A stretch of 58,664 nt of DNA from Bacillus multifaciens (GTDB lineage Bacteria; Bacillota; Bacilli; Bacillales; Bacillaceae_G). The position numbers were made by a program, and so were the translations under genes. This document shows, one piece after another, positions 1-58,664 of the stretch. The stretch's first letter is position 1; each line of letters starts with the position of its first letter. The notes beneath the pieces were generated by a model, which worked only from the letters and a program-made list of their open reading frames with translations, ran no database searches and had not been told where the DNA came from. The stretch is taken from positions 1-58,664 of the forward strand of contig NZ_JAVBXD010000033.1 in the NCBI RefSeq assembly GCF_030756675.1. The letters run 5' to 3'.

Positions 1-206
1 CTATATAAATCAATTTTAATTTTTCGACATATAAGTTGCTGTTATGCAGACTGCAACACCACCTGTACTCGCTTTTTCCCTTTGTTTTAAAACATCGCAT
101 GTGGCAGGAAGAGGCCCTGACCGCTTCTATGCACGGTCAGATGCTCTCGTCCTCCTCTAAAAAGAAAGCGGTTTTTATGTCGGTTTTTTAATTTGGATAT
201 ATATAG
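1..206 (+). repeat. B. cereus-group intergenic repeat, copy 1
   Basis: First of 13 copies of a roughly 190-bp MITE-like repeat in this window. A full copy begins near TATATAAATCCATTTTAA, has a central palindromic block around GCATGGCCAGATGC, and ends with ATGTCGTTTTTT and TTTATATA, so its ends form terminal inverted repeats of about 30 bp. It resembles the bcr repeats of this group, but I cannot assign a bcr number without a comparison. Confidence 0.8.
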
Positions 207-390
207 ATAGACCATTCCATTTTAATCATTCAACATCTAAGTCGCTGCTATGCAGAACAAAACATGCCCGCTACTTGCTTTCTCCTTTTGTTTTAAACAT
301 TGCATGTGGCAGGAACTGGCCCTGATCGCTCCCATGTATGGCCAGATGCTCTCGTCCACCTAAAAAGGAGAAGGTTTTCAGTTATGTATG
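207..390 (+). repeat. Intergenic repeat, copy 2 (tandem with copy 1)
   Basis: Same family and orientation as copy 1, directly abutting it. The right terminal inverted repeat is degraded. The central block (GCATGTGGCAGGAA and GGCCAGATGCTCTCG) is clear. Confidence 0.75.
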
Positions 391-555
391 TTAAACAACA
401 AAGGCCTATCCCTGTTTGGAATAAGCCCGATATTGCAGTTTCAATTACTTGATTGTAAATACTCTATAAAACAATTTGTTTTTCAGCTTTAGCGTCAAAA
501 TAATGCAATTTATTCTTAATAATTTTAGCTTTGAAAGTTATCAGCTACAGTTGTT
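391..555. other. Gene-free spacer
   Basis: I see no gene, RNA or strong hairpin between the second repeat and the HAD gene. No convincing terminator is visible for the minus-strand operon that ends at 556. Confidence 0.4.
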
Positions 556-1260
556 TTATAAAATTGCGGCAATATCCTTCACGCTGTCTAAAATGTAATC
601 TGCTTCTTCTAAATCTTCCTTCCCGCTCGCACCTGACAGGACGCCGACCACTTTAATGTTGCTATTTCTTGCGAATCTAACGTCTGTTAATGTATCACCT
701 ACCATTAATACATCTTCTTCAGCCAGTGAAAATTTCTCTTTAAATATATGATAAAAATCATTTTCTGGTTTTGTTTTATTGACGCCATCATCTGCACCTA
801 AAAAATCCACATAATCATATAATCCGGTCATTTTAAGGGAATGAACAGCTGCATCAACGTCGTCCGCTGTCACAATCCCAATAACATATTCATGATCTTT
901 TAAATATTGTAATGTTTCCTTTGCCCCTTCCACTTCTGTAAAGACAAGATCATCTGCTGTAGAGTGTTTTTTGAATAATGCACATACATCATGAATAAAG
1001 TTCTCTTTACTTACATTTTGATTTTCTAGTAACGAAAACCATGCAGCCGCAATAAAGTAATTTGTTCGGCAAGCTAGCAAACTCGTACTCTCAAAATCGT
1101 TTTCACTCATACCAATAATCTTCAAGTATTCATCTCGCTTATTTTTTTCGTTTGGGTACATTTGAAAGATATCATCTAAAACACGATGAACGATTTTGTA
1201 CCAAACAGAATCTAACTGGATTAGTGTTCCATCTTTATCAAAAATGATTGCTTTATTCAT
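556..1260 (-). CDS. HAD-superfamily hydrolase (phosphatase)
   Basis: A 234-residue haloacid dehalogenase-type phosphohydrolase. Motif I is IIFDKDGTL at residues 5-13, with both catalytic aspartates. Motif II is probably IGIVTADD, the lysine of motif III lies in NKTKPE, and motif IV is MVGDTLTDVRFARN. The helical cap after motif I fits the phosphoglycolate phosphatase-like (Gph/PpaX) subgroup. The substrate cannot be read from sequence. GGAGG lies 5 nt before the ATG. It is the last gene of the minus-strand molybdoenzyme operon, 35 nt after the MobA-like gene, so co-transcription is likely, but no role in cofactor chemistry follows from that alone. Confidence 0.85.
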   Translation of the reverse strand: MNKAIIFDKDGTLIQLDSVWYKIVHRVLDDIFQMYPNEKNKRDEYLKIIGMSENDFESTSLLACRTNYFIAAAWFSLLENQNVSKENFIHDVCALFKKHSTADDLVFTEVEGAKETLQYLKDHEYVIGIVTADDVDAAVHSLKMTGLYDYVDFLGADDGVNKTKPENDFYHIFKEKFSLAEEDVLMVGDTLTDVRFARNSNIKVVGVLSGASGKEDLEEADYILDSVKDIAAIL

Positions 1261-1295
1261 TCTTACCTCCTAAACCTTCATATCATGTTTTCTTC

Positions 1296-1928
1296 TTACT
1301 TGTAACGTTGTGATGAATTGGGTTCATAAACCATCAAATATTGCAATAGTTCCTTATAATCACTCCAACTATCCACATCATAAAAAAGAGCCGGTTCTTC
1401 ATACGATATCGTTATCCCCTTTACACATGACTTTTGAAAAATAGCACGAGCTCCTTGATCGCCTTCTAATGTTTGTAAGATAGGAAATGTTTTCTTTGCA
1501 AACAAAACAGGCGGTCTTACAATGCCGCGATGCTTTGCTGCGACATAATAGACCGTTTTATGTTGCTTATAACAATCTATTAATTCATTAATTATCGCTG
1601 TTTTAATAAAGGGTTGATCGGCAAGTAAAACAACAATCCCATCCGCTTTCATATCCATTGCTTTCTTCACACCGCAGCGCAGTGAATATGATTGTCCTTG
1701 AATAGAATCAACACAAGGAAGAATGTGTACGTTCTTTTGTCGTAATGATTGCAGGGCCCAGCTCGCATCATTTGTGACAATAATCATACCTGCGAGGTTG
1801 GAAGACAAAGCTGTTTGGAGGGCTGCATTACCAAGTGGTTCATGATGGAAAGGAAGAGAAAGTTTATGAATTCCTGGTCCCATTCGTCTACTATTTCCCG
1901 CTGCTAAGTATACACCAATGATTTTCAT
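1296..1928 (-). CDS. MobA-like nucleotidyltransferase (PucB/MocA type)
   Basis: A 210-residue NTP transferase-like protein. The N-terminus GVYLAAGNSRRMG is the nucleotide-binding signature of the MobA/MocA fold, and VVLLADQPFI is the metal-binding aspartate region. Family members attach CMP or GMP to molybdopterin to make the dinucleotide form used by molybdenum hydroxylases. B. subtilis PucB is the counterpart in xanthine dehydrogenase maturation. The start codon overlaps the stop of the XdhC-like gene by 4 nt (ATGA), which indicates translational coupling. The pathway role is inferred from family and context. CMP versus GMP specificity is not visible. Confidence 0.85.
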   Translation of the reverse strand: MKIIGVYLAAGNSRRMGPGIHKLSLPFHHEPLGNAALQTALSSNLAGMIIVTNDASWALQSLRQKNVHILPCVDSIQGQSYSLRCGVKKAMDMKADGIVVLLADQPFIKTAIINELIDCYKQHKTVYYVAAKHRGIVRPPVLFAKKTFPILQTLEGDQGARAIFQKSCVKGITISYEEPALFYDVDSWSDYKELLQYLMVYEPNSSQRYK

Positions 1929-2887
1929 CTCACTTCCCCCCGCAATTCCCCGATAATTTCAGCCATGATGCTAATGGAAATTTCACTTGGACCTTGTGCA
2001 CCAATTGAAATTCCAACAGGAAAATGAAGATGATGAGGGATTAGTTTCCCCTCTAATAAGCGCTCCGTACGATGACGAGGGCCTAAAATACCGATATAAC
2101 GAACACTTTTTTCTAATAAGAGCGACAGTAATTGCCGATCTTTTTCAAAGTGATGCGTCATAATGACAAGAAAATCACTTGGATGTAAGAAAAGGTTTTT
2201 AATCATTTCTACAGGAAACCCAACTACACATTCATCAGCATTTGGAAATTGATCAGTATTACATAGGCCTTCCCGCCAGTCGCAAACTGTTACAAAGAAG
2301 CTCGTTTCCTTCGCAAAACGAACGAGTGGCTTGGCATCTTCTCCTGCTCCAAAAATAAACAGGCGGGGCTTCGGTATAAAATGTTGGCTATAATATGCAT
2401 CTTGTAATCCATTTTTCAAGCCAGTTACCTTCGGAATGGCCCCTTCCCAATTCCCAAGTATATTGCCATTATTATACAGAAGTACAGTTTGCCCTAACGA
2501 AAGGTTTTTCACCACCCAAGCGGAGGAACCATTAGCAAGGTGAATATATAAGTCTTGTAAAATCGCTTTATAGGTATCATCTATATGTTCCACTAATACA
2601 TGAATAACACCATTACATCCTACTCCCCAAGACAAATCATCTTCTGCTTTCGTGTTAAATGTATGAATCGCCCACGTTTTATGTTCCATAACATCTGCAG
2701 CATAGTAGAACAGTTCTTCTTCAATGCACCCTGCACTTAACATTCCCACTTTTGTACCATCTTCTTGAAACAGCATCATCGTTCCTTCTTTTCGATATGC
2801 CGATCCTTCAACATGAATAATTGTCGCTAACGCACAGCGTGTCTCACAACATAACAACGCTTCTAATACATCATATACGGAAGTCAT
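1925..2887 (-). CDS. XdhC/CoxI family maturation factor (PucA-like)
   Basis: A 320-residue XdhC-type protein. The N-terminal domain has ALATIIHVEGSAYRKEG and the family signature SAGCIEEEL. The C-terminal domain is Rossmann-like with FIFGAGEDAKPL and YIGILGPRHRTERL. XdhC proteins bind molybdenum cofactor, protect its sulfurated form and insert it into xanthine dehydrogenase-type enzymes. The length is normal for the family. It overlaps its neighbours by 4 nt on both sides, so it belongs to the same transcript as the hydroxylase subunits it presumably serves. Confidence 0.88.
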   Translation of the reverse strand: MTSVYDVLEALLCCETRCALATIIHVEGSAYRKEGTMMLFQEDGTKVGMLSAGCIEEELFYYAADVMEHKTWAIHTFNTKAEDDLSWGVGCNGVIHVLVEHIDDTYKAILQDLYIHLANGSSAWVVKNLSLGQTVLLYNNGNILGNWEGAIPKVTGLKNGLQDAYYSQHFIPKPRLFIFGAGEDAKPLVRFAKETSFFVTVCDWREGLCNTDQFPNADECVVGFPVEMIKNLFLHPSDFLVIMTHHFEKDRQLLSLLLEKSVRYIGILGPRHRTERLLEGKLIPHHLHFPVGISIGAQGPSEISISIMAEIIGELRGEVR

Positions 2888-3354
2888 TTTGAATCCCCTC
2901 GCTGCTTTTGTAATACAGACTTTACAGCTTCTTCAATCTCTTGATAACTCGTGCAACGGCAAATGTTAGAACTTAACCATTCTTCGATGACGCGATCATC
3001 TGCATCAGGCCTTTGTGACACAAGTCCTTGGCAATTCATAATAAATCCCGGTGTACAGTATCCGCATTGGAAAGCCCATTTTTCTTCAAAGGCTTGTTGA
3101 ATCGGAGCTGATTGTAACCCCTCAATCGTTGTAATTTGCTTTCCAATCGCTTCAACAGCTAACATAATACAAGACTTAATTGGTGTCCCTTCAACAAGAA
3201 CAGTACAAGCACCGCAATCACCATTTTCACAGCCTGGCTTTGCTCCGGTTAAATCCAATTCATGACGTAATATATGTAATAGTGTATCAGCCATTCTTCC
3301 AACTACCTCTCGCGTTTCTCCATTGACATCCAAAATGAGCTGCACGTTCCTCAT
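2884..3354 (-). CDS. Xanthine dehydrogenase-type 2Fe-2S subunit (PucE-like)
   Basis: A 156-residue small subunit of a molybdenum hydroxylase. The plant-type 2Fe-2S domain has GCENGDCGACTV with a further cysteine in PIKSCIM. The C-terminal 2Fe-2S helical domain has FQCGYCTPGF and SSNICRCTSYQ. All eight cluster cysteines are present, so it should pass electrons from the molybdenum site to the FAD subunit. The ATG overlaps the stop of the FAD subunit gene (ATGA). The length is typical of XdhC, CoxS and PucE type subunits. Confidence 0.92.
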   Translation of the reverse strand: MRNVQLILDVNGETREVVGRMADTLLHILRHELDLTGAKPGCENGDCGACTVLVEGTPIKSCIMLAVEAIGKQITTIEGLQSAPIQQAFEEKWAFQCGYCTPGFIMNCQGLVSQRPDADDRVIEEWLSSNICRCTSYQEIEEAVKSVLQKQRGDSK

Positions 3355-4193
3355 TCTTCTTCCTCCTCTGCAAAATTTCGCAATAGATCTTGCAGTACAG
3401 ATTGAAATACAAATGTCCGATAAGCACGCGAACCTCTTATATCATCTAATATAGGAGCAGGAATATGGGTTAAAGCGCGTTCAATTCTTTCCTCAAATGG
3501 AATACGCTTATTATTTAAATCTACTTCCATCCGAAATGAACGAAATGGAAAAGCACATAAACCGCTGCACGCCATTCGAATTTCGTCATCATATTTAATC
3601 CCCGCAACCGTTACGAGAGGATAATCAATTTTTTCTAGTTGGCGTTTCTTCACGCTATAATACGGTGCTGTCACATATCGCAGCTCTGTAATCATTTGTA
3701 CAAGAAACTCACCCTTTTGTAATTGTAATTTTTCCACAAAAGCTTGATGAGCAGATACATAGCGAATCCCCTCTATTCCTGCAATGACAAATGTACTATC
3801 AGCTAGTAAAAAAGGCAGAACAGCCTCCTTATATCGAATCCTTCCCGCAACATTTCCACCAATCGTAATTTTATTTCTTGCTGTGCGATCTGCGGCTCGG
3901 CCAGCGGTTTCCCCAAGGAGCGGAAATACTTTTGCATCTTGAACATTTGTTATCGTTAATGTTGCACCAAGTAAAAGTTTGTCGTCCTTCCATTCACAAA
4001 CATTACATTCCGGAATATCTTTTATATCAATAACAGCTTTCGTTCGAATGCGCTGTGAGCGTCCCATTGTAATAATTTCTGTGCCGCCTCCGTAGTAGAG
4101 CGGCTTCTTTCCCTCTTGATCTAGCTGATGAAATAACCGAATTGCCTCTTGAATAGAATCCGGACGATAATACTCAAAATCAAATGGTATCAT
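3351..4193 (-). CDS. Xanthine dehydrogenase-type FAD subunit (PucC-like)
   Basis: A FAD_binding_5 (CoxM) subunit of 280 residues when started at the ATG at 4193. That start overlaps the molybdenum subunit stop by 4 nt, as at the other junctions, and follows an AAGGGG-type site. An in-frame upstream ATG at 4226 lies inside the previous gene and is less likely. FAD-binding segments are YYGGGTEIIT near the N-terminus and RTARNKITIGGNVAGRI, corresponding to the family's TIGGN motif. It is expected to accept electrons from the 2Fe-2S subunit and pass them to NAD or another acceptor. Confidence 0.88.
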   Translation of the reverse strand: MIPFDFEYYRPDSIQEAIRLFHQLDQEGKKPLYYGGGTEIITMGRSQRIRTKAVIDIKDIPECNVCEWKDDKLLLGATLTITNVQDAKVFPLLGETAGRAADRTARNKITIGGNVAGRIRYKEAVLPFLLADSTFVIAGIEGIRYVSAHQAFVEKLQLQKGEFLVQMITELRYVTAPYYSVKKRQLEKIDYPLVTVAGIKYDDEIRMACSGLCAFPFRSFRMEVDLNNKRIPFEERIERALTHIPAPILDDIRGSRAYRTFVFQSVLQDLLRNFAEEEEE

Positions 4194-6529
4194 TCCATCC
4201 CTTCCCCTTTTTGCGTCTCTTTCCAAATTAATTCCGGCGTAAGCGGTAAATTTCGCAATGAAATACCAGTTGCAATGGATAAGCCATTCGCTAGAGCTGC
4301 CGGCATGCCAATAATTCCATGCTCCCCAAGTCCTCTTGAACCAAATGCGGCTTCTTTATGTGGTACTTCTACAAAATCGACAATATATTTTGGTTGTTGC
4401 CCGTAATGGATGACTTTATAAGAACGAAACTGATGATTCAAATTTCTTCCTTTCGCATCATAATGAAATGTTTCTCGCGTTGCAAAACTGAGCCCCATAC
4501 TCATGGCTCCCATAATTTGCGTCTCTGCTCCTTTTTTATTTAAAATGGTTCCTGCATCTGCAACTGTTACAGCATTCAACAATCGGTATGTATAATCTTT
4601 AGGGTTAAACTCCACTTCTACCGCTTGTGCTCCTACTCCCCATTCCGGTCCTTGTTTCCCTTTCCCTGTCTCATAATCAATGTCTGTAATTCCTTCCATT
4701 ACGTAACTCCCTCTTCCTACCACTTCTGTTCCTTTTACATTCCCACTTGCATCTACATACCCAAGTGCAATTTTAGAAAAAGGTACATGCAGATTCGGAT
4801 TCGTTTTGACATAGACTTCTTTTCCTGCAATCTCTAATTCTTCTGCCGGGTACCCAAGTAAATTTGAAGCCGTTTGGCAGAGCTGCCTCATTGCGTCTTC
4901 TGCCGCCATTACAACCGCATTTCCAACAAGGAGTGTTGTTCGGCTCGCAGCTGTTTTCCAATGCTTTGGAGAAACTTGTGTATTAACTTCCATCATGACA
5001 TGCACATCATCAACATTCATGTTCATTTTCTCCGCAACCATTTGCGTTAGCACTGTTTTTGTTTCTTGCCCAATTTCAACAGCGCCGCAATTAATATTGA
5101 CACTACCATCACCGTTAAAGGTTAACACAGCACCTGCTCCGGCATGTTTTGGTGTAGTCGAATTTTTCCAGAAACAGCTAACCCCTTTTGCACGTACCAT
5201 GCCATTAGATAAAATCACTTTCTTTCCCTCTTCCCAATTAATAAGCGATTGTAACTTCTGTAAGCACGCCACTACATCTCCCGTATTACTCGGTGTGACA
5301 GGCACTTGTGTCGGCGTTGTATCTCCTGGTCTAATAGCATTTTTCAGACGAAACATAAGCGGACACATCCCTAACTTCTTCGCAAGCATATCAATCATTC
5401 GTTCCATTACAAACGTATACTCCGAATGTCCAAACCCTCTAAACGACGTTGCATATGTATGGTTTGTATACATACCAAGCGAATCACACCATACGTTTTC
5501 GATCGCATATGGACCTGTGCAGTCCAGTCCAGCTGCCTTACTCATCGTTACCGCTCGATCGGCATAAGCACCACCGTCAAATAAATATAAAATTTCGGCT
5601 GCTTGCAGCTTTCCATCTTTTGTACACCCTAGCTTTACTTTTGCTTGTAAACCGATATGAACAGGAGATGTTATAAAATCTTCCTCTCTACTATTTCGAA
5701 GAGTAACCCGTCTTCCCCCGGCCGATTTTGAAGCAATATATGCTAAAAATTCAAGCTGCACCGCTGTTTTCCCACCATATGCGCCCCCGACTAACGGCAC
5801 ATGTACAATAACTTTCCCTTCATCAATTTGAAACGCTTCGCTTAACTGCCTCTTTATTTCAAAAGGAGCCTGTGAGGTAGAATGAACAATTACATCTCCG
5901 TTCGGCTTCATTTCTACCCTCGCGCACCGTGTTTCCATTGCCGCATGATCAGATTGCCGAAAAGAAAATGTTTCACAGGCAATAAAATCACTGTTCGCAA
6001 ATCCTTTTTCAATATCACCTTTACGAATTTTCGTCCGATTTGCGATATTTGTATGCGGCTTTGGGTATACTTTCTCTTCTAATTTATATTGTTCCACATG
6101 CTCGTGGACTAATATGTTCGTTTCATTATAGGCTTGTAAAGGGGAACGAATAACCGGGAGTTCTTCATACAAAACACGGATTCGTGCTGTTGCCTCTTTT
6201 GCAATCGCTTCAGTATCCGCTACAACAAGCGCAACCGGTTCACCAAAATACCGTACTTTTTCAAAGGCTAACGGAGGACGATCAACGATGCTTGAACCGA
6301 CGAGAATGGGATAATCTGCTCCCGTTACCACAGCGTGTACGCCTTGTACTTTTTGCGCTTCACGAATATTTATACTCTTAATATAAGCATGCGCATATGG
6401 ACTCGTAAGCAGTTTCGCATATAGCGTACCAATCTCTATTTCATCATTGATATACTTCGCTCTCCCCGTTACTTTATCAGCGCTTTCTTTCCGCTTCACA
6501 CTTTTTCCTATGACTCGATACCGTTCCAT
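4190..6529 (-). CDS. Xanthine dehydrogenase-type molybdopterin subunit (PucD-like)
   Basis: A 779-residue catalytic subunit of the xanthine oxidase family. The N-terminal a/b hammerhead domain (KVTGRAKYINDE) is followed by the molybdopterin-binding domains. Visible motifs are VGGAYGGKT, SFRGFGHSEYTFVMER, GAVEIGQETKT and the C-terminal GSRGLGEHG, whose glutamate is the likely catalytic base. GGAGG precedes the ATG at a good distance. It is the first gene of the five-gene set, equivalent in content to the B. subtilis pucA-E set but with the molybdenum subunit first. The substrate could be xanthine or another N-heterocycle or aldehyde. The pocket residues do not let me decide. Confidence 0.88.
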   Translation of the reverse strand: MERYRVIGKSVKRKESADKVTGRAKYINDEIEIGTLYAKLLTSPYAHAYIKSINIREAQKVQGVHAVVTGADYPILVGSSIVDRPPLAFEKVRYFGEPVALVVADTEAIAKEATARIRVLYEELPVIRSPLQAYNETNILVHEHVEQYKLEEKVYPKPHTNIANRTKIRKGDIEKGFANSDFIACETFSFRQSDHAAMETRCARVEMKPNGDVIVHSTSQAPFEIKRQLSEAFQIDEGKVIVHVPLVGGAYGGKTAVQLEFLAYIASKSAGGRRVTLRNSREEDFITSPVHIGLQAKVKLGCTKDGKLQAAEILYLFDGGAYADRAVTMSKAAGLDCTGPYAIENVWCDSLGMYTNHTYATSFRGFGHSEYTFVMERMIDMLAKKLGMCPLMFRLKNAIRPGDTTPTQVPVTPSNTGDVVACLQKLQSLINWEEGKKVILSNGMVRAKGVSCFWKNSTTPKHAGAGAVLTFNGDGSVNINCGAVEIGQETKTVLTQMVAEKMNMNVDDVHVMMEVNTQVSPKHWKTAASRTTLLVGNAVVMAAEDAMRQLCQTASNLLGYPAEELEIAGKEVYVKTNPNLHVPFSKIALGYVDASGNVKGTEVVGRGSYVMEGITDIDYETGKGKQGPEWGVGAQAVEVEFNPKDYTYRLLNAVTVADAGTILNKKGAETQIMGAMSMGLSFATRETFHYDAKGRNLNHQFRSYKVIHYGQQPKYIVDFVEVPHKEAAFGSRGLGEHGIIGMPAALANGLSIATGISLRNLPLTPELIWKETQKGEGME

Positions 6530-6603
6530 TCCCGGCCTCCTTTGCTCTGCTCTTCTACCATCCTATTTACACCACTAACAATTTAGTACAGATCTCTCCA
6601 TAC

Positions 6604-6640
6604 AAAAAAATAGGCTACTAGCATTTAGCTAGCAGCCTAC
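6604..6640 (-). terminator. Terminator after the GDPD gene
   Basis: A 12-bp stem (TAGGCTACTAGC with GCTAGCAGCCTA, one mismatch) and a 5-nt loop. It is followed by seven T on the minus strand and lies just past the stop of the glycerophosphodiesterase gene. Confidence 0.85.
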
Positions 6641-6642
6641 TT

Positions 6643-8502
6643 TTACGGAAATAACTTTGCAAATAAGTCTTCGGTTGTTTCCGTAATTTTCTCAAACATA
6701 TCCGTTTCATTTTCCTCTTGCTCTTTGAGCATTTTAATCGTGGCTCTCGCATCTTCTGGATAGTCTGTAATAATTCCATCCACATTCAATTTATAATACT
6801 TCTTTAAGTTTTCCATATCATTTACAGTCCAGACGTAAATTGGTCTATTTAATTTACGAGCGGATTGTACTAAGCGCTTATTCAACATGTATTCTTCTGC
6901 TACATAAAAATCTGCTGGAACATTTTTTAAATTTGCTGCATTTGCATATAGGACATATCCTACTTTTATATCTGGATTTGCACGTTTAAATTCTTTAATA
7001 AGCGGGTAATGTAATGTTTGAATCACACATTGCTTTTCAAAATCATTTTTTTCAATGGTTTTTAAAACTTTCTTTACAAAATCCTTTTCATTTTCATTTC
7101 CATGGAGCTTCACTTCTATATTAAGCTTAATCTTTCCTTTTGCGAGTTTAATAATCTCATCAAGCGTACTAATTTTCCCTGAAAATCCATCTTGGCTGAG
7201 AGTAAGCTTTCGAAGTTCATCCATCGTTAATTCTGACACTTGTACATTTGCATTCGCAAGACGCTTTAGTTTCAAATCGTGTATAACGGCCAACTCGCCA
7301 TCTTTCGTTTGCAATACATCAATCTCGGCATAATCCGCTTTCGCATCAATAGCTCCTTGGACCGACTCTTTTGTGTTCTCCACTCCTTTAGATACGTAAC
7401 CACGATGTGCCATAATAATCGGTTCTTTATAAGAATTCGTAATAAACGTTACAATAAAAGCCAAAACCATTCCAATTACAACAACCCCGCCAAGATATAC
7501 ACCAATAAATTTCAATCGATGTTTCTGAAAGAAGCATTTCTCCACTTTTGTTTTCGAATAGTCAAGACCCTCTTCTACTAAAACAGCTTCAACGGGAACC
7601 TTCTGTAAATATAGTCTTGTCAGCGCCATAATATAAAACGGCGTAACAATAAAGCTAAATATATACAATGCACTCGTTACAAAGACAGATATAGTCGATT
7701 GTGCTAATAAAGCAAATGTTCCTTCTGGATTTGTAAATTCATAGACCCCAAGCAGTAACAATAAATAAACACCTGTAAAAAGTAGAAAGGCGACGCCTAT
7801 AGAAATAAAGAATCCCACTAAAAAGAACAGGACTTTCAAAAAGTTTTCTTTTACTAACCTTGCACTTTGACGAGCAGCTACGCGAAACGGCTTTTCTTCT
7901 AAAACAATGATGGGTAAAACAAAAATCCACCGAAGATTGAAATAGGCAACTACGCCGAAAAAGGTATAATATCCAACTTGTCCCATTGTTGTTTTCAGTA
8001 ATTCGCCTGAAATAAAATTAGGAATCTGAATTTCAGGAAGAAGTGCAGATTTATAACCGATGCTTAAAAGAGGGAGTAAAACCACTACATACAAAATAAA
8101 TCCTGGTAAGCAATATGTGAAAAAAGAAGGTAAATACGTTACCGTTTTATATAAGATTGGACGCAGTCTCACCTTTTGGCGTTTATGGGCAAAATACGAA
8201 ATAATAATAAGTACTGCAAATTCAATAAAAATAAGAAAAAGTGCTAGCATAGATAAAATGAAAATAGCTGCAATTCCGTACGGTGTTTTAAAAAACGCAA
8301 GTAATTCATCATTTGTCGCATTTGCATATCCACCCCAGTATAATAGCTTATTAAAAATAATACCGAATAGCGGGATAAAAACAATTGCGGCTAGGAGCTT
8401 ATACATGAGTTGAAACGATAATACATTTCCAAAGGCAAATCTTACTGTCTGAAAGGAATGTCTCATTACCCCTGGTATAGATAGTTTTTTACGGTGTAGC
8501 AT
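6643..8502 (-). CDS. Membrane-anchored glycerophosphodiester phosphodiesterase
   Basis: Cleaves glycerophosphodiesters to glycerol-3-phosphate and an alcohol. The first ~340 residues form a multi-helix membrane domain with at least six hydrophobic stretches (the GDPD membrane domain). The C-terminal ~250 residues are a GDPD TIM barrel with MAHRGYVSKGVENT, YAEIDVLQTKDG and VIHDLKLKRL, which carry the catalytic histidines and metal ligands. The end has VWTVNDME and DGIITDYPE. I start it at the ATG at 8502, preceded by GGAGGG. An in-frame ATG at 8514 has no ribosome binding site and overlaps that sequence. It is monocistronic, with repeat copy 3 directly upstream and its own terminator. Confidence 0.88.
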   Translation of the reverse strand: MLHRKKLSIPGVMRHSFQTVRFAFGNVLSFQLMYKLLAAIVFIPLFGIIFNKLLYWGGYANATNDELLAFFKTPYGIAAIFILSMLALFLIFIEFAVLIIISYFAHKRQKVRLRPILYKTVTYLPSFFTYCLPGFILYVVVLLPLLSIGYKSALLPEIQIPNFISGELLKTTMGQVGYYTFFGVVAYFNLRWIFVLPIIVLEEKPFRVAARQSARLVKENFLKVLFFLVGFFISIGVAFLLFTGVYLLLLLGVYEFTNPEGTFALLAQSTISVFVTSALYIFSFIVTPFYIMALTRLYLQKVPVEAVLVEEGLDYSKTKVEKCFFQKHRLKFIGVYLGGVVVIGMVLAFIVTFITNSYKEPIIMAHRGYVSKGVENTKESVQGAIDAKADYAEIDVLQTKDGELAVIHDLKLKRLANANVQVSELTMDELRKLTLSQDGFSGKISTLDEIIKLAKGKIKLNIEVKLHGNENEKDFVKKVLKTIEKNDFEKQCVIQTLHYPLIKEFKRANPDIKVGYVLYANAANLKNVPADFYVAEEYMLNKRLVQSARKLNRPIYVWTVNDMENLKKYYKLNVDGIITDYPEDARATIKMLKEQEENETDMFEKITETTEDLFAKLFP

Positions 8503-8520
8503 AAATCCCTCCATGTTCTA

Positions 8521-8697
8521 AAACTATATATAAGTTAAAAACAACATAAAGCCCCTGTTTTTGAGGGCGGCAAGAGCATCTGGCCGCGCATAGAAACGGC
8601 CAGGGCCTTTTCTACCACATGCAAGATTTAAGTGCAGGTCATATTGTATTCTGCATAGCAGTAACTTATATGTCGGAAAATGAAAATAGTTATATAT
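8521..8697 (-). repeat. Intergenic repeat, copy 3
   Basis: Reverse-orientation copy of the 190-bp repeat, recognised by GCAAGAGCATCTGGCC, GGGCCTTTTCT and ACTTATATGTCGGAAAA. It has an internal deletion where other copies have the AAACAAAAGGAGAAAGC block. Confidence 0.75.
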
Positions 8698-8741
8698 TAA
8701 AATTTCATCTCTTTCATCATAATATATTCTACTAAACATGT

Positions 8742-8777
8742 AAAAGAGCGATAGATTCTAAATCCACCGCTCTTTTT
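8742..8777 (-). terminator. Terminator after the formate dehydrogenase operon
   Basis: AAAGAGCG and CGCTCTTTT arms with an interrupted stem, followed by T residues on the minus strand, directly after the DUF1641 gene. Confidence 0.65.
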
Positions 8778-8781
8778 CTTA

Positions 8782-9267
8782 TTAGTTCTTCTTCTCTAGT
8801 TCTTGACCAAATGCTTTCAAAAAGTTAAACCCGAATGTAATCGCTCGGTTTATGTCTGGATCTCGTAATACTTTAAAGAAATCCATCACACCTGTTCTCT
8901 TGCCTTTTGCCAATTCATCTGTTGCATATTGTAAACCTGTAACTAAACTAGATGTGACTTGCTTCGTCACTTCTGGTTCTACTGAAGATAGCGCTTCTCC
9001 TGCACCCATCATATTATTTAATGCATTTTTTACTGGTTCACGGTTTAGTTGTTCAATCGCAATTTTCGAAACATCTTCTTTCGCTGCAAGTAAGCTCACT
9101 GCAGCATCTAACAAACCAGCTTTTTGAAGCTGTGCTAACAAATGAATCGTTTCTTCAATTGCCTGTTGGTTCTCTCCTAATTGTTGTAATAATTCTTCAG
9201 AAACTTGTTGCTTCTGTTGCTCCTCTGTTACAACCGTTTTTTGAATCATCGTAATTTCTTTTGCCAC
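8782..9267 (-). CDS. DUF1641 protein (YrhD-like), formate dehydrogenase partner
   Basis: A 161-residue, mostly helical protein of the DUF1641 family. The family core is recognisable in VEPEVTKQVTSSLVTGLQYA and VLRDPDINRAITFGFNFLKA. B. subtilis YrhD is the equivalent and also sits next to a formate dehydrogenase-like gene (yrhE). The molecular role is unknown, and an accessory role for the molybdoenzyme is inferred only from conserved linkage. The start is GTG at 9267 with AGGGGGCG upstream, 12 nt after the formate dehydrogenase stop. Confidence 0.8.
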   Translation of the reverse strand: MAKEITMIQKTVVTEEQQKQQVSEELLQQLGENQQAIEETIHLLAQLQKAGLLDAAVSLLAAKEDVSKIAIEQLNREPVKNALNNMMGAGEALSSVEPEVTKQVTSSLVTGLQYATDELAKGKRTGVMDFFKVLRDPDINRAITFGFNFLKAFGQELEKKN

Positions 9268-9279
9268 AATGCTCGCCCC

Positions 9280-12222
9280 CTAGTTTTCATCCACAAGTGA
9301 TACATATTGTTTTCGTTGCCATTTCTTCTGCACTTCGACACCATTTTGTGGATGACGCTTTTTATTTCGCGGATTGGAAGCAGGAAGTGGACGATTTCCT
9401 TTTTCACGCAGCACACGCATTTTAACACGCGTTTGTTTATATGCTGGTGTACATGTAAAAAGATCGGTTGCCGTTCCTGTTAAAATATTAATTGCTTCTT
9501 CATTTACTGTTGCATGCATCGGTAAATATAGTTCGTTTCCAGTTACCCGATCTGTAATAAGCGCTGGAACTTTAATTTTTCCAAATGGTGATGCAAGTTC
9601 TACAAGACTTCCATCCTTCACATTTCGCTCCATCGCTAGCTCAGGGGAAATCTCAACAAATACCTCTGACATTTTCGATAAAATACCTGCCGATTTCTTT
9701 GTCATATTCCCTTCATGGAAATGTTCGAGCATGCGGCCGTTATTTAATAATAAATCATATTCTTCCGGTGCCTCGACTGGCGGTACCCATTCATCAAGTG
9801 ATAGACGTGCTAGTTTATCAGGAAAATTAAATCCATCTACATATAATAACGGCGTATCACTGCCGTCATGGCTACCCCAGCATAAACTATTCCATCCTTC
9901 TAAACGATCATATGTTGCCTGCGAATATAAAGGAGCAAGTGATGCGATTTCATCCATAATTTCACTTGGATGTTCATAGTTCCAATTTGCGCCTAATGCA
10001 CGAGCTACCTTCTGCAGAATCCACCAGTCTGGTTTCGAATCACCAAGCGGCGGCATAACTTCGTATAAACGTTGAATACGACGTTCTGTATTCGTAAATG
10101 TTCCTTCTTTTTCTAAACTTGGTGCTGCTGGTAAAATGACATCTGCAAAACGAGCTGTTTTCGTTAAAAACATATCTTGTACAACAAGGAAATCAAGATT
10201 TTCTAGAATGTGCTGTACATGATTCGCGTTAGAATCGACTAATGCCATTTCTTCTCCCATCACATACATACCGCGTAATTTCCCTGCTTCTGCCGCAATC
10301 AACATTGCAATGTTATTTAATCCTGGCTCTTTCGGAATCGAAACGCCGTATGCTCTTTCAAATTTCGCGCGCAGTGCATCATCGGATATCGCTTGGTAAC
10401 CAGGCAGCCAGTTTGGTAATGTTGCCATATCACAAGCACCTTGTACGTTATTATGTCCGCGCAGCGGGTATGCTCCTGCACCAGAACGGCGATAGTTACC
10501 TGTTACAAGAAGCAAATTAGAGATTGCAGCTGATGTCGTACTTCCACCTGTATTTTGCGTCACTCCCATACCCCAAAGTACACATGTGCCATCTGCATCA
10601 CGAATCATTTTTGCCATTTCTATTAATGTATCTTTCGAAATGCCCGTTACACGTTCTGTATAATCAAGCGTATACTTCTCTAACATTGTTTTATATTCAT
10701 CAAAATTCTTTACGTTTTCAGCTAGAAATGCTTGATCATGCCAATCTTGATCAATAATATATTTTGTTACACCTGCTAGCCAAACGTAATCTGTACCTTG
10801 ACTTGGGTGAACAAATAAATCTGCACGCTCTGCCATTTCATGCTTACGCAAATCAGCCACAATTAATTTTTGCTCATGCAGTTTATGGGCACGTTTCACA
10901 CGCGTTGCAAGAACTGGATGACCTTCTGTTGGATTTGCACCAACAATAATGATAAGTCCTGCCTCTGCAATATCTTTAATTGTTCCTGCATCACCGCCCA
11001 TACCTACTGTTTTAAATAAACCATCTGTTGCTGGTGATTGGCAGTAGCGCGAACAGTTGTCCACATTATTTGTTCCATATACTTGGCGCGCTAACTTTTG
11101 CATTACATAATTTTCTTCATTCGTTACTTTAGAAGAAGAAATAAAGCCAAACGCATCACTGCCATATTGCTCTTTAATATGACTCATATTTGCTGCAACA
11201 ACTTCTAGCGCCTCTTCCCAAGTTGCTTCAACAAACATGTCTCCTTTACGGATAAGCGGCTTTGTAATACGCTCTTCACTATTTACAAAATCCCAGCCGA
11301 ATTTCCCTTTTACACACGTTGAAATTCCGTTCACCGGTGCATTTGATGACGGTTGTACTTTTAAAATGTGACGATCTTTCGTCCATACTTCAAATGAACA
11401 GCCGACACCACAAAACGTACAAACGGTTTTCGTTTTATTAATTTTCGTTTTACGCATCGCTGCCTCTACTTCCGAAACAGCTAAAATACTGCTATAACCC
11501 GGTTCTACATCTTTTACAAAATCAATCATTGGATTTAGCACATCTTGTTTTATCCCTGTCATAAAACCAGCTTCTCCAAGCATCGATTTTTCCATTAAGG
11601 CATTACATGGACAAACCGTTACACATTGTCCGCAACTTACACAAGAAGAATCATTAATCGCTACGCCGTCATCCCAAATGACACGCGGGCGCTCTAAACT
11701 CCAATCCACCGATAAGGTTTCATTTACTTGTAAGTTTTGGCATACTTCTACACATTGCCCACATGCAATACATTGATTTGGATCGTAACGATAAAACGGA
11801 TGGGACATATCGACTTCCGAAGCGCTCACTTTCGGTTCGTACGGATATTTCTGTTCTTCAATTCCCATCATATGCACTGTATTATGGACTTTACAATTTC
11901 CATTATTATTATCGCAAACAGTACAATATAATAAATGATTCTCAAGTAAGCGATCCATCGCTTCTGTTTGGGCTTCAACCGCTCGCTTCGACTTTCTCTC
12001 AATATACATGCCTTCTTCAAGATTTGTTGAGCATGCGCGCATCAGCTTTCCATTCACTTCAACAATACATGTATCACATGTCTGAATTGGATCCACTTCT
12101 GGTACGTGACAAATTTGCGGGTGTTCAAGTTCTCTTTCGTTTAATAACTGCAATATCGTTTTCTTACTAGATGAAATACACTCTGTACCATCGACAGTTA
12201 CACGAATTTTCTGTTCTGACAT
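9280..12222 (-). CDS. Formate dehydrogenase alpha subunit, cysteine type (YrhE-like)
   Basis: A 980-residue molybdopterin oxidoreductase. The order is: N-terminal 2Fe-2S ferredoxin domain (residues ~1-80); a His/Cys segment with CTVCDNNNGNC; two 4Fe-4S motifs (CIACGQCVEVCQN and CVSCGQCVTVCPCN); a third cluster motif CTFCGVGCSFEVW that opens the molybdopterin domain; the active-site region NCSRYCQSPATDG; and a C-terminal MopB domain (LPMHATVNEEAIN). The molybdenum ligand is cysteine where E. coli FdhF has selenocysteine. There is no signal peptide, so it is cytoplasmic. AAGGAGAGG precedes the ATG. It forms an operon with the DUF1641 gene and is divergent from fdhD. Confidence 0.9.
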   Translation of the reverse strand: MSEQKIRVTVDGTECISSSKKTILQLLNERELEHPQICHVPEVDPIQTCDTCIVEVNGKLMRACSTNLEEGMYIERKSKRAVEAQTEAMDRLLENHLLYCTVCDNNNGNCKVHNTVHMMGIEEQKYPYEPKVSASEVDMSHPFYRYDPNQCIACGQCVEVCQNLQVNETLSVDWSLERPRVIWDDGVAINDSSCVSCGQCVTVCPCNALMEKSMLGEAGFMTGIKQDVLNPMIDFVKDVEPGYSSILAVSEVEAAMRKTKINKTKTVCTFCGVGCSFEVWTKDRHILKVQPSSNAPVNGISTCVKGKFGWDFVNSEERITKPLIRKGDMFVEATWEEALEVVAANMSHIKEQYGSDAFGFISSSKVTNEENYVMQKLARQVYGTNNVDNCSRYCQSPATDGLFKTVGMGGDAGTIKDIAEAGLIIIVGANPTEGHPVLATRVKRAHKLHEQKLIVADLRKHEMAERADLFVHPSQGTDYVWLAGVTKYIIDQDWHDQAFLAENVKNFDEYKTMLEKYTLDYTERVTGISKDTLIEMAKMIRDADGTCVLWGMGVTQNTGGSTTSAAISNLLLVTGNYRRSGAGAYPLRGHNNVQGACDMATLPNWLPGYQAISDDALRAKFERAYGVSIPKEPGLNNIAMLIAAEAGKLRGMYVMGEEMALVDSNANHVQHILENLDFLVVQDMFLTKTARFADVILPAAPSLEKEGTFTNTERRIQRLYEVMPPLGDSKPDWWILQKVARALGANWNYEHPSEIMDEIASLAPLYSQATYDRLEGWNSLCWGSHDGSDTPLLYVDGFNFPDKLARLSLDEWVPPVEAPEEYDLLLNNGRMLEHFHEGNMTKKSAGILSKMSEVFVEISPELAMERNVKDGSLVELASPFGKIKVPALITDRVTGNELYLPMHATVNEEAINILTGTATDLFTCTPAYKQTRVKMRVLREKGNRPLPASNPRNKKRHPQNGVEVQKKWQRKQYVSLVDEN

Positions 12223-12436
12223 CTTTACCCTCTCCTTACAACCAACCGTACAACACCTTATGAATACGTTTTCAAAACGCTGTTGCTATACGCTCTTTTG
12301 CAAAATAGAAAAAAGTTCTTAGAAGTAGATTCTTGATGTATAAAATAAGCTTACAATTGATGTATATGACTACGATTCTATTATATCGTAGAACACAAAT
12401 AATAACCAAGGAATGTATGGAAGTACAAAATGAAAA
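12223..12436. other. Divergent intergenic region of fdh and fdhD, left part
   Basis: The formate dehydrogenase leader and promoter region, including the palindrome at 12370-12391. No gene is visible. Confidence 0.5.
12370..12391 (-). promoter_or_regulatory. Palindrome overlapping the formate dehydrogenase promoter
   Basis: Perfect 7-bp inverted repeat CTACGAT / ATCGTAG with an 8-nt spacer. On the minus strand it contains TATAAT, with TTGGTT 18 nt upstream as a weak -35. A regulator bound here would cover the -10 box of the formate dehydrogenase operon. The regulator is unknown. Confidence 0.5.
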
Positions 12437-12611
12437 AATAGCATAAAAAACCCCTGTTTTAGATGGGCAAGAGCATCTGGCCGTGCATAGTAGCGGTCAG
12501 GGCCTTTTTCTGTCACGTGCGAGGTTTAAAACAAAAGGAGAAAGCGAGTGTAGGCTCCTTTTTTCTCCATAGCCGCAATCTATATGTCGAAAAATTAAAG
12601 TGGATATATAT
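12437..12611 (-). repeat. Intergenic repeat, copy 4
   Basis: Reverse-orientation, near full-length copy with CAAGAGCATCTGGCCGTGC, AAACAAAAGGAGAAAGCGAG and ATATGTCGAAAAATTAAAG. It ends just upstream of fdhD. Confidence 0.8.
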
Positions 12612-12683
12612 AAAATGCATGCTTTTCTTTTTTTAGTGTCTTATGATAAATATGGGAGAATAATTAATAAAGGGGAAAATCAT

Positions 12684-13481
12684 ATGGAGTCTGTTCAAAG
12701 TACATATACAATGGTTCGTTACCAAGGTGGAACGTTTCATCAAAAAGATGATGAGGTTGTAACAGAATATCCACTTACAATTAAACTAAATGGTGAAGAA
12801 TATGTAACAATTGTCTGTACACCTGATTATATTGAAGATATGGTCGTTGGCTTCTTAATATCAGAAGGTATTATTCCTTCCTATAAACATATTGAACAAT
12901 TATGGATCCAAAAAGAAAAAGGATTTGCGCACGTCACAACAATGCAAACAAATCCACTCTATCAAACTTGCTATAATAAACGATATGTGACATCGTGCTG
13001 CGGTAAAAGCAGACAAGGATTTGTCTTTGTAAATGATGCCGCAAAAGCAAAAACAATGCACGATATTCATATTACCTTGAGGCCTGAAGATTGCTTTCGC
13101 CTCATGAATGAATTGCAACAATCCTCTACTACTTTCCAAGAAACAGGCGGTGTACATAACACCGCATTATGTGATGAAAAACAAATTCTCGTTTCACGAA
13201 TGGATATTGGTCGTCACAATGCTTTAGACAAAATTTACGGCTATTGCTTACGGAACAATATTTCGATAATAGGAAAAGTAATTGCCTTTAGCGGACGCAT
13301 TTCATCTGAAATCTTACTTAAAGTTGCAAAAATCGGCTGTGAAATTGTCCTATCCAAATCCGCTCCGACAAAATTAGCACTAGAACTTGCTCATGATTTA
13401 GGAATTACTGTTGTTGGCTTTATTCGCGGTGATTCTTGTAATATTTACACGCACCCAGAACGAATCGAAGGGTATAAATAA
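12684..13481 (+). CDS. fdhD: FdhD, formate dehydrogenase sulfurtransferase
   Basis: FdhD transfers sulfur from cysteine desulfurase to the molybdenum cofactor of formate dehydrogenase and is needed for its activity. The 265-residue protein has the family motifs EYPLTIKLNG, VTSCCGKSRQG (the conserved cysteine loop), ETGGVHNTALCD, SRMDIGRHNALDK and SGRISSEILLK. I chose the ATG at 12684, preceded by AAGGGG. An in-frame upstream start at 12600 would place extra residues inside repeat copy 4. It is divergent from the formate dehydrogenase operon, its presumed client. Confidence 0.92.
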   Translation: MESVQSTYTMVRYQGGTFHQKDDEVVTEYPLTIKLNGEEYVTIVCTPDYIEDMVVGFLISEGIIPSYKHIEQLWIQKEKGFAHVTTMQTNPLYQTCYNKRYVTSCCGKSRQGFVFVNDAAKAKTMHDIHITLRPEDCFRLMNELQQSSTTFQETGGVHNTALCDEKQILVSRMDIGRHNALDKIYGYCLRNNISIIGKVIAFSGRISSEILLKVAKIGCEIVLSKSAPTKLALELAHDLGITVVGFIRGDSCNIYTHPERIEGYK

Positions 13482-13484
13482 ACA

Positions 13485-13503
13485 CAACAATGAGTTTCAT
13501 TGT
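13485..13503 (+). terminator. Possible terminator hairpin after fdhD
   Basis: AACAATGA / TCATTGTT stem with a 3-nt loop just after the stop codon. There is no clear T run, so termination is uncertain. Confidence 0.35.
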
Positions 13504-13576
13504 TCGGTATGATTTAACTCAGCGAATCGACTACCTGTATGTCGATTGTCGTCGAAGGATCTTTATATCATGTCGA

Positions 13577-13672
13577 ATCGCCGATATATTGTGAAAAGCG
13601 CCGATATATTCTAAAGAGTGGTCGATATATCATAAAAAGCGCCGATATATTGCAAAGAACGGTCGATAACAG
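13577..13672. repeat. Short tandem repeat with CCGATATATT core, 20-21 bp period
   Basis: Five units with cores at 13581, 13601, 13621, 13641 and 13662. The core is CGATATAT preceded by GC or GT and followed by an A-rich stretch. It is AT-rich, and the CGATATAT core is nearly self-complementary. No cas genes are near, so it is not a CRISPR array. The function is unknown. Confidence 0.7.
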
Positions 13673-13679
13673 AAAAAAG

Positions 13680-13720
13680 GACTGACTTCAAAAGGCACTT
13701 ATGTGCCCTTTGGGTCAGCT
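13680..13720. repeat. Inverted-repeat hairpin between repeats
   Basis: Arms CTGACTTCAAAAGGCAC and GTGCCCTTTGGGTCAG with a 4-nt loop and one internal mismatch block. It lies between the CGATATAT tandem repeat and repeat copy 5. It could be another small dispersed repeat, or a weak terminator for fdhD. Confidence 0.6.
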
Positions 13721-13832
13721 TCTATATAAATTCATTTTCGGCATATAGGTCGTTGCTATGCACGGCCAAATTCTCTGGTCTCCTCCCTAAAAAGAAAGAA
13801 GGTTTTTATGTCGTTTTTTTCCTTGTAAACGT
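13720..13832 (+). repeat. Intergenic repeat, copy 5 (internal deletion)
   Basis: Both ends are present (TATATAAATTCATTTTCGG and TTTTTATGTCGTTTTTTT), but about 80 bp of the middle is missing. Confidence 0.7.
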
Positions 13833-13925
13833 ATAGTTATAAAAATGTAACATATATATCCATTGAATAGTTAATAAAGTTAATATATAATTTCATTACA
13901 TAAAACCATTAGGGGGTTAACTGGT

Positions 13926-14432
13926 ATGAACATTCGTGTATTAACAAAAGAAGATGCAAATATATATTTACCGCTTTGCATGGAAGGATTAACGCAAAAT
14001 CCAGAAGCATTTAGTTCCTCTTATGAAGATATTATGAAGCAAGAAGATCCCGTTGCTGCAATTGCAAAACGGTTGGATAACCCTGAGAAGTTTACGATAG
14101 GCGCCTTTAAGGAAGATGAATTAATCGGTATTGCCACTCTTGAAATAAAAGCATTTGTCAAACAGGAGCATAAAGCGAAAATTGGCTCTGTATACGTTTC
14201 TCCAAAAGCACGCGGTCTTGGTGCTGGAAAAGCATTAATTGAAACAATCATTGAAAATGCCCCTAGATTAGATATAGAACAAATTATGCTTGATGTTGTT
14301 GTCGGAAATAAACCGGCAAAGAGACTATATGAATCACTTGGCTTCCAAACATTTGGCATACAAGAACGTGCTTTAAAATATAACGGACAATATTGGGATG
14401 AAGAACATATGGTTTTATTTCTCAATGCTTAA
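13926..14432 (+). CDS. GNAT acetyltransferase A
   Basis: A 168-residue GCN5-type N-acetyltransferase. Acetyl-CoA binding motif A is IGSVYVSPKARGLGAGKAL, and the end has RLYESLGFQTFGIQERALKY. The substrate is unknown. AGGGGG lies before the ATG. It has a close paralogue at 17477-17992, about two thirds identical by eye, on the other side of the two-component system, which points to a local duplication. Confidence 0.85.
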   Translation: MNIRVLTKEDANIYLPLCMEGLTQNPEAFSSSYEDIMKQEDPVAAIAKRLDNPEKFTIGAFKEDELIGIATLEIKAFVKQEHKAKIGSVYVSPKARGLGAGKALIETIIENAPRLDIEQIMLDVVVGNKPAKRLYESLGFQTFGIQERALKYNGQYWDEEHMVLFLNA

Positions 14433-14452
14433 CGCCTGGTTGTTTACATTAC

Positions 14453-14483
14453 AAAAGCCTCGCACAATAGGTGCGAGGCTTTT
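14453..14483 (+). terminator. Terminator after GNAT A
   Basis: Stem AAGCCTCGCAC / GTGCGAGGCTT with a 5-nt loop and T run. It is symmetrical enough to act on both strands, also serving the small minus-strand gene at 14507-14623. Confidence 0.85.
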
Positions 14484-14506
14484 CATCTATAACAAACTAA
14501 TTTATT

Positions 14507-14623
14507 TTATAACAACCAAAAAAACTTTCTAGCACAAACAACGATAATCATCATTGATACCGCAATGCAGATTATGACGACATTTCGTTCTTGTTTCTGC
14601 TTTTCAAGGTCTTTCTTGTTCAC
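14507..14623 (-). CDS. Small membrane protein, 38 residues
   Basis: A short reading frame with a charged N-terminus (NKKDLEKQKQERN), then one hydrophobic helix (VVIICIAVSMMIIVVC), ending ARKFFWLL. This is the pattern of a single-span membrane peptide. The start is GTG at 14623 with AAGGGG 9 nt upstream. A hairpin followed by a T run lies just before it at 14650-14723. I do not recognise the family. Coding is supported by the ribosome binding site, the amphipathic layout and the converging terminator, not by homology. Confidence 0.5.
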   Translation of the reverse strand: MNKKDLEKQKQERNVVIICIAVSMMIIVVCARKFFWLL

Positions 14624-14649
14624 TCTCCAAATCCCCTTTATCTACACTC

Positions 14650-14723
14650 AAAAAAAAAGCCGTGAGATAGAAATTTTTCTTATCCGATGCGAGGTGAATA
14701 CGAAAAATGTTCTCTATCCCACG
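14650..14723 (-). promoter_or_regulatory. Terminator-like hairpin leader before the small membrane gene
   Basis: On the minus strand, CGTGGGATAG...ATTTTTC pairs with GAAAAAT...CTATCTCACG around a loop of about 20 nt, and the stem is followed by nine T residues. The ribosome binding site of the 38-residue gene comes right after. It may be an attenuator, or a terminator of an upstream transcript. Confidence 0.45.
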
Positions 14724-14948
14724 TACACAATAGAATGGAATTTGCCATTTTGAAATCAAAATGACATGACGTTATGTCGCAACATAGGGTATTTTTGTGC
14801 TGCTACATTGTTTATTATAAAAGAAAAATGTGCAAAAGTAGTGCATTTTTTATGGCAATTGTCCTTTTCTTTACGATATAAACAGTGTTTTTTGTAAAGT
14901 TCATGTAGAATAATATAAAGGAAACTTCTAACCCTTAATGCAGGAGTA

Positions 14949-15060
14949 AAGTGAAACTTCCATAGGTGGGGGTTTTCTTCATCTCTCACCTATTTTCTTC
15001 GCTTCTCTTTCAATCTTGAGGTAGGAGTTGCCCGCGAATAGCGGAATAAATAATGAGAAC
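14949..15060 (+). repeat. GTGAAACTTCC repeat, copy 1
   Basis: Begins AAAGTGAAACTTCCATAGG, continues with a hairpin (AGGTG...CACCT) and ends CTTGAGGTAGGAGTTGCCCG. Related copies are at 15763, 30041 and 36513. It lies just upstream of the response regulator gene and probably forms its leader. Confidence 0.65.
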
Positions 15061-15077
15061 TTGAGGTGTACATCGTT

Positions 15078-15755
15078 ATGGCCAAACTATTATTAGTAGA
15101 TGACGAAGAACGCATGCTTCGCTTATTAGATTTATTTTTAAGTCCGCGTGGACATTTTTGTATGAAAGCAACGTCAGGTCAAGAGGCACTTGAATTCGTT
15201 CAGCAAAAAGATTTTGATCTTATCTTATTAGACGTAATGATGCCAAACATGGATGGCTGGGAAGCATGCTCTCAAATTCGGCAAATCAGTGACGTTCCCA
15301 TTATTATGCTAACAGCGCGTAATCAAAATTATGACATGGTGAAAGGACTCACATTAGGTGCTGATGACTATATTACAAAACCATTTGATGAACAAGTATT
15401 AATTGCTCGTATCGAAGCTGTCCTCCGCCGTACGAAAAAAGAGGGATTTGTAAACTTTAACGGCATCGAATGGGATAAAACTAGACATACAGTAACTGTA
15501 AATGATGAAAAACTCCCTCTCACACCAATTGAGTTTTCCTTACTTGGACTCTTTTTACAAAATATAAACCGTGCTTATAGCCGTGATGAGCTTATTGAAA
15601 TTATTTGGGGATTTCAAACAGATATTGAATATCGTACTGTTGATTCTCACATTCGTAACATACGCGAAAAGCTTCGAAAAGCAGGATTTCCTATCGAAGA
15701 TCATCTAGAAACTGTTTATAAAATAGGTTACAAATGGAAAAGCGGACCCTCATAA
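15078..15755 (+). CDS. OmpR-family response regulator
   Basis: A 225-residue two-component regulator. The receiver domain (residues 1-120) has the acidic pair D8-D9, phosphoacceptor D52 in LILLDVMMPN, and the switch lysine in YITKPFD. The C-terminal winged-helix DNA-binding domain (~130-225) ends YRTVDSHIRNIREKLRK and VYKIGYKW. I chose the ATG at 15078, with GAGGTG 9 nt upstream. An upstream GTG at 15066 lies inside that ribosome binding site. The partner kinase gene follows after 69 nt. The signal and targets are unknown. Confidence 0.9.
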   Translation: MAKLLLVDDEERMLRLLDLFLSPRGHFCMKATSGQEALEFVQQKDFDLILLDVMMPNMDGWEACSQIRQISDVPIIMLTARNQNYDMVKGLTLGADDYITKPFDEQVLIARIEAVLRRTKKEGFVNFNGIEWDKTRHTVTVNDEKLPLTPIEFSLLGLFLQNINRAYSRDELIEIIWGFQTDIEYRTVDSHIRNIREKLRKAGFPIEDHLETVYKIGYKWKSGPS

Positions 15756-15762
15756 AGATAAA

Positions 15763-15812
15763 GTGAAACTTCCATCAGTGGGGGTCTTACTGCCTGTTAG
15801 TACAGAAAAAGG
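15763..15812 (+). repeat. GTGAAACTTCC repeat, copy 2 (short)
   Basis: AAAGTGAAACTTCCATCAG followed by GGGGGTCTTACTGCC, lying in the spacer between the response regulator and the kinase genes. Confidence 0.65.
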
Positions 15813-15824
15813 TTGTGAATCATA

Positions 15825-17201
15825 ATGAATAAACTTTCTATAAAGCTTGGGACGTACTTTTTATTATTAGCTCTTTGCATTGAATCCGTACTATTTGTAT
15901 CCTTTCATACAACATTGGCACAAATGCGTGTAGATGAAGAAACTACGGCCTTATTAGAAAAAGGAACTTGGTATCGTAACATTATCGAAAAACGCTATAG
16001 AGAAGGAATTTTTGAACGCGTAGCAACGATGGAATCTAATTCGCCTTCTCATACAAAACTTGTCATAACAGATGCAACAGGTCATATTATCGACTCTTCT
16101 GATCCTGTTACAGAAGATATGCGCAAACAGCTTGAACAAAAGATTACATACATTCCTAGAGACGGAATGATCACAGAAGACCGCTGGAAAGAATCAAAAT
16201 ATATTTCAACAGCTAGCCCTATTGTAAAACGTGGGGTAGTAATTGGCTATGTCCATATGTTTTTAGAAACTGCATCTATAAAAGCAATGATTTTTCGATT
16301 AACGCAACAATTTGTTACTGTCGGTGCATTGACAGTAGCTCTCACAACAATTTTAGTATTTTTATTTTCAAGGGTTATTACAAATCCACTTATAAAGATG
16401 AAACAAGCAACGGAAAAAATGATGAAACAAAATGAGCCCATTACGTTAGATATTAAAAGTAATGATGAGTTAGGAAGCTTAGCAAAAACAATCGAACAGC
16501 TTTCCAGTGAGTTAACATATATGAAAAAAGAACGAAACGAGTTTCTAGCCAGCGTCGCACATGAATTGCTCACTCCGCTCACATATGTAAAAGGATACAC
16601 AAAAGTTGCCAAAAGAGAGTCTTTATCTAAAGAAGAACGGGAAGAATATTTACAAATCATTGAAGAAGAAACAGAAAATATTACGGAACTCGTCCAAGAC
16701 TTATTTGAACTGGCGCAGCTTGAGCAGCACCAATTTGCAATAAAAAAACAGCCAATCTCACTGTTACCCTTTGCCGAGCGTATGATTGAAAAAATAAAAC
16801 CATCTCTTAAAAAAAAGCAAATGGATATCTCTTTATACTGCCCAGAAGATTTACATGCTTGCATAGATGACCGCCGCATGGAGCAAGTCATGCTTAATTT
16901 ATTACATAATGCACATCAGCATTCTCACGAAAATACTCGTATTACAGTACGAGTATTAAAAAAAGAGCATACTTTTCTTATACAAGTGCAAGATGAAGGG
17001 GAAGGAATTCCAAGTGAAGACTTACCACATATTTTTGACCGTTTCTATCGGGTTGATAAATCGCGGACACGAGCAACTGGAGGAAAAGGTATTGGTTTAG
17101 CTGTTGCAAAAGAAATTGTAGAATTACATGGTGGTTCTATAAATGTAACAAGCGCAGTCGGAGTCGGAACTACATTTTCGATAGAATTACCTATTAAGTA
17201 G
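15825..17201 (+). CDS. Sensor histidine kinase
   Basis: A 458-residue HAMP-type membrane kinase paired with the regulator upstream. One membrane helix lies near residues 9-29 and a second near 165-190, enclosing an extracellular sensor of about 135 residues. Then come HAMP (from VITNPLIKMKQA), HisKA with the phospho-accepting histidine in VAHELLTPLTYVKGY, and HATPase_c with MLNLLHNAHQHS (N box), DEGEGIP (G1) and GKGIGLAVAKEIVELHGG (G2). All catalytic boxes are intact. The ligand cannot be inferred. Confidence 0.9.
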   Translation: MNKLSIKLGTYFLLLALCIESVLFVSFHTTLAQMRVDEETTALLEKGTWYRNIIEKRYREGIFERVATMESNSPSHTKLVITDATGHIIDSSDPVTEDMRKQLEQKITYIPRDGMITEDRWKESKYISTASPIVKRGVVIGYVHMFLETASIKAMIFRLTQQFVTVGALTVALTTILVFLFSRVITNPLIKMKQATEKMMKQNEPITLDIKSNDELGSLAKTIEQLSSELTYMKKERNEFLASVAHELLTPLTYVKGYTKVAKRESLSKEEREEYLQIIEEETENITELVQDLFELAQLEQHQFAIKKQPISLLPFAERMIEKIKPSLKKKQMDISLYCPEDLHACIDDRRMEQVMLNLLHNAHQHSHENTRITVRVLKKEHTFLIQVQDEGEGIPSEDLPHIFDRFYRVDKSRTRATGGKGIGLAVAKEIVELHGGSINVTSAVGVGTTFSIELPIK

Positions 17202-17212
17202 CCATTTTTTAA

Positions 17213-17401
17213 TTATATAAATAACATATAAACCCTTTTCTCTTTAGGTGGGCGAGAGCATCTGGCCATGCGTAGTAGCGGTCAGGGCCTTTTTCTGCCA
17301 CATGCGCGGTTTCAAACAAAAGGAGTAAGCAAGTGGAGGACATGGTGTGTTCTGCATAGCAGTGACTTATATGTAGAAATATTAAAACATTTTATATATC
17401 A
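17213..17401 (-). repeat. Intergenic repeat, copy 6
   Basis: Reverse-orientation, near full-length copy with GCGAGAGCATCTGGCCATGC and AAACAAAAGGAGTAAGCAAG, between the kinase and the second GNAT gene. Confidence 0.8.
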
Positions 17402-17476
17402 GGCCTATTTTTTGAAAGTATTAAGATTTTAATATAGAATATAACATTACCACCAAAGAATTGGAGGATGATACAA

Positions 17477-17992
17477 TTGGAAATTCGTGTATTAACAAAA
17501 AAAGACGCAGAAATTTATTTAGCACTTCGTGTCGAGGGATTAAAGCAAAATCCAGAAGCGTTCAGTTCTTCTTATGAAGATATTATTAATAAGGAAGATC
17601 CTGTTGAATATAAAGCGCAAATATTAGACCAAAACGAAAATTACACGCTTGGTGCTTTTAAAGACGACGATTTAATTGGCGTGGCAACCTTAGAAACAAA
17701 ATCATTTTTAAAGCAAGAACATAAAGCGAAAATTGGTTCTGTTTATGTCTCTCCAAAGGCGCGTGGAATGGGCGCTGGGAAAGCGTTGATGCAAGCAGCT
17801 ATTGAAAAAGCAAAAGAATTAGAAGTAGAACAACTTATGCTTGATGTTGTCGTTGGCAATGAAGGTGCAAAAAAGCTTTACGAATCGTTAGGCTTTAAAA
17901 CATTTGGCGTACAAGAACGTTCGTTAAAATATAATGACCAATATTGGGACGAAGAGCATATGATGCTGTTTTTACATGAAGAAAACAAATAA
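17477..17992 (+). CDS. GNAT acetyltransferase B
   Basis: A 171-residue paralogue of the acetyltransferase at 13926, with motif A IGSVYVSPKARGMGAGKAL and LYESLGFKTFGVQERSLKY. I place the start at TTG 17477 because GGAGG lies 10 nt upstream and the product then begins MEIRVLTKKDA, matching MNIRVLTKEDA of the paralogue. The ATG at 17468 is only 1 nt from the ribosome binding site. The substrate is unknown. Confidence 0.85.
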   Translation: MEIRVLTKKDAEIYLALRVEGLKQNPEAFSSSYEDIINKEDPVEYKAQILDQNENYTLGAFKDDDLIGVATLETKSFLKQEHKAKIGSVYVSPKARGMGAGKALMQAAIEKAKELEVEQLMLDVVVGNEGAKKLYESLGFKTFGVQERSLKYNDQYWDEEHMMLFLHEENK

Positions 17993-17996
17993 GACA

Positions 17997-18024
17997 AAGG
18001 GACTCGTTTTTAAAGTCCCTTTTC
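17997..18024. terminator. Bidirectional terminator between GNAT B and the MocR gene
   Basis: AAGGGACT / AGTCCCTTTT stem between two convergent genes. Confidence 0.75.
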
Positions 18025-18032
18025 TTATACCT

Positions 18033-19430
18033 TCAACTAAACCACACTTTTCCAAGCAATTGAACTGCTTCCTCAATTTCTTCCTCTGATAAAATCGCGA
18101 AGCCAAGCAAGATTATTTTATTATCGCCTTTCATCTCATCATAGTACATAGAAACTGGATATACTTTTATACTATATGCTGCCGCTTTCTCAATAAGCTC
18201 TTGCTCTGTCATCCCATTATTTACTCGTAATAATATGTGCAGCCCTGAATCTTGGCCAATTATTTCTATGCATTTCGGGAAATATGTTGAAATTGCCGAA
18301 ACCAATGTATCCCTCTTCTTACGATACACAACTCTCATCTTATGAATATGCTTTTCCCAATGTCCACCTTCGAGAAATCGTTTTACAATCTCTTGATCAA
18401 TGCGCGATACAGTCTGTGCATAAAAGGAATATTCTTTTTGATATACTTCAATAAGTGTTTTTGGAAGCACCATATAACTGATACGTAACGATGGAAGTAA
18501 TGCTTTTGAAAAAGTACTCATATAAATAACCTTTCCATTTGTATCTAACCCTTGGAGAGCTGGAATTGGTTTCCCTGAATAGCGAAATTCACTATCATAA
18601 TCATCTTCTATAATATAGCGCCCTTCATCTTTCTCAGCCCAATGCAAGAGCTGCATTCTTCTCGAAATCGGCATAATCATTCCGCATGGAAATTGATGAG
18701 ATGGCGTCACAAACACCACATTTGCATCGCTTTCTTCTAAACTCGAAATCATAATCCCATCTTCATCAAGCGGCAGCATTTCTACATGTTCTGTCCCCTT
18801 TTCACACGTAACCATTTTCCGGTGGTATCCTGGATTCTCTACTGCAAATGTACTCTCTTTTAACAATTGAAATAGCATTCTTATTAAATATTGCGTTCCT
18901 GCCCCAATGATAATTTGACTTGGTGAACATTGTACACCGCGCGATTCATACATGTATTGTGCAATTTCTTTTCTTAATCCAACTTCACCTTGTGGATGTC
19001 CAAGCAGTAGTACGTGCTCGTTCTCAACTTGCAGTACTTCATTGGCCAATTTGCGATATAAAACAAATGGAAATGAGCGAGCATCAACACCTGTATGTGT
19101 AAAATCAAATACATAATCACGATCATGACGAACTATTTCTTCTACATGATGCTTATGTTCTTCCGTATGCAATATACTTTGTTCCACTTCACATACAAAA
19201 TACCCTTTACGCGGGACAGCCTCTATATATCCTTCCGCAATAAGCTGACTGTAAGCAGCTTCAATTGTATTTTTACTAATTTGTAAATATTGAGCCAGTT
19301 TACGCTTAGATGGTAATTTCGTATGTGGCTTTACATTTCCAGATTTCATTTCCTCTTTCATGTAGTTATATAGTTGTACATATAATGGTTCTTTACTATG
19401 AACATCAAGTTTTGGCGTTAATTCTAACAT
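18033..19430 (-). CDS. MocR-type PLP-dependent transcriptional regulator
   Basis: A 465-residue fusion of an N-terminal GntR winged helix (KLPSKRKLAQYLQISKNTIEAAY) with a class I aminotransferase-like domain, the layout of GabR, PdxR and TauR. The aminotransferase part keeps YIIEDDYDSEF and the PLP-lysine region MSTFSKALLPSLRIS. Family members use PLP or its amino acid adducts as effectors and often control a divergent gene. Here an EamA transporter gene is divergent, 128 bp away, with a palindrome between, so that gene is the likely target. The effector is unknown. Confidence 0.88.
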   Translation of the reverse strand: MLELTPKLDVHSKEPLYVQLYNYMKEEMKSGNVKPHTKLPSKRKLAQYLQISKNTIEAAYSQLIAEGYIEAVPRKGYFVCEVEQSILHTEEHKHHVEEIVRHDRDYVFDFTHTGVDARSFPFVLYRKLANEVLQVENEHVLLLGHPQGEVGLRKEIAQYMYESRGVQCSPSQIIIGAGTQYLIRMLFQLLKESTFAVENPGYHRKMVTCEKGTEHVEMLPLDEDGIMISSLEESDANVVFVTPSHQFPCGMIMPISRRMQLLHWAEKDEGRYIIEDDYDSEFRYSGKPIPALQGLDTNGKVIYMSTFSKALLPSLRISYMVLPKTLIEVYQKEYSFYAQTVSRIDQEIVKRFLEGGHWEKHIHKMRVVYRKKRDTLVSAISTYFPKCIEIIGQDSGLHILLRVNNGMTEQELIEKAAAYSIKVYPVSMYYDEMKGDNKIILLGFAILSEEEIEEAVQLLGKVWFS

Positions 19431-19459
19431 GCAAACTGACCCCTTTATTTTGTAGAAAA

Positions 19460-19481
19460 CTGATACTTTCGATAGTATCAG
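19460..19481. promoter_or_regulatory. Palindromic operator between the MocR and EamA genes
   Basis: Perfect 8-bp inverted repeat CTGATACT / AGTATCAG with a 6-nt spacer in the divergent promoter region. A TATAAT box for the EamA gene follows at 19490-19495, so the palindrome sits at about -35 of that promoter, a typical place for MocR control. Binding is inferred. Confidence 0.6.
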
Positions 19482-19558
19482 AAGTTATATATAATACTTT
19501 CATGCTTATCATTTCCCTTAGAAAAAATCAAGAACTTTCATACAAAGGAGGGTACATC

Positions 19559-20485
19559 ATGAAATCATCGCGACGCTTCGGTTTAATGATGATTATTAGC
19601 GGAGCAACATTATGGGGGCTATCTGGTCCTATGATCCAATGGCTATTTCATCATATTGAACTATCATCTAGTGACTTTTTAGTCATTCGTCTTCTATTAG
19701 CAGGCATATTTATTTTATGTTCCTTACTATTTACAAAACAAAATATACTTGGAATTTGGAAGTATCCACGGCATTGGATTCAGCTACTAATTTTTTCAGT
19801 TGCTGGCATGCTTGGCGCTCAGTATGCATTCATTGAAACCGTTCATATAAGCAATGCTGTAACCGCGACATTATTTCAATTTCTCGGTCCCGTTCTTATT
19901 ACGATTTACGTTACACTTCAGCACAAAAGACTTCCTTCCACTATGCAATTCATAGCAATCATAGCTGCATTAGCGGGGACGTATTTCCTGATTACGAACG
20001 GATCTATTGAAAATATTATTCTTTCTAAACAAGCAATATTATTTGGTATTTTAACAGCAATCGGCTTTGCCTTTTACACGCTCCATCCTGCTTCACTTAT
20101 TAAACAGTGGGGGACATCGGTAATCGTTGGCTGGGGAATGTTAATCGGGGGATGTTCCTTGTTTCTATATAATCAAGAATTCCATTTTCAACATATAGCA
20201 AATACATTAACGATGAGTACATTTTCTATGCTTATTCTCATCATTATAAGTGGTACACTTTCTTTTCTTCTCTATATTGGTAGTCTAAAATATTTATCTG
20301 CAACAGAAACGAGCATTTTATCAAGTATTGAACCACTCGTAGCAGCTATTGTTTCGATTATTTGGTTGAATGAGTCGTTTGGAGCATATCAATTATTAGG
20401 CGGTGCTTTCATTATTGTCGCAGTCATTTTTTTGACCATGCCAGAAAAAGAAGTAAAGCAAAAATTAGCAACCGAACACATGTAA
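19559..20485 (+). CDS. EamA/DMT-family transporter
   Basis: A 308-residue inner-membrane protein with about ten hydrophobic helices and the two repeated EamA domains. Family motifs are GATLWGLSGP near the N-terminus and SSIEPLVAAIVSIIWLNE in the second half. Members export amino acids, metabolites or vitamins. The divergent MocR regulator hints at an amine, amino acid or B6-related compound. GGAGG precedes the ATG at 19559. Longer upstream reading frames run through the divergent promoter and are rejected. Confidence 0.87.
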   Translation: MKSSRRFGLMMIISGATLWGLSGPMIQWLFHHIELSSSDFLVIRLLLAGIFILCSLLFTKQNILGIWKYPRHWIQLLIFSVAGMLGAQYAFIETVHISNAVTATLFQFLGPVLITIYVTLQHKRLPSTMQFIAIIAALAGTYFLITNGSIENIILSKQAILFGILTAIGFAFYTLHPASLIKQWGTSVIVGWGMLIGGCSLFLYNQEFHFQHIANTLTMSTFSMLILIIISGTLSFLLYIGSLKYLSATETSILSSIEPLVAAIVSIIWLNESFGAYQLLGGAFIIVAVIFLTMPEKEVKQKLATEHM

Positions 20486-20583
20486 AGTGTGGCTAATTTT
20501 AAGAAGGATTATTGGATATTTATGTTAAACTAAAAGAAAGCATATTATAGTTTGGTGAAGTTTGAGACATTGGAGGAAACATT

Positions 20584-21003
20584 TTGAAAAACTATAAGTT
20601 TGAAAATAATATTCCCACATTGAAGGAATACAAATATTTGTGTGAGTCTGTGGGATGGACTAATTATATGAATTTTGATGTGGCAGAGACTTCCCTAAGA
20701 AATTCTATTCACTGCATCACAGTCAAGGATAATGAACAAATTGTGGGTATGGGCAGAATTGTTGGCGATGGGGCTATTTATTTCTATATCCAAGATATAG
20801 TGGTTCATCCAGATTATCAGAAAAATGGTATTGGAAATGAAATAATGAATCTTTTGATTGAATATTTAAATCAAAATGCTCCAGACAAGGCATTTGTTGG
20901 TTTGTTTGCATCTGGAGGTAAAGAACCGTTCTATGAGAAATATAATTTTAAAGACTTCTCGCCCAATATGACAGGGATGTTTACTGTAATTTCAAAAAAA
21001 TAG
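20584..21003 (+). CDS. GNAT acetyltransferase C
   Basis: A 139-residue GNAT-fold protein, unlike the two paralogues at 13.9 and 17.5 kb. Motif A is VHPDYQKNGIGNEIMNLL, with a C-terminal EPFYEKYNFKDF. The start is TTG at 20584 with GGAGG 8 nt upstream. The substrate is unknown. Confidence 0.82.
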   Translation: MKNYKFENNIPTLKEYKYLCESVGWTNYMNFDVAETSLRNSIHCITVKDNEQIVGMGRIVGDGAIYFYIQDIVVHPDYQKNGIGNEIMNLLIEYLNQNAPDKAFVGLFASGGKEPFYEKYNFKDFSPNMTGMFTVISKK

Positions 21004-21113
21004 ACATAATATGTTAAATAATTTTCGGAGAAAAAATCAATCAATGTTAATATTTTTCTCCAAACAACTTTGTTAAGCTATCGGGTGCTTTCTTTCAAAA
21101 AAGTCAGGCAAAT

Positions 21114-21150
21114 AAAAAGCTTGGAGCCATAACAGTCTCCAAGCTTTTTT
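21114..21150 (+). terminator. Terminator
   Basis: AAAAAGCTTGGAG / CTCCAAGCTTTTTT, 13-bp stem with T run, about 110 nt after GNAT C. Confidence 0.85.
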
Positions 21151-21263
21151 GTGCTAATTTACTTTCCAATTGCATTATCTAATAAAATAACAATTAATTG
21201 ATGAATACACTCCTTATCTCCTCTTTTCTCCTACATCAGTTCATTTATATAGAGAAACCATTC

Positions 21264-21377
21264 TTATTTCACTGCATATACTTTTTGACTTGGCAATTCT
21301 AAACAGTTCAGTTGACCGCCGTATACAGCACCTCCATCAATACTAATGATACGATTTTCGCCAAAATAACTTAACTT
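21264..21377 (-). pseudogene. C-terminal relic of a PrpE-like metallophosphoesterase
   Basis: About 36 codons read SYFGENRIISIDGGAVYGGQ, then LNCLELPSQKVYAVK and a stop. This matches the conserved C-terminus of bis(5'-nucleosyl)-tetraphosphatase / serine-threonine phosphatase type proteins. The catalytic N-terminal domain (the GDxxDRG and GNHE motifs) is absent. An in-frame stop lies just before the relic, and the alpha/beta hydrolase stop overlaps it in another frame. It looks like the scar of a deletion or replacement. Confidence 0.6.
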
Positions 21378-22324
21378 TTAAAAGGAAGATTATACTTTGC
21401 CAACCATTCCTTCATAACATTCAATAATTCCTCTTGAATCCCTTTATTCACAAGTCCTTTATATTCTTTCATTAGCCCTAACATGGTATGGTTTTTCTCG
21501 ACTTCTCGTAAAATATGGTTCATGTTTGGGATGATATGCCATTCTGCCTCGCCTGCTACATATTCCGCAATTTCTCGTGCCTGTTCGGGCGGCACTTGTA
21601 CATCTCGATCTCCAGTAATCGCTAAAACAGGGCATGTTACTCTCTCTAAATACTCTACAACATTGTATTGAAATTGTTCACGTATCCACTTTGCATTTAC
21701 CTTTACTCCTTTGATTCGCAAAGCAGGCTTTGATGATTGTTGTATTTTTTCCATCTGTGCTTCATTTTGTTTCTGAATACGTTGTGGAAGTTTTAAAAAG
21801 CGGTATAGCCATCCTCGAAATCCAGATGTTTCTTCTAATTCTTTCACTACCATTTTCATTTGTTTTGGCAGTAATGTTTTCGAAGGCTCAGCTGCACCGC
21901 TAAGTAAAATTAAATTAGCAACGGATTCTCTTACATAAATCGCTGGTGCAAGTAATGCTCCTTCACTATGACCTACAATTACAATTCGCTTCGGATCAAT
22001 TTGCGGATGTTCCTTTAAAAAACGTACACAAGCAACGCCATCATCAATTAAGTCTGTCACGCCTGTTTCATAATAGTCGCCTTCACTTTTGTTCACACCA
22101 CGCTTATCATAACGCAAAGTCGCAAATCCTAACGAAGTGAAATAATCCGCTAAATCTTTATATAAACGTAGTGGTAAACCGCGAACATTTCCATCTCGGT
22201 CTCCTTTTCCTGTTCCAGCAATAAGTATAATAGCTGGGTATGTTGCTGCATCATGTGCTGGAATTGTTAGCGTTCCTTGAATTGAAACTGCACTTTCAAT
22301 TGTCACGAACAATTCTTTCCCCAT
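21371..22324 (-). CDS. Alpha/beta hydrolase (esterase/peptidase-like)
   Basis: A 317-residue serine hydrolase. The nucleophile elbow is VGHSEGALLAP, the oxyanion region is IILIAGTGKGDRDGN, the acid is probably in ITGDRDVQVPP, and the histidine is in IPNMNHILRE. The fold matches dienelactone hydrolase/BAAT-like esterases. The natural substrate is unknown. It starts 5 nt after the stop of the HTH regulator and is surely co-transcribed, so the regulator probably controls it. Its stop lies in the phosphoesterase relic. Confidence 0.85.
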   Translation of the reverse strand: MGKELFVTIESAVSIQGTLTIPAHDAATYPAIILIAGTGKGDRDGNVRGLPLRLYKDLADYFTSLGFATLRYDKRGVNKSEGDYYETGVTDLIDDGVACVRFLKEHPQIDPKRIVIVGHSEGALLAPAIYVRESVANLILLSGAAEPSKTLLPKQMKMVVKELEETSGFRGWLYRFLKLPQRIQKQNEAQMEKIQQSSKPALRIKGVKVNAKWIREQFQYNVVEYLERVTCPVLAITGDRDVQVPPEQAREIAEYVAGEAEWHIIPNMNHILREVEKNHTMLGLMKEYKGLVNKGIQEELLNVMKEWLAKYNLPFKS

Positions 22325-22329
22325 ATTGT

Positions 22330-22875
22330 TTATTCTCCCTTCCCGTTTCTTTCAGGAATAATAATTGTTGAAATCGTTCTTCGCTTTCGCTCTGGAGATG
22401 GTTTACGCTCCATCGCTTTTAAAAATACTCCACTCATTTCCTGTACAAACTCTTGAAACTCCTCATCACTCATGTAAAAACTTGCTTGTCGGTACCCGAC
22501 TCCATCTTTTTCAAAATCAATATGATCTTGCTGTAAATAATCTTTTAAATTTGCCATAAGTTGTGTAACAAACATCATAAAATATTGCATATGTTCTTCT
22601 TTCGTTACGTCTTGCAAATCCTTTTGTGAAACACTAGCCACACTGAAATTTAAGGCATATAACTTTTCAATCGTTCCTCGTATTTGCGTTTCCTGAGCAA
22701 CTTGTAATATATGTGCTGTCGTTAGTTTATCTAAATGGCGATATAACGTCGCTTGTGGGATGTGCGGCAACTTTTTCGCAAGCTGCTTTGCTGTTAAATT
22801 CTCTCCTCCGATAAACTCTTGAATCAATTGAAAACGAATCGGATGAAACAGTATATCCATCTTTTTTTCTTTCAT
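22330..22875 (-). CDS. ArsR/HTH_20-type transcriptional regulator
   Basis: A 181-residue protein with an N-terminal winged helix: HPIRFQLIQEF, then LTAKQLAKKLPHIPQATLYR (recognition helix) and LYALN. The C-terminal half is helical and may dimerise or bind a ligand. It is the first gene of a two-gene operon with the hydrolase, and the runs of T and A upstream (TTATTACACC...TTATCAAAAATGATAA) may hold an operator. The effector is unknown. Confidence 0.8.
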   Translation of the reverse strand: MKEKKMDILFHPIRFQLIQEFIGGENLTAKQLAKKLPHIPQATLYRHLDKLTTAHILQVAQETQIRGTIEKLYALNFSVASVSQKDLQDVTKEEHMQYFMMFVTQLMANLKDYLQQDHIDFEKDGVGYRQASFYMSDEEFQEFVQEMSGVFLKAMERKPSPERKRRTISTIIIPERNGKGE

Positions 22876-22947
22876 ATAGTAAGACCTACTCTCTTTTATT
22901 ACACCTTATGATTATATTATCAAAAATGATAACAAAAATACACACAA

Positions 22948-23137
22948 AATAATCTATATTTTTCCGACATATAAGTCACTGCTATGCAAAATACACCATG
23001 ACCACTACTTGCTTTCTCCTTTTGTTTGAAACCTTGCATGTAGTAGGAAAAGGCCCTAACCGTTTCTAGGCTCGGCCAGATGCTCTCGCCCACCTAAAAA
23101 AGAAGGTTTTTATGCCGTTTTTTCAATTTATATACAA
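22948..23137 (+). repeat. Intergenic repeat, copy 7
   Basis: Near full-length copy with CGACATATAAGTCACTGCTA, GGCCAGATGCTCTCGCCC and TTTTTATGCCGTTTTTTCAA. Confidence 0.8.
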
Positions 23138-23172
23138 AAAAATAAGTAAGACAATAAATTGCCTTACTTACT
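23135..23172 (-). terminator. Terminator after the chemoreceptor gene
   Basis: AAGTAAGGCAATTTATTGTCTTACTT-type stem followed by T residues on the minus strand. It borders repeat copy 7. Confidence 0.8.
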
Positions 23173-23181
23173 TCTCATGTA

Positions 23182-25164
23182 TTACACTTTAAACTTTTCA
23201 ATCATAAGTTGTAATTCTTCTGCCATTTTCGCTAAATTGTGAGCAGAAGAACTGATTTCTTCCATCGAATTCACTTGTTCTTCTGAAGAAGCAGCGACGT
23301 TTTGCATACTTGCTGTATTTGTTTCTGCTGCTGCTGCAATTTCATCAATTGCATTTGTAACTTCATTTGCATCTTCTGACATGTTTGTTGCCGTTTTTGC
23401 CATACTATGAATTTGAGATACGATATCATTTGTAACCTTTAATATTTCTGCAAAATTTGTTTTTGTCTCATCAACAGCTTCAAGGCCAGATTGTACTTCT
23501 ATTTTCACTTCATTCATCGATTGTACAGTGCATTCTATGTCATCTTTAATCTCTGTAATTAGTTTCGCAATTTCTCCTGATGATTCTCCCGATTGCTCTG
23601 CTAACTTTCTAACTTCTTCTGCTACAATTGCAAATCCACGTCCTTGTTCTCCGGCTCTTGCTGCTTCAATTGCTGCATTTAAAGCTAATAAATTAGTTTG
23701 CTGTGCAATATTTTGAATCACTTCTAAAATAGCACCGATTTGTTTGGACTTTTCATCCAATAATTTAATAATCGTATCTGATTGTGAAACAGACTGGTGA
23801 ATAGATTGCATTTGCGTCGCTGTTTGTTGTACTAATTTCCCGCCTTCTTCTGCCTTTTGTCTTGCATATGCTGAAGAATTTGAAATCGTTTGTGAGCTAT
23901 CTGTTACATTTTGAATCGCCGTATTCACTTGTTGTAATAGTGCCGCTCCTTCTTCAACTCCTTGACTTTGTGACTGAGCACCAATGGATACTTGTTCCAT
24001 CGCAATTGTAATTTGATCTGTCGCCTCATTTGCCTGTCGTACACTTGAAGTTAACTCTTCCGCTGAAGCAGCAACATGCTCTGCTGAGTTACTCATTTTA
24101 GAAATTACATCTCGTAAAGAAGCTGACATCTCATTAAAGGAAGCTCCTAATCTTCCAATCTCATCGTTAGAACGAACCTCAATTTCTTCTGTTAAATCGC
24201 CTTGGCTAATTTTTTGTGCAGAAGTAACAATCCTTCTTAATGGATTTGTTATTGATTTGATGATGAAGTAAACAAGAATGCCACCTAACAACATAGAAAT
24301 GACAACTACAATTACTGTTTTAAAGAATACTGGTTCAGCAGCCTTAATAATTTCATCTTCATACACAACACCAACGATTTTCCAACCTGTTTTATTATTT
24401 GTTTTAAAGGAAAGAATCTTATTGTCTCCTTTATCATCGTATGAAAAATAACCTTTCTCTTTCTCGTAAACCGAATTAATGAAAGCTTCTGTCACCTTAG
24501 AACCGCCTTTTCGAGTAGGGTGACTGACAACTTGTCTGTTTTGATCCAAAATTACTGCATAGCCTTTTTCTCCAAGTTTAAACATTTTTGTCGTTTTTAA
24601 TATGTTCTCAAGATTTAAGTTAACACCAACAACACCTTTTCCATCTTTCGTCTTCTTCGCAACTGTTACTACCATGTTTTTTGTAGAAGAAGACTCATAT
24701 GGTGCGGTAATAATTACTTTATCACCATCTTTCATGGCGTCTTTATACCATGGACGATCCGTTGGTTTATACCCTTCAGGCATTTGCACATAGGGCTCTC
24801 TTAAAAACATCTCATCTTGCGTCCCGATATAAAGCCCTTCTACTTCCGGATGGATCTTTATATATTGTGCGAATTTCGCTTTTACGTTTTCTACATTTCC
24901 ATCTTTATACGCATCTTCTGTTAATATATCCGCAAAATAAGCGACATCCACAGATTTCGCATCTAAATTTTGCGTAATAACACTATCTAGAACATCAATA
25001 TTTTCATTTGCTTTTACAATAATTTGCTGTTCAAAATTTGTTTTTGCCGTTTGATATGACACACCGCCAATAATAACCCCAGGTACAATTAAAATAAGAA
25101 GAAAAGATACAATTAATTTCCTTGTTAGACTAATGTTTCCTATTCGTTTCAATACACTCCTCAT
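23182..25164 (-). CDS. Methyl-accepting chemotaxis protein
   Basis: A 660-residue transmembrane chemoreceptor. A membrane helix near residues 15-37 is followed by a periplasm-equivalent dCache sensor (~40-280, with [17 protein letters not shown] and [12 protein letters not shown]), a second helix (~285-305), HAMP ([17 protein letters not shown]), and the cytoplasmic signalling domain. Its tip has [20 protein letters not shown] followed by [12 protein letters not shown]. It would feed CheA/CheW. The ligand is unknown, but dCache receptors often bind amino acids or organic acids. I start it at ATG 25164, with AAGGAG 9 nt upstream. A TTG at 25173 is less likely. Confidence 0.9.
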
Positions 25165-25360
25165 ACATAACAACTCCTTATCTTTTATTTTTTTAATAAC
25201 AAAACCATACCCTTTATTCCATCTATCTAAATATTTAAAACTTACTTTAAATTTTATACATTATATCATTATAAAACAATATACAAATATTTTTGTTAAT
25301 ATTTCGATAATTTCTGTTTGTAAAATAAGAACATATGAGGGGCTTAATATTGTGGGTATC
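25165..25360. other. Gene-free upstream region of the chemoreceptor
   Basis: Very AT-rich promoter region. I see no gene, RNA or strong palindrome. Confidence 0.4.
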
Positions 25361-25500
25361 TTAGTAATGCAAAGCAAAACGTGACTTGCACTCGCATGTG
25401 ACAGAAAAAGGCCCTGACCGCTTCTATGCATGATCAGATGCTCTCGCTCTTCCCTACGGTTTACGTCAATTTTTCAATTTGAATTTATATATTGAATCTA
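25361..25500 (+). repeat. Intergenic repeat, copy 8 (5' truncated)
   Basis: Retains TCGCATGTGACAGAAAAAGG, GATGCTCTCG and the right end, but lacks the left terminal inverted repeat. Confidence 0.65.
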
Positions 25501-25516
25501 TATAAAAAAACGACAT

Positions 25517-25719
25517 CTATATATAAATCCATTTTGACTTTTCAACATACAAATTGCGACTATGTAGAAAAAAAGATTCTACTACTGTCTTTCTCCCTTT
25601 GTTTGAACTTCGCATGTGGCAGAAAATGGTCCTGACCGCTTCTACGCATGGCCAGATGCTCTCGCTCACCTAAAAAGAAAAGGGGGTTCATGTCGTTTTT
25701 TAATTTGGATTTATATATA
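25517..25719 (+). repeat. Intergenic repeat, copy 9
   Basis: Full-length copy from TATATATAAATCCATTTTG to TTTGGATTTATATATA, lying directly after truncated copy 8. Confidence 0.8.
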
Positions 25720-25747
25720 CGATGCCGTTTTTCATAATCTACTTTTT

Positions 25748-26002
25748 TTATTCACAACCAGTGATCAACCAATCATCTTCTAATTTACACAACAATGTTT
25801 GTTCATTTACTTCCTGGCCTAATTTTACTTCGATAGCTAATATATTACCGCTAAAGCCAACCGCGGCTTCTTCTAATGTTCCATCACTTTTTTTAATAAC
25901 AAATAACTTTTCCCACTCGTATACGTAAGATGATTGTTGAACAAGTATTTCTTCAATCACTCCATTGCATGGGCTATAAACATTTTCAATTACATCTTTC
26001 AT
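25748..26002 (-). CDS. Biotinyl/lipoyl-like domain protein lacking the lysine motif
   Basis: An 84-residue protein that spans one biotinyl/lipoyl-like beta barrel: VYSPCNGVIEEILVQQSSYV in the first half and GFSGNILAIEVKLGQEVNEQ in the second. The second half lines up with the usual post-lysine strand, but no modifiable lysine of the MKM type is present, so it is probably not biotinylated or lipoylated. GAGGAG precedes the ATG. It stands alone between repeats. The function is unknown. Confidence 0.7.
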   Translation of the reverse strand: MKDVIENVYSPCNGVIEEILVQQSSYVYEWEKLFVIKKSDGTLEEAAVGFSGNILAIEVKLGQEVNEQTLLCKLEDDWLITGCE

Positions 26003-26095
26003 CTAAACTTTTCTCCTCATTACATTTCAGTGTTATATTTCTCACCTATTCTAACATTGTTATGAAAATCAAATTGTATTTTAAAAATTCTTTTA

Positions 26096-26190
26096 TTTAT
26101 ACAAATTGATTTTAATTTTTCAATATATAAATTGCTGCTTGGCCTTGTAGTTTTAGAGATAAGCTACTTGCCCATTTGCCGATAAAAAGC
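26096..26190 (+). repeat. Intergenic repeat, copy 10 (fragment)
   Basis: Only the left part is recognisable (ATTTTAATTTTTCAATATAT and AAATTGCTGC), with a fading middle. Confidence 0.45.
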
Positions 26191-26199
26191 TTACAAAAT

Positions 26200-26243
26200 A
26201 AAAGAGAACATATATTATATATGAATAATATGTGTTCTCTTTT
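26200..26243. terminator. Strong bidirectional hairpin
   Basis: AAAAGAGAACA / TGTTCTCTTTT arms extended by ATATTAT / ATAATAT, a nearly perfect 19-bp stem. The nearest minus-strand gene is floT, which has its own terminator closer in, so this may be a backup. Confidence 0.65.
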
Positions 26244-26293
26244 ATCTTTCATGAGACAAAAGTAATCTTGAGGAATTCATGCTAAATAGTTAC

Positions 26294-26323
26294 AAAAAAC
26301 CTCTAGAAATTTCTAGAGGTTTT
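26294..26323 (-). terminator. Terminator overlapping the floT stop codon
   Basis: AAACCTCTAGAAATTTCTAGAGGTTTTTT-type perfect palindrome with T run. The TAG stop of floT is in the first arm. Confidence 0.85.
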
Positions 26324-27881
26324 CATGATTTTCCGGCTTTTTCTCTTCTGGACTTGGAATCGCAGCCTTTATCTCTCCGCTTTGCTGCATTGCACCTTTC
26401 CCAGCAAAACTTTCTAACAACTCTTTTAAATCAATTCCCGAAGAAGCCTTCAAAGTTTCTTGCATCGTTGCCATTAAATCTGTCGCATAGCCGGCAACTT
26501 TACCAGCACCGCTATTTTTTCCACCGCCGCCGGTATCAACAACAGTAATTTTGTCGATATTACTAAGCGGGCTTGCAATCTCTTTTGCATAGCTTGGTAA
26601 CATTTTTAATACCATATCCATAATTGCTGCTTGGCCGTATAGTTCAAATGCCTCAGCAATTTTTTGTTTTGCTTCCGCTTCAGCAAGACCTTTCAGCTTA
26701 ATAACATCCGCTTCTGCTGTACCTTGTGCTTTTTGTACTTCTGCTTTTGCTTGTCCTTGTGCTTTTTCAATTTCGGCTTTCGCTAAACCTTCTACTCGTA
26801 CTTCTTCTGCACGCGCTTTTGCTTCTGCTTCAATTTTATATTGCTGGGCATCAGCTTTTTTCATTTGTTGCACTTTTTCTGCCTCCGCCGCTTGCTCAAC
26901 TGCATAACGATCAGCATCTGCCTTTTTCTTCACTTCTGCATCGTATTGCTTTTCACGACGAGCAATTTCTTTTTCTTCTAATTCAATTTGTTTTTCACGC
27001 TCAATAATTTTCACTCGCATTTGTTCTTCTGTTACACCTTGCTGAGCCTTCGCTTGCTGTAATTCATAGGAAAGGTCAGCATCGGCACGCGCTTGTTCTT
27101 GTTCCCTTTTATATGATTGCACCTTTAACTCTTTATGTTTCTCTGCTTCCGCAATTTGCGCATCACGCTGATACTCTGCTTCTTTTGCTTCTTTTTCAGC
27201 ACGTGCTTTTTCAATCCGTGCTTCTTTTTCGCGTTCTGCGTTTGCAATTTGTGCATCGCGCTTTACCGTTGCAATTTGCGGCTGGCCAAGTGCATCTAAA
27301 TAGCCGTTTTTATCACTAATTTCTTTAATTGTAAATGATACAATACGTAATCCCATCTTCTTCAAATCAGTGGAAGCAACTTCATGTACTTTCTGAGCAA
27401 ACTGTTCCCTGTTACTATACGCATCTTCTACTGTCATAGAAGAAAGAATCGCTCGTAAATGTCCTTCTAATACTTCCTTTGCCTCTACTTTCAGTTCTTC
27501 TGTTTCTTTTCCTAAATATTGCTCTGCTGCTGTTGATACTTCCTCAATTGTAGAACCTACCTTAATAATTGAAACACCATTTACTGTGACTGGAACACCT
27601 TGCTTCGTATATGTATCACGTGTTCCTACTTCTAACTTATAGTTTAATAAGCTAAGAGGCTCTGCTTGCTGCATAATCGGCACAACAAACGTACCGCCGC
27701 CGCGAATAATTTTAATCTTCTTACCATCATCTGTTGTCACGACATTTTTCCCACTGCCTAAACCGCTTCCCGTTACAATTAACGCTTCATCTGGACCAAC
27801 TGTACGATACTTTGTAATAAAGACTAAAATCAAAATTGCTAATATTGCTAATAAAACACCACCGATAATTAATAGAACCAT
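26313..27881 (-). CDS. floT: Flotillin FloT (YuaG)
   Basis: A 522-residue flotillin that organises membrane microdomains. Residues ~2-25 form a membrane-inserting hydrophobic segment. The SPFH/PHB domain follows (TKYRTVGPDEALIVTGSG onward to about 200). A long Glu/Ala/Lys-rich coiled coil spans ~200-420, with repeated EKAQGQAKAE-type heptads. The C-terminus is Gly/Pro rich. I chose ATG 27881, preceded by GAAGGAGGAG. A start 30 nt upstream would sit in the intergenic region. In B. subtilis yuaG directly follows yuaF. Here the two are separated by the IscB locus, whose end is only about 50 nt upstream of floT. Confidence 0.93.
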   Translation of the reverse strand: MVLLIIGGVLLAILAILILVFITKYRTVGPDEALIVTGSGLGSGKNVVTTDDGKKIKIIRGGGTFVVPIMQQAEPLSLLNYKLEVGTRDTYTKQGVPVTVNGVSIIKVGSTIEEVSTAAEQYLGKETEELKVEAKEVLEGHLRAILSSMTVEDAYSNREQFAQKVHEVASTDLKKMGLRIVSFTIKEISDKNGYLDALGQPQIATVKRDAQIANAEREKEARIEKARAEKEAKEAEYQRDAQIAEAEKHKELKVQSYKREQEQARADADLSYELQQAKAQQGVTEEQMRVKIIEREKQIELEEKEIARREKQYDAEVKKKADADRYAVEQAAEAEKVQQMKKADAQQYKIEAEAKARAEEVRVEGLAKAEIEKAQGQAKAEVQKAQGTAEADVIKLKGLAEAEAKQKIAEAFELYGQAAIMDMVLKMLPSYAKEIASPLSNIDKITVVDTGGGGKNSGAGKVAGYATDLMATMQETLKASSGIDLKELLESFAGKGAMQQSGEIKAAIPSPEEKKPENHENL

Positions 27882-27931
27882 AGTAACTCCTCCTTCAAAA
27901 AATATACACAAAAGTATTCATGTGTGGTCAT

Positions 27932-29164
27932 TCATAGGAAATACAACCCTCTAAATCTCCACTTTAGTACACTTTTTCTTACATTTACTCTTTTTAGATG
28001 TTTCTCTTTTGTTTGGATATTAATTTGTAACTTATCTGGGTACATTGCAGTAATATAGCCAACATGAGTTACCTTTTTGGTGTCTGTGTATTGTACAATA
28101 TCTCTATGTTTAAACCCATAAGTTTCAGAATGTATCGCTTTCGTTTTCTTTCTGATTGGTTTAATGACCCAGTCTTTTATGTTTGTATCATGGATCTCTA
28201 ACCCACAAATAACTAAAGCGTCATTAGAATGTGCCTTTTCAATACTCCAATCTATTCTCCTATTTGCAGTATCTCCACCACTTGTTAAAAGCAAAGTACC
28301 ATACTGAGATAAGTGTTGTTGTAACCAGTTTTTACCTTGCATAACGTGTTGAGCAAAGTCTAGCCGTAAACTCTTTCCGTTAATCATTTTTTGATACTTA
28401 TCAACAAACTTTTCTTCTTTACCTTCTGTCTTTTGGTGACATTTACTACACAGTGTAATCAGGTTATCTAATGTATTAGAGCCTCTTAACCTCCTAGGGA
28501 CAATATGATGTACTTCTAACATACAGTTTGATTTTCTGCATTCCATACATTCATATTTGTCTCGTATAATTACAGCCTTTCTCATGTTTTCATCTAGCCG
28601 ATTGGATTTTTGATATTGCCAGTTGTATAACTTCTTGTCATCAATCAATGCTCGTATGTCTATCGCAACATCTTCTAAGTGAATACTTGCAATGTCTATC
28701 CATTTTGAAATCTTATTTACAAACCTAATAATCGTTTGTCTCTTTTGAAGTATACTAGGTGCGATTCTTCCTTCTCTTCTACTACTTGCACGATTATCAA
28801 ATTTTGCTTGACGATACCGTTTGTGATTTCTTTTGTATCGTCTATATCCTCTTCTTTGCTCCATTAGCTTTGATACATCTTTTCGATGTTCAATAGTAGC
28901 TTTAAAGATTGGTTTGTTTTTTGTTTTACATTCTTGTACTAACCCAACCCCAACATGTAAACTACCATCGTCTATCCCCAACCTAATTTTATAATCTACA
29001 TCTTCCACTGACTTATGAAGTTGAATTACCATTGGGTATTTTGCAACAAGTTTTGCTCTTTTCTTCCTAATTAAGTACCATCCATTGTTGACACTTGTAG
29101 GAGCTAATTTTCCTCCTTCTACATCCAATACAAAACAATATTCTTTGTTTTTATTTTTAGTCAT
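27932..29164 (-). CDS. iscB: IscB RNA-guided endonuclease
   Basis: A 410-residue IscB-type nuclease, the ancestor group of Cas9. A PLMP-like N-terminus (CFVLDVEGGKLAP, with KLAP in place of PLMP) leads into the basic RKKRA segment. RuvC-I is LGIDDGS (D65), and an arginine-rich bridge helix spans ~94-118. RuvC-II is IHLEDVAI (E164). The HNH domain has H219/H220 in LEVHHIVPR, N230/N234, and zinc cysteines C206, C209, C239 and C242. RuvC-III is AHSNDALVICG (H312, D315). All catalytic residues are present, so it should be active. I start at ATG 29164, with AAAGGATGG upstream. The frame is open further upstream but runs into the RNA leader. Confidence 0.9.
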   Translation of the reverse strand: MTKNKNKEYCFVLDVEGGKLAPTSVNNGWYLIRKKRAKLVAKYPMVIQLHKSVEDVDYKIRLGIDDGSLHVGVGLVQECKTKNKPIFKATIEHRKDVSKLMEQRRGYRRYKRNHKRYRQAKFDNRASSRREGRIAPSILQKRQTIIRFVNKISKWIDIASIHLEDVAIDIRALIDDKKLYNWQYQKSNRLDENMRKAVIIRDKYECMECRKSNCMLEVHHIVPRRLRGSNTLDNLITLCSKCHQKTEGKEEKFVDKYQKMINGKSLRLDFAQHVMQGKNWLQQHLSQYGTLLLTSGGDTANRRIDWSIEKAHSNDALVICGLEIHDTNIKDWVIKPIRKKTKAIHSETYGFKHRDIVQYTDTKKVTHVGYITAMYPDKLQINIQTKEKHLKRVNVRKSVLKWRFRGLYFL

Positions 29165-29440
29165 CTCTGACCAACCATCCTTTCGGAGAATTTCGCTTTT
29201 TGCCAATGACAGATGAGAGTTCATGTGTTTCGGTGTTTGACTACAGGGCAGTAGTAGTCGGTCATCCTTCCACACTCTTAGAGCAACGGACTAAAGCGTG
29301 TATCCGAGGGTAAGTCTTCAACTTACTCATCAATCGTAGTTCATCATGCAATTTAACTTTCGTCAAAACGCACTCACTTAGGCTTGAAACCGAATCAATA
29401 GTAAGTATACGAGCATATTTGCCCACGTTTGTATACTTTT
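29165..29440 (-). ncRNA. Omega RNA (HEARO-type) of IscB
   Basis: The 275 nt before iscB hold no gene and many short stems: GTATAC/GTATAC, TAAGT/ACTTA, CGGA/TCCG, and GACTAC/GTAGTC (29235-29260 region). Near the 3' end, CTCATCTGTCATTGG can partly pair with TTGGTCAGAGATG at the iscB start. IscB proteins use an omega RNA encoded directly upstream (the HEARO motif), with the guide at its 5' end taken from DNA flanking the element. Position and structure fit. The exact 5' end, and so the guide, is uncertain. It should lie near 29440-29465. Confidence 0.7.
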
Positions 29441-29475
29441 TTATATGAAAATGACTACTATTGATTTAGTCCTTA

Positions 29476-30018
29476 TCATTTCGGTTTCTTTAAAGAAACC
29501 GCTAAATTTTGTACAAGTAAAACACCATCTTCCACTGCTTCAACAATGACATCTGATCCTTGTGAAATATCTTTCTTTCCTATCGTTTTAGCTGGCATCG
29601 CATTACTGCCAAACTGAGAAACTAGCAAAACTTCACCTAGTCCTTCTTTCGGAATCGTAATAATCACTTCTCCTTTGCAGCCAATAAACTCTTCCATGCG
29701 GTGCATTGTATTTTGCTCCGCTTTAGAAAGGGGCGCTAACACAAGCATTTTCATCGTAATCACACCAACAAGTGCAAGGAAAAAAGAAATAACAAAAATC
29801 GCAATACTACCCCAAGGAAATAAATATTCTAGTATGTAACCAAATCCACATAACATCGCCAGAAAGCTAAATAAGAGCGTAAAAGGCGAAGTAGCTCCGC
29901 TTGATATACTAAAAAGAGATTCTAAAATATCACCAAAAAGCAAATAAAGAATGGCAATAGCTGCCGTTATAATAAGCCCATATAAATAAATGGTTTCAAT
30001 TGGAACGTTAAACAACAT
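29476..30018 (-). CDS. yuaF: NfeD-family membrane protein YuaF
   Basis: A 180-residue partner of the flotillin. Three to four membrane helices lie in residues ~5-105 (IYLYGLIITAAIAILYLLFG, then further hydrophobic runs). A cytoplasmic OB-fold NfeD domain follows (FIGCKGEVIITIPKEGLGEV and KKDISQGSDVIVEAVEDG). It starts at ATG 30018 with AAAGGAG 8 nt upstream. An in-frame ATG at 30054 overlaps a dispersed repeat. It is the first gene of the yuaF-floT operon. The IscB element sits just past its TGA stop, leaving the coding sequence intact. Confidence 0.88.
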   Translation of the reverse strand: MLFNVPIETIYLYGLIITAAIAILYLLFGDILESLFSISSGATSPFTLLFSFLAMLCGFGYILEYLFPWGSIAIFVISFFLALVGVITMKMLVLAPLSKAEQNTMHRMEEFIGCKGEVIITIPKEGLGEVLLVSQFGSNAMPAKTIGKKDISQGSDVIVEAVEDGVLLVQNLAVSLKKPK

Positions 30019-30040
30019 ACGCTTCACTCCTTTCGACATA

Positions 30041-30060
30041 AGTGAAACTTTCATTAGTGG
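30041..30060 (+). repeat. GTGAAACTTCC repeat, copy 3 (fragment)
   Basis: A diverged short piece, AGTGAAACTTTCATTAGTGG, overlapping the yuaF leader. Confidence 0.5.
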
Positions 30061-30192
30061 TAGCTTTCTTTATCTTCAATTCAATTCCTTTCCTTATTAA
30101 TAGTGAGATCTAACAAAATAACAGCTCTTTTTCTAATATATATTCCTCCTCCCTTTTAGTTATCTTAATTTTCTAACATTTAATCTTTAAAA

Positions 30193-30252
30193 AAGAGGCT
30201 GTTACTACAGCCCTCAAAAAAAGAACAGGAGAAAGCTATAGTGACAGCCTCC
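30193..30252 (-). promoter_or_regulatory. Long inverted repeat with T run upstream of yuaF
   Basis: GAGGCTGTTAC and GTGACAGCCTC arms (10 of 11 pair) around a loop of about 38 nt. On the minus strand the distal arm is followed by TTTTTT, as in an intrinsic terminator. It lies about 180 nt before yuaF, so it could be an attenuator of the yuaF-floT transcript, or the terminator of an unseen short RNA. Confidence 0.45.
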
Positions 30253-30351
30253 TCCTGAAAATAAACTAATATATGGTATATTTATATAATACAAGATTTT
30301 ACACAAAAAGTAAAGTCATATATATATTGGAAGTTACTTTTTTACGATTCA

Positions 30352-30541
30352 CCTATAGAATGTTAATTTTTTAGCATATAAGTCGCTGCTATGCAGAATA
30401 CACCATGGCCACTACTTGCTTGCTCCTTGTGTTTTAAACATCGCATGTGGCAGACCGCTTCTACGCATGGCCAGACCCTCTCGCCCACCTAAAAAGAAAA
30501 GGGTTTTTAGGTCGTTTTTTTAACTTAGATTTATATATAAG
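30352..30541 (+). repeat. Intergenic repeat, copy 11
   Basis: Near full-length, with a small deletion before GACCGCTTCTACGCATGGCC. The right end is TTTAACTTAGATTTATATATA. Confidence 0.8.
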
Positions 30542-30652
30542 GGGTACTACCAACCCAAAACAAAATAGACAGTGGATTTTTATGCATGTATGGACAAACA
30601 AATAATCCTCTTTCATGTGAACTGAATATCTTAATCACATAGGAGGGAAAAC

Positions 30653-31915
30653 ATGAAAGAAAAACAACTCATTCTTACTATACTTGGAAGCAGCGGCGGC
30701 GCTGCTCGCGCATTTTTATCTCTATTAAATCATGCCGTGAAAGATACTCATAATCCTTTATACGCTCAGTTGCAAAACTGTTCCATTCATTTAATTGATA
30801 TAAGGCAAAAACCAAAGTCTTATTTTCAGGATATGTATCCCGCATTATACGAAAGCTTTACATTCCATGTGTTCGATCTAAGCGATAACACATTATTTCG
30901 AGATCATCTACAAAAAACAGGGACAAGTATCGTCATTGATGCTTCCTTAGCAGATGCAGTAGAACTGTTAACATGCTGCAATGAAGCGAATGTACATTAT
31001 ATTAATACAGCATTGCAATCACCAGCAATCGATGCGAATGAACATATTAAACGCTTCAGTTTATTAGAAAGACAAAATTTCTTTGAAAAGCATAAACCTG
31101 CCTTCACACAAATGACAGGCGTTATTTGTTCTGGTATGAATCCTGGCGTCGTCCAATGGATGGCAGTTAAATTAATGGAGCAAAATCCTGAGGAAATTCC
31201 CCTCGCTTGTTTCATCGTCGAACACGATACAACTTTCTATCAGGATCCAACTCTTATAAAAGAAAAAACTGTATACTCGACATGGTCTCCTGCGGGATTT
31301 TTAGAAGAAGCTATTTTAAACTATCCTCTTTTCATGAAACATCAAACTCCTATGCTCTTATGTAACACTGCTTATGAACAAGAATTTAAAGTAACATTAG
31401 GAGATAAACAGTTTTTCGGTTGTTTAATGGGACACGAAGAAGTAATTAATCTCGGAAAATTGTACGATATAGAAGTCGGTTTCTTATATCGTATTAATGA
31501 TTATATGACGCAAGTAATTCATGACAATCAGCAGAACATTGATGAACTATGGAACTGGGATCATCACGTATTAAATCCCGAAACTGGACAACTCCTCGGT
31601 GAAGATTTAATCGGTGTATTACTTGTCTATAAAGACAAAGAAGTCTATATGTACAATACAACTGCCACCCAACATGTGTACAACCAATATGGAACAAACG
31701 CAACCTACTTTCAAGTCGCATGCGGCGTTTACGGTGCACTTGCTAGCCTCTTACTCGACAATTTACCACTTGGCTGTTACTTCGTAGACGAACTTCTTTT
31801 AAATACAGATTCAAAATATGGAGAATATCTTTCTTATTATATGAAAGATTTTGTAATAGGAGAAAATCATACGACAGATGGGTTATTATTTGATCGTATA
31901 AAAAAGATTGAGTAG
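30653..31915 (+). CDS. Homospermidine synthase/saccharopine dehydrogenase-like protein
   Basis: A 420-residue protein with an N-terminal Rossmann domain (LTILGSSGGAARAFLSLL) and VIDASLADAVELLTCCNEA. Further motifs are ICSGMNPGVVQWMAVKLM, YSTWSPAGFLEEA and YMYNTTATQHVYNQ. These match the homospermidine synthase branch of the saccharopine dehydrogenase fold, which uses NAD to join or shuffle polyamine aminobutyl groups. The exact polyamine substrate is uncertain, and it could instead be a carboxynorspermidine-type enzyme. GGAGGG precedes the ATG. It is monocistronic. Confidence 0.7.
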   Translation: MKEKQLILTILGSSGGAARAFLSLLNHAVKDTHNPLYAQLQNCSIHLIDIRQKPKSYFQDMYPALYESFTFHVFDLSDNTLFRDHLQKTGTSIVIDASLADAVELLTCCNEANVHYINTALQSPAIDANEHIKRFSLLERQNFFEKHKPAFTQMTGVICSGMNPGVVQWMAVKLMEQNPEEIPLACFIVEHDTTFYQDPTLIKEKTVYSTWSPAGFLEEAILNYPLFMKHQTPMLLCNTAYEQEFKVTLGDKQFFGCLMGHEEVINLGKLYDIEVGFLYRINDYMTQVIHDNQQNIDELWNWDHHVLNPETGQLLGEDLIGVLLVYKDKEVYMYNTTATQHVYNQYGTNATYFQVACGVYGALASLLLDNLPLGCYFVDELLLNTDSKYGEYLSYYMKDFVIGENHTTDGLLFDRIKKIE

Positions 31916-31935
31916 TTTTTCTACTCAATCTTTTT
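31900..31935 (+). terminator. Terminator overlapping the stop of the polyamine enzyme gene
   Basis: AAAAAGATTGAGTAG / CTACTCAATCTTTTT with a 5-nt T loop. The TAG stop is in the first arm. Confidence 0.88.
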
Positions 31936-32024
31936 GATTCCACTTAGAAACAAAACACCTTACATTTAGTAGGCGATTCTTCATGAAAAAAGCTCTTACT
32001 TTCAATTCATGTCTCCCATAGAAA

Positions 32025-32492
32025 TTAACTATTTGATAAAAGAAAAAACTCCTTTTCAAAACCTGTATTCTCCCAAAAGTTTAAAGCCAATTTATTATCT
32101 AAATCAACATACACTTGAATAGAAGAAATACTCTCTTGATTCAACCAATGTGTTAAATATTCTACTAAATTTTTAGCAATTTGCTGTCTTCGATATTCTT
32201 CCCTTATATAAACCTCATCAATTTGACCATATAGCGTATCGGTAACTAGATCTTGTTTAATAGAAGCTATTCCATAACCAATCATATCTTGGCCTTCATC
32301 AGTTACTACAAAAACAGCGCCATATTTTGATTGTACAAATTGTTCTAATTGCTCATGAATGCCCATTCTATCGCTTTCGTCCAATTCACATTCTGCTGTT
32401 TCTATAGCATTCATATTCCATAATTCTATAATTTTTTTTATAAACTCTTGATAATCTAGTTCCTTACTAAGTTGTTTAATACGTGTATTCAT
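32025..32492 (-). CDS. GNAT acetyltransferase D
   Basis: A 155-residue GNAT protein with IDEVYIREEYRRQQIAKNLV (motif A, with Q where GxG is usual) and LALNFWENTGFEKEFFLL. The weakened R/Q-x-x-G-x-G loop suggests altered acetyl-CoA binding, though many members tolerate this. AAGGGGGAG precedes the ATG. It stands alone, and its substrate is unknown. Confidence 0.78.
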   Translation of the reverse strand: MNTRIKQLSKELDYQEFIKKIIELWNMNAIETAECELDESDRMGIHEQLEQFVQSKYGAVFVVTDEGQDMIGYGIASIKQDLVTDTLYGQIDEVYIREEYRRQQIAKNLVEYLTHWLNQESISSIQVYVDLDNKLALNFWENTGFEKEFFLLSNS

Positions 32493-32663
32493 TTTAACTC
32501 CCCCTTTATAAATATATTGTAATAAATTCTGTGTTGTAGTATAAAGAGGGAATTAGTTGGGAAAATACATAGGAGATTCCGATATAAAAATTATATTAAA
32601 GTATAATTTATTAAATTGAGCTGGGCCTGAATCAAAGTTGTGCTTAATGTACTCAGTCGTTAC

Positions 32664-32692
32664 AAACAAAAAACCCCTACACTTAGGGGTTC
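32664..32692 (-). terminator. Terminator after yhbH
   Basis: AACCCCT / AGGGGTT stem and T run on the minus strand, overlapping the TGA stop. Confidence 0.85.
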
Positions 32693-33863
32693 AAGCCATC
32701 TTCTCATTCGATTCTTCACGGAAAAAGCTCTTCATCGCATGAAACACGTCAGCTTTTTGTTTTAAAATATAATAGCGAAACTTTTCATCTTTTACGTTTT
32801 TATATGCTGACATGAGTGTACTGTGGCGGTTGTACTGGTTCACCTCTCCATACCCAAACATGTTAGATACTTTCATCAACTCCTGCACCAGTTTGACACA
32901 GCGTGCATTGTCAGAGGTTAAATTATCTCCATCTGAGAAATGAAATGGATATATGTTATAGCGTTCTGGAGAGTATTTTGTTTCGATCAGTTCTAATGCT
33001 TTTCGGTATGCTGAGGAACAAATGGTTCCACCGCTTTCACCTTTTGAGAAAAATTCTTCTTCTGTAACAACTTTTGCTTCTGTATGGTGCGCGATAAATT
33101 CAATATCAACTGTTTCATATTTTGTACGTAAAAAACGAGACATCCAGAAGAAAAAGCTGCGGGCCATATATTTTTCCCAAAGCCCCATCGAACCGCTCGT
33201 ATCCATCATTGCTAACACAACAGCTTTTGATTCTGGCTTTAAAACTTCGTTCCACGTGCGGAATTTTAAATCTTCTCGTTTAATTGGATGAAAAGCCGGA
33301 TTACCATTCATTGCATTTCGTTTATAAGCAGAGATTATCGTCCGTTTTTTATCAATGTTTCCCCAAAGGCCCATTTTGCGAATGTCGTTAAATTCAATAT
33401 GTTCAATGCGATTTTCGTCCATTTCTTTCTGCTGTAAATTAGGAAGCTCTAATTCTTTAAAAAATGCTTGCTCCAGCTCTAAAATCGATACTTCTGCCTC
33501 GTAGTAGTCTTCTCCTGCAGAGTCCCCGGCGCCTTTCCCTTTTCCTGGTCCTTTTTGTTTTTGACCAGAGCCATCTCTCGCGACAACATCACCGATTTTA
33601 CTATCGCCTGTTCCTTGACCAACATGCTTATTTTTATCATAGTTATAACGAATTTTATATTCATCTAGTGAACGAATTGGTATTTTTACAACATCCCTGC
33701 CATTGGACATGATAATGCTCTCTTCTGTAACAAGGTCTGGTAAATTATTTTTTATTGCCTCTTGTACTTTTTCTTGATGACGTTGCTGATCATCGTGTCC
33801 TTTACGATGGAGGGACCAATTTTCCTGTGAGATTGTATAATTGTTTTGATTTTCTTCTGTCAT
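32691..33863 (-). CDS. yhbH: Sporulation protein YhbH (DUF444)
   Basis: A 390-residue DUF444 protein. The C-terminal half is von Willebrand A-like with [14 protein letters not shown] (the MIDAS DxSxS). A basic, Gly-rich linker ([17 protein letters not shown]) separates it from the N-terminal part. YhbH and the PrkA kinase are sporulation proteins linked in B. subtilis and related to the YeaG/YeaH pair of enterobacteria. It lies downstream of prkA in the same orientation, about 480 nt apart with a repeat and a terminator between, so it probably has its own promoter. GGAGGG precedes the ATG. Confidence 0.92.
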
Positions 33864-34135
33864 TCCTTTCCCTCCTTACATAGTTTTTTATGCTTTCATG
33901 AAAACACATCCTAAAACATGAGCTTCTTCGTTAGAAAATAAATTATGAAGAAATACACTTCATAATTAAGAAAGAAACACAATGCATTGTTGCACACTTT
34001 ACGGCTCTGCAACATATTGTATTGTGTTGACTTTTTTCTGTATGAATGGTTGGTTACTCTATCATATGCTGGTTGTGAAAATAATTGACAAATAAATTCA
34101 TAAGATTGCATTTTAATTTATTCATAGTGGACAAG
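33864..34135. other. Gene-free spacer between prkA and yhbH
   Basis: No gene is visible. It probably holds the yhbH promoter, but I cannot pick one with confidence. Confidence 0.4.
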
Positions 34136-34300
34136 CATTGCCTTTATATAAATTAAAGTTGAAAGACGACAGAAAAAAACCTTTTCTTTTTTTGTGGGCG
34201 AGTGCATCTGGCCATGCATTGGAGCGGTCAGGACCCCTTTCATGTTTTAAGCAAGTAGCGGGCATGTTGTGTCTACATAGCAACTAACAAGCACAATATA
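34136..34300 (-). repeat. Intergenic repeat, copy 12
   Basis: Reverse-orientation copy with GTGCATCTGGCCATGCATTG, shortened where other copies have AAACAAAAGGAG. Confidence 0.7.
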
Positions 34301-34301
34301 C

Positions 34302-34333
34302 AAAAAAACTGCCTCAAGTAAGAGACAGCTTTT
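34302..34333 (-). terminator. Terminator after prkA
   Basis: CTGTCTC / GAGGCAG stem with a 6-nt loop and seven T on the minus strand. Confidence 0.75.
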
Positions 34334-34345
34334 CTGCTATGATAA

Positions 34346-36241
34346 TTATCGGTTTAATAAGCTACCTACATAGCGGAGCAATTCGTTTGCCGATGTGGAA
34401 TTGTAGCCATGTTCGTCAATTAACCTTGCTACAACGTCATTAATTTTCTTCAATTGATTCTCATCTGGTGTTTTTGTTGACGTTGTAATTTTGACAACGT
34501 CTTTCAAATCAGCAAATAGTTTTTTCTGGATTGCCTCGCGAAGACGTTCGTGCGAATTATAATCAAATCGCTTCCCTTTGCGGGCATATGCAGAGATGCG
34601 GATTAAAATTTCTTCGCGGAACGCTTTCTTTGCGTTTTCCGAAATACCAATTTGTTCTTCAATTGAACGCATCAGTTTTTCATCTGGGCTCATTTCTTCT
34701 CCAGTTAACGGGTCACGCAGTTTCGACTTATTGCAATATGCTTCTACGTTATCTAAATAATTATCCATCAGTGTCTTCGCAGATTCTTCATATGAATATA
34801 CAAACGCTTTTTGTACTTCTTTCTTCGCAATTTCATCATATTCTTTACGCGCTAATGAAATGAAGTTCATGTAGCGTTCACGATCCTCATTACTAATGGA
34901 TGGATGTTGATCTAATCCATCCTTTAAAGAACGTAATACATCTAAAGCATTAATGGATGCTACTTCTTTACGAATAATCGTAGAGGAAATACGGTTAATG
35001 ACATAGCGCGGATCAATTCCACTCATACCTTCATCTTGATATTCCCGCTGCAATTCTTCTATATCAATAGAATTGTATCCTTCTACCATTTCACCATCAT
35101 ATAAACGCATTTTCTTAATTAAATCGATATCTGGTCGCTTCGGATCTTTTAAGCGTGTTAAAATGGTAAACATCGCTGCAACGCGAAGTGTATGCGGTGC
35201 AATATGCACATCGGAAACATCACTTTCATGAATCATTTTCTCATAAATATGCTCTTCTTCACTTACCCGTAAATTATATGGAATTGGCATTACAATAATC
35301 CGTGAATGAAGTGCTTCATTTTTCTTATTCGAAATAAAGGAACGATATTCTGTTTCATTCGTATGAGCAACAATTAGCTCATCTGCGGAGATTAATGCAA
35401 ATCGACCTGCTTTAAAATTTCCTTCTTGCGTTAGTGATAATAAATGCCATAAAAATTTTTCATCGCATTTTAACATCTCTTGAAATTCCATCATTCCGCG
35501 ATTTGCTTTATTTAACTCCCCGTCAAAACGGTAAGCGCGCGGATCAGATTCTGAACCAAATTCGGCAATGGTAGAAAAATCAATACTACCTGTTAAATCA
35601 GCAATATCTTGCGATTTCGGATCAGATGGACTAAATGTTCCTATCCCTGTTCTGCGATCTTCCGAGAAGAAAATCCGCTCAACAATTACATCTTCAATTC
35701 TACCGCCGTACTCTTGTTCTAGACGCATTAAGTTTAATGGTGATAAATTCCCTTCAATCCGCACTCCATACTCTACATAAAAGTCCTCACGTAAATGATG
35801 CGGAATAAGATGTAGCGGATCTTCATGCATCGGGCAACCTTTTATGGCAAAAACCGAACCGCGATCAGTATGTGAATATGCCTCTAATCCTCGCTTTAAC
35901 ATTGTAACTAATGTAGATTTCCCGCCACTAACTGGGCCCATCAATAATAGAATTCGTTTTCTTACGTCTAATCGTTTTGCAGATGGATGGAAATACTCTT
36001 CTACAAGACGCTCTAATGCTTCTTCTAATCCAAATAATTGATTACTAAAGAAGTTATATTTTCGTCTGCCGTCTACTTCCTCAATTCCAGCATCCTTTAC
36101 CATATTATAAATACGAGAATGCGCTGTTTGTGCCACCCATGGTCTTTCTTTCAGAAGCTCTAAATATTCAGCAAATGTCCCTTCCCACTTTAAACGCTCT
36201 TCTGCTTCCCGGTGCTGTTCAATTTTCTTTAAAATATCCAT
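34346..36241 (-). CDS. prkA: PrkA, AAA+ serine kinase/protease of sporulation
   Basis: A 631-residue PrkA. The N-terminal AAA+ core has Walker A GPVSGGKSTLV and a Walker B-like region near LIVAHTNETEY. The C-terminal PrkA domain contains SYEESAKTLMDNYLDN. In B. subtilis it acts in sporulation as a kinase and/or ATP-dependent protease acting on the Hpr pathway. I chose ATG 36241, with GGGGGAGGAG upstream. The open frame continues 69 nt further without a better site. Its partner yhbH is downstream, and a possible SigE-type promoter lies at 36283-36312. Confidence 0.93.
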   Translation of the reverse strand: MDILKKIEQHREAEERLKWEGTFAEYLELLKERPWVAQTAHSRIYNMVKDAGIEEVDGRRKYNFFSNQLFGLEEALERLVEEYFHPSAKRLDVRKRILLLMGPVSGGKSTLVTMLKRGLEAYSHTDRGSVFAIKGCPMHEDPLHLIPHHLREDFYVEYGVRIEGNLSPLNLMRLEQEYGGRIEDVIVERIFFSEDRRTGIGTFSPSDPKSQDIADLTGSIDFSTIAEFGSESDPRAYRFDGELNKANRGMMEFQEMLKCDEKFLWHLLSLTQEGNFKAGRFALISADELIVAHTNETEYRSFISNKKNEALHSRIIVMPIPYNLRVSEEEHIYEKMIHESDVSDVHIAPHTLRVAAMFTILTRLKDPKRPDIDLIKKMRLYDGEMVEGYNSIDIEELQREYQDEGMSGIDPRYVINRISSTIIRKEVASINALDVLRSLKDGLDQHPSISNEDRERYMNFISLARKEYDEIAKKEVQKAFVYSYEESAKTLMDNYLDNVEAYCNKSKLRDPLTGEEMSPDEKLMRSIEEQIGISENAKKAFREEILIRISAYARKGKRFDYNSHERLREAIQKKLFADLKDVVKITTSTKTPDENQLKKINDVVARLIDEHGYNSTSANELLRYVGSLLNR

Positions 36242-36282
36242 TATAGCTCCTCCCCCATCTCCTTGTTCAAGCGGATTATTAT

Positions 36283-36312
36283 AAACGTATGCGAGGATGT
36301 CCTTAAACATTC
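36283..36312 (-). promoter_or_regulatory. Possible SigE-type promoter of prkA
   Basis: On the minus strand, GAATGTT is followed 14 nt later by CATACGTT, close to the SigE pattern (-35 near CATATT, -10 CATACAAT). It lies about 42 nt before the prkA start. B. subtilis prkA is SigE-dependent, which fits. This is a pattern match by eye. Confidence 0.4.
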
Positions 36313-36423
36313 ATACGAATCAAAATGAAATTGTACACAAACTTTATAAAGTTTATTACCAAAATTGAAAGAAAATTCGGTATAATACAAATGATAGAGA
36401 TAATATGAATGGGGGCTATGCTC

Positions 36424-36513
36424 ATGAAGCTTTTATTAATTTTAGGTGTTATGCTCACATTTCTTACTGCTATTTTTACATCAGGATACAATGATAAACC
36501 AAGAGCAAAGTAA
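36424..36513 (+). CDS. 29-residue hydrophobic peptide
   Basis: Reads MKLLLILGVMLTFLTAIFTS, then GYNDKPRAK and stop: a single hydrophobic helix with a short basic tail. GGGGG lies 8 nt before ATG 36424, and TATAAT is at 36381-36386. It is divergent from prkA and is followed directly by the GTGAAACTTCC repeat. It could be a small membrane protein. There is no family assignment. Confidence 0.55.
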   Translation: MKLLLILGVMLTFLTAIFTSGYNDKPRAK

Positions 36514-36645
36514 AGTGAAACTTCCATCAGTGGTGTCCTGATGGTTAGTTGAACCAATCGGGCTTTTACGGGCAGTTATTCACCTCCTATCCTCTTCGAT
36601 TCTCTCTGACTCTTGAGGTGGGGGTCTTACTGCCCGTTAATGCGG
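36513..36645 (+). repeat. GTGAAACTTCC repeat, copy 4 (long)
   Basis: Starts AAAGTGAAACTTCCATCAGTGG, contains CATCAG/CTGATG and CGGGC/GCCCG hairpins, and ends CTTGAGGTGGGGGTC...TGCCCGTTAATGCGGGG. The ends match the copies at 14949 and 15763. Confidence 0.65.
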
Positions 36646-36648
36646 GGT

Positions 36649-36678
36649 AAAAAGTGATGAGCATGCTCATCACTTTTT
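36649..36678 (-). terminator. Terminator after the GGDEF-EAL gene
   Basis: Perfect 15-bp palindrome AAAAAGTGATGAGCA / TGCTCATCACTTTTT at the end of the gene. Confidence 0.85.
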
Positions 36679-38769
36679 ATCTGTCATAAAATAAAGTCTC
36701 TCCATATCACTTACAGAAAGAGGTTTATTAAAATAATACCCTTGGGCTACAATCGCATTTTTTTCTTTCAAAAATTGAACCTGTTCTGCGTCCTCTACTC
36801 CTTCAGCAATGATGTTTAAGCCTAACGTATGAGCAAGATGAATAATAGCTGTCGTAATATTTGCCCCTTTTTCATCAGCACCTACTTCTTGCATAAAAGA
36901 GCGATCAATTTTTAAAGTATCAATTGGATATCGTTTTAAGTAACTCAGTGACGAATATCCCGTTCCAAAGTCATCAAGATGAATGTTCAAGTTCTTTTCC
37001 TTCAAACGAAGAAGCACTTGCTCTGATAATTCTTTATGCATTAATGCTCCTTCTGTAATTTCAATTGTTAATAAATGCGGTGGAATGTCATATGTCATTA
37101 AAGCATCCGTAATAACCTCTATTAATGTAAAAGAGCAAAAGTGCTTTGCTGAGATATTTACTGCAATCGGGACAGGAGTAAGTCCCTTATCCAGCCATTC
37201 ACGCATTTGTCTACATACTTCATGTAATACCCACTCATCAATTTTTAGAATAAACCCCGTTTTTTCGGCAATTGGAATAAATTCTCCTGGTGAAACATTT
37301 CCGAGTTCTTTATTATTCCAGCGAAGTAAAGCTTCCATCCCGACCAAATTTTCTGTCATGATGTTAACTTGCGGCTGATAATTTAATAGGAATTCATTTC
37401 GCTCTATCGCTTGATATAATTGATTTTCAATGATGAGTTGTTTCTCACGCTGCGCACTAAGATCACAAGAATAAAAACTATAATTACCTTTTCCTTGTTC
37501 TTTCGCACATTCTAGTGCTAGATCAACACGCTTAAATAATGTTTGTTCATCTTTTCCATCTAAAGGAGACGTGACAACTCCAGCAGAAGCACTTAAATAT
37601 ACTTCTCCTTCCTTCATCACAAAACGCTTCTCCATTTCTTTTAACAGCCTTGGAACAAATTCTTCTGCATATTCTTTATCTGCATTTTCTATTATAATGA
37701 CAAACTGATTACCATGTGCCCTGAAGAGGTATGCCCCGTTTGGAATAAGGGATTCTAAACGTCTTGCTACATTGGTTAATACTTTATCTCCAGTTTCATG
37801 ACCAAATGTATCATTAATGAAATGAAAGTGATCTAAATCTACAAACATAAGTGTAAATTTCTTGTTCTCCTTGAACAAACGAGTTAACATCTCTGTGCAC
37901 GCAATACGATTCAATAAGCCCGTCAATTGATCATAATAAGCTAAATACTCTGTCTTTTGTTCATTTAATATTTGCTTCGTCACATCTCGGGCGATGACGT
38001 ATACACCGATTATATCGCCATTAATAATAATAGGAACTGTTCGAAATGATACATACAATTCATAGCCATTTTTATGATCATATTTATGTCCAAAAAGTTG
38101 CGTAGAATGACCTTGCACTGTTTCTTTAAACATGCTTTGAAACTCATTTATATAATCTCCTTCAATATATTGAAAGATAGACTGATTTTTTAACTCTGCA
38201 GCTTCGTGACCAAAAACCTTATATGTTGCAGGGTTTGCATACATAATTCTTCCTGTTAAGTCAAGTGACATAATTGCATCATCATTGTATTCTAATAATG
38301 ATTTGAATAACATTTGCTTATCCTGCATCTCTGTCTTTTCCTGTACATGCGCTGTAATGTTACGCGTAATACAAATAATATATTTACATATACCATTATT
38401 ACAACATACAGGGTTTAATAATGACTCATAATGCAAAATTTCTCCTGTATCTAAAGTCATATAATCACGAAAAGTACTTGTTTTTTTCTTTTTTAAAGCC
38501 TCTTCATATTGTATTTGCAATACAGATGCGACATCTGAAGGCAACAATTCTTGAAATGTCTTTCCATGATAATTTGTATCTACATTCAAATGTTGTAGCC
38601 CTTTTTCATTTATATATACATATTGAAACCATTTATTTTCTACAACTTTTACAATAAACACTAAATCTTGAATGGCATGAAGCAATCCTTGGTGAATTAA
38701 AGTCATATCTATTCCCTGTAAAGGGTTCACTACATCTTTCTTATTTGCAAATAGTTCCTTCATCAACAT
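36670..38769 (-). CDS. PAS-GGDEF-EAL protein, probable c-di-GMP phosphodiesterase
   Basis: A 699-residue cytoplasmic sensor. Two PAS domains (~20-130 and ~145-265, with NITAHVQEK and YVIARDVTK at their ends) are followed by GGDEF (~275-430) and EAL (~440-695). The GGDEF signature is replaced by RAHGNQF, so cyclase activity is unlikely. The EAL domain keeps VGMEALLRW, VNISAKHF, HLDDFGTGYSSLSYL and EGVED, so it should hydrolyse c-di-GMP. The degenerate GGDEF domain could sense GTP and regulate the EAL domain, as in known cases. There is no membrane segment. The start at 38769 has an AGG-type site. An in-frame ATG 6 nt downstream is possible. Confidence 0.9.
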   Translation of the reverse strand: MLMKELFANKKDVVNPLQGIDMTLIHQGLLHAIQDLVFIVKVVENKWFQYVYINEKGLQHLNVDTNYHGKTFQELLPSDVASVLQIQYEEALKKKKTSTFRDYMTLDTGEILHYESLLNPVCCNNGICKYIICITRNITAHVQEKTEMQDKQMLFKSLLEYNDDAIMSLDLTGRIMYANPATYKVFGHEAAELKNQSIFQYIEGDYINEFQSMFKETVQGHSTQLFGHKYDHKNGYELYVSFRTVPIIINGDIIGVYVIARDVTKQILNEQKTEYLAYYDQLTGLLNRIACTEMLTRLFKENKKFTLMFVDLDHFHFINDTFGHETGDKVLTNVARRLESLIPNGAYLFRAHGNQFVIIIENADKEYAEEFVPRLLKEMEKRFVMKEGEVYLSASAGVVTSPLDGKDEQTLFKRVDLALECAKEQGKGNYSFYSCDLSAQREKQLIIENQLYQAIERNEFLLNYQPQVNIMTENLVGMEALLRWNNKELGNVSPGEFIPIAEKTGFILKIDEWVLHEVCRQMREWLDKGLTPVPIAVNISAKHFCSFTLIEVITDALMTYDIPPHLLTIEITEGALMHKELSEQVLLRLKEKNLNIHLDDFGTGYSSLSYLKRYPIDTLKIDRSFMQEVGADEKGANITTAIIHLAHTLGLNIIAEGVEDAEQVQFLKEKNAIVAQGYYFNKPLSVSDMERLYFMTDKK

Positions 38770-39034
38770 CGCAACCTGCCTTATGCTATATTTATATATT
38801 CTACTTTAATAGAATATATCTTTTTTTGAAACAGGTGCAAGCCTTTATAAAAAAATATTCATTTTCTTATCAAAAAAGTGCCGGTTTAGACTAAAGATTG
38901 ATATTAAAGCCTACATATTAAGAATTTCATATCTAACTAAAGAAGTAGGTTAGCTTCATATTATTATAACAGGAAAATTGTGGTATAATTTTCGCGATTG
39001 CAATATTAGTTTTTCACATTTTGGGAGGGGAATA

Positions 39035-39703
39035 ATGGAGATAAAATTACAACCAGAAAGTAAGCCGATAATAAATGATGTGAAAATATTATTAATTTAT
39101 CTATTTATATTCAACTTTGTATGGATTTTTAGAGAATTATGGTTAGTACAGTATATTGAGCCATTGAGTGAAGTTACATCCACATTTTTAAATGCAGCCA
39201 TTAAGATTCTCATATGGATATTCCCTGTCTGCTTATACATAAAGTATTACTTACACGCTAATCCAATTAAGTATTTAAAAATGGAAAATGTAAATAAAGG
39301 TATGTTTTGGGGAACATTTCTTTTGCTATTTCTAGGTCTTTATTTTATTTTTGAAGTATCCTTTTTAAATGATCAACCTTTTCATTTTAAATTATCTTTA
39401 AATAACTATATGAATGGAATTCTGTTGGTTGGAATTACTGAAGAAATTGTATACCGAGGTTTCATTTTACAAGAACTTAACAAAAGATTATCTTTTTGGA
39501 AGGCTAACATACTCACTTCTTTTTTATTTCTAATCATACACTACGCTATTTGGATCTATGATGGCGTATTCTTTGACCTTTGGGGTCATATCTATGTTTT
39601 TCTAATTGGCATATTCTTTGGACTAGTATTTAAAAAGACAGGATCGCTTTGGTCAGTTGTTATATTGCATTCCTTTCACAATTTGTTTGTTAGTATTATG
39701 TAA
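39035..39703 (+). CDS. CPBP-family intramembrane metalloprotease
   Basis: A 222-residue membrane protein with about six hydrophobic helices. The CPBP (CAAX protease/Abi) motifs are GITEEIVYRGF (glutamate pair and arginine), FLIIHYAIW (histidine) and VVILHSFHNLF. Members act in CAAX-like processing, bacteriocin immunity or regulated proteolysis. The target here is unknown. GGGAGGGG precedes ATG 39035. It is monocistronic, convergent with trmL and shares a terminator with it. Confidence 0.87.
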   Translation: MEIKLQPESKPIINDVKILLIYLFIFNFVWIFRELWLVQYIEPLSEVTSTFLNAAIKILIWIFPVCLYIKYYLHANPIKYLKMENVNKGMFWGTFLLLFLGLYFIFEVSFLNDQPFHFKLSLNNYMNGILLVGITEEIVYRGFILQELNKRLSFWKANILTSFLFLIIHYAIWIYDGVFFDLWGHIYVFLIGIFFGLVFKKTGSLWSVVILHSFHNLFVSIM

Positions 39704-39723
39704 TCAAACTTTATTTTAAAACT

Positions 39724-39750
39724 AAAAAAAGCCGTCATAAGACGGCTTTT
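39724..39750. terminator. Bidirectional terminator between the CPBP gene and trmL
   Basis: AAAAGCCGTC / GACGGCTTTT stem with a 4-nt loop and T runs on both strands. Confidence 0.88.
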
Positions 39751-40237
39751 AATAAACAATTTCTACATCTAATCCTGGAAAATTTTGTTGACGTAATGCT
39801 TCATAAATCAAAATAGCTGCAGTATTAGATAAGTTTAAAGAACGAACTTTATCAGTCATTGGAATGCGTAAACAACGATCAAAATTATGTTCAATCACGT
39901 TTGCTGGAAGACCATTTGTTTCTCTTCCAAATACGAAATAATAATCTTTTTCTACGTTGCTATAATCAAATGTTGTGTGTGCTTTCTCTCCATACTTTGT
40001 TAAGTAGAAAAACTCACCATTTGCATTTTTTTCATAAAATTCCTCAATAGAGTCATAATACGTAATTTTTACGTGCTCCCAATAGTCTAATCCAGCACGT
40101 TTTAACGCTTTATCGTCAGTAGAAAATCCAAGCGGTCTAATTAAGTGTAATTCTGCACCTGTTGCTGCACAACTACGCGCAATATTACCTGTATTCGCTG
40201 GAATTTCTGGTTGATATAAAACAACATGTATTCCCAC
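39749..40237 (-). CDS. trmL: TrmL, tRNA (cytidine/uridine-34-2'-O)-methyltransferase
   Basis: A 162-residue SPOUT methyltransferase (CspR/YibK family) that methylates the wobble ribose of tRNA-Leu isoacceptors. Motifs are HVVLYQPEIPANTGNIARSC, FGRETNGLP and RIPMTDKVRSLNLSNTAAI, which form the trefoil-knot S-adenosylmethionine site. I start at GTG 40237 because GAGGTG lies 6 nt upstream and the product then begins MGIHVVLYQPEIP like its relatives. It sits beside the amidase and queG genes as in B. subtilis. Confidence 0.9.
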   Translation of the reverse strand: MGIHVVLYQPEIPANTGNIARSCAATGAELHLIRPLGFSTDDKALKRAGLDYWEHVKITYYDSIEEFYEKNANGEFFYLTKYGEKAHTTFDYSNVEKDYYFVFGRETNGLPANVIEHNFDRCLRIPMTDKVRSLNLSNTAAILIYEALRQQNFPGLDVEIVY

Positions 40238-40292
40238 AATGTTCACCTCAATCTTTTTCTACTACGTATTATACCACTTGGATAAAAAATCT

Positions 40293-41189
40293 CTAGTCAT
40301 TATCGAGAATATGAAAAAACTTATACTTCATTTGCGGTGTATACTTACTTGAATCTTCATAATCCCAATACCGTCTGCGACTATTGGCAGAATGTGCATT
40401 TACAAGAGGCATACCATTTGCATCTTTTGCTACGACAATTGTCGTATGATTCCATCTGCCGTCATTTTCAAAATCATAGACAATGATATCTCCAAGCATA
40501 AGATCCTGCGGCTTCTCAACTTGTTTCGCTCGAAGTCCCATCGAGTCACTCGATAAATACCAATGAAAAGAATGGGCTACCGCCCAGCTCCAGCTCCATT
40601 GGCGATTTTGCTGCCACCATCCACTACGAATATTCGGATATCCATTCATTGGTGTTTCACCAGCATGCAGACATTGCGAAATAAAATTTGTACAATTATC
40701 TTGGAAGTTCTGATAAGCTGGATTCCGATCATCCCACCACCGCTCTGCATATTTCACTGCCTCTAAGCGATTATAACTGTATGGAATATATTGTCCTTTT
40801 CCCTTTGTTACTTCACGTTCCAACGTTCCAATTTTCTGCTCATCTATCGGCGTTCCAATTACGATATCTTGCTTAATACATCCATCTTCTAATCGTAAAC
40901 GCCTCTCCATTTGTTCTTCCTCTACATAAAATAAATGATGATGACGAATAAAATACTGAAAATGAATTTGATAATCTACTTCATCATAGTTAATACCTTT
41001 TAACTGTCTCATAAAAGATACGTTAGCATTACATTTCACTATCTCGGCATTTCGCTTTTTAAAGAGCTTCTTTTTACGGTGTAACATGTCAACAATATCA
41101 TCTGAAATTTCTGCTTCGCTCATACGTTCATTTGTTATATAATCCAATTGCCTTTGCAGACACTGTTGAAGATGCTGTTTTATAGACAT
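40293..41189 (-). CDS. Amidase-domain protein (YhbB-like)
   Basis: A 298-residue protein with a C-terminal Amidase_6 domain (~150-295). The likely catalytic cysteine is in NCTNFISQCLHAG and the histidine in RWNHTTIVVA, with RLEAVKYAERWW upstream. The N-terminal half is charged and helical. No signal peptide is visible, so action on the wall would need another export route. GGGGAG precedes the ATG. Between trmL and queG it matches B. subtilis yhbB in position. Confidence 0.82.
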   Translation of the reverse strand: MSIKQHLQQCLQRQLDYITNERMSEAEISDDIVDMLHRKKKLFKKRNAEIVKCNANVSFMRQLKGINYDEVDYQIHFQYFIRHHHLFYVEEEQMERRLRLEDGCIKQDIVIGTPIDEQKIGTLEREVTKGKGQYIPYSYNRLEAVKYAERWWDDRNPAYQNFQDNCTNFISQCLHAGETPMNGYPNIRSGWWQQNRQWSWSWAVAHSFHWYLSSDSMGLRAKQVEKPQDLMLGDIIVYDFENDGRWNHTTIVVAKDANGMPLVNAHSANSRRRYWDYEDSSKYTPQMKYKFFHILDND

Positions 41190-41238
41190 AGAGTCTCCCC
41201 TCCCCTTACTACAATATGAAGGACTAAAGGATAATCTG

Positions 41239-42378
41239 CTATTTTTTCTCAGCTAATAATTCAAGACCACGGTTCATCTCATGAATCACTTCTTCATCTT
41301 TTTCCCGCTCTTTCGCTTTTTCAATCGCCTCTTGCACCCCTTCTCCGCCAATTTTCCCTAATGCCCACGCCGCTGTGCCGCGAATAACTGGGCGAGGATC
41401 TTCTTTCATTACAGCAATTAAATCTGGAATGGCCGTTTCATCTTTAAAATGAGCGAGTGCCAAAATTGCATTTCGCTGCAACGGCTTTTTCCCTCGCCAC
41501 GATCCGGACATGATTCCATACTTTTCTTTAAACTCACGATTGCTAATGGTCAGAAGAGGTGTTAATAAAGGCTTTACAAGTTCAGGATCAGGTTCCATTT
41601 CCGGATGATTATGAAAATCTATTCCTTTATTTTTTGGACAAACAGTTTGACACGTATCGCACCCGTAAATGCGATTTCCAATCTTATCTCGATATTCTTC
41701 CGGAAGAAATCCTTTCGTCTGCGTTAAAAACGCAATACATTTTTGAGAATTTAATTGTCCCCCTTGGGCAAGCGCTCCTGTCGGACAAACATCAATACAC
41801 TTTGTACAGCTCCCGCACTGATCCTCAATTGGAGTATCTGGTGGAAAAGGAATATTTGTAATCATCTCACCCAAATAAACATACGACCCAAATTCCGGCG
41901 TAATAATGGAACAGTTCTTTCCACTCCACCCAATGCCTGCTCGCTCTGAAACAGCCCGGTCGCTTAATTCTCCCGTATCTACCATGGATTTGACCTCTAT
42001 ATTTGGTAAACGTTCAATTAAATATGCCTCCAGCTTCTCTAAACGATCACGCAAAACAAGATGATAATCTTGTCCCCAAGAAGCGCGGCAAAAAATGCCT
42101 CGTCTCTCTCCTCGCTTACTTTGTGGTGCATTTTTCAACTTGGAAGGATACGCCAAAGCAATCGCAATAATTGATTTTGCACCTGGCAATAATAACTCCG
42201 GGTTCGTTCTCTTTTCTATATCTGACTCTTCAAAACCTGATTGGTATCCTAATTGTTGCTGCTGAATAAGACGCTGCTTTAATTCCTCAAATGGGGTGGC
42301 ACTCGCAAAGCCTATCTTATCAATACCAATTGTTTTACTATACGCAATAACATCTTGTTTTAATTGTTCAAAATTCAC
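41239..42378 (-). CDS. queG: QueG, epoxyqueuosine reductase
   Basis: A 379-residue cobalamin-dependent iron-sulfur enzyme that reduces epoxyqueuosine to queuosine in tRNA. The QueG domain (ISYAL-like region with VDTGELSDRAVSERAGIGW) is followed by two 4Fe-4S motifs (CGSCTKCIDVCPTGAL and CDTCQTVCPKN) and C-terminal HEAT-like repeats (RPVIRGTAAWALGKIGGEG). I start at GTG 42378, with AAGGAG 8 nt upstream. An ATG at 42402 lies before that site. The length is normal for the Bacillus protein. Confidence 0.92.
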   Translation of the reverse strand: MNFEQLKQDVIAYSKTIGIDKIGFASATPFEELKQRLIQQQQLGYQSGFEESDIEKRTNPELLLPGAKSIIAIALAYPSKLKNAPQSKRGERRGIFCRASWGQDYHLVLRDRLEKLEAYLIERLPNIEVKSMVDTGELSDRAVSERAGIGWSGKNCSIITPEFGSYVYLGEMITNIPFPPDTPIEDQCGSCTKCIDVCPTGALAQGGQLNSQKCIAFLTQTKGFLPEEYRDKIGNRIYGCDTCQTVCPKNKGIDFHNHPEMEPDPELVKPLLTPLLTISNREFKEKYGIMSGSWRGKKPLQRNAILALAHFKDETAIPDLIAVMKEDPRPVIRGTAAWALGKIGGEGVQEAIEKAKEREKDEEVIHEMNRGLELLAEKK

Positions 42379-42511
42379 AGTTACTCTCCTTATAGCATGC
42401 ATATTTAGTTTCTTTCACAAGCAGTCATTTGGATTCCATTATTCATTAGCCAAAAGATCCATTTCATTTTACACATTACTATTTTTGCATATATTCATAC
42501 ACTCAAAACAT

Positions 42512-42558
42512 AAAAAAACGCAATGCTTCGTTTATCTGAGAAACGAAACACTGCGTTG
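42512..42558 (-). terminator. Terminator of tRNA-Gly(TCC)
   Basis: AACGCA...TTCGTTT / AAACGAA...TGCGTT long stem followed by seven T on the minus strand, directly downstream of the tRNA. Confidence 0.85.
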
Positions 42559-42591
42559 ATCACAATGATTATAAAAATACGGAATAATTTC

Positions 42592-42665
42592 TGGAGCGGG
42601 TGAAGAGAATCGAACTCTCGACCAGAGCTTGGAAGGCTCTTGTTTTACCACTAAACTACACCCGC
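42592..42665 (-). tRNA. tRNA-Gly(TCC)
   Basis: Cloverleaf on the minus strand with acceptor GCGGGTG / CACCCGC, anticodon loop CTTCCAA, T arm with GTTCGATTC and encoded CCA. It stands alone with its own terminator. Confidence 0.95.
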
Positions 42666-42759
42666 AAATATTAAGAAAATATTAACTTTCTGTTAACTTA
42701 TGTTAAGAAGTATAACATGTAATAATAAGGTAGCGCAATAATTTTATCGAAAAAAGTCG

Positions 42760-42788
42760 AAAAAGTGATGAATATCTCATCACTTTTT
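42760..42788 (-). terminator. Terminator after the DsbA-like gene
   Basis: AAAAAGTGATGA / TCATCACTTTTT stem overlapping the stop codon. Confidence 0.85.
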
Positions 42789-43430
42789 CGTAACTTTATC
42801 AATTGCCGCCTTAATACTATCATAATCTGGATTAACAAGTTTACCATTTACATATAGAGATGGTGCACCTTGTACTTTTAATTTTTGAGCAAGGTCAAAA
42901 TCTTTCTGTACTTTATCTTTTATTTCCTTACTCTTTAAATCCTTTTTAAACTTCTCTACATCAATCGTAGGTAGCTTTTGTTTTACTATATCGACCACTA
43001 GATCCTCTGTAATCCACTCTTCTTTTTCATTCTTTTGATTTTGATATATTTCATCATAAAATGTCCAAAACGCTTTTGGATCTTGCTTATAAATCGCTTC
43101 TCCAGCTGCTGCGCCTAGATCAGAGTCTTTCCCGATAAAAGGAAAATTAATAAAATGAAGCTGAACTTTTCCTTTATTAATATACTCTTCCTTTAAGCGT
43201 GGCAATACAGTTGCATCCCATGTACGACAAGCTGGACATTTAAAATCTCCAAATTCAACAATATGAATTGGAGCATCTTTCTCTCCTAAAGATTGCTGCG
43301 TACCATATAAAAAGGTATCTTTTCCTTTTTCCTTCTTATCGTTCACAAGACTATATACAATTGTACCGATTACAATAAGTACTGCAACAGAAAAAATAAC
43401 ACCGAGAACCATAATATTTTTTGATTTCAT
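42780..43430 (-). CDS. DsbA/BdbD-like thiol-disulfide oxidoreductase
   Basis: A 216-residue membrane-anchored thioredoxin-fold protein. One N-terminal helix (IMVLGVIFSVAVLIVIGTIV) anchors it outside the cell membrane. The active site is FKCPACRTW (CPAC), and the cis-proline region is VQGAPSLYVNG. It would oxidise or isomerise disulfides in exported proteins, like BdbD. No DsbB-type partner gene is next to it. I start at ATG 43430, with AGAGGA 6 nt upstream. The ATG at 43436 abuts that site. Confidence 0.87.
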   Translation of the reverse strand: MKSKNIMVLGVIFSVAVLIVIGTIVYSLVNDKKEKGKDTFLYGTQQSLGEKDAPIHIVEFGDFKCPACRTWDATVLPRLKEEYINKGKVQLHFINFPFIGKDSDLGAAAGEAIYKQDPKAFWTFYDEIYQNQKNEKEEWITEDLVVDIVKQKLPTIDVEKFKKDLKSKEIKDKVQKDFDLAQKLKVQGAPSLYVNGKLVNPDYDSIKAAIDKVTKK

Positions 43431-43591
43431 ATACATTCCTCTTTAATGTTTTATTCTTTGTATACCACTATATATACAATATTTATGATAGCAATTCTCA
43501 TATAAACAGTCCATTGAAGTTGCTCATAAAATAAACAAAATCAAATAAATGTGACAATATTGTGTCTCACTTCTCTCCCATTTATTCACAT

Positions 43592-43626
43592 AAAAAAGAG
43601 TGCGTTCTTTTTGAACTCACTCTTAA
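43592..43626 (-). terminator. Terminator after the transglycosylase gene
   Basis: AAGAGTGAGTTC / GAACGCACTCTT stem with A loop and six T on the minus strand. Confidence 0.85.
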
Positions 43627-44387
43627 CTGACAGCTTTCTCACGCTCTACTGGTTGGTTATTAGGGATGTCATGACGAATAACGAGCTTTTCACTTGTAGC
43701 TTGTACATATTCAGCATGAGTAATATACCCTTCTCGCTCCATGAGCTTCAACACAACATTACGTCTTTCTACAGCCTTATCATAATTTTTTATAGGAGAA
43801 TAATAAGCTGGTGCTTTCACAACAGCTGCTAACATAGCACTTTCACTTAATGTTAATTGATCCACCTGCTTACCAAAATATAATTTCGCAGCTTTCTCAA
43901 CTCCCCATGCCCCTTCTCCATAATAAATATTGCTTACATAAAGTTTTAAAATCTCATTTTTCGTAAATGTTCGTTCAATTTTTTTAGCATAGAAAACTTC
44001 ATCCCACTTACGTGAAAATGTTCGTTCACTTGTTAAAAAAACATTTTTTGCAAGCTGCTGCGTAATTGTACTACCGCCTTGTACAACACCACCAGCCTTT
44101 ATATTTTCGATTGTGGCTCTAACAATTGCAATATAATCTAATCCATTATGATGATAGAATCTCTTATCTTCAGTTGCGATAAATGCATCCCCTAATTGTT
44201 CTGGTAACTCAAAGTGAGTCGGTACTGTCAATTTACTTATATCCTTGCTTTCAATCATTTTATTTCCAGCAAACAGCAGTATAGAACATAGCAATACTAA
44301 TAATATAAGGGCTTTATAAAAAAACTTTGCAATTGGAGTTAAAGAAATATTATGATGCAAAGTGCGATATGCTGTTCTTTCCTTCAC
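43623..44387 (-). CDS. Monofunctional peptidoglycan glycosyltransferase (GT51)
   Basis: A GT51 transglycosylase of about 254 residues without a transpeptidase domain. It polymerises lipid II glycan strands outside the membrane. One membrane helix (ALILLVLLCSILLFAG) is followed by the catalytic motif ATEDKRFYHHNGLD and then GGSTITQQLAKNVF and RKWDEVFYAKKIE. The start is uncertain. I favour GTG 44387 because GGGGTG lies 6 nt upstream. In-frame starts at 44417, 44435 and TTG 44459 would add up to 24 residues with poorer sites. Confidence 0.85.
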   Translation of the reverse strand: MKERTAYRTLHHNISLTPIAKFFYKALILLVLLCSILLFAGNKMIESKDISKLTVPTHFELPEQLGDAFIATEDKRFYHHNGLDYIAIVRATIENIKAGGVVQGGSTITQQLAKNVFLTSERTFSRKWDEVFYAKKIERTFTKNEILKLYVSNIYYGEGAWGVEKAAKLYFGKQVDQLTLSESAMLAAVVKAPAYYSPIKNYDKAVERRNVVLKLMEREGYITHAEYVQATSEKLVIRHDIPNNQPVEREKAVS

Positions 44388-44459
44388 AACAGACACCCCA
44401 TTTCTTTCAGCATTCATTGCTCTTAATTTAAGCATACCTTTATTTTTAAAAATATCCAA

Positions 44460-44662
44460 TGCATTTCTCTTACAACTTCCTTACAAATTTGTAATTTAAA
44501 GGCCTGAAAAGAAAAAAGCATCTTCTACTACGGTAGAAAACACTTGGTAGGTTATTTATGATCCTTTTTTACATTCCTCTTAGAGAATTTACCGTTTTCG
44601 GGCCTATTCTAACCTTTCAGATATTACATGAATTGTTGCTGTTATGCAACCTATTTAACTTA
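44460..44662. other. Gene-free spacer
   Basis: I see no gene or clear signal between the transglycosylase gene and repeat copy 13. Confidence 0.4.
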
Positions 44663-44863
44663 CTATATATTCAATTTTAAAAAACGACATAAAAACCCCT
44701 TTCTTTTAGAGGAGGACGAGAGCACCTGGCCATGCATAGAAGCGGCAGGTCCTTTTCCTGTCACATGCGAGGTTTAAAACAAAAGGAGGGAGCAAGTGCA
44801 AATCATGTTGTATTCTACATAGCAACAATTTATATGTCGAAAAATTAAAATGGATTTATATAG
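44663..44863 (-). repeat. Intergenic repeat, copy 13
   Basis: Full-length reverse copy with AAAAACGACATAAAAACCCC, GACGAGAGCACCTGGCCATG, AAACAAAAGGAGGGAGCAAG and TATATGTCGAAAAATTAAAA. Confidence 0.82.
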
Positions 44864-44925
44864 TTGCAAAGAATGAATTCCTCTTATAACATAATTGCCA
44901 TTTTCGATTGTATTGAGATTTAAAA

Positions 44926-44955
44926 TTGTCAGATAAATGTTGAGAAATATATAAA
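44926..44955 (+). promoter_or_regulatory. Likely promoter of the rap-phr cassette
   Basis: TTGTCA at 44926 and TATAAA at 44950, spaced 18 nt, about 68 nt before the rap start. It looks like a vegetative sigma-A promoter. Confidence 0.5.
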
Positions 44956-45022
44956 ATAATTTCCAATAAATGTTCTTCTGTTATTATTTAATATAAGACT
45001 ATTCAGAAAAGAGAGGGATTAT

Positions 45023-46138
45023 ATGTACGTTCCAGTGAAGGGGAATGGAAAGGTTACAAAGTTACTTAATGACTGGTATCAAGTAATGTTAAAACAACAA
45101 CTTTTAAAAGCAACAAACTTAAAACAAGAACTTGATGAATATATTATCATTTTAAAGGCCGAAGAGAACACAGAACTACACGACCAAAACTTACTATTGT
45201 ATTACTCTTTACTAGATTTCCGCTTCAAAACACTTACCGATAGATTCAATATCACAAAAAGTAGTTTTGATAAAATCGAATCATTTAACACTCCGACTGA
45301 CAGTTTCTTAGCTTATTATTACCATTTTTATAAAGCTGTACATGCTACCATGCTTACTAACTATAACGAGGCACAAAAACATTATGAAAAAGCTGAATCT
45401 CTTTTGAAATACGTTCCAGATGAAATTGAAAAAGCTGAATTTCAATCTAAGTTATCGTTATTTTACCATAATACCTACAAACCACTTTTAGCTATTCGTT
45501 ATGCGACTACTTCAAAAGACGTCTTCTCTAAATACCAAGGCTACGAAAGTAATACAGCTTCTTGCGAAAATACAATTGGAATGAGTTGTGTATTTCTAAA
45601 ACAATTCGAACAAGCCGAGGAACATTTAAATTCTGCTTTAAGCTTATTACAAAAGACTAATGAAGAAACATTAATTTCATTAGTCCGTCACAATTTAGGT
45701 TGGTTATATGCAAGTCAAAGCCTTTCTGAATTAGCTATTCGTCACTTATCAGAAGTAACAGAGAAAATTCCTAATCATTTTAAAGCCATTTTCCTACAAG
45801 CTAGAGAATATTCTAAGTTAGGTGAAACAAATATTGCTTCTGATCTTGTTGAAAAAGGTTTAAAAATTTGTTTAAACCTAGAGAATGAAGAATACACACA
45901 TCACTTTACCATTTTAAGAGTACTAAATAACAATGCTTCTATTGAAGAATTAAAAAGTGTAATTGTTGCAAGCATTTCCTATTTCAAAAAAGAAGCACTT
46001 TGGGATTATGTAGAAGAATACGCAGAGCTGTTGGCAACTAGATTGCATACAACTTGTGATTACCAAACATCAAATGAATATTTCTGTTTAGGTCTTGAAG
46101 CAAGAACAAAATTATTAGCTAAAGGGGCGTTAAAGTAA
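45023..46138 (+). CDS. Rap-type TPR regulator
   Basis: A 371-residue tetratricopeptide protein of the Rap family. The N-terminal three-helix bundle (VTKLLNDWYQVMLKQQLLKA) is followed by TPR repeats (e.g. YNEAQKHYEKAESLLKYV and FEQAEEHLNSALSLLQKT). Rap proteins dephosphorylate Spo0F or block DNA-binding regulators and are switched off by a Phr peptide. A gene for a small secreted protein overlaps its stop by 1 nt, the standard rap-phr layout. AGAGAGGG precedes the ATG. The target is not predictable from sequence. Confidence 0.87.
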   Translation: MYVPVKGNGKVTKLLNDWYQVMLKQQLLKATNLKQELDEYIIILKAEENTELHDQNLLLYYSLLDFRFKTLTDRFNITKSSFDKIESFNTPTDSFLAYYYHFYKAVHATMLTNYNEAQKHYEKAESLLKYVPDEIEKAEFQSKLSLFYHNTYKPLLAIRYATTSKDVFSKYQGYESNTASCENTIGMSCVFLKQFEQAEEHLNSALSLLQKTNEETLISLVRHNLGWLYASQSLSELAIRHLSEVTEKIPNHFKAIFLQAREYSKLGETNIASDLVEKGLKICLNLENEEYTHHFTILRVLNNNASIEELKSVIVASISYFKKEALWDYVEEYAELLATRLHTTCDYQTSNEYFCLGLEARTKLLAKGALK

Positions 46139-46437
46139 TGAAAAATCTTGGTTTAACAGTAATGAGTTTAGCTGCTATAGGTATTCTGTCTTTCGGATTA
46201 AGTACCATTCCAGGAATTCAGCAAACAGCACAGATAGATAACATTAATAAATTACAATCAACACATGGAGAAGGGTGGTCACCTCAAAGATCTGATTTAG
46301 CTTATAGTCTTGGAAATACTGGTGGTTCTCCTGCTGATAATAAGGGCGACGGTGGTGGCATTGTAACACAAGAAGGTCACGCCGATACACCTGCACCTGC
46401 TAACAATGAAAGTGACACACCAGTACAGCAAGCATAA
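46138..46437 (+). CDS. Phr-like exported signalling peptide precursor
   Basis: A 99-residue secreted protein encoded with the rap gene (TAATG overlap). Residues ~1-30 form a signal peptide (KNLGLTVMSLAAIGILSFGL). The rest is polar and rich in Gly, Asp and Pro (GGSPADNKGDGGG, TPAPANNE), with no cysteines. Phr precursors are cleaved outside, and a penta- to heptapeptide returns through Opp to inhibit the Rap protein. This one is longer than usual (40-60 residues). The mature peptide cannot be chosen with confidence. Confidence 0.75.
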   Translation: MKNLGLTVMSLAAIGILSFGLSTIPGIQQTAQIDNINKLQSTHGEGWSPQRSDLAYSLGNTGGSPADNKGDGGGIVTQEGHADTPAPANNESDTPVQQA

Positions 46438-46456
46438 CAATGTAATAGTTAGAAAT

Positions 46457-46486
46457 AAAGCCATACTAGCTAGTATGGCTTTTTTA
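46457..46486 (+). terminator. Terminator after rap-phr
   Basis: AAGCCATACTAG / CTAGTATGGCTT stem with six T. Confidence 0.9.
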
Positions 46487-46684
46487 ATTACACTAATTGT
46501 GAGTTCGTTGCGATAATATCGCATTGTACATGATTAGATTACGTATATCACGATCTTTAAGAAAGAAGTTCACTACGTCATCAAACAACGTTTCACACTA
46601 TCGTTTTCCGACGCATGACGGCTCATTCTCCGTCGTCTAAAACAGTGCTACATATTAGAAGACAATTAACAAGGAGAAATAAAT
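46487..46684. other. Gene-free spacer before the integrated element
   Basis: No gene is visible. It contains GACGGCTCATTCTCCGTCGTC, an imperfect inverted repeat. Confidence 0.4.
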
Positions 46685-46723
46685 AAAAAAGCGTCCCCTA
46701 CTGTTTGAAGTAAGGAACGCTTA
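46685..46723 (-). terminator. Second hairpin beyond the original tRNA-array end
   Basis: AAGCGTTCCTTAC / GTAGGGGACGCTT stem with T run on the minus strand, about 90 nt past attL in the chromosome. Confidence 0.65.
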
Positions 46724-46773
46724 TAAACGTCGATATTACGCTATTTCTTTGAATAACTTTCGATAAATAAACA

Positions 46774-46795
46774 TAAAAAAACGAGTTAATCTCGT
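46774..46795 (-). terminator. Original terminator of the tRNA array, now displaced
   Basis: ACGAG / CTCGT stem and seven T on the minus strand, 7 bp beyond attL. Before integration it would have lain just after tRNA-Leu. The 10.4-kb insertion separates it from the array. Confidence 0.7.
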
Positions 46796-46801
46796 CTAAA
46801 C

Positions 46802-46856
46802 AGTACCGATGGTCGGGGTCGAACCGACACTCCAGAAGGAACACGATTTTGAGTCG
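46802..46856. other. attL: duplicated 3' half of tRNA-Leu
   Basis: 55 bp identical to 57248-57302, covering the anticodon loop to the 3' end of tRNA-Leu. It has no 5' half, so it is not a functional tRNA. It marks the distal end of the integrated element. Confidence 0.92.
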
Positions 46857-47145
46857 GTTATGGAATTTAATCCTCCCCACAAACCATCGAAAACATTGAT
46901 ATATAAATGTTCTTAGCGTTCGAATTTAATTTAACTTAAAATTATCACATACGACTACCTTGCAATTAAGTATATTTCGTTTAAATCGCTTAGTCAAGTT
47001 GAGGATATCGACATAAAACGAGTTTCTTCCTATTATATAAATGCATACATTATTTAATATGGCTTCGCCCTACTCAAGACGAACAAACCACTATTTCAAA
47101 AATAAAAAGAGAGTTACTTTATAAAATTCCTTTCTCTCAATAAAA

Positions 47146-47898
47146 CTATAAATTACTTTTTATAGCTGGACTTACAAGTTCAAAAAAATCAATTATATTT
47201 TCACCAAATTTAGTAATCTTCGTATCTTTTTCATACTCATGTCGATGAAATTGATCTTGATTAAGTTGCTTACCTATAAATTCAGCTAACTCCTTATTTG
47301 TTTTAATTAAAGGAGTAGTAATTAAGCCTAAATTTTCTAATCTATTTTCAATATAAGTATTATATGCTTCTTGTTCATAATGCTCTTGCTTTTCCACTTC
47401 TGTACTTGGAATTTCAAATGGAAATACAGGTGCCTTACCTTCCATTCTTAATTTAAATTTATACTTTCTATAATCTGGCGTTAGTTCAACTAACCTTTTA
47501 ATTTCGTCTAATCTTAACTCTCTTAGTAAATCACAATAAGCAATAATACGATCTTCATTTTTAAATTCTCTTTCAATAATATTTTCAAAACCATTAAAAA
47601 GAAATTCAACTTTTTCATCCTGCGCATCATTCATTATGTCTTCTAAAATAATAGGAAATGCCTTTTGTTTAAGAAATTCAGTAAATGCAGCATCCTTTCC
47701 CTTTATTTTATTTTCAATAACTCCAAGACGTTCTCGATGTTCTTCTAAACGTTTTTTCAAACGATTTATTCGATGTGAAGTAATCGCTCCACTTATATAA
47801 GGTGCAACACTTCCAATGTTATCAAAAACTAATTCAATATTACTTCCTTCTTCAATTCCTAATAGATTTTTTACTGATTCAACTACATCAAATTTCAT
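47146..47898 (-). CDS. Unknown coiled-coil protein of the element
   Basis: A 250-residue protein I do not recognise with certainty. After an N-terminal acidic helix there is a short hydrophobic segment (NIGSVAPYISGAI), then a basic coiled coil (RINRLKKRLEEHRERLGVIE). A helical domain follows (EDRIIAYCDLLRELRLDEIKR), and the C-terminus has a TKITKFGENIIDFFELV tail. The layout recalls DUF4393/Abi-like proteins of phages and defence islands, but this is a resemblance only. GGAGG precedes ATG 47898. It lies downstream of the winged-helix-like gene at 47975, separated by a weak hairpin. Confidence 0.65.
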   Translation of the reverse strand: MKFDVVESVKNLLGIEEGSNIELVFDNIGSVAPYISGAITSHRINRLKKRLEEHRERLGVIENKIKGKDAAFTEFLKQKAFPIILEDIMNDAQDEKVEFLFNGFENIIEREFKNEDRIIAYCDLLRELRLDEIKRLVELTPDYRKYKFKLRMEGKAPVFPFEIPSTEVEKQEHYEQEAYNTYIENRLENLGLITTPLIKTNKELAEFIGKQLNQDQFHRHEYEKDTKITKFGENIIDFFELVSPAIKSNL

Positions 47899-47939
47899 TT
47901 TCTGTTCCTCCTTGTAAAAGAATAACAATTTCTTTTCAT

Positions 47940-47972
47940 AGATAAAGCACCCTAAATAAAGAGTGCCTTTAA
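47940..47972 (-). terminator. Weak hairpin between two element genes
   Basis: GCACTCT / AGGGTGC with one wobble pair, then TTT. It may attenuate transcription into the coiled-coil gene. Confidence 0.4.
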
Positions 47973-47974
47973 AA

Positions 47975-48229
47975 TTAACTATTCTCCACTGTATCAATAC
48001 CATAAGAAGTGATCTTAGCCATGTATTTATCTTTAGAAAAAGATTTATATTCAATCAATCCCTTGTCATTTAAATATTCATAAGCTACATGTTTTTCTTT
48101 ATCCTCTTCAGACACGTACACATCAAGATAAATATATAGTGCTTCTCCCCCACTTTTTAAATGATAATCATAAAGTTCTTTTAATAAATTTTCTCTTAAA
48201 GTTTTTCTCTTATTTAAAGTTAAAGACAT
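47975..48229 (-). CDS. Small winged-helix-like protein of the element
   Basis: An 84-residue protein: MSLTLNKRKTLRENLLKELY, then YEYLNDKGLIEYKSFSKDKY and AKITSYGIDTVEN. The alternation of helices and a C-terminal beta wing with ITSYGID is typical of small winged-helix DNA-binding proteins in Firmicute mobile elements. The start is ATG 48229, with AAGGGAG upstream. It could regulate the coiled-coil gene that follows. Confidence 0.65.
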   Translation of the reverse strand: MSLTLNKRKTLRENLLKELYDYHLKSGGEALYIYLDVYVSEEDKEKHVAYEYLNDKGLIEYKSFSKDKYMAKITSYGIDTVENS

Positions 48230-48360
48230 AAAAATTACTCCCTTCTTTTTATGAATAAAGCTAATTAACAATCTATTTAAACCCGATATGCTTGTACAAT
48301 TTATAATAATGATTGATACATATTCACAATAAAAAATTTTATATTAAAGCAATTAAGCTA

Positions 48361-48498
48361 TTATTTCTTTCCTTTTGCTTGTGCTAAGACAGAAGCAGCA
48401 AGACTTTTTGTTAATTTACTAGTACTCTTACTTTGCAATGCTTTTGAAGCCTTAGAAGCCATAGTTGAACTAGATACTTTCTTTGAACCCTTCGCCAT
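48361..48498 (-). CDS. 45-residue Ser/Lys/Ala-rich protein
   Basis: Reads MAKGSKKVSSSTMASKASKA, then LQSKSTSKLTKSLAASVLAQAKGKK in two repetitive blocks. It is strongly basic, with low complexity and alternating S-K and A-S runs. GAAGGTG lies 7 nt before the ATG. I cannot name the family. The basic composition suggests nucleic-acid binding, but this is a guess. Confidence 0.65.
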   Translation of the reverse strand: MAKGSKKVSSSTMASKASKALQSKSTSKLTKSLAASVLAQAKGKK

Positions 48499-48685
48499 AT
48501 ATTCACCTTCTTTCTATTGGGAATTTTTTCTTCACTACATATTGTATTACTTTTTAAAAAAGGACACAAGATATATGTGTAATTTCTTTCTTTTTTAAAA
48601 TTTATTTTTTCGATAAAAAAGGTTGGTCTTTTTACAATACAAATAAAAAAAAGCACTTCACAAGGAAATGCTAATGTTAGAATTT

Positions 48686-49285
48686 TTATTGATTACCTTG
48701 TTTGTTCTGTTTATGGTAATCTTCAATAATTTTCAAGTTTTCTTTAGCCTTACTTGTCCACTCGTCTAAGTATTTATAAAAATCACCTAAAGAATCCTTT
48801 GCTTTATAATAAGAATTTACCCAATTAGTAGCTTCTTCATTTGAAACTTGTTGTCCTAAATTAGGTTGTTTATCTATAAAGTCTTTCCAATCTTTCAAAG
48901 TTAAGCTATATCTAAGATACATCTCTTTTCTAGCTTGAGGCGGTTCAATATTATTAGCTTCATCAATCAGTAGTCCGATATTAGTCATTGAAACTTTTAA
49001 CTTATTTAAATCTTTTTCGTTTCCATCAAAAAAACCTTTTACTTCATTTACGTTTTTGATAAATTCATTTGCATGTACATTCATCCACTTATCAAATGAC
49101 TGCACATCTTTCATCACATGAGTTTCTTTTTCCATTGGTGCTGAATTTTGATTCTGTGTTTCTGATGTACTTTTTTCTTGTTGTTCGTTTCCTTTATCTT
49201 TTACTTTTTCATTTGATGAAGTTGTTTCTTTACTACATGCAGAAATAAGAAGAATTGCAGATAACAATAAAAACAATCGTTTCAC
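48686..49285 (-). CDS. Lipoprotein of the element
   Basis: A 199-residue predicted lipoprotein: signal peptide KRLFLLLSAILLISAC with a lipobox ending at Cys17. A Ser/Glu/Gln-rich linker follows, then a helical domain (SFDKWMNVHANEFIKNVNEV, MYLRYSLTLKDWKDFID and DFYKYLDEWTSKAKENLKI). It is anchored on the outer face of the membrane. Lipoproteins on mobile elements can act in superinfection exclusion, but nothing here proves it. The function is unknown. Confidence 0.8.
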   Translation of the reverse strand: MKRLFLLLSAILLISACSKETTSSNEKVKDKGNEQQEKSTSETQNQNSAPMEKETHVMKDVQSFDKWMNVHANEFIKNVNEVKGFFDGNEKDLNKLKVSMTNIGLLIDEANNIEPPQARKEMYLRYSLTLKDWKDFIDKQPNLGQQVSNEEATNWVNSYYKAKDSLGDFYKYLDEWTSKAKENLKIIEDYHKQNKQGNQ

Positions 49286-49782
49286 TAACTGATTCCCCCT
49301 TTTAAAATTCTCCCTGTGAAATATGTTGGCCTCCTACCGCCCGTTTTTCACATTTCAATTGTTCAGAAAGTAAACCACCCCACCCCTATATTCTCCTATC
49401 ATTGGAAGGGGTTGGCAAGATTTTTTTAACATATGAACTCATTCACTTTATTCTTTATGTCAGATTCATTCATAATCCTTTTCTATTGGTTAATGAATAC
49501 CACTATGTATGAAACCAATTACCGCACGAAACAAGCAGATTTGAACCGTCATTAGCTTACTTCATGCCCTTTCCGATACAACAAGGGAAAGCATACTACA
49601 CCATTGGCATTTCAATAAAATTCCTTAACTATACACACGCTTATAAGTACACATCTAATATAAATCATGTTGGATCAGTAGCAATTCACCATGTATATAT
49701 AGACACCAACTAAAACAGTACGTTTCATAATTACACATGTTACTCGAATAAATACAGGGCGTTTTAGCTGCTTCATATCTAA
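49286..49782. other. Gene-free region of the element with inverted repeats
   Basis: No gene is visible. It contains CCACCCCACCCC...AGGGGTTGG at 49378-49432 followed by seven T (a possible plus-strand terminator), and one copy of the CCCTT-loop-AAGGG hairpin at 49564. Confidence 0.45.
49564..49590 (+). repeat. Element hairpin motif, copy 1
   Basis: ATGCCCTTTCCGATACAACAAGGG-type hairpin: stem CCCTT / AAGGG with loop CCGATACAAC. It is conserved with 53470, and a looser version is at 53606. Confidence 0.55.
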
Positions 49783-49898
49783 CTATCATTTATGAACTAT
49801 CATATAAGTGTACCCATTTGATAGCAACTTGATATGTGATTGTATCAACGTTCATCAACTATCATTTACATCTATCATAATTAATGATACACTATCAA
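49783..49898. promoter_or_regulatory. CTATCAT repeat array, possible res/operator site
   Basis: CTATCAT occurs at 49783, 49797, 49859 and 49872, with CTATCAA at 49892 and an inverted TTGATAG at 49818. They lie in pairs just upstream of the serine recombinase gene, as resolvase binding subsites do. It could equally be an operator for the recombinase promoter. Confidence 0.55.
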
Positions 49899-49938
49899 TA
49901 AGACTTGATGATTCATTTACGATAGGAGATGATTGTAT

Positions 49939-50514
49939 ATGATGTACGGATACGCACGAGTAAGCAGTACTGACCAACACCTAGACACGCAGCTAGAAGC
50001 ACTAAAGCAATATGGAGTAGACGAGATAATATCAGAGAAGATAAGTGGAGTATCAAAGAAGAAAGAACAACTTGATGAGTTACTTAATAAATTAGAATCT
50101 GAAGATGTGCTTGTCGTTACCCGTATGGATAGATTAGGAAGGAACACATTGCAGTTATTGGAATTAGTCGAGCAGTTAGAACGGAAGAAGGTACACCTTG
50201 TAATAATGGACATGAGCATAGACACCCGTACAGCAACAGGAAAGTTCTTTCTAACTATCATGGCTGGATTCAGTGAATTAGATAGAACAATGATTAAAGA
50301 GAAGCAACGAGCAGGGATTGAATTAGCTAAGCAGAAAGGCAAATACAAAGGTAGACCTAAACGATATACAGAGAACAATCCTAATATCAATCAAGCAATG
50401 GAATGGTACGAACAAGGCGATAAGACAGTAAAAGAAATTAGCAATTTGTTAGGGATTGGTGAAGCTACAATTTATCGAGAAGTTAAAAGAAGAGGGATCA
50501 CAAGAAGCGTCTAA
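49939..50514 (+). CDS. Serine recombinase (resolvase/invertase family)
   Basis: A 191-residue small serine recombinase. The catalytic N-terminal domain has YGYARVSSTDQHLDTQ (nucleophile serine), VTRMDRLGRNTLQL and ELDRTMIKEKQRAGIELAK. The C-terminal helix-turn-helix (VKEISNLLGIGEATIYREVK) binds DNA. Its length fits resolvases and invertases, not large integrases. I use ATG 49939, about 10 nt after AGGAG. It may resolve multimers of the excised element or invert a segment. The CTATCAT array upstream is the likely binding site. Confidence 0.9.
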   Translation: MMYGYARVSSTDQHLDTQLEALKQYGVDEIISEKISGVSKKKEQLDELLNKLESEDVLVVTRMDRLGRNTLQLLELVEQLERKKVHLVIMDMSIDTRTATGKFFLTIMAGFSELDRTMIKEKQRAGIELAKQKGKYKGRPKRYTENNPNINQAMEWYEQGDKTVKEISNLLGIGEATIYREVKRRGITRSV

Positions 50515-50543
50515 TCAAATGAAGATTAGGCGTTTTTATTTTT
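50508..50543 (+). terminator. Terminator after the serine recombinase gene
   Basis: CGTCTAAT / ATTAGGCG stem overlapping the stop, followed by T-rich sequence. Confidence 0.8.
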
Positions 50544-50937
50544 GTGGTTTATTTCGATTCTTACGTTTTATTTTTACACCACAACATAACTACACCTACA
50601 TTTATTTACGAATTAACGTACACAAACATAAGTATTAACATGTCACAAGTTGCTGACCACTTTCATTCCCCGGATTAAGAATAATTCTTTACCTCGTTAA
50701 ACACTTCATTATTTACATTTCATATCCGTAAGTAACGTGAGAAACAAGCCTATTTTATTGGTATTAATGAATATAGAAGTAGGAAATTAGCACCTATTTC
50801 GAAATAAAATTAGTCGATTTCTAGTTGTTGTTAGTGCAACTTAAAACAATTCTAACAAATAACCGATATGTTTTTCAAATGTGTCAGCTTCATTTGAATG
50901 GACATTGAAGTAAAACCTTCCGTTTTTTTATTTGCAA
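50544..50937. other. Gene-free region of the element
   Basis: No gene is visible. It contains small hairpins (GTTG...CAAC at about 50826 and CTTCATTTGAATGG...) but nothing I can name. An origin or transfer site is possible. Confidence 0.35.
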
Positions 50938-50972
50938 CGCCCTGTATCAAACAAGGTACAGGGTAATTTTTT
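50938..50972 (+). terminator. Plus-strand terminator in the gene-free region
   Basis: GCCCTGTA / TACAGGG stem followed by six T. No gene ends nearby, so a short noncoding transcript from the left is possible. Confidence 0.7.
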
Positions 50973-51084
50973 AAATGTCTTTAACCGTAAGTAAAACGAG
51001 CATTAAGTTTTGTTTCTTACTGAAAATACGCTGAACGAATATGACAATTAAATTGTCGTTACACCTAATATTGACGCCAATTTT

Positions 51085-51115
51085 ATTCGATATAGACGCT
51101 CGATAACGCTCGAAT
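51085..51115. promoter_or_regulatory. Inverted and direct repeats upstream of the small operon
   Basis: ATTCGA / TCGAAT inverted repeat enclosing two direct copies of ACGCTCGA at 51096 and 51106. It lies about 110 nt before the 51225 gene and is a candidate operator. Confidence 0.5.
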
Positions 51116-51224
51116 ATGATATGTCGACTGCTTACGTTAAAAACAAGTTTCATATTTAAGAAATTTACAAGGTATCAATACATTATTGAATTATAGAAAT
51201 TGGTAATCGAAAGGAATGGTAACT

Positions 51225-51512
51225 ATGCAAACAAGAATTTTTCATACTGCTGATCTAACATTAGCTGCTGCACTTTCAACAATTAAAGGCGCTAAACTTG
51301 GTCACGTTACGGTAACACGAAAAGGTGATGATGGTTATTTAGTTACATTTGAAATTGCGTATAAGGAAAATTCACATACTGAAATTAATGACATGATTGA
51401 ACGATATAAAGCAAATACATTACAACTAAACGTTAGATCACTAAGTTCACAATTAGCTTATTGTCGTTATTTATTCAGTCTTAAAACAAGACAATATCAA
51501 AATCAAATGTAA
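51225..51512 (+). CDS. Small protein resembling DUF5659
   Basis: A 95-residue protein: MQTRIFHTADLTLAAALSTI, then YLVTFEIAYKENSHTEINDM and YCRYLFSLKTRQ. The pattern (TADLxLAxAL at the start, a central beta strand pair, then R-x-L/F-x-x-L) recalls DUF5659 of Bacillus phages and plasmids. The function is unknown. I start at ATG 51225, with AAAGGA 10 nt upstream. The ATG at 51216 abuts that site. It is the first gene of a three-gene unit. Confidence 0.7.
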   Translation: MQTRIFHTADLTLAAALSTIKGAKLGHVTVTRKGDDGYLVTFEIAYKENSHTEINDMIERYKANTLQLNVRSLSSQLAYCRYLFSLKTRQYQNQM

Positions 51513-51528
51513 TGAAAGGACGTAAAAG

Positions 51529-51957
51529 ATGATTGTACTACTTGTAGATAATGATCAAATTAAAAATGTATCCACACATATAACAAAGATTAAAAGTTCT
51601 CCTGTTGTATGTTCTTTTGAAAATCAAAAAGCAGGAACTAAAGAAAAAATTATATTCGCTTCTGATTTTGAATTACTAATGTTAGAAGATGGTACAGATT
51701 ATAAAAATATGAATATAAACGAAATTCGTGCTATCGCTAAAATGAAACAAGAATTTGCAATTAAATCCAAGACAGAACAGCTTGAAGATTTGCATGTATA
51801 CATTGACGAATTAAAAAAACAGATACAGATACAAAGAGCCATGCGTGAGGAACTTATGTCTAAGACACGCGTTCAACTTGGACTTCTTTTAGAGAAAATT
51901 TTTGAGAAAAAGGCTACTGATAAATTAAATCAAAATGAAAGTGAGGTGAAGAACTAG
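51529..51957 (+). CDS. Unknown coiled-coil protein
   Basis: A 142-residue protein. The N-terminal half is beta-rich (MIVLLVDNDQIKNVS and EKIIFASDFELLMLED). The C-terminal half is a coiled coil (EQLEDLHVYIDELKKQIQIQ). AAAGGA precedes the ATG. Its stop overlaps the start of the RepL-like gene by one base, so the two are translationally coupled and may act together. Confidence 0.7.
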   Translation: MIVLLVDNDQIKNVSTHITKIKSSPVVCSFENQKAGTKEKIIFASDFELLMLEDGTDYKNMNINEIRAIAKMKQEFAIKSKTEQLEDLHVYIDELKKQIQIQRAMREELMSKTRVQLGLLLEKIFEKKATDKLNQNESEVKN

Positions 51958-52778
51958 TGCCCAGAATAGTTCATTTAGTCGATAAGGAAACAGGACAAAT
52001 ATTGGGTGAAGATATTATTAATCCCAAATCACAAGTAATATCTGAAGATCAAAAACAAGCATATAAGAACAAATTAGAAAAGGAAAGAGATAACCGCCAT
52101 TTCAGTTTTGCGGATATGGAGAATATTAAAGAAGTGATTTCTAAATTAACAAATATTCACCTTGGATATTTATTACAATTACAGTGTCATATGGAATTCG
52201 GAACAGGGTTTTTAATTGGAAAGGATGGGGCGGTTATGACTAAGAAAGTGGATATTGAACATACATTAGGTATTACAAATAGTACTAATAAACGTTTATG
52301 TAAAGCACTTGAAAGTAATGGGATTTTGGAAGAGGTTAAAGGTGGATACTGTATTAATCCTACTTATCACTTTAGAGGACAAGTTCAAGAACAAAAGATA
52401 ATCAAACTATTTACTACAACATTAAAGCAGCTATGCAAAGCATTAAAACCTGCTGAAATTGGATTCTTATATAAGTTACTTCCATATGTTCATTATGAAA
52501 CTAACATGATTTGTATTAATCCTCATGAAATTGATCCTAAGGAAATTAAGTACCTTAATATAGAAGCAATCGCACAAATTACTGAAATCCATCAAAAGAA
52601 AATATCCCCTCTTCTTAGAGGTTTAAGAAAAGGTGGAGTAATTGCAGAAACAACATTGGAAGATAAACGCCATACTTTCATCACATTAAATCCGTATATC
52701 TTTTATAGAAAAAGTGGACAACCTGATAATACATTACGAGGTATGTTTGCTGCTTCACCATATGCTCCAAAAAAATAG
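51957..52778 (+). CDS. RepL-like winged-helix protein (possible replication initiator)
   Basis: A 273-residue protein. The N-terminus has VHLVDKETGQILGEDI. Two winged-helix parts follow: residues ~80-130 (VDIEHTLGITNSTNKRLCKA) and ~190-250 (LNIEAIAQITEIHQKKISPL). The C-terminus, FITLNPYIFYRKSGQPD then NTLRGMF, matches the NPYIFYRG-type ending of Firmicute RepL/MarR-like plasmid and phage replication proteins. The start is GTG 51957, with GAGGTGA upstream. It may initiate replication of the excised element. That is inferred. Confidence 0.65.
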   Translation: MPRIVHLVDKETGQILGEDIINPKSQVISEDQKQAYKNKLEKERDNRHFSFADMENIKEVISKLTNIHLGYLLQLQCHMEFGTGFLIGKDGAVMTKKVDIEHTLGITNSTNKRLCKALESNGILEEVKGGYCINPTYHFRGQVQEQKIIKLFTTTLKQLCKALKPAEIGFLYKLLPYVHYETNMICINPHEIDPKEIKYLNIEAIAQITEIHQKKISPLLRGLRKGGVIAETTLEDKRHTFITLNPYIFYRKSGQPDNTLRGMFAASPYAPKK

Positions 52779-52825
52779 GTAACTTTTTTGACCCTTTTTT
52801 GCTTGAATAGGTAACTTTTTTGACC
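52775..52825 (+). repeat. 19-bp direct repeat at the end of the RepL-like gene
   Basis: ATAGGTAACTTTTTTGACC occurs at 52775-52793 and 52807-52825. The first copy contains the gene's stop codon. Two exact copies 32 bp apart may be iterons or a site for the RepL-like protein. Confidence 0.75.
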
Positions 52826-53097
52826 TGTTTCAAATCACGCTCAATCCGTTGTGACAGTAAGTCTGAACGTTGTTTTGGGCGTTAATTTCTTCTTATATCT
52901 TTAATAAATATTAACTTTGCACATAGTTACATTTACATAGATTTAAATTGCAGTAGTTTATTAATTTCGGTAAAAATTACCGTTATACATAGATTGCTTA
53001 TTATACATCTTCAAGCGCCAGATAGGCTTAGTATTTCACTAACGTTCGTACATATACTTGATAAAAATTTGAGTGGTAAAGAAAGGAATGTTAATTG
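52826..53097. other. Gene-free region after the RepL-like gene
   Basis: No gene is visible. The sequence is AT-rich with short inverted repeats (e.g. ACGTTGTTTTGGGCGTT), compatible with an origin but not diagnostic. Confidence 0.35.
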
Positions 53098-53265
53098 ATG
53101 AGTGTGTTTTTTATTGTACTAACAATTGCTTTGGAACTGTTTATGATTCGCTTTTTTATAAAGCAAATTAAAAGATACGATTTAAAAATAAAACAGTGGG
53201 AAGAGGTGAAAAAACTTTATGAAAAAGAAACGTATGAATCGAATGGAATTTATCAACAAGGTTAA
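53098..53265 (+). CDS. 55-residue single-span membrane protein
   Basis: One N-terminal hydrophobic helix (SVFFIVLTIALELFMIRFFI), then a charged helical tail (KQIKRYDLKIKQWEEVKKLY) ending YQQG. AAAGGA lies 10 nt before the ATG. It overlaps the next gene by 47 nt in another frame, so the two may be coupled. The topology resembles phage spanin or holin-like small proteins, but no specific family is evident. Confidence 0.65.
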   Translation: MSVFFIVLTIALELFMIRFFIKQIKRYDLKIKQWEEVKKLYEKETYESNGIYQQG

Positions 53266-53458
53266 CGTTATTGTTCGTGGTAACTATGCGCATAATAATG
53301 AACCTATTTCATTTAGTGAAGTTGCAGAATATCTTAGTACAACATCTGATAATTTGCGACTAAAGAAACAAGACACTGATCTAATGAATGAATTAAAGCG
53401 ACATGGCATTGTTGTAAAACTAATCGGTAATATGAATTACTTTGTCTTTGAAAATTAA
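53219..53458 (+). CDS. Small HTH-like protein of the element
   Basis: A 79-residue protein: MNRMEFINKVNVIVRGNYAH, then SFSEVAEYLSTTSDNLRLKK and LKRHGIVVKLIGNMNYFVFE. A helix-turn-helix followed by a beta wing is likely, so it is probably a small DNA-binding regulator. GAGGTG lies 10 nt before the ATG, inside the preceding overlapping gene. Confidence 0.65.
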   Translation: MKKKRMNRMEFINKVNVIVRGNYAHNNEPISFSEVAEYLSTTSDNLRLKKQDTDLMNELKRHGIVVKLIGNMNYFVFEN

Positions 53459-53469
53459 TCAATGTACAT

Positions 53470-53494
53470 AATGCCCTTGCCGATACAACAGGGT
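53470..53494 (+). repeat. Element hairpin motif, copy 2
   Basis: ATGCCCTTGCCGATACAACAGGG-type hairpin, stem CCCT / AGGG. The loop CCGATACAAC is identical to the copy at 49564. Confidence 0.55.
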
Positions 53495-53605
53495 TGAGAT
53501 TAGAAGGTACTGTTAGATAAGAATAGCAGTAAACTTCCCCTTCTGTCTTGTTGGCTAGGGCGAGTACAAAGCAAATAGATGAATAAAGTTAATTAACTAT
53601 GAGAA

Positions 53606-53630
53606 TGCCCTTACCAACAAGAAAATGGTT
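53606..53630 (+). repeat. Element hairpin motif, copy 3 (looser)
   Basis: ATGCCCTTACCAACAAGAAAATGG, a variant lacking GATA in the loop, 57 nt before the 53663 gene. Confidence 0.4.
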
Positions 53631-53662
53631 GAACTTACTTCAAACGAAAGGAACGATTATTA

Positions 53663-54094
53663 ATGAGTATTTTATCAAGGTGGTACAATGAGCAAGGAAA
53701 TTTATCAAAACAGGAAACTGCTTCTGTTAAGGGAGATAGTATTTTATCTAAGTTAATGGACAGTGATAGTAATGAAATTGCTTCAACAAGAATGAAACGG
53801 AGTAGTAGTCCATTAGCAAAATTAAAATTTGCAGAGATCAATCAGCATAAAAATGAATATGCTCACCTTTTTGAAACTGCTGAGAACTCTAATAGCGAAA
53901 TATTTAACACTTCTAAAGAGGAACTAAAGAGCGAATACAAGGAAAAATTGCTTGATATATATAAAACGAATGGCATTACTGAATTGCTACGTAAAGATAA
54001 AAATAAGAAAGTTATAAATTTCGAAGAACTTCAATACTTAATTGAATTTAGAACAGATTTTCCAAACATGACATTAGAACAATTGGAGGGTTAA
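53663..54094 (+). CDS. Unknown hydrophilic protein of the element
   Basis: A 143-residue, charged, largely helical protein: SILSRWYNEQGNLSKQETAS, KLKFAEINQHKNEYAHLFE and a C-terminal FEELQYLIEFRTDFPNMTLE. No catalytic motif or membrane segment is visible. AAAGGA precedes the ATG. It ends 4 nt before the next gene, so both belong to one operon. Confidence 0.7.
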   Translation: MSILSRWYNEQGNLSKQETASVKGDSILSKLMDSDSNEIASTRMKRSSSPLAKLKFAEINQHKNEYAHLFETAENSNSEIFNTSKEELKSEYKEKLLDIYKTNGITELLRKDKNKKVINFEELQYLIEFRTDFPNMTLEQLEG

Positions 54095-54098
54095 ACAC

Positions 54099-54452
54099 AT
54101 GAATTATACAATGAGAGATATGAAAAAAGTAAAGGCTTTATTTGGTCAAGATTTTGATATGAATAGTTACATGAACACAAAGTCGGACTTTTCTTGTATG
54201 AACTCCACAATGATAGCCAAAGGGTTAGCGAATTACATTAAAAAGTATTATCGCTTCGAACATTATCCAGCAAATTTTAAAGGAACCGTTTATGATTTAA
54301 AGTACTTTGCAAAAGAAGCTATGTTAGATTTACATCAAATTTGTAAGATTTTTGAATCAGAAGAAAGGTTAGCAGAACTTAAAGAAGAATTGAAGAAGAA
54401 CAACATTAAGTTAACTGTTACTTCTAGAACAATTAAATTAGAGGAATTTTAA
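54099..54452 (+). CDS. Unknown small protein of the element
   Basis: A 117-residue protein: MNYTMRDMKKVKALFGQDFD, MIAKGLANYIKKYYRFEHYP, AMLDLHQICKIFESEERLAE. It is helical, with a basic C-terminus. GGAGGG precedes the ATG within the end of the upstream gene. The function is unknown. It is co-transcribed with the 53663 gene and followed by a good terminator. Confidence 0.7.
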   Translation: MNYTMRDMKKVKALFGQDFDMNSYMNTKSDFSCMNSTMIAKGLANYIKKYYRFEHYPANFKGTVYDLKYFAKEAMLDLHQICKIFESEERLAELKEELKKNNIKLTVTSRTIKLEEF

Positions 54453-54486
54453 GAGGTGTGTCCGTTCGTGGACATGCCTTTTTTAT
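54453..54486 (+). terminator. Terminator after the two-gene unit
   Basis: GGTGTGTCC / GGACATGCC stem with a 6-nt loop and six T. Confidence 0.85.
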
Positions 54487-54561
54487 TATTAAGTAGGTAC
54501 TAACCCCCATCCTTGTAATTACTTAACGTAAAATTGCGTTTAATAAAGTCAACACTACAAT

Positions 54562-55284
54562 CTAAATTTCTTTCTGTTCTTGAATCCACTTTTCAGCACG
54601 AGCAACCGGATCAGCAATCATATAAGAACTTAAACTACGATTCTTTAATTCTTGTTCCATACGGTTGAATTCATCAATGTACATCATTTTAAATTTCATA
54701 GCTTCCGATCCTGTGAAACCCATTACCAGCAAGGTAAAACCATCTTTTGTTAAATTATATTTCTTGTATTTACGTCCATTACCTACTTCATAATAGGATT
54801 CCCCAAAATTGGGTTTTCCTTTTTCTTTTAATTCTTCCATGATTTTTTCAATATCTCTAATCACATGATCGTGTCGCTTATTGAAAACTTCACCAACTTT
54901 TAAACTATCTGTTACTACCTCGTTATTTTCGATAAATACGATGTTATTCATATTACGAATATCTTTCAAAATCTCTTTAACTTGTTTCTTAAATTGTTTT
55001 GCGATTGGTTTTCGTGATTGCATTAATACCTCATAAAGACCGTCTTCAGTTAAGAACCACATTTCACGATTTTGACCTGAGGTAAATAATCTTGCCACCA
55101 GCTTTTCGTCTTCATCAACTGTATTTAACATCATATTTACATTTCTTGTACCTTTTTCTTTATCCTTAAAAGCGTAATCAATCCAAACGGCAACGTCTTT
55201 AGCTAAGAATAAAGGTTCTTCCTTTGATCCATAAATTTTAAATTGATTACCTAAAACTTCTTGGTTTCCTCCGGGGGTACTCAC
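54562..55284 (-). CDS. Phage-type antirepressor (BRO-N plus Rha-like)
   Basis: A 240-residue two-domain antirepressor. The N-terminal BRO-N domain (~1-110) has PLFLAKDVAVWIDYAF and REMWFLTEDGLYEVLMQSRK. The C-terminal Rha-type domain (~115-225) has SLKVGEVFNKRHDHVIRDIE and NLTKDGFTLLVMGFTGSEAM. Such proteins inactivate phage repressors or control lysogeny. I accept the GTG start at 55284, with AAAGGA 10 nt upstream. It is coupled to a possible 8-codon leader (MKMKRILI) with its own AGGAGG, whose TAG overlaps the GTG. Confidence 0.87.
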   Translation of the reverse strand: MSTPGGNQEVLGNQFKIYGSKEEPLFLAKDVAVWIDYAFKDKEKGTRNVNMMLNTVDEDEKLVARLFTSGQNREMWFLTEDGLYEVLMQSRKPIAKQFKKQVKEILKDIRNMNNIVFIENNEVVTDSLKVGEVFNKRHDHVIRDIEKIMEELKEKGKPNFGESYYEVGNGRKYKKYNLTKDGFTLLVMGFTGSEAMKFKMMYIDEFNRMEQELKNRSLSSYMIADPVARAEKWIQEQKEI

Positions 55285-55311
55285 TAAATGAGTATCCTTT
55301 TCATCTTCATT
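55285..55311 (-). other. Possible leader peptide before the antirepressor
   Basis: ATG at about 55309 encodes MKMKRILI and stops at a TAG that overlaps the antirepressor GTG (TAGTG). AGGAGG stands directly upstream. A short translated leader of this kind could couple or limit antirepressor translation. Confidence 0.35.
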
Positions 55312-55436
55312 CCTCCTATATGTAACTCTAACCGCTTCTGTTTCGGCAAAGGCTACTTCTAAGTTAATTAATGTACTAACCTTCTTGATCTCATTCGTTA
55401 TTACTTAGTTCCATATTTAACTTAGAGTAATTTTTA

Positions 55437-55465
55437 ATGACATTTCATAATTAACTTTGATAAAA
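55437..55465 (+). promoter_or_regulatory. Candidate promoter of the large noncoding RNA
   Basis: ATGACA at 55437 and ATAAAA at 55460, spaced 17 nt, on the plus strand, facing the structured gene-free region. The -10 match is modest. Confidence 0.4.
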
Positions 55466-55471
55466 CGTATT

Positions 55472-56118
55472 GACTTCAGCTATCCGTCCTTCATCATGGG
55501 ATGAGTGGAAAGGACAACGGCTAGGGCAGAGAATGACTACCTTACATTGCAAAAACAAGAAAGTTAATGCAACATAAAGCAGACGTTCATTGTCACTCCA
55601 TCATGGTCTATCGGGTTAAGGAATCCGTATAGTAACACCTTGTTTGAACGCTAGATTTTCACCTACAACGAACTTTTAACAAGTAATGCTTGTCCTACTT
55701 GCTGAAAGATTTAGGGAAGGAATTGTACTGCTGACATATACTTAATTACTCGTAACCTAATGTTATCTTTCTTGTTCGTTGCTACCTGTATCGCAATACA
55801 CCAAGCAACCTTTACCAAACCGTTTATGGACGTTCTCTCCTAGACTCCTAACAACGCAAACAAGGAAACGTTATATGTTAGGACGCTTAACTTTATGACG
55901 TTGGCTTAGCTAACCTGTTCAAGTTTTTAGCGTGGTGTTAGGTCATTCCCACATTCGGAAATTCCTGTACACACCTCTTAAAAAAGACAATAGGAAACTA
56001 AACCTTTGCATTATACTTTTTAAAAATTTATAATGAAGGTAATGAATGTACGGAATGTTCCTATATTCAATTGTGCTTTGATTTTCGGTCACCTATTGCA
56101 GTAGGTGGCTTTTTTCTT
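55472..56118 (+). ncRNA. Candidate large structured noncoding RNA, about 650 nt
   Basis: No gene lies here on either strand, yet the sequence is dense in long stems. They are: CCGTCCTT / AAGGACAACGG (55485-55520); GTTGCT / AGCAAC enclosing TGTAT / ATACA with CGCA loop (55778-55809); CCTAACA / TGTTAGG with ACG / CGT (55847-55882); ACGCT-T-AACTT / AAGTT-TTT-AGCGT enclosing GTTGGC / GCTAAC (55883-55933); ACCTT-CATTATA / TATAATG-AAGGT (56002-56040); and GAAT-GGAA / TTCC-ATTC (56044-56067). A plus-strand terminator closes it at 56088-56118. It is larger than typical riboswitches, recalling phage-associated RNAs such as GOLLD or ROOL. I do not recognise the specific family. Confidence 0.55.
56088..56118 (+). 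terminator. Terminator of the noncoding RNA
   Basis: CACCTA / TAGGTG stem with a 6-nt loop and a T-rich run on the plus strand only. No plus-strand gene precedes it for over 1.6 kb. Confidence 0.8.
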
Positions 56119-56120
56119 TT

Positions 56121-57098
56121 TTAGTACTTTTTAAACATCTTCAATGGTGAAAAATCTTTGTGCTTCTCTTTCACATCATTGCTAAATAAATTTACATACG
56201 TTCTAACCATGTCCATTGTGGTATGCCCAAGTATCTGTTGCAGTTCAAAAATCCCTGCACCATTTTGAACACTAAGTTTTGCGAATGTATGTCTAAACGT
56301 ATGAGGACTACAACGAACGTCTTTTACCTTTGCCATTTCCCCATATTTGCTAATTCGATTTTGTAATTGTCGTTTTGTCATTGGACGATTATCAATTGAT
56401 ATAAACAAAAAATCTGTTTCAACTGATCCCCGAATAGTGACGTATTTCTTTAATACCTCTTTCATGTATGCTTGAATTGGTACTAATCGTTCTTTATATC
56501 CCTTTGTATTTCGAATATGAACAAATGAATCTTCCCATTTAATATCAGTAATTGTTATTCCAACAAGTTCATTTGCTCGTATACCTGTTTCTAATAAGAG
56601 CAGCATGACCGTATAATCACGAAAACCTATAAAAGTAGTTAAATTAGGTTGCTTTAATAAATTTTTTATTTGCTCTTTGCTAAATGTCGGAATGGCTTGT
56701 CTTCTTACACGCAGAAATTTAACGTCTTTCATTGGATTAGACTTAATGTATCTTTCAGTATGAAGAAAGTTAAAGAACGCCCTAATGGCTCTTAAACGTG
56801 TATTAATCGTGATTGGCTTTCTTTGTAAAATTTCTTTCATATAAAAAATAACGTTCTTTTTAATTACATCACTTGTAATTTCAGTTGGATTTGTGGATAT
56901 GGATTGATCCATAAGGAGTTTATAAAACGTGGTTAATTCACTCCTATAATAACGAATGGTATGGTCACGCAAGTTGCGTAACTCACAATCATTGAGGAAT
57001 AGATGTAGAGCAGTTTTGTAGTCAAGTACGTCTAATTGTACAGAATCGTGAATAACTGCTAATTCTTTAACGTTTAATTCATTGTTACGTCTTGTCAT
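56121..57098 (-). CDS. Tyrosine-type integrase of the element
   Basis: A 325-residue XerC/D-like recombinase. The N-terminal SAM-like core-binding domain (YKTALHLFLNDCELRNLRDH) is followed by the catalytic domain. Catalytic residues are Arg in ETGIRANELVGI, Lys in RNTKGYKERLVP, His and Arg in SPHTFRHTFAKL, His in ILGHTTMDMV, and the nucleophile Tyr in RTYVNLF. AAGGAGG precedes the ATG. It lies 150 bp from tRNA-Leu, so it is the enzyme that integrated the element there. No excisionase is obvious, though the small HTH-like proteins could serve. Confidence 0.93.
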   Translation of the reverse strand: MTRRNNELNVKELAVIHDSVQLDVLDYKTALHLFLNDCELRNLRDHTIRYYRSELTTFYKLLMDQSISTNPTEITSDVIKKNVIFYMKEILQRKPITINTRLRAIRAFFNFLHTERYIKSNPMKDVKFLRVRRQAIPTFSKEQIKNLLKQPNLTTFIGFRDYTVMLLLLETGIRANELVGITITDIKWEDSFVHIRNTKGYKERLVPIQAYMKEVLKKYVTIRGSVETDFLFISIDNRPMTKRQLQNRISKYGEMAKVKDVRCSPHTFRHTFAKLSVQNGAGIFELQQILGHTTMDMVRTYVNLFSNDVKEKHKDFSPLKMFKKY

Positions 57099-57184
57099 AG
57101 CAATGATTTACCTCCTTCTTGAATATGATTCATGACGCTTATTTAACAAGGAGATAATCGTATGTAGTTAACTATTTAAGAACA

Positions 57185-57221
57185 CAAAAAACGGCTCTCA
57201 CTGAACGTAAGAACCGTTATA
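57185..57221 (-). terminator. Element-supplied terminator for the tRNA array
   Basis: AACGGTTCT / AGAGCCGTT (with wobble pairs) and six T on the minus strand, 29 bp past the end of tRNA-Leu and inside the element. It replaces the displaced chromosomal terminator at 46774. Confidence 0.7.
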
Positions 57222-57247
57222 ATATCAATATTTATGTAACTCTTTTG

Positions 57248-57302
57248 AGTACCGATGGTCGGGGTCGAACCGACACTCCAGAAGGAACACGATTTTGAGT
57301 CG
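57248..57302. other. attR: repeat in the intact tRNA-Leu
   Basis: 55 bp identical to 46802-46856. Crossover within it leaves a complete tRNA-Leu beside the integrase. Confidence 0.92.
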
Positions 57303-57331
57303 TGCGCGTCTGCCAATTCCGCCACATCGGC
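57250..57331 (-). tRNA. tRNA-Leu(CAA)
   Basis: Acceptor GCCGATG, anticodon loop CTCAAAA, long variable arm as in Leu tRNAs. CCA is not encoded. The 3' half comes from the element's attachment site. Confidence 0.93.
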
Positions 57332-57337
57332 AAAATA

Positions 57338-57411
<74 letters not shown>

Positions 57412-57421
57412 ATATTAAATT

Positions 57422-57496
57422 TGGAGCGGAAGACGGGATTCGAACCCGCGACCCCAACCTTGGCAAGGTTGTATTCTACCACTGAACTACTTCCGC
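57422..57496 (-). tRNA. tRNA-Gly(GCC)
   Basis: Acceptor GCGGAAG / CTTCCGC, anticodon loop TTGCCAA, encoded CCA. Confidence 0.95.
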
Positions 57497-57501
57497 AAAA
57501 A

Positions 57502-57576
57502 TGGCTGGGCTAGCTGGATTCGAACCAGCGCATGACGGAGTCAAAGTCCGTTGCCTTACCGCTTGGCTATAGCCCA
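57502..57576 (-). tRNA. tRNA-Gln(TTG)
   Basis: Acceptor TGGGCTA / TAGCCCA, anticodon loop CTTTGAC, encoded CCA. Confidence 0.95.
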
Positions 57577-57691
57577 CCGAATGTTTAATACATTATATGT
57601 TGTATTACGTATTTTATTACTTTAAATATCCAATCAGGACATTTAGTATCTTATCACAATTCATTTATTTTGTAAAGTGATATTTTAAAAA
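57577..57691. other. Spacer within the tRNA array
   Basis: A 115-bp AT-rich gap between tRNA-Gln and tRNA-His, wider than the other gaps. TATAAT on the minus strand near 57593 could give an internal promoter for the last four tRNAs. Confidence 0.4.
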
Positions 57692-57768
57692 TGGGGCGAC
57701 TGATGGGAATCGAACCCACGAGTGTCGGAGCCACAATCCGATGCGTTAACCACTTCGCCACAGCCGCC
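57692..57768 (-). tRNA. tRNA-His(GTG)
   Basis: Anticodon loop TTGTGGC. Has the extra 5' G (G-1 paired with C73) typical of tRNA-His, and encoded CCA. Confidence 0.95.
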
Positions 57769-57777
57769 ATGCTGTGT

Positions 57778-57851
57778 TGGCAGGGGCAGTAGGAATCGAA
57801 CCCACGCCGGAGGTTTTGGAGACCTCTGTTCTACCGTTAAACTATGCCCCT
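57778..57851 (-). tRNA. tRNA-Trp(CCA)
   Basis: Acceptor AGGGGCA / TGCCCCT, anticodon loop CTCCAAA, encoded CCA end. Confidence 0.95.
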
Positions 57852-57865
57852 ATATAAAATGTAAA

Positions 57866-57949
57866 TGGTGGAGGGGGGCAGATTCGAACTGCCGAACCCG
57901 AAGGAGCGGATTTACAGTCCGCCGCGTTTAGCCACTTCGCTACCCCTCC
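57866..57949 (-). tRNA. tRNA-Tyr(GTA)
   Basis: Acceptor GGAGGGG / CCCCTCC, anticodon loop CTGTAAA, long variable arm, encoded CCA. Confidence 0.95.
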
Positions 57950-57959
57950 GAAACTTACA

Positions 57960-58035
<76 letters not shown>

Positions 58036-58051
58036 GTTATTAATTTAAAAA

Positions 58052-58127
<76 letters not shown>

Positions 58128-58135
58128 TTCATAAA

Positions 58136-58211
58136 TGGCGGTCCCGACCGGGGTCGAACCGGCGATCTCCTGCGTGACAGGCAGGCATGTTAACCACTAC
58201 ACCACGGGACC
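58136..58211 (-). tRNA. tRNA-Asp(GTC)
   Basis: Acceptor GGTCCCG / CGGGACC, anticodon loop CTGTCAC, encoded CCA. Confidence 0.95.
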
Positions 58212-58213
58212 AT

Positions 58214-58290
<77 letters not shown>

Positions 58291-58313
58291 ATGATACTAT
58301 TTATTATTTAAAA

Positions 58314-58389
58314 TGGTGGAGGATGACGGGATCGAACCGCCGACCCCCTGCTTGTAAGGCAGGTGCTCTCCCAGCTGAGCTAATCCTCC
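58314..58389 (-). tRNA. tRNA-Val(TAC)
   Basis: Acceptor GGAGGAT / ATCCTCC, anticodon loop CTTACAA, encoded CCA. Confidence 0.95.
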
Positions 58390-58393
58390 AAAG

Positions 58394-58468
58394 TGGTGAC
58401 CCGTACGGGATTCGAACCCGTGTTACCGCCGTGAAAGGGCGGTGTCTTAACCACTTGACCAACGGGCC
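58394..58468 (-). tRNA. tRNA-Glu(TTC)
   Basis: Acceptor GGCCCGT / ACGGGTC (one wobble), anticodon loop CTTTCAC, encoded CCA. Confidence 0.95.
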
Positions 58469-58478
58469 AAAGTTTTTA

Positions 58479-58570
58479 TGGCGGAGAGCAAGGGATTCGA
58501 ACCCTTGATACGCTTATGACGTATACACGATTTCCAATCGTGCTCCTTCGGCCATCTCGGACAGCTCTCC
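58479..58570 (-). tRNA. tRNA-Ser(GGA)
   Basis: Acceptor GGAGAGC / GCTCTCC, anticodon loop TTGGAAA, long variable arm, encoded CCA. Confidence 0.95.
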
Positions 58571-58573
58571 AAT

Positions 58574-58648
58574 TGGCTCCGCAGGTAGGACTCGAACCTA
58601 CGACCGATCGGTTAACAGCCGATAGCTCTACCACTGAGCTACTGCGGA
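58574..58648 (-). tRNA. tRNA-Asn(GTT)
   Basis: Acceptor TCCGCAG / CTGCGGA, anticodon loop CTGTTAA, encoded CCA. It is the first tRNA of the array. Confidence 0.95.
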
Positions 58649-58657
58649 ATAATAAAA

Positions 58658-58664
58658 GCCTGGC
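58658..58664 (-). rRNA. 3' end of a 5S rRNA gene (cut by the window edge)
   Basis: The last seven bases read GCCAGGC on the minus strand, the 3' end I recall for B. cereus 5S rRNA, and the tRNA array begins just after, as in rRNA-tRNA operons. Seven bases are weak evidence. The inference rests mainly on context. Confidence 0.45.

What the first reader, a model, noticed from the sequence alone, without database searches (positions are those of the whole stretch)
55472..56118. Large structured noncoding RNA candidate in a tRNA-Leu element
About 650 nt with no reading frame, at least six strong nested stems (several two-tiered, with CGCA or TTA loops), a facing promoter candidate at 55437 and a plus-strand-only intrinsic terminator right after. 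No plus-strand gene explains the terminator. Large ornate RNAs (GOLLD, ROOL) are known from phages and mobile elements. This could be a new member or a new class.
Basis: partly seen in the sequence, partly recalled or inferred. Interest (0 to 1): 0.82.

Follow-up and report, generated by a model that had tools for sequence, protein, structure and literature searches.

The report
Large folded RNA beside an integrase
Next to the integrase gene of a small mobile DNA element lies a roughly 600-base folded RNA, read from the strand opposite to the one first proposed, that belongs to a large and apparently undescribed family in Bacillus-like bacteria and their phages.

Summary
The finding is a structured RNA, but on the minus strand. 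Relatives of the ~600-nt region occur in Bacillales, IMG/VR viral contigs and a Clostridium genus. A covariance model of the core, built without the window, finds it at E 2.4e-9. In 86 distinct sequences 91.2% of paired cells hold against 61.0% in shuffles; a pseudoknot helix left out of the models holds too. Strand: wobbles favour minus 212 to 84 in four subgroups; GNRA-capped hairpins occur in 54 of 76 minus against 7 of 76 plus strands; the minus fold is stabler in 73 of 76. On the RNA's 5' side, 74 of 91 unique loci have a recognised gene, each on the RNA's strand: integrase 59, DUF1659-DUF2922-YvrJ operon 15. RNA and integrase distances do not correlate, so the RNA looks like a portable module, not a dedicated integrase partner. 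No Rfam 15 family matched; GOLLD and ROOL membership is not supported. The plus terminator is real but would end an antisense transcript. Function is inferred only: an autonomous GOLLD/ROOL-like RNA released from the integrase transcript.

The parts
55470..56074 (-). Large structured RNA, about 605 nt; 5' end near 56074 (ACAATTGAATA), 3' end near 55470 (AGTCAA). Ends set by conservation, not mapped.
   Evidence: Conserved blocks in relatives; strand; window fold on minus -157.6 kcal/mol
55814..55925 (-). Core domain: H-type pseudoknot, two-tier hairpin and a further hairpin
   Evidence: R1 45.7 bits and R2 48.6 bits, both built without the window; covariation
55817..55840 (-). Pseudoknot: AAC 55818-55820 with GTT 55832-55834 (plus-strand letters), and GGA 55828-55830 with TCC 55838-55840
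   Evidence: First helix left out of the models, yet 89.8% and 91.9% of cells paired across the family, with double changes in 3 of its 4 pairs
55847..55882 (-). Two-tier hairpin CCTAACA...TGTTAGG around conserved AAACAAGGAAA (plus letters)
   Evidence: Helices 3 and 4; inner helix 100% paired; window fold
55883..55911 (-). Third core hairpin of the family; only weakly formed in the window, whose best fold pairs 55884-55893 with 55921-55932 instead
   Evidence: Helix 5 (93.4% paired), helix 1 (93.5%); window:
55778..55809 (-).
   Evidence: Window fold; a similar hairpin seen by eye in relatives
55652..55665 (-). Hairpin TAGGT-GAAA-ATCTA (minus letters), GNRA tetraloop
   Evidence: 54 of 76 sequences have a GNRA-capped stem of 5 or more pairs on minus
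55976..56036 (-). 5' domain with the most conserved block (GGTTTAGTTTCCTATTGTCTTTTTT on minus) and an AT-rich hairpin; many members lack the exact block
56121..57098 (-). Tyrosine integrase, directly upstream of the RNA on the same strand
   Evidence: Pfam PF00589 E 1.5e-35
56087..56120 (+). Intrinsic terminator facing the integrase; would end an antisense (plus) transcript
56005..56034 (+). Promoter-like TTTGCA-18-TATAAT; with the terminator it could make an antisense RNA of about 75 nt against the RNA's 5' end
   Evidence: (10 of 12); promoter-like sites not above chance
55470..55497 (+). Promoter-like TTGACT-16-CATCAT at the RNA's 3' end, pointing antisense through it
   Evidence: TTGAC here in 37 of 58 integrase-linked loci against 15.1 in shuffles
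46802..57302 (.). Host element: 10.45 kb between 55-bp direct repeats 46802-46856 and 57248-57302 (end of tRNA-Leu)
   Evidence: tRNA-Leu 57249-57331

Best explanation
A roughly 600-nt structured RNA encoded on the minus strand just 3' of the integrase, member of a widespread family not found in Rfam. Shown by comparison: a conserved fold with a pseudoknotted core, GNRA tetraloops, the minus strand, and a usual place 3' of an integrase or of a DUF1659-DUF2922-YvrJ operon on the same strand. Inferred: the RNA is made as the tail of that transcript (in the viral branch perhaps from its own promoter), is cut or trimmed to a stable RNA, and works by itself in trans as a compact RNA or RNP, in the manner of GOLLD and ROOL, when the element or phage is active; an antisense plus transcript ending at the conserved terminator keeps it low otherwise. 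It is a portable module rather than a dedicated integrase partner.
For: Core models without the window find it (R1 E 2.4e-9; minus model R2 E 1.8e-11). 91.2% paired cells against 61.0% shuffled, covariation 0.720 against 0.174, at most 0.086 when slid. Whole-length support in 19 Lysinibacillus-type sequences: 90.9% paired against 81.7%, 54 pairs with double changes against 28.9. Strand. Recognised gene on the 5' side on the RNA's strand in 74 of 74 unique loci. R1 found in 42 of 397 and 52 of 261 genomes. Syntenic copies behind the DUF operon, with no integrase match on the 5' side, in 7 genomes. No integrase-RNA distance correlation (n=47).
Against: No expression data. No consistent minus-strand promoter was seen by eye (not searched systematically), and a terminator after the RNA's 3' end was found in only 2 of 75. 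Plus-strand signals are strong in integrase-linked loci, which a plus transcript would explain directly. Covariation cannot exclude folded minus-strand DNA. In one search two measures did not clearly beat shuffles (further pair types 70 against 71.0; pairs with double change 25 against 22.3, reached by 23 of 500). The minus core model beat the plus one in only 31 of 49 members. The third core hairpin is weak in the window. Particle formation and a trans role are untested.
Confidence: 0.62

Rival explanations
1. The functional RNA is the plus transcript from 55470 to the terminator at 56110.
For: Terminators at that place in 41 of 59 integrase-linked loci against 2.4 expected; TTGAC box in 37 of 58 against 15.1.
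Against: Wobbles, GNRA loops and stability all point to minus; the recognised 5'-side gene is on the minus strand in 74 of 74; of 15 unique DUF-linked loci only 3 pass the terminator rule and 3 have the TTGAC box, though imperfect hairpins with a T-run are visible at that place in 5 of them.
Confidence: 0.07
2. Sense-antisense control unit like ColE1 RNA II and RNA I: the minus RNA primes replication and a short plus RNA (about 56041-56116) inhibits it.
For: Layout: long structured RNA, short promoter-plus-terminator unit against its 5' end; the element carries a RepL-like gene.
Against: DUF-linked and other loci mostly lack the terminator; no origin was found or searched for; the promoter-like boxes are only weakly above shuffles (mean score 8.97 against 7.98, n=76).
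Confidence: 0.12
3. The RNA is an integrase partner (cofactor, guide or att-linked RNA) that acts in integration or excision.
For: 59 of 91 unique loci have an integrase upstream on the same strand.
Against: Integrase and RNA distances do not correlate (rho -0.086); 32 of 91 unique loci have no recognised integrase there, 15 of them a DUF operon instead, though a few of the other 17 end with the contig (for example L007, L010); the RNA shares no 12-mer with either att region of the window.
Confidence: 0.14
4. Folded single-stranded minus DNA (for example a single-strand origin), not RNA, is under selection.
For: Mobile elements; covariation and G-T asymmetry cannot tell RNA from DNA.
Against: Length, pseudoknot and GNRA loops are typical of RNA (general knowledge); syntenic copies 3' of a DUF1659-DUF2922-YvrJ operon are conserved in 7 genomes.
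Confidence: 0.05

Closest known systems
GOLLD RNA (RF02032)
   Same: [quoted passage not shown] function unknown (passages of PMC12286853)
   Different: Not among matches at E up to 5 in the window region or in 8 relatives; direct search gave only sub-cut-off hits, best 18.3 bits against a cut-off of 150, with 5 of 14 control genomes also ringing
ROOL RNA (RF03087)
   Same: Large, with pseudoknots, in phages and prophages, no known protein partner; 574-position model
   Different: Not among matches; its context in the paper is tRNA islands, here the 3' side of an integrase or of a DUF operon
OLE RNA
   Same: Large ornate bacterial RNA; a 577-nt example is described (passages)
   Different: Not among the Rfam matches; its gene neighbourhood was not compared
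omega-RNA / HEARO-type RNAs beside nucleases (recalled)
   Same: Structured RNA beside a mobile-element enzyme gene
   Different: Enzyme here is a tyrosine recombinase; the RNA does not track its lineage
ColE1 RNA II / RNA I (recalled)
   Same: Long structured RNA with a short antisense unit at its 5' end
   Different: No origin shown; antisense parts not found in many relatives

Membership tests
GOLLD (RF02032) | Match to the covariance model at the gathering score | tested here: not met
GOLLD (RF02032) | Forms a closed RNA-only multimer | not testable with these tools
   needs cryo-EM or native sizing
ROOL (RF03087) | Match to the covariance model at the gathering score | tested here: not met
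   one search found nothing but no control genome rang either, so that search alone is inconclusive
ROOL (RF03087) | Forms an RNA-only octamer | not testable with these tools
   needs cryo-EM or native sizing
Any Rfam 15 family | Gathering-score match over the region, either strand | tested here: not met
   whole window (15 tRNA matches only); E up to 5 (best PyrR 27.7 bits, gathering 54); on relatives none, above gathering only tRNAs and 5S rRNA of L032
New large structured RNA family | Compensatory changes beyond shuffles and slid controls | tested here: met
   (two lesser measures not clearly above shuffles)
New large structured RNA family | Strand asymmetry of wobble pairs and GNRA loops | tested here: met
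New large structured RNA family | Stable transcript of the stated strand and size | not testable with these tools
   no transcriptome data
RNA-guided recombination partner | Sequence in the RNA that matches its target | tested here: not met
   window only: no shared 12-mer with 46701-46960 or 57101-57420; one 11-mer
RNA-guided recombination partner | RNA and integrase evolve together | tested here: not met
   rho -0.086, n=47, 909 of 999 permutations as high
ColE1-type RNA II / RNA I | Antisense unit with promoter and terminator at the RNA's 5' end | tested here: inconclusive
   terminator strong in integrase-linked loci, promoter weak
ColE1-type RNA II / RNA I | RNA primes replication at its 3' end | not testable with these tools
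   none

The most novel reading that the evidence does not exclude
A new class of large, pseudoknotted RNA, present in roughly a tenth to a fifth of sampled genomes in two orders (42 of 397, 52 of 261), that moves as a self-standing module: it is placed behind unrelated integrases, viral genes and an operon of small unknown proteins, so its own RNA particle or RNP, not the neighbouring gene, is what is being spread.
Probability: 0.5. Interest if true: 0.9.

Novelty: new variant of a known kind. Interest (0 to 1): 0.8.

Why it matters
Very large structured bacterial RNAs are few and their functions are open; two of them were recently shown to form RNA-only cages (abstract start and passages of PMC12286853). 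A family this common, with members in Lysinibacillus- and Bacillus-like bacteria, a covarying core, a regular gene context and syntenic copies away from integrases, gives an easier experimental handle on what such RNAs do and why mobile elements carry them.

Tried and rejected
Plus-strand reading: kept until, then rejected on wobble counts, GNRA loops and stability; the minus core model scored higher than the plus one in only 31 of 49 non-seed members, a mild result. Known families: Rfam scans on both strands and direct GOLLD and ROOL searches gave nothing above cut-off for the RNA. BLAST: no phage hit, five Paenibacillus plasmid hits to 32-61 nt only, which opened the search. RNA-guided targeting: no guide found. 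Integrase coevolution: none. A general DUF2922 link: DUF2922 is in 97 of 101 sampled genomes, but only 1 of the 30 best-scoring loci fetched had the RNA (a few of these are cut short). Wider distribution: 8 of 299 in a class sample, 1 of 291 in a Clostridia class sample but 3 of 5 in that genus, 0 of 149 in the Paenibacillus order, where no positive control exists. The Paenibacillus loci with the 5' block (L002, L022, L025, L030) are not matched by the core models (genomes of the last three), so they are a diverged branch or share the block only. L008 was matched by neither R1 nor R2 and was placed by sequence alignment; L031 was missed by R2 and found by R1 and R3.

Rows dropped: L024 (chance hit in coding DNA), L001 and L017 (5' block only), and copies of the same contig (L015, L029, L033, L034 and later double fetches) before alignments. 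and the first count use the 66 of 76 sources that matched at E 1e-7. One search's alignment holds the 88 of 94 sources that matched, 86 distinct rows. One search used 19 of 21 Lysinibacillus-type sequences (L081 and L087 lacked the landmark); one search used 53 of 76 and only pairs at least 70% Watson-Crick; z-scores used 38 of 76; one search's distance test used 47. One search's 96 loci hold five double fetches, removed; its 20 DUF-linked loci and those are therefore 15 unique. Columns that were mostly gaps were left out before consensus folding. Wobble and GNRA counts are not independent between relatives, so their P values overstate.

Papers: PMC12286853 abstract start and passages; PMC11109978 passages; others only as search listings (one search found none). 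'Undescribed' rests on these searches of one open library and on Rfam 15.

Full report
What is there. The window holds a 10.45-kb element between 55-bp direct repeats at 46802-46856 and 57248-57302, in the end of tRNA-Leu(CAA). Its tyrosine integrase (56121-57098, minus) lies next to the tRNA; a Rha/Bro regulator (54562-55284, minus) lies on the far side of the finding. In the 836 bases between them one search lists one ORF of 40 aa or more (49 aa). No Rfam family reaches its gathering score in the window except tRNA (15 matches), and an E-value scan of the region gave three weak matches below gathering. Single-sequence folding beats 20 shuffles on both strands (z -2.89 plus, -3.89 minus).

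How relatives were found. Phage records gave no hit; five Paenibacillus plasmids matched 32-61 bases at 55976-56036, in stretches without a listed gene in the two looked at. That block as a pattern hit 10 IMG/VR contigs and 23 genome stretches: Bacillales and relatives, one Clostridium, and one chance hit in a Bacteroidales coding sequence. Reading the flanks showed that about 600 bases, not just the block, are conserved.

Covariation. Seven core sequences, window left out, gave 92.5% paired cells against 74.7% shuffled and 27-44% slid. The model R1 then found the window at 55814-55925 with 45.7 bits, E 2.4e-9 in 288 kb. With 66 sequences: 89.7% against 62.9%, covariation score 0.628 against 0.158, slid at most 0.074; two lesser measures did not clearly beat shuffles. 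With the minus model and 86 distinct sequences: 91.2% against 61.0%, score 0.720 against 0.174, slid at most 0.086, double changes in 27 of 29 pairs. These alignments are fitted to the nested helices, but the pseudoknot helix was not in any model and still pairs in 89.8% and 91.9% of cells with double changes in 3 of 4 pairs. Over the whole length, 19 Lysinibacillus-type sequences gave 132 pairs, 90.9% paired against 81.7% (highest shuffle 82.7), and 54 pairs with double changes against 28.9 (highest 38).

Which strand. In the core alignment A-C mismatches (G-U on the other strand) outnumber G-U pairs 53 to 24; pair by pair the excess lies mainly in the two-tier hairpin. Refolding four subgroups (53 sequences) without allowing wobbles gives 212 wobbles on minus against 84 on plus, in the same direction in each of the four. 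A hairpin of five or more pairs capped by GNRA occurs on minus in 54 of 76 sequences and on plus in 7, with 12.1 and 8.4 expected; the stems differ (for example GCGAC-GAAA-GTCGC, TGTTC-GAGA-GAACG) while the loop stays. The minus fold is stabler in 73 of 76, and after correction by shuffles in 32 of 38. The minus core model beat the plus one in 31 of 49 members, only mildly. I conclude that the RNA is read on the minus strand.

Gene context. On the RNA's 5' side, 91 unique loci hold an integrase in 59, a DUF1659-DUF2922-(YvrJ) operon in 15 and neither, by these queries, in 17, some of which end with the contig; the 74 recognised cases are all on the RNA's strand (Pfam names). Pfam found Phage_integrase in 54 of 74 longest neighbours on that side. 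The far side is mixed (54 families among 68 neighbours), and its longest ORF is on the RNA's strand in 48 of 68. Seven genomes share a syntenic copy behind the DUF operon, with no integrase match on the 5' side. DUF2922 itself is in 97 of 101 genomes, but only 1 of the 30 best-scoring loci has the RNA. Integrase and RNA distances are uncorrelated (rho -0.086, n=47).

Distribution. R1 rings in 42 of 397 and 52 of 261 genomes of two orders, with up to three matches in one genome; R3 in 8 of 299 of a class sample, 1 of 291 of a Clostridia sample, 3 of 5 in the C. acidisoli genus and 0 of 149 in the Paenibacillus order, without a positive control. Searches of over 40 genomes use stricter filters, as their outputs say, so these are lower bounds.

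Plus-strand signals. Plus terminators just beyond the RNA's 5' end occur in 41 of 59 integrase-linked loci against 2.4 expected and in none on minus; in DUF-linked loci in 5 of 20 (1.0 expected; 3 of 15 unique), in others in 3 of 16 (0.2 expected). Imperfect hairpins with a T-run are visible at that place in 5 of the 15 unique DUF-linked loci. TTGAC near the RNA's 3' end is on plus in 37 of 58, 3 of 20 and 12 of 17 loci (15.1, 8.0 and 4.3 expected). I read these as an antisense transcription unit, most marked where an integrase lies upstream, which would both lower the RNA and shield the integrase; this is inference, and a plus transcript of unknown use would explain them as well.

Mechanism. 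Shown by comparison: fold, strand, context, exchange of neighbours. Inferred: made as the tail of the upstream transcript, processed, acting alone in trans as an RNA or RNP, kept low by antisense transcription until the element is active. My own split, as judgement: structured RNA real 0.97; minus strand 0.93; not in Rfam 0.95; co-transcribed with the integrase 0.7; not a dedicated integrase partner 0.6; GOLLD/ROOL-like particle 0.3.

Compared with the known. It resembles GOLLD and ROOL (large ornate RNAs of phages and prophages near tRNA islands, passages of PMC12286853), but the models of both fail here, so it is not filed with either. Novelty: a new class within the kind of large ornate mobile-element RNAs.

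Noticed in passing
window 46802-46856 and 57248-57302: Exact 55-bp direct repeats bound a 10.45-kb element in tRNA-Leu(CAA), with resolvase, RepL-like, Rha/Bro and integrase genes.
   Followed up: partly
window 51957-52778: Weak match to the plasmid replication family RepL (E 4.8e-5), so the element may replicate when excised.
   Followed up: no
L001 around 2870-2950 and 3000-3070: Two tandem copies of the 5' block (one degenerate) in a Paenibacillus larvae plasmid, between a primase gene and a ParM gene, no core RNA seen; the block may also work alone.
   Followed up: no
L003, L005-L008 at the RNA's 5' end: In the viral branch a perfect palindrome TACGTGAATTCACGTA follows a TATAAT-, TTTAAT- or TTAAT-like box just where the RNA begins, perhaps a promoter with operator (by eye).
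   Followed up: no
L101-L104, L106-L109, L112, L114, L116-L120: DUF1659-DUF2922-YvrJ operons of unknown function; some genomes hold two to four DUF2922 copies, with the RNA behind only some (for example one of two in G072).
   Followed up: partly
L002, L022, L025, L030: Paenibacillus branch: beside the 5' block lies a different, GC-richer stretch, alike among the four by eye, not matched by the core models; possibly a sister family.
   Followed up: no
window 55981-56020: A-run AAAAAAG and U-run CTTTTT in the 5' domain are both conserved in many members and could pair or form a triplex.
   Followed up: no
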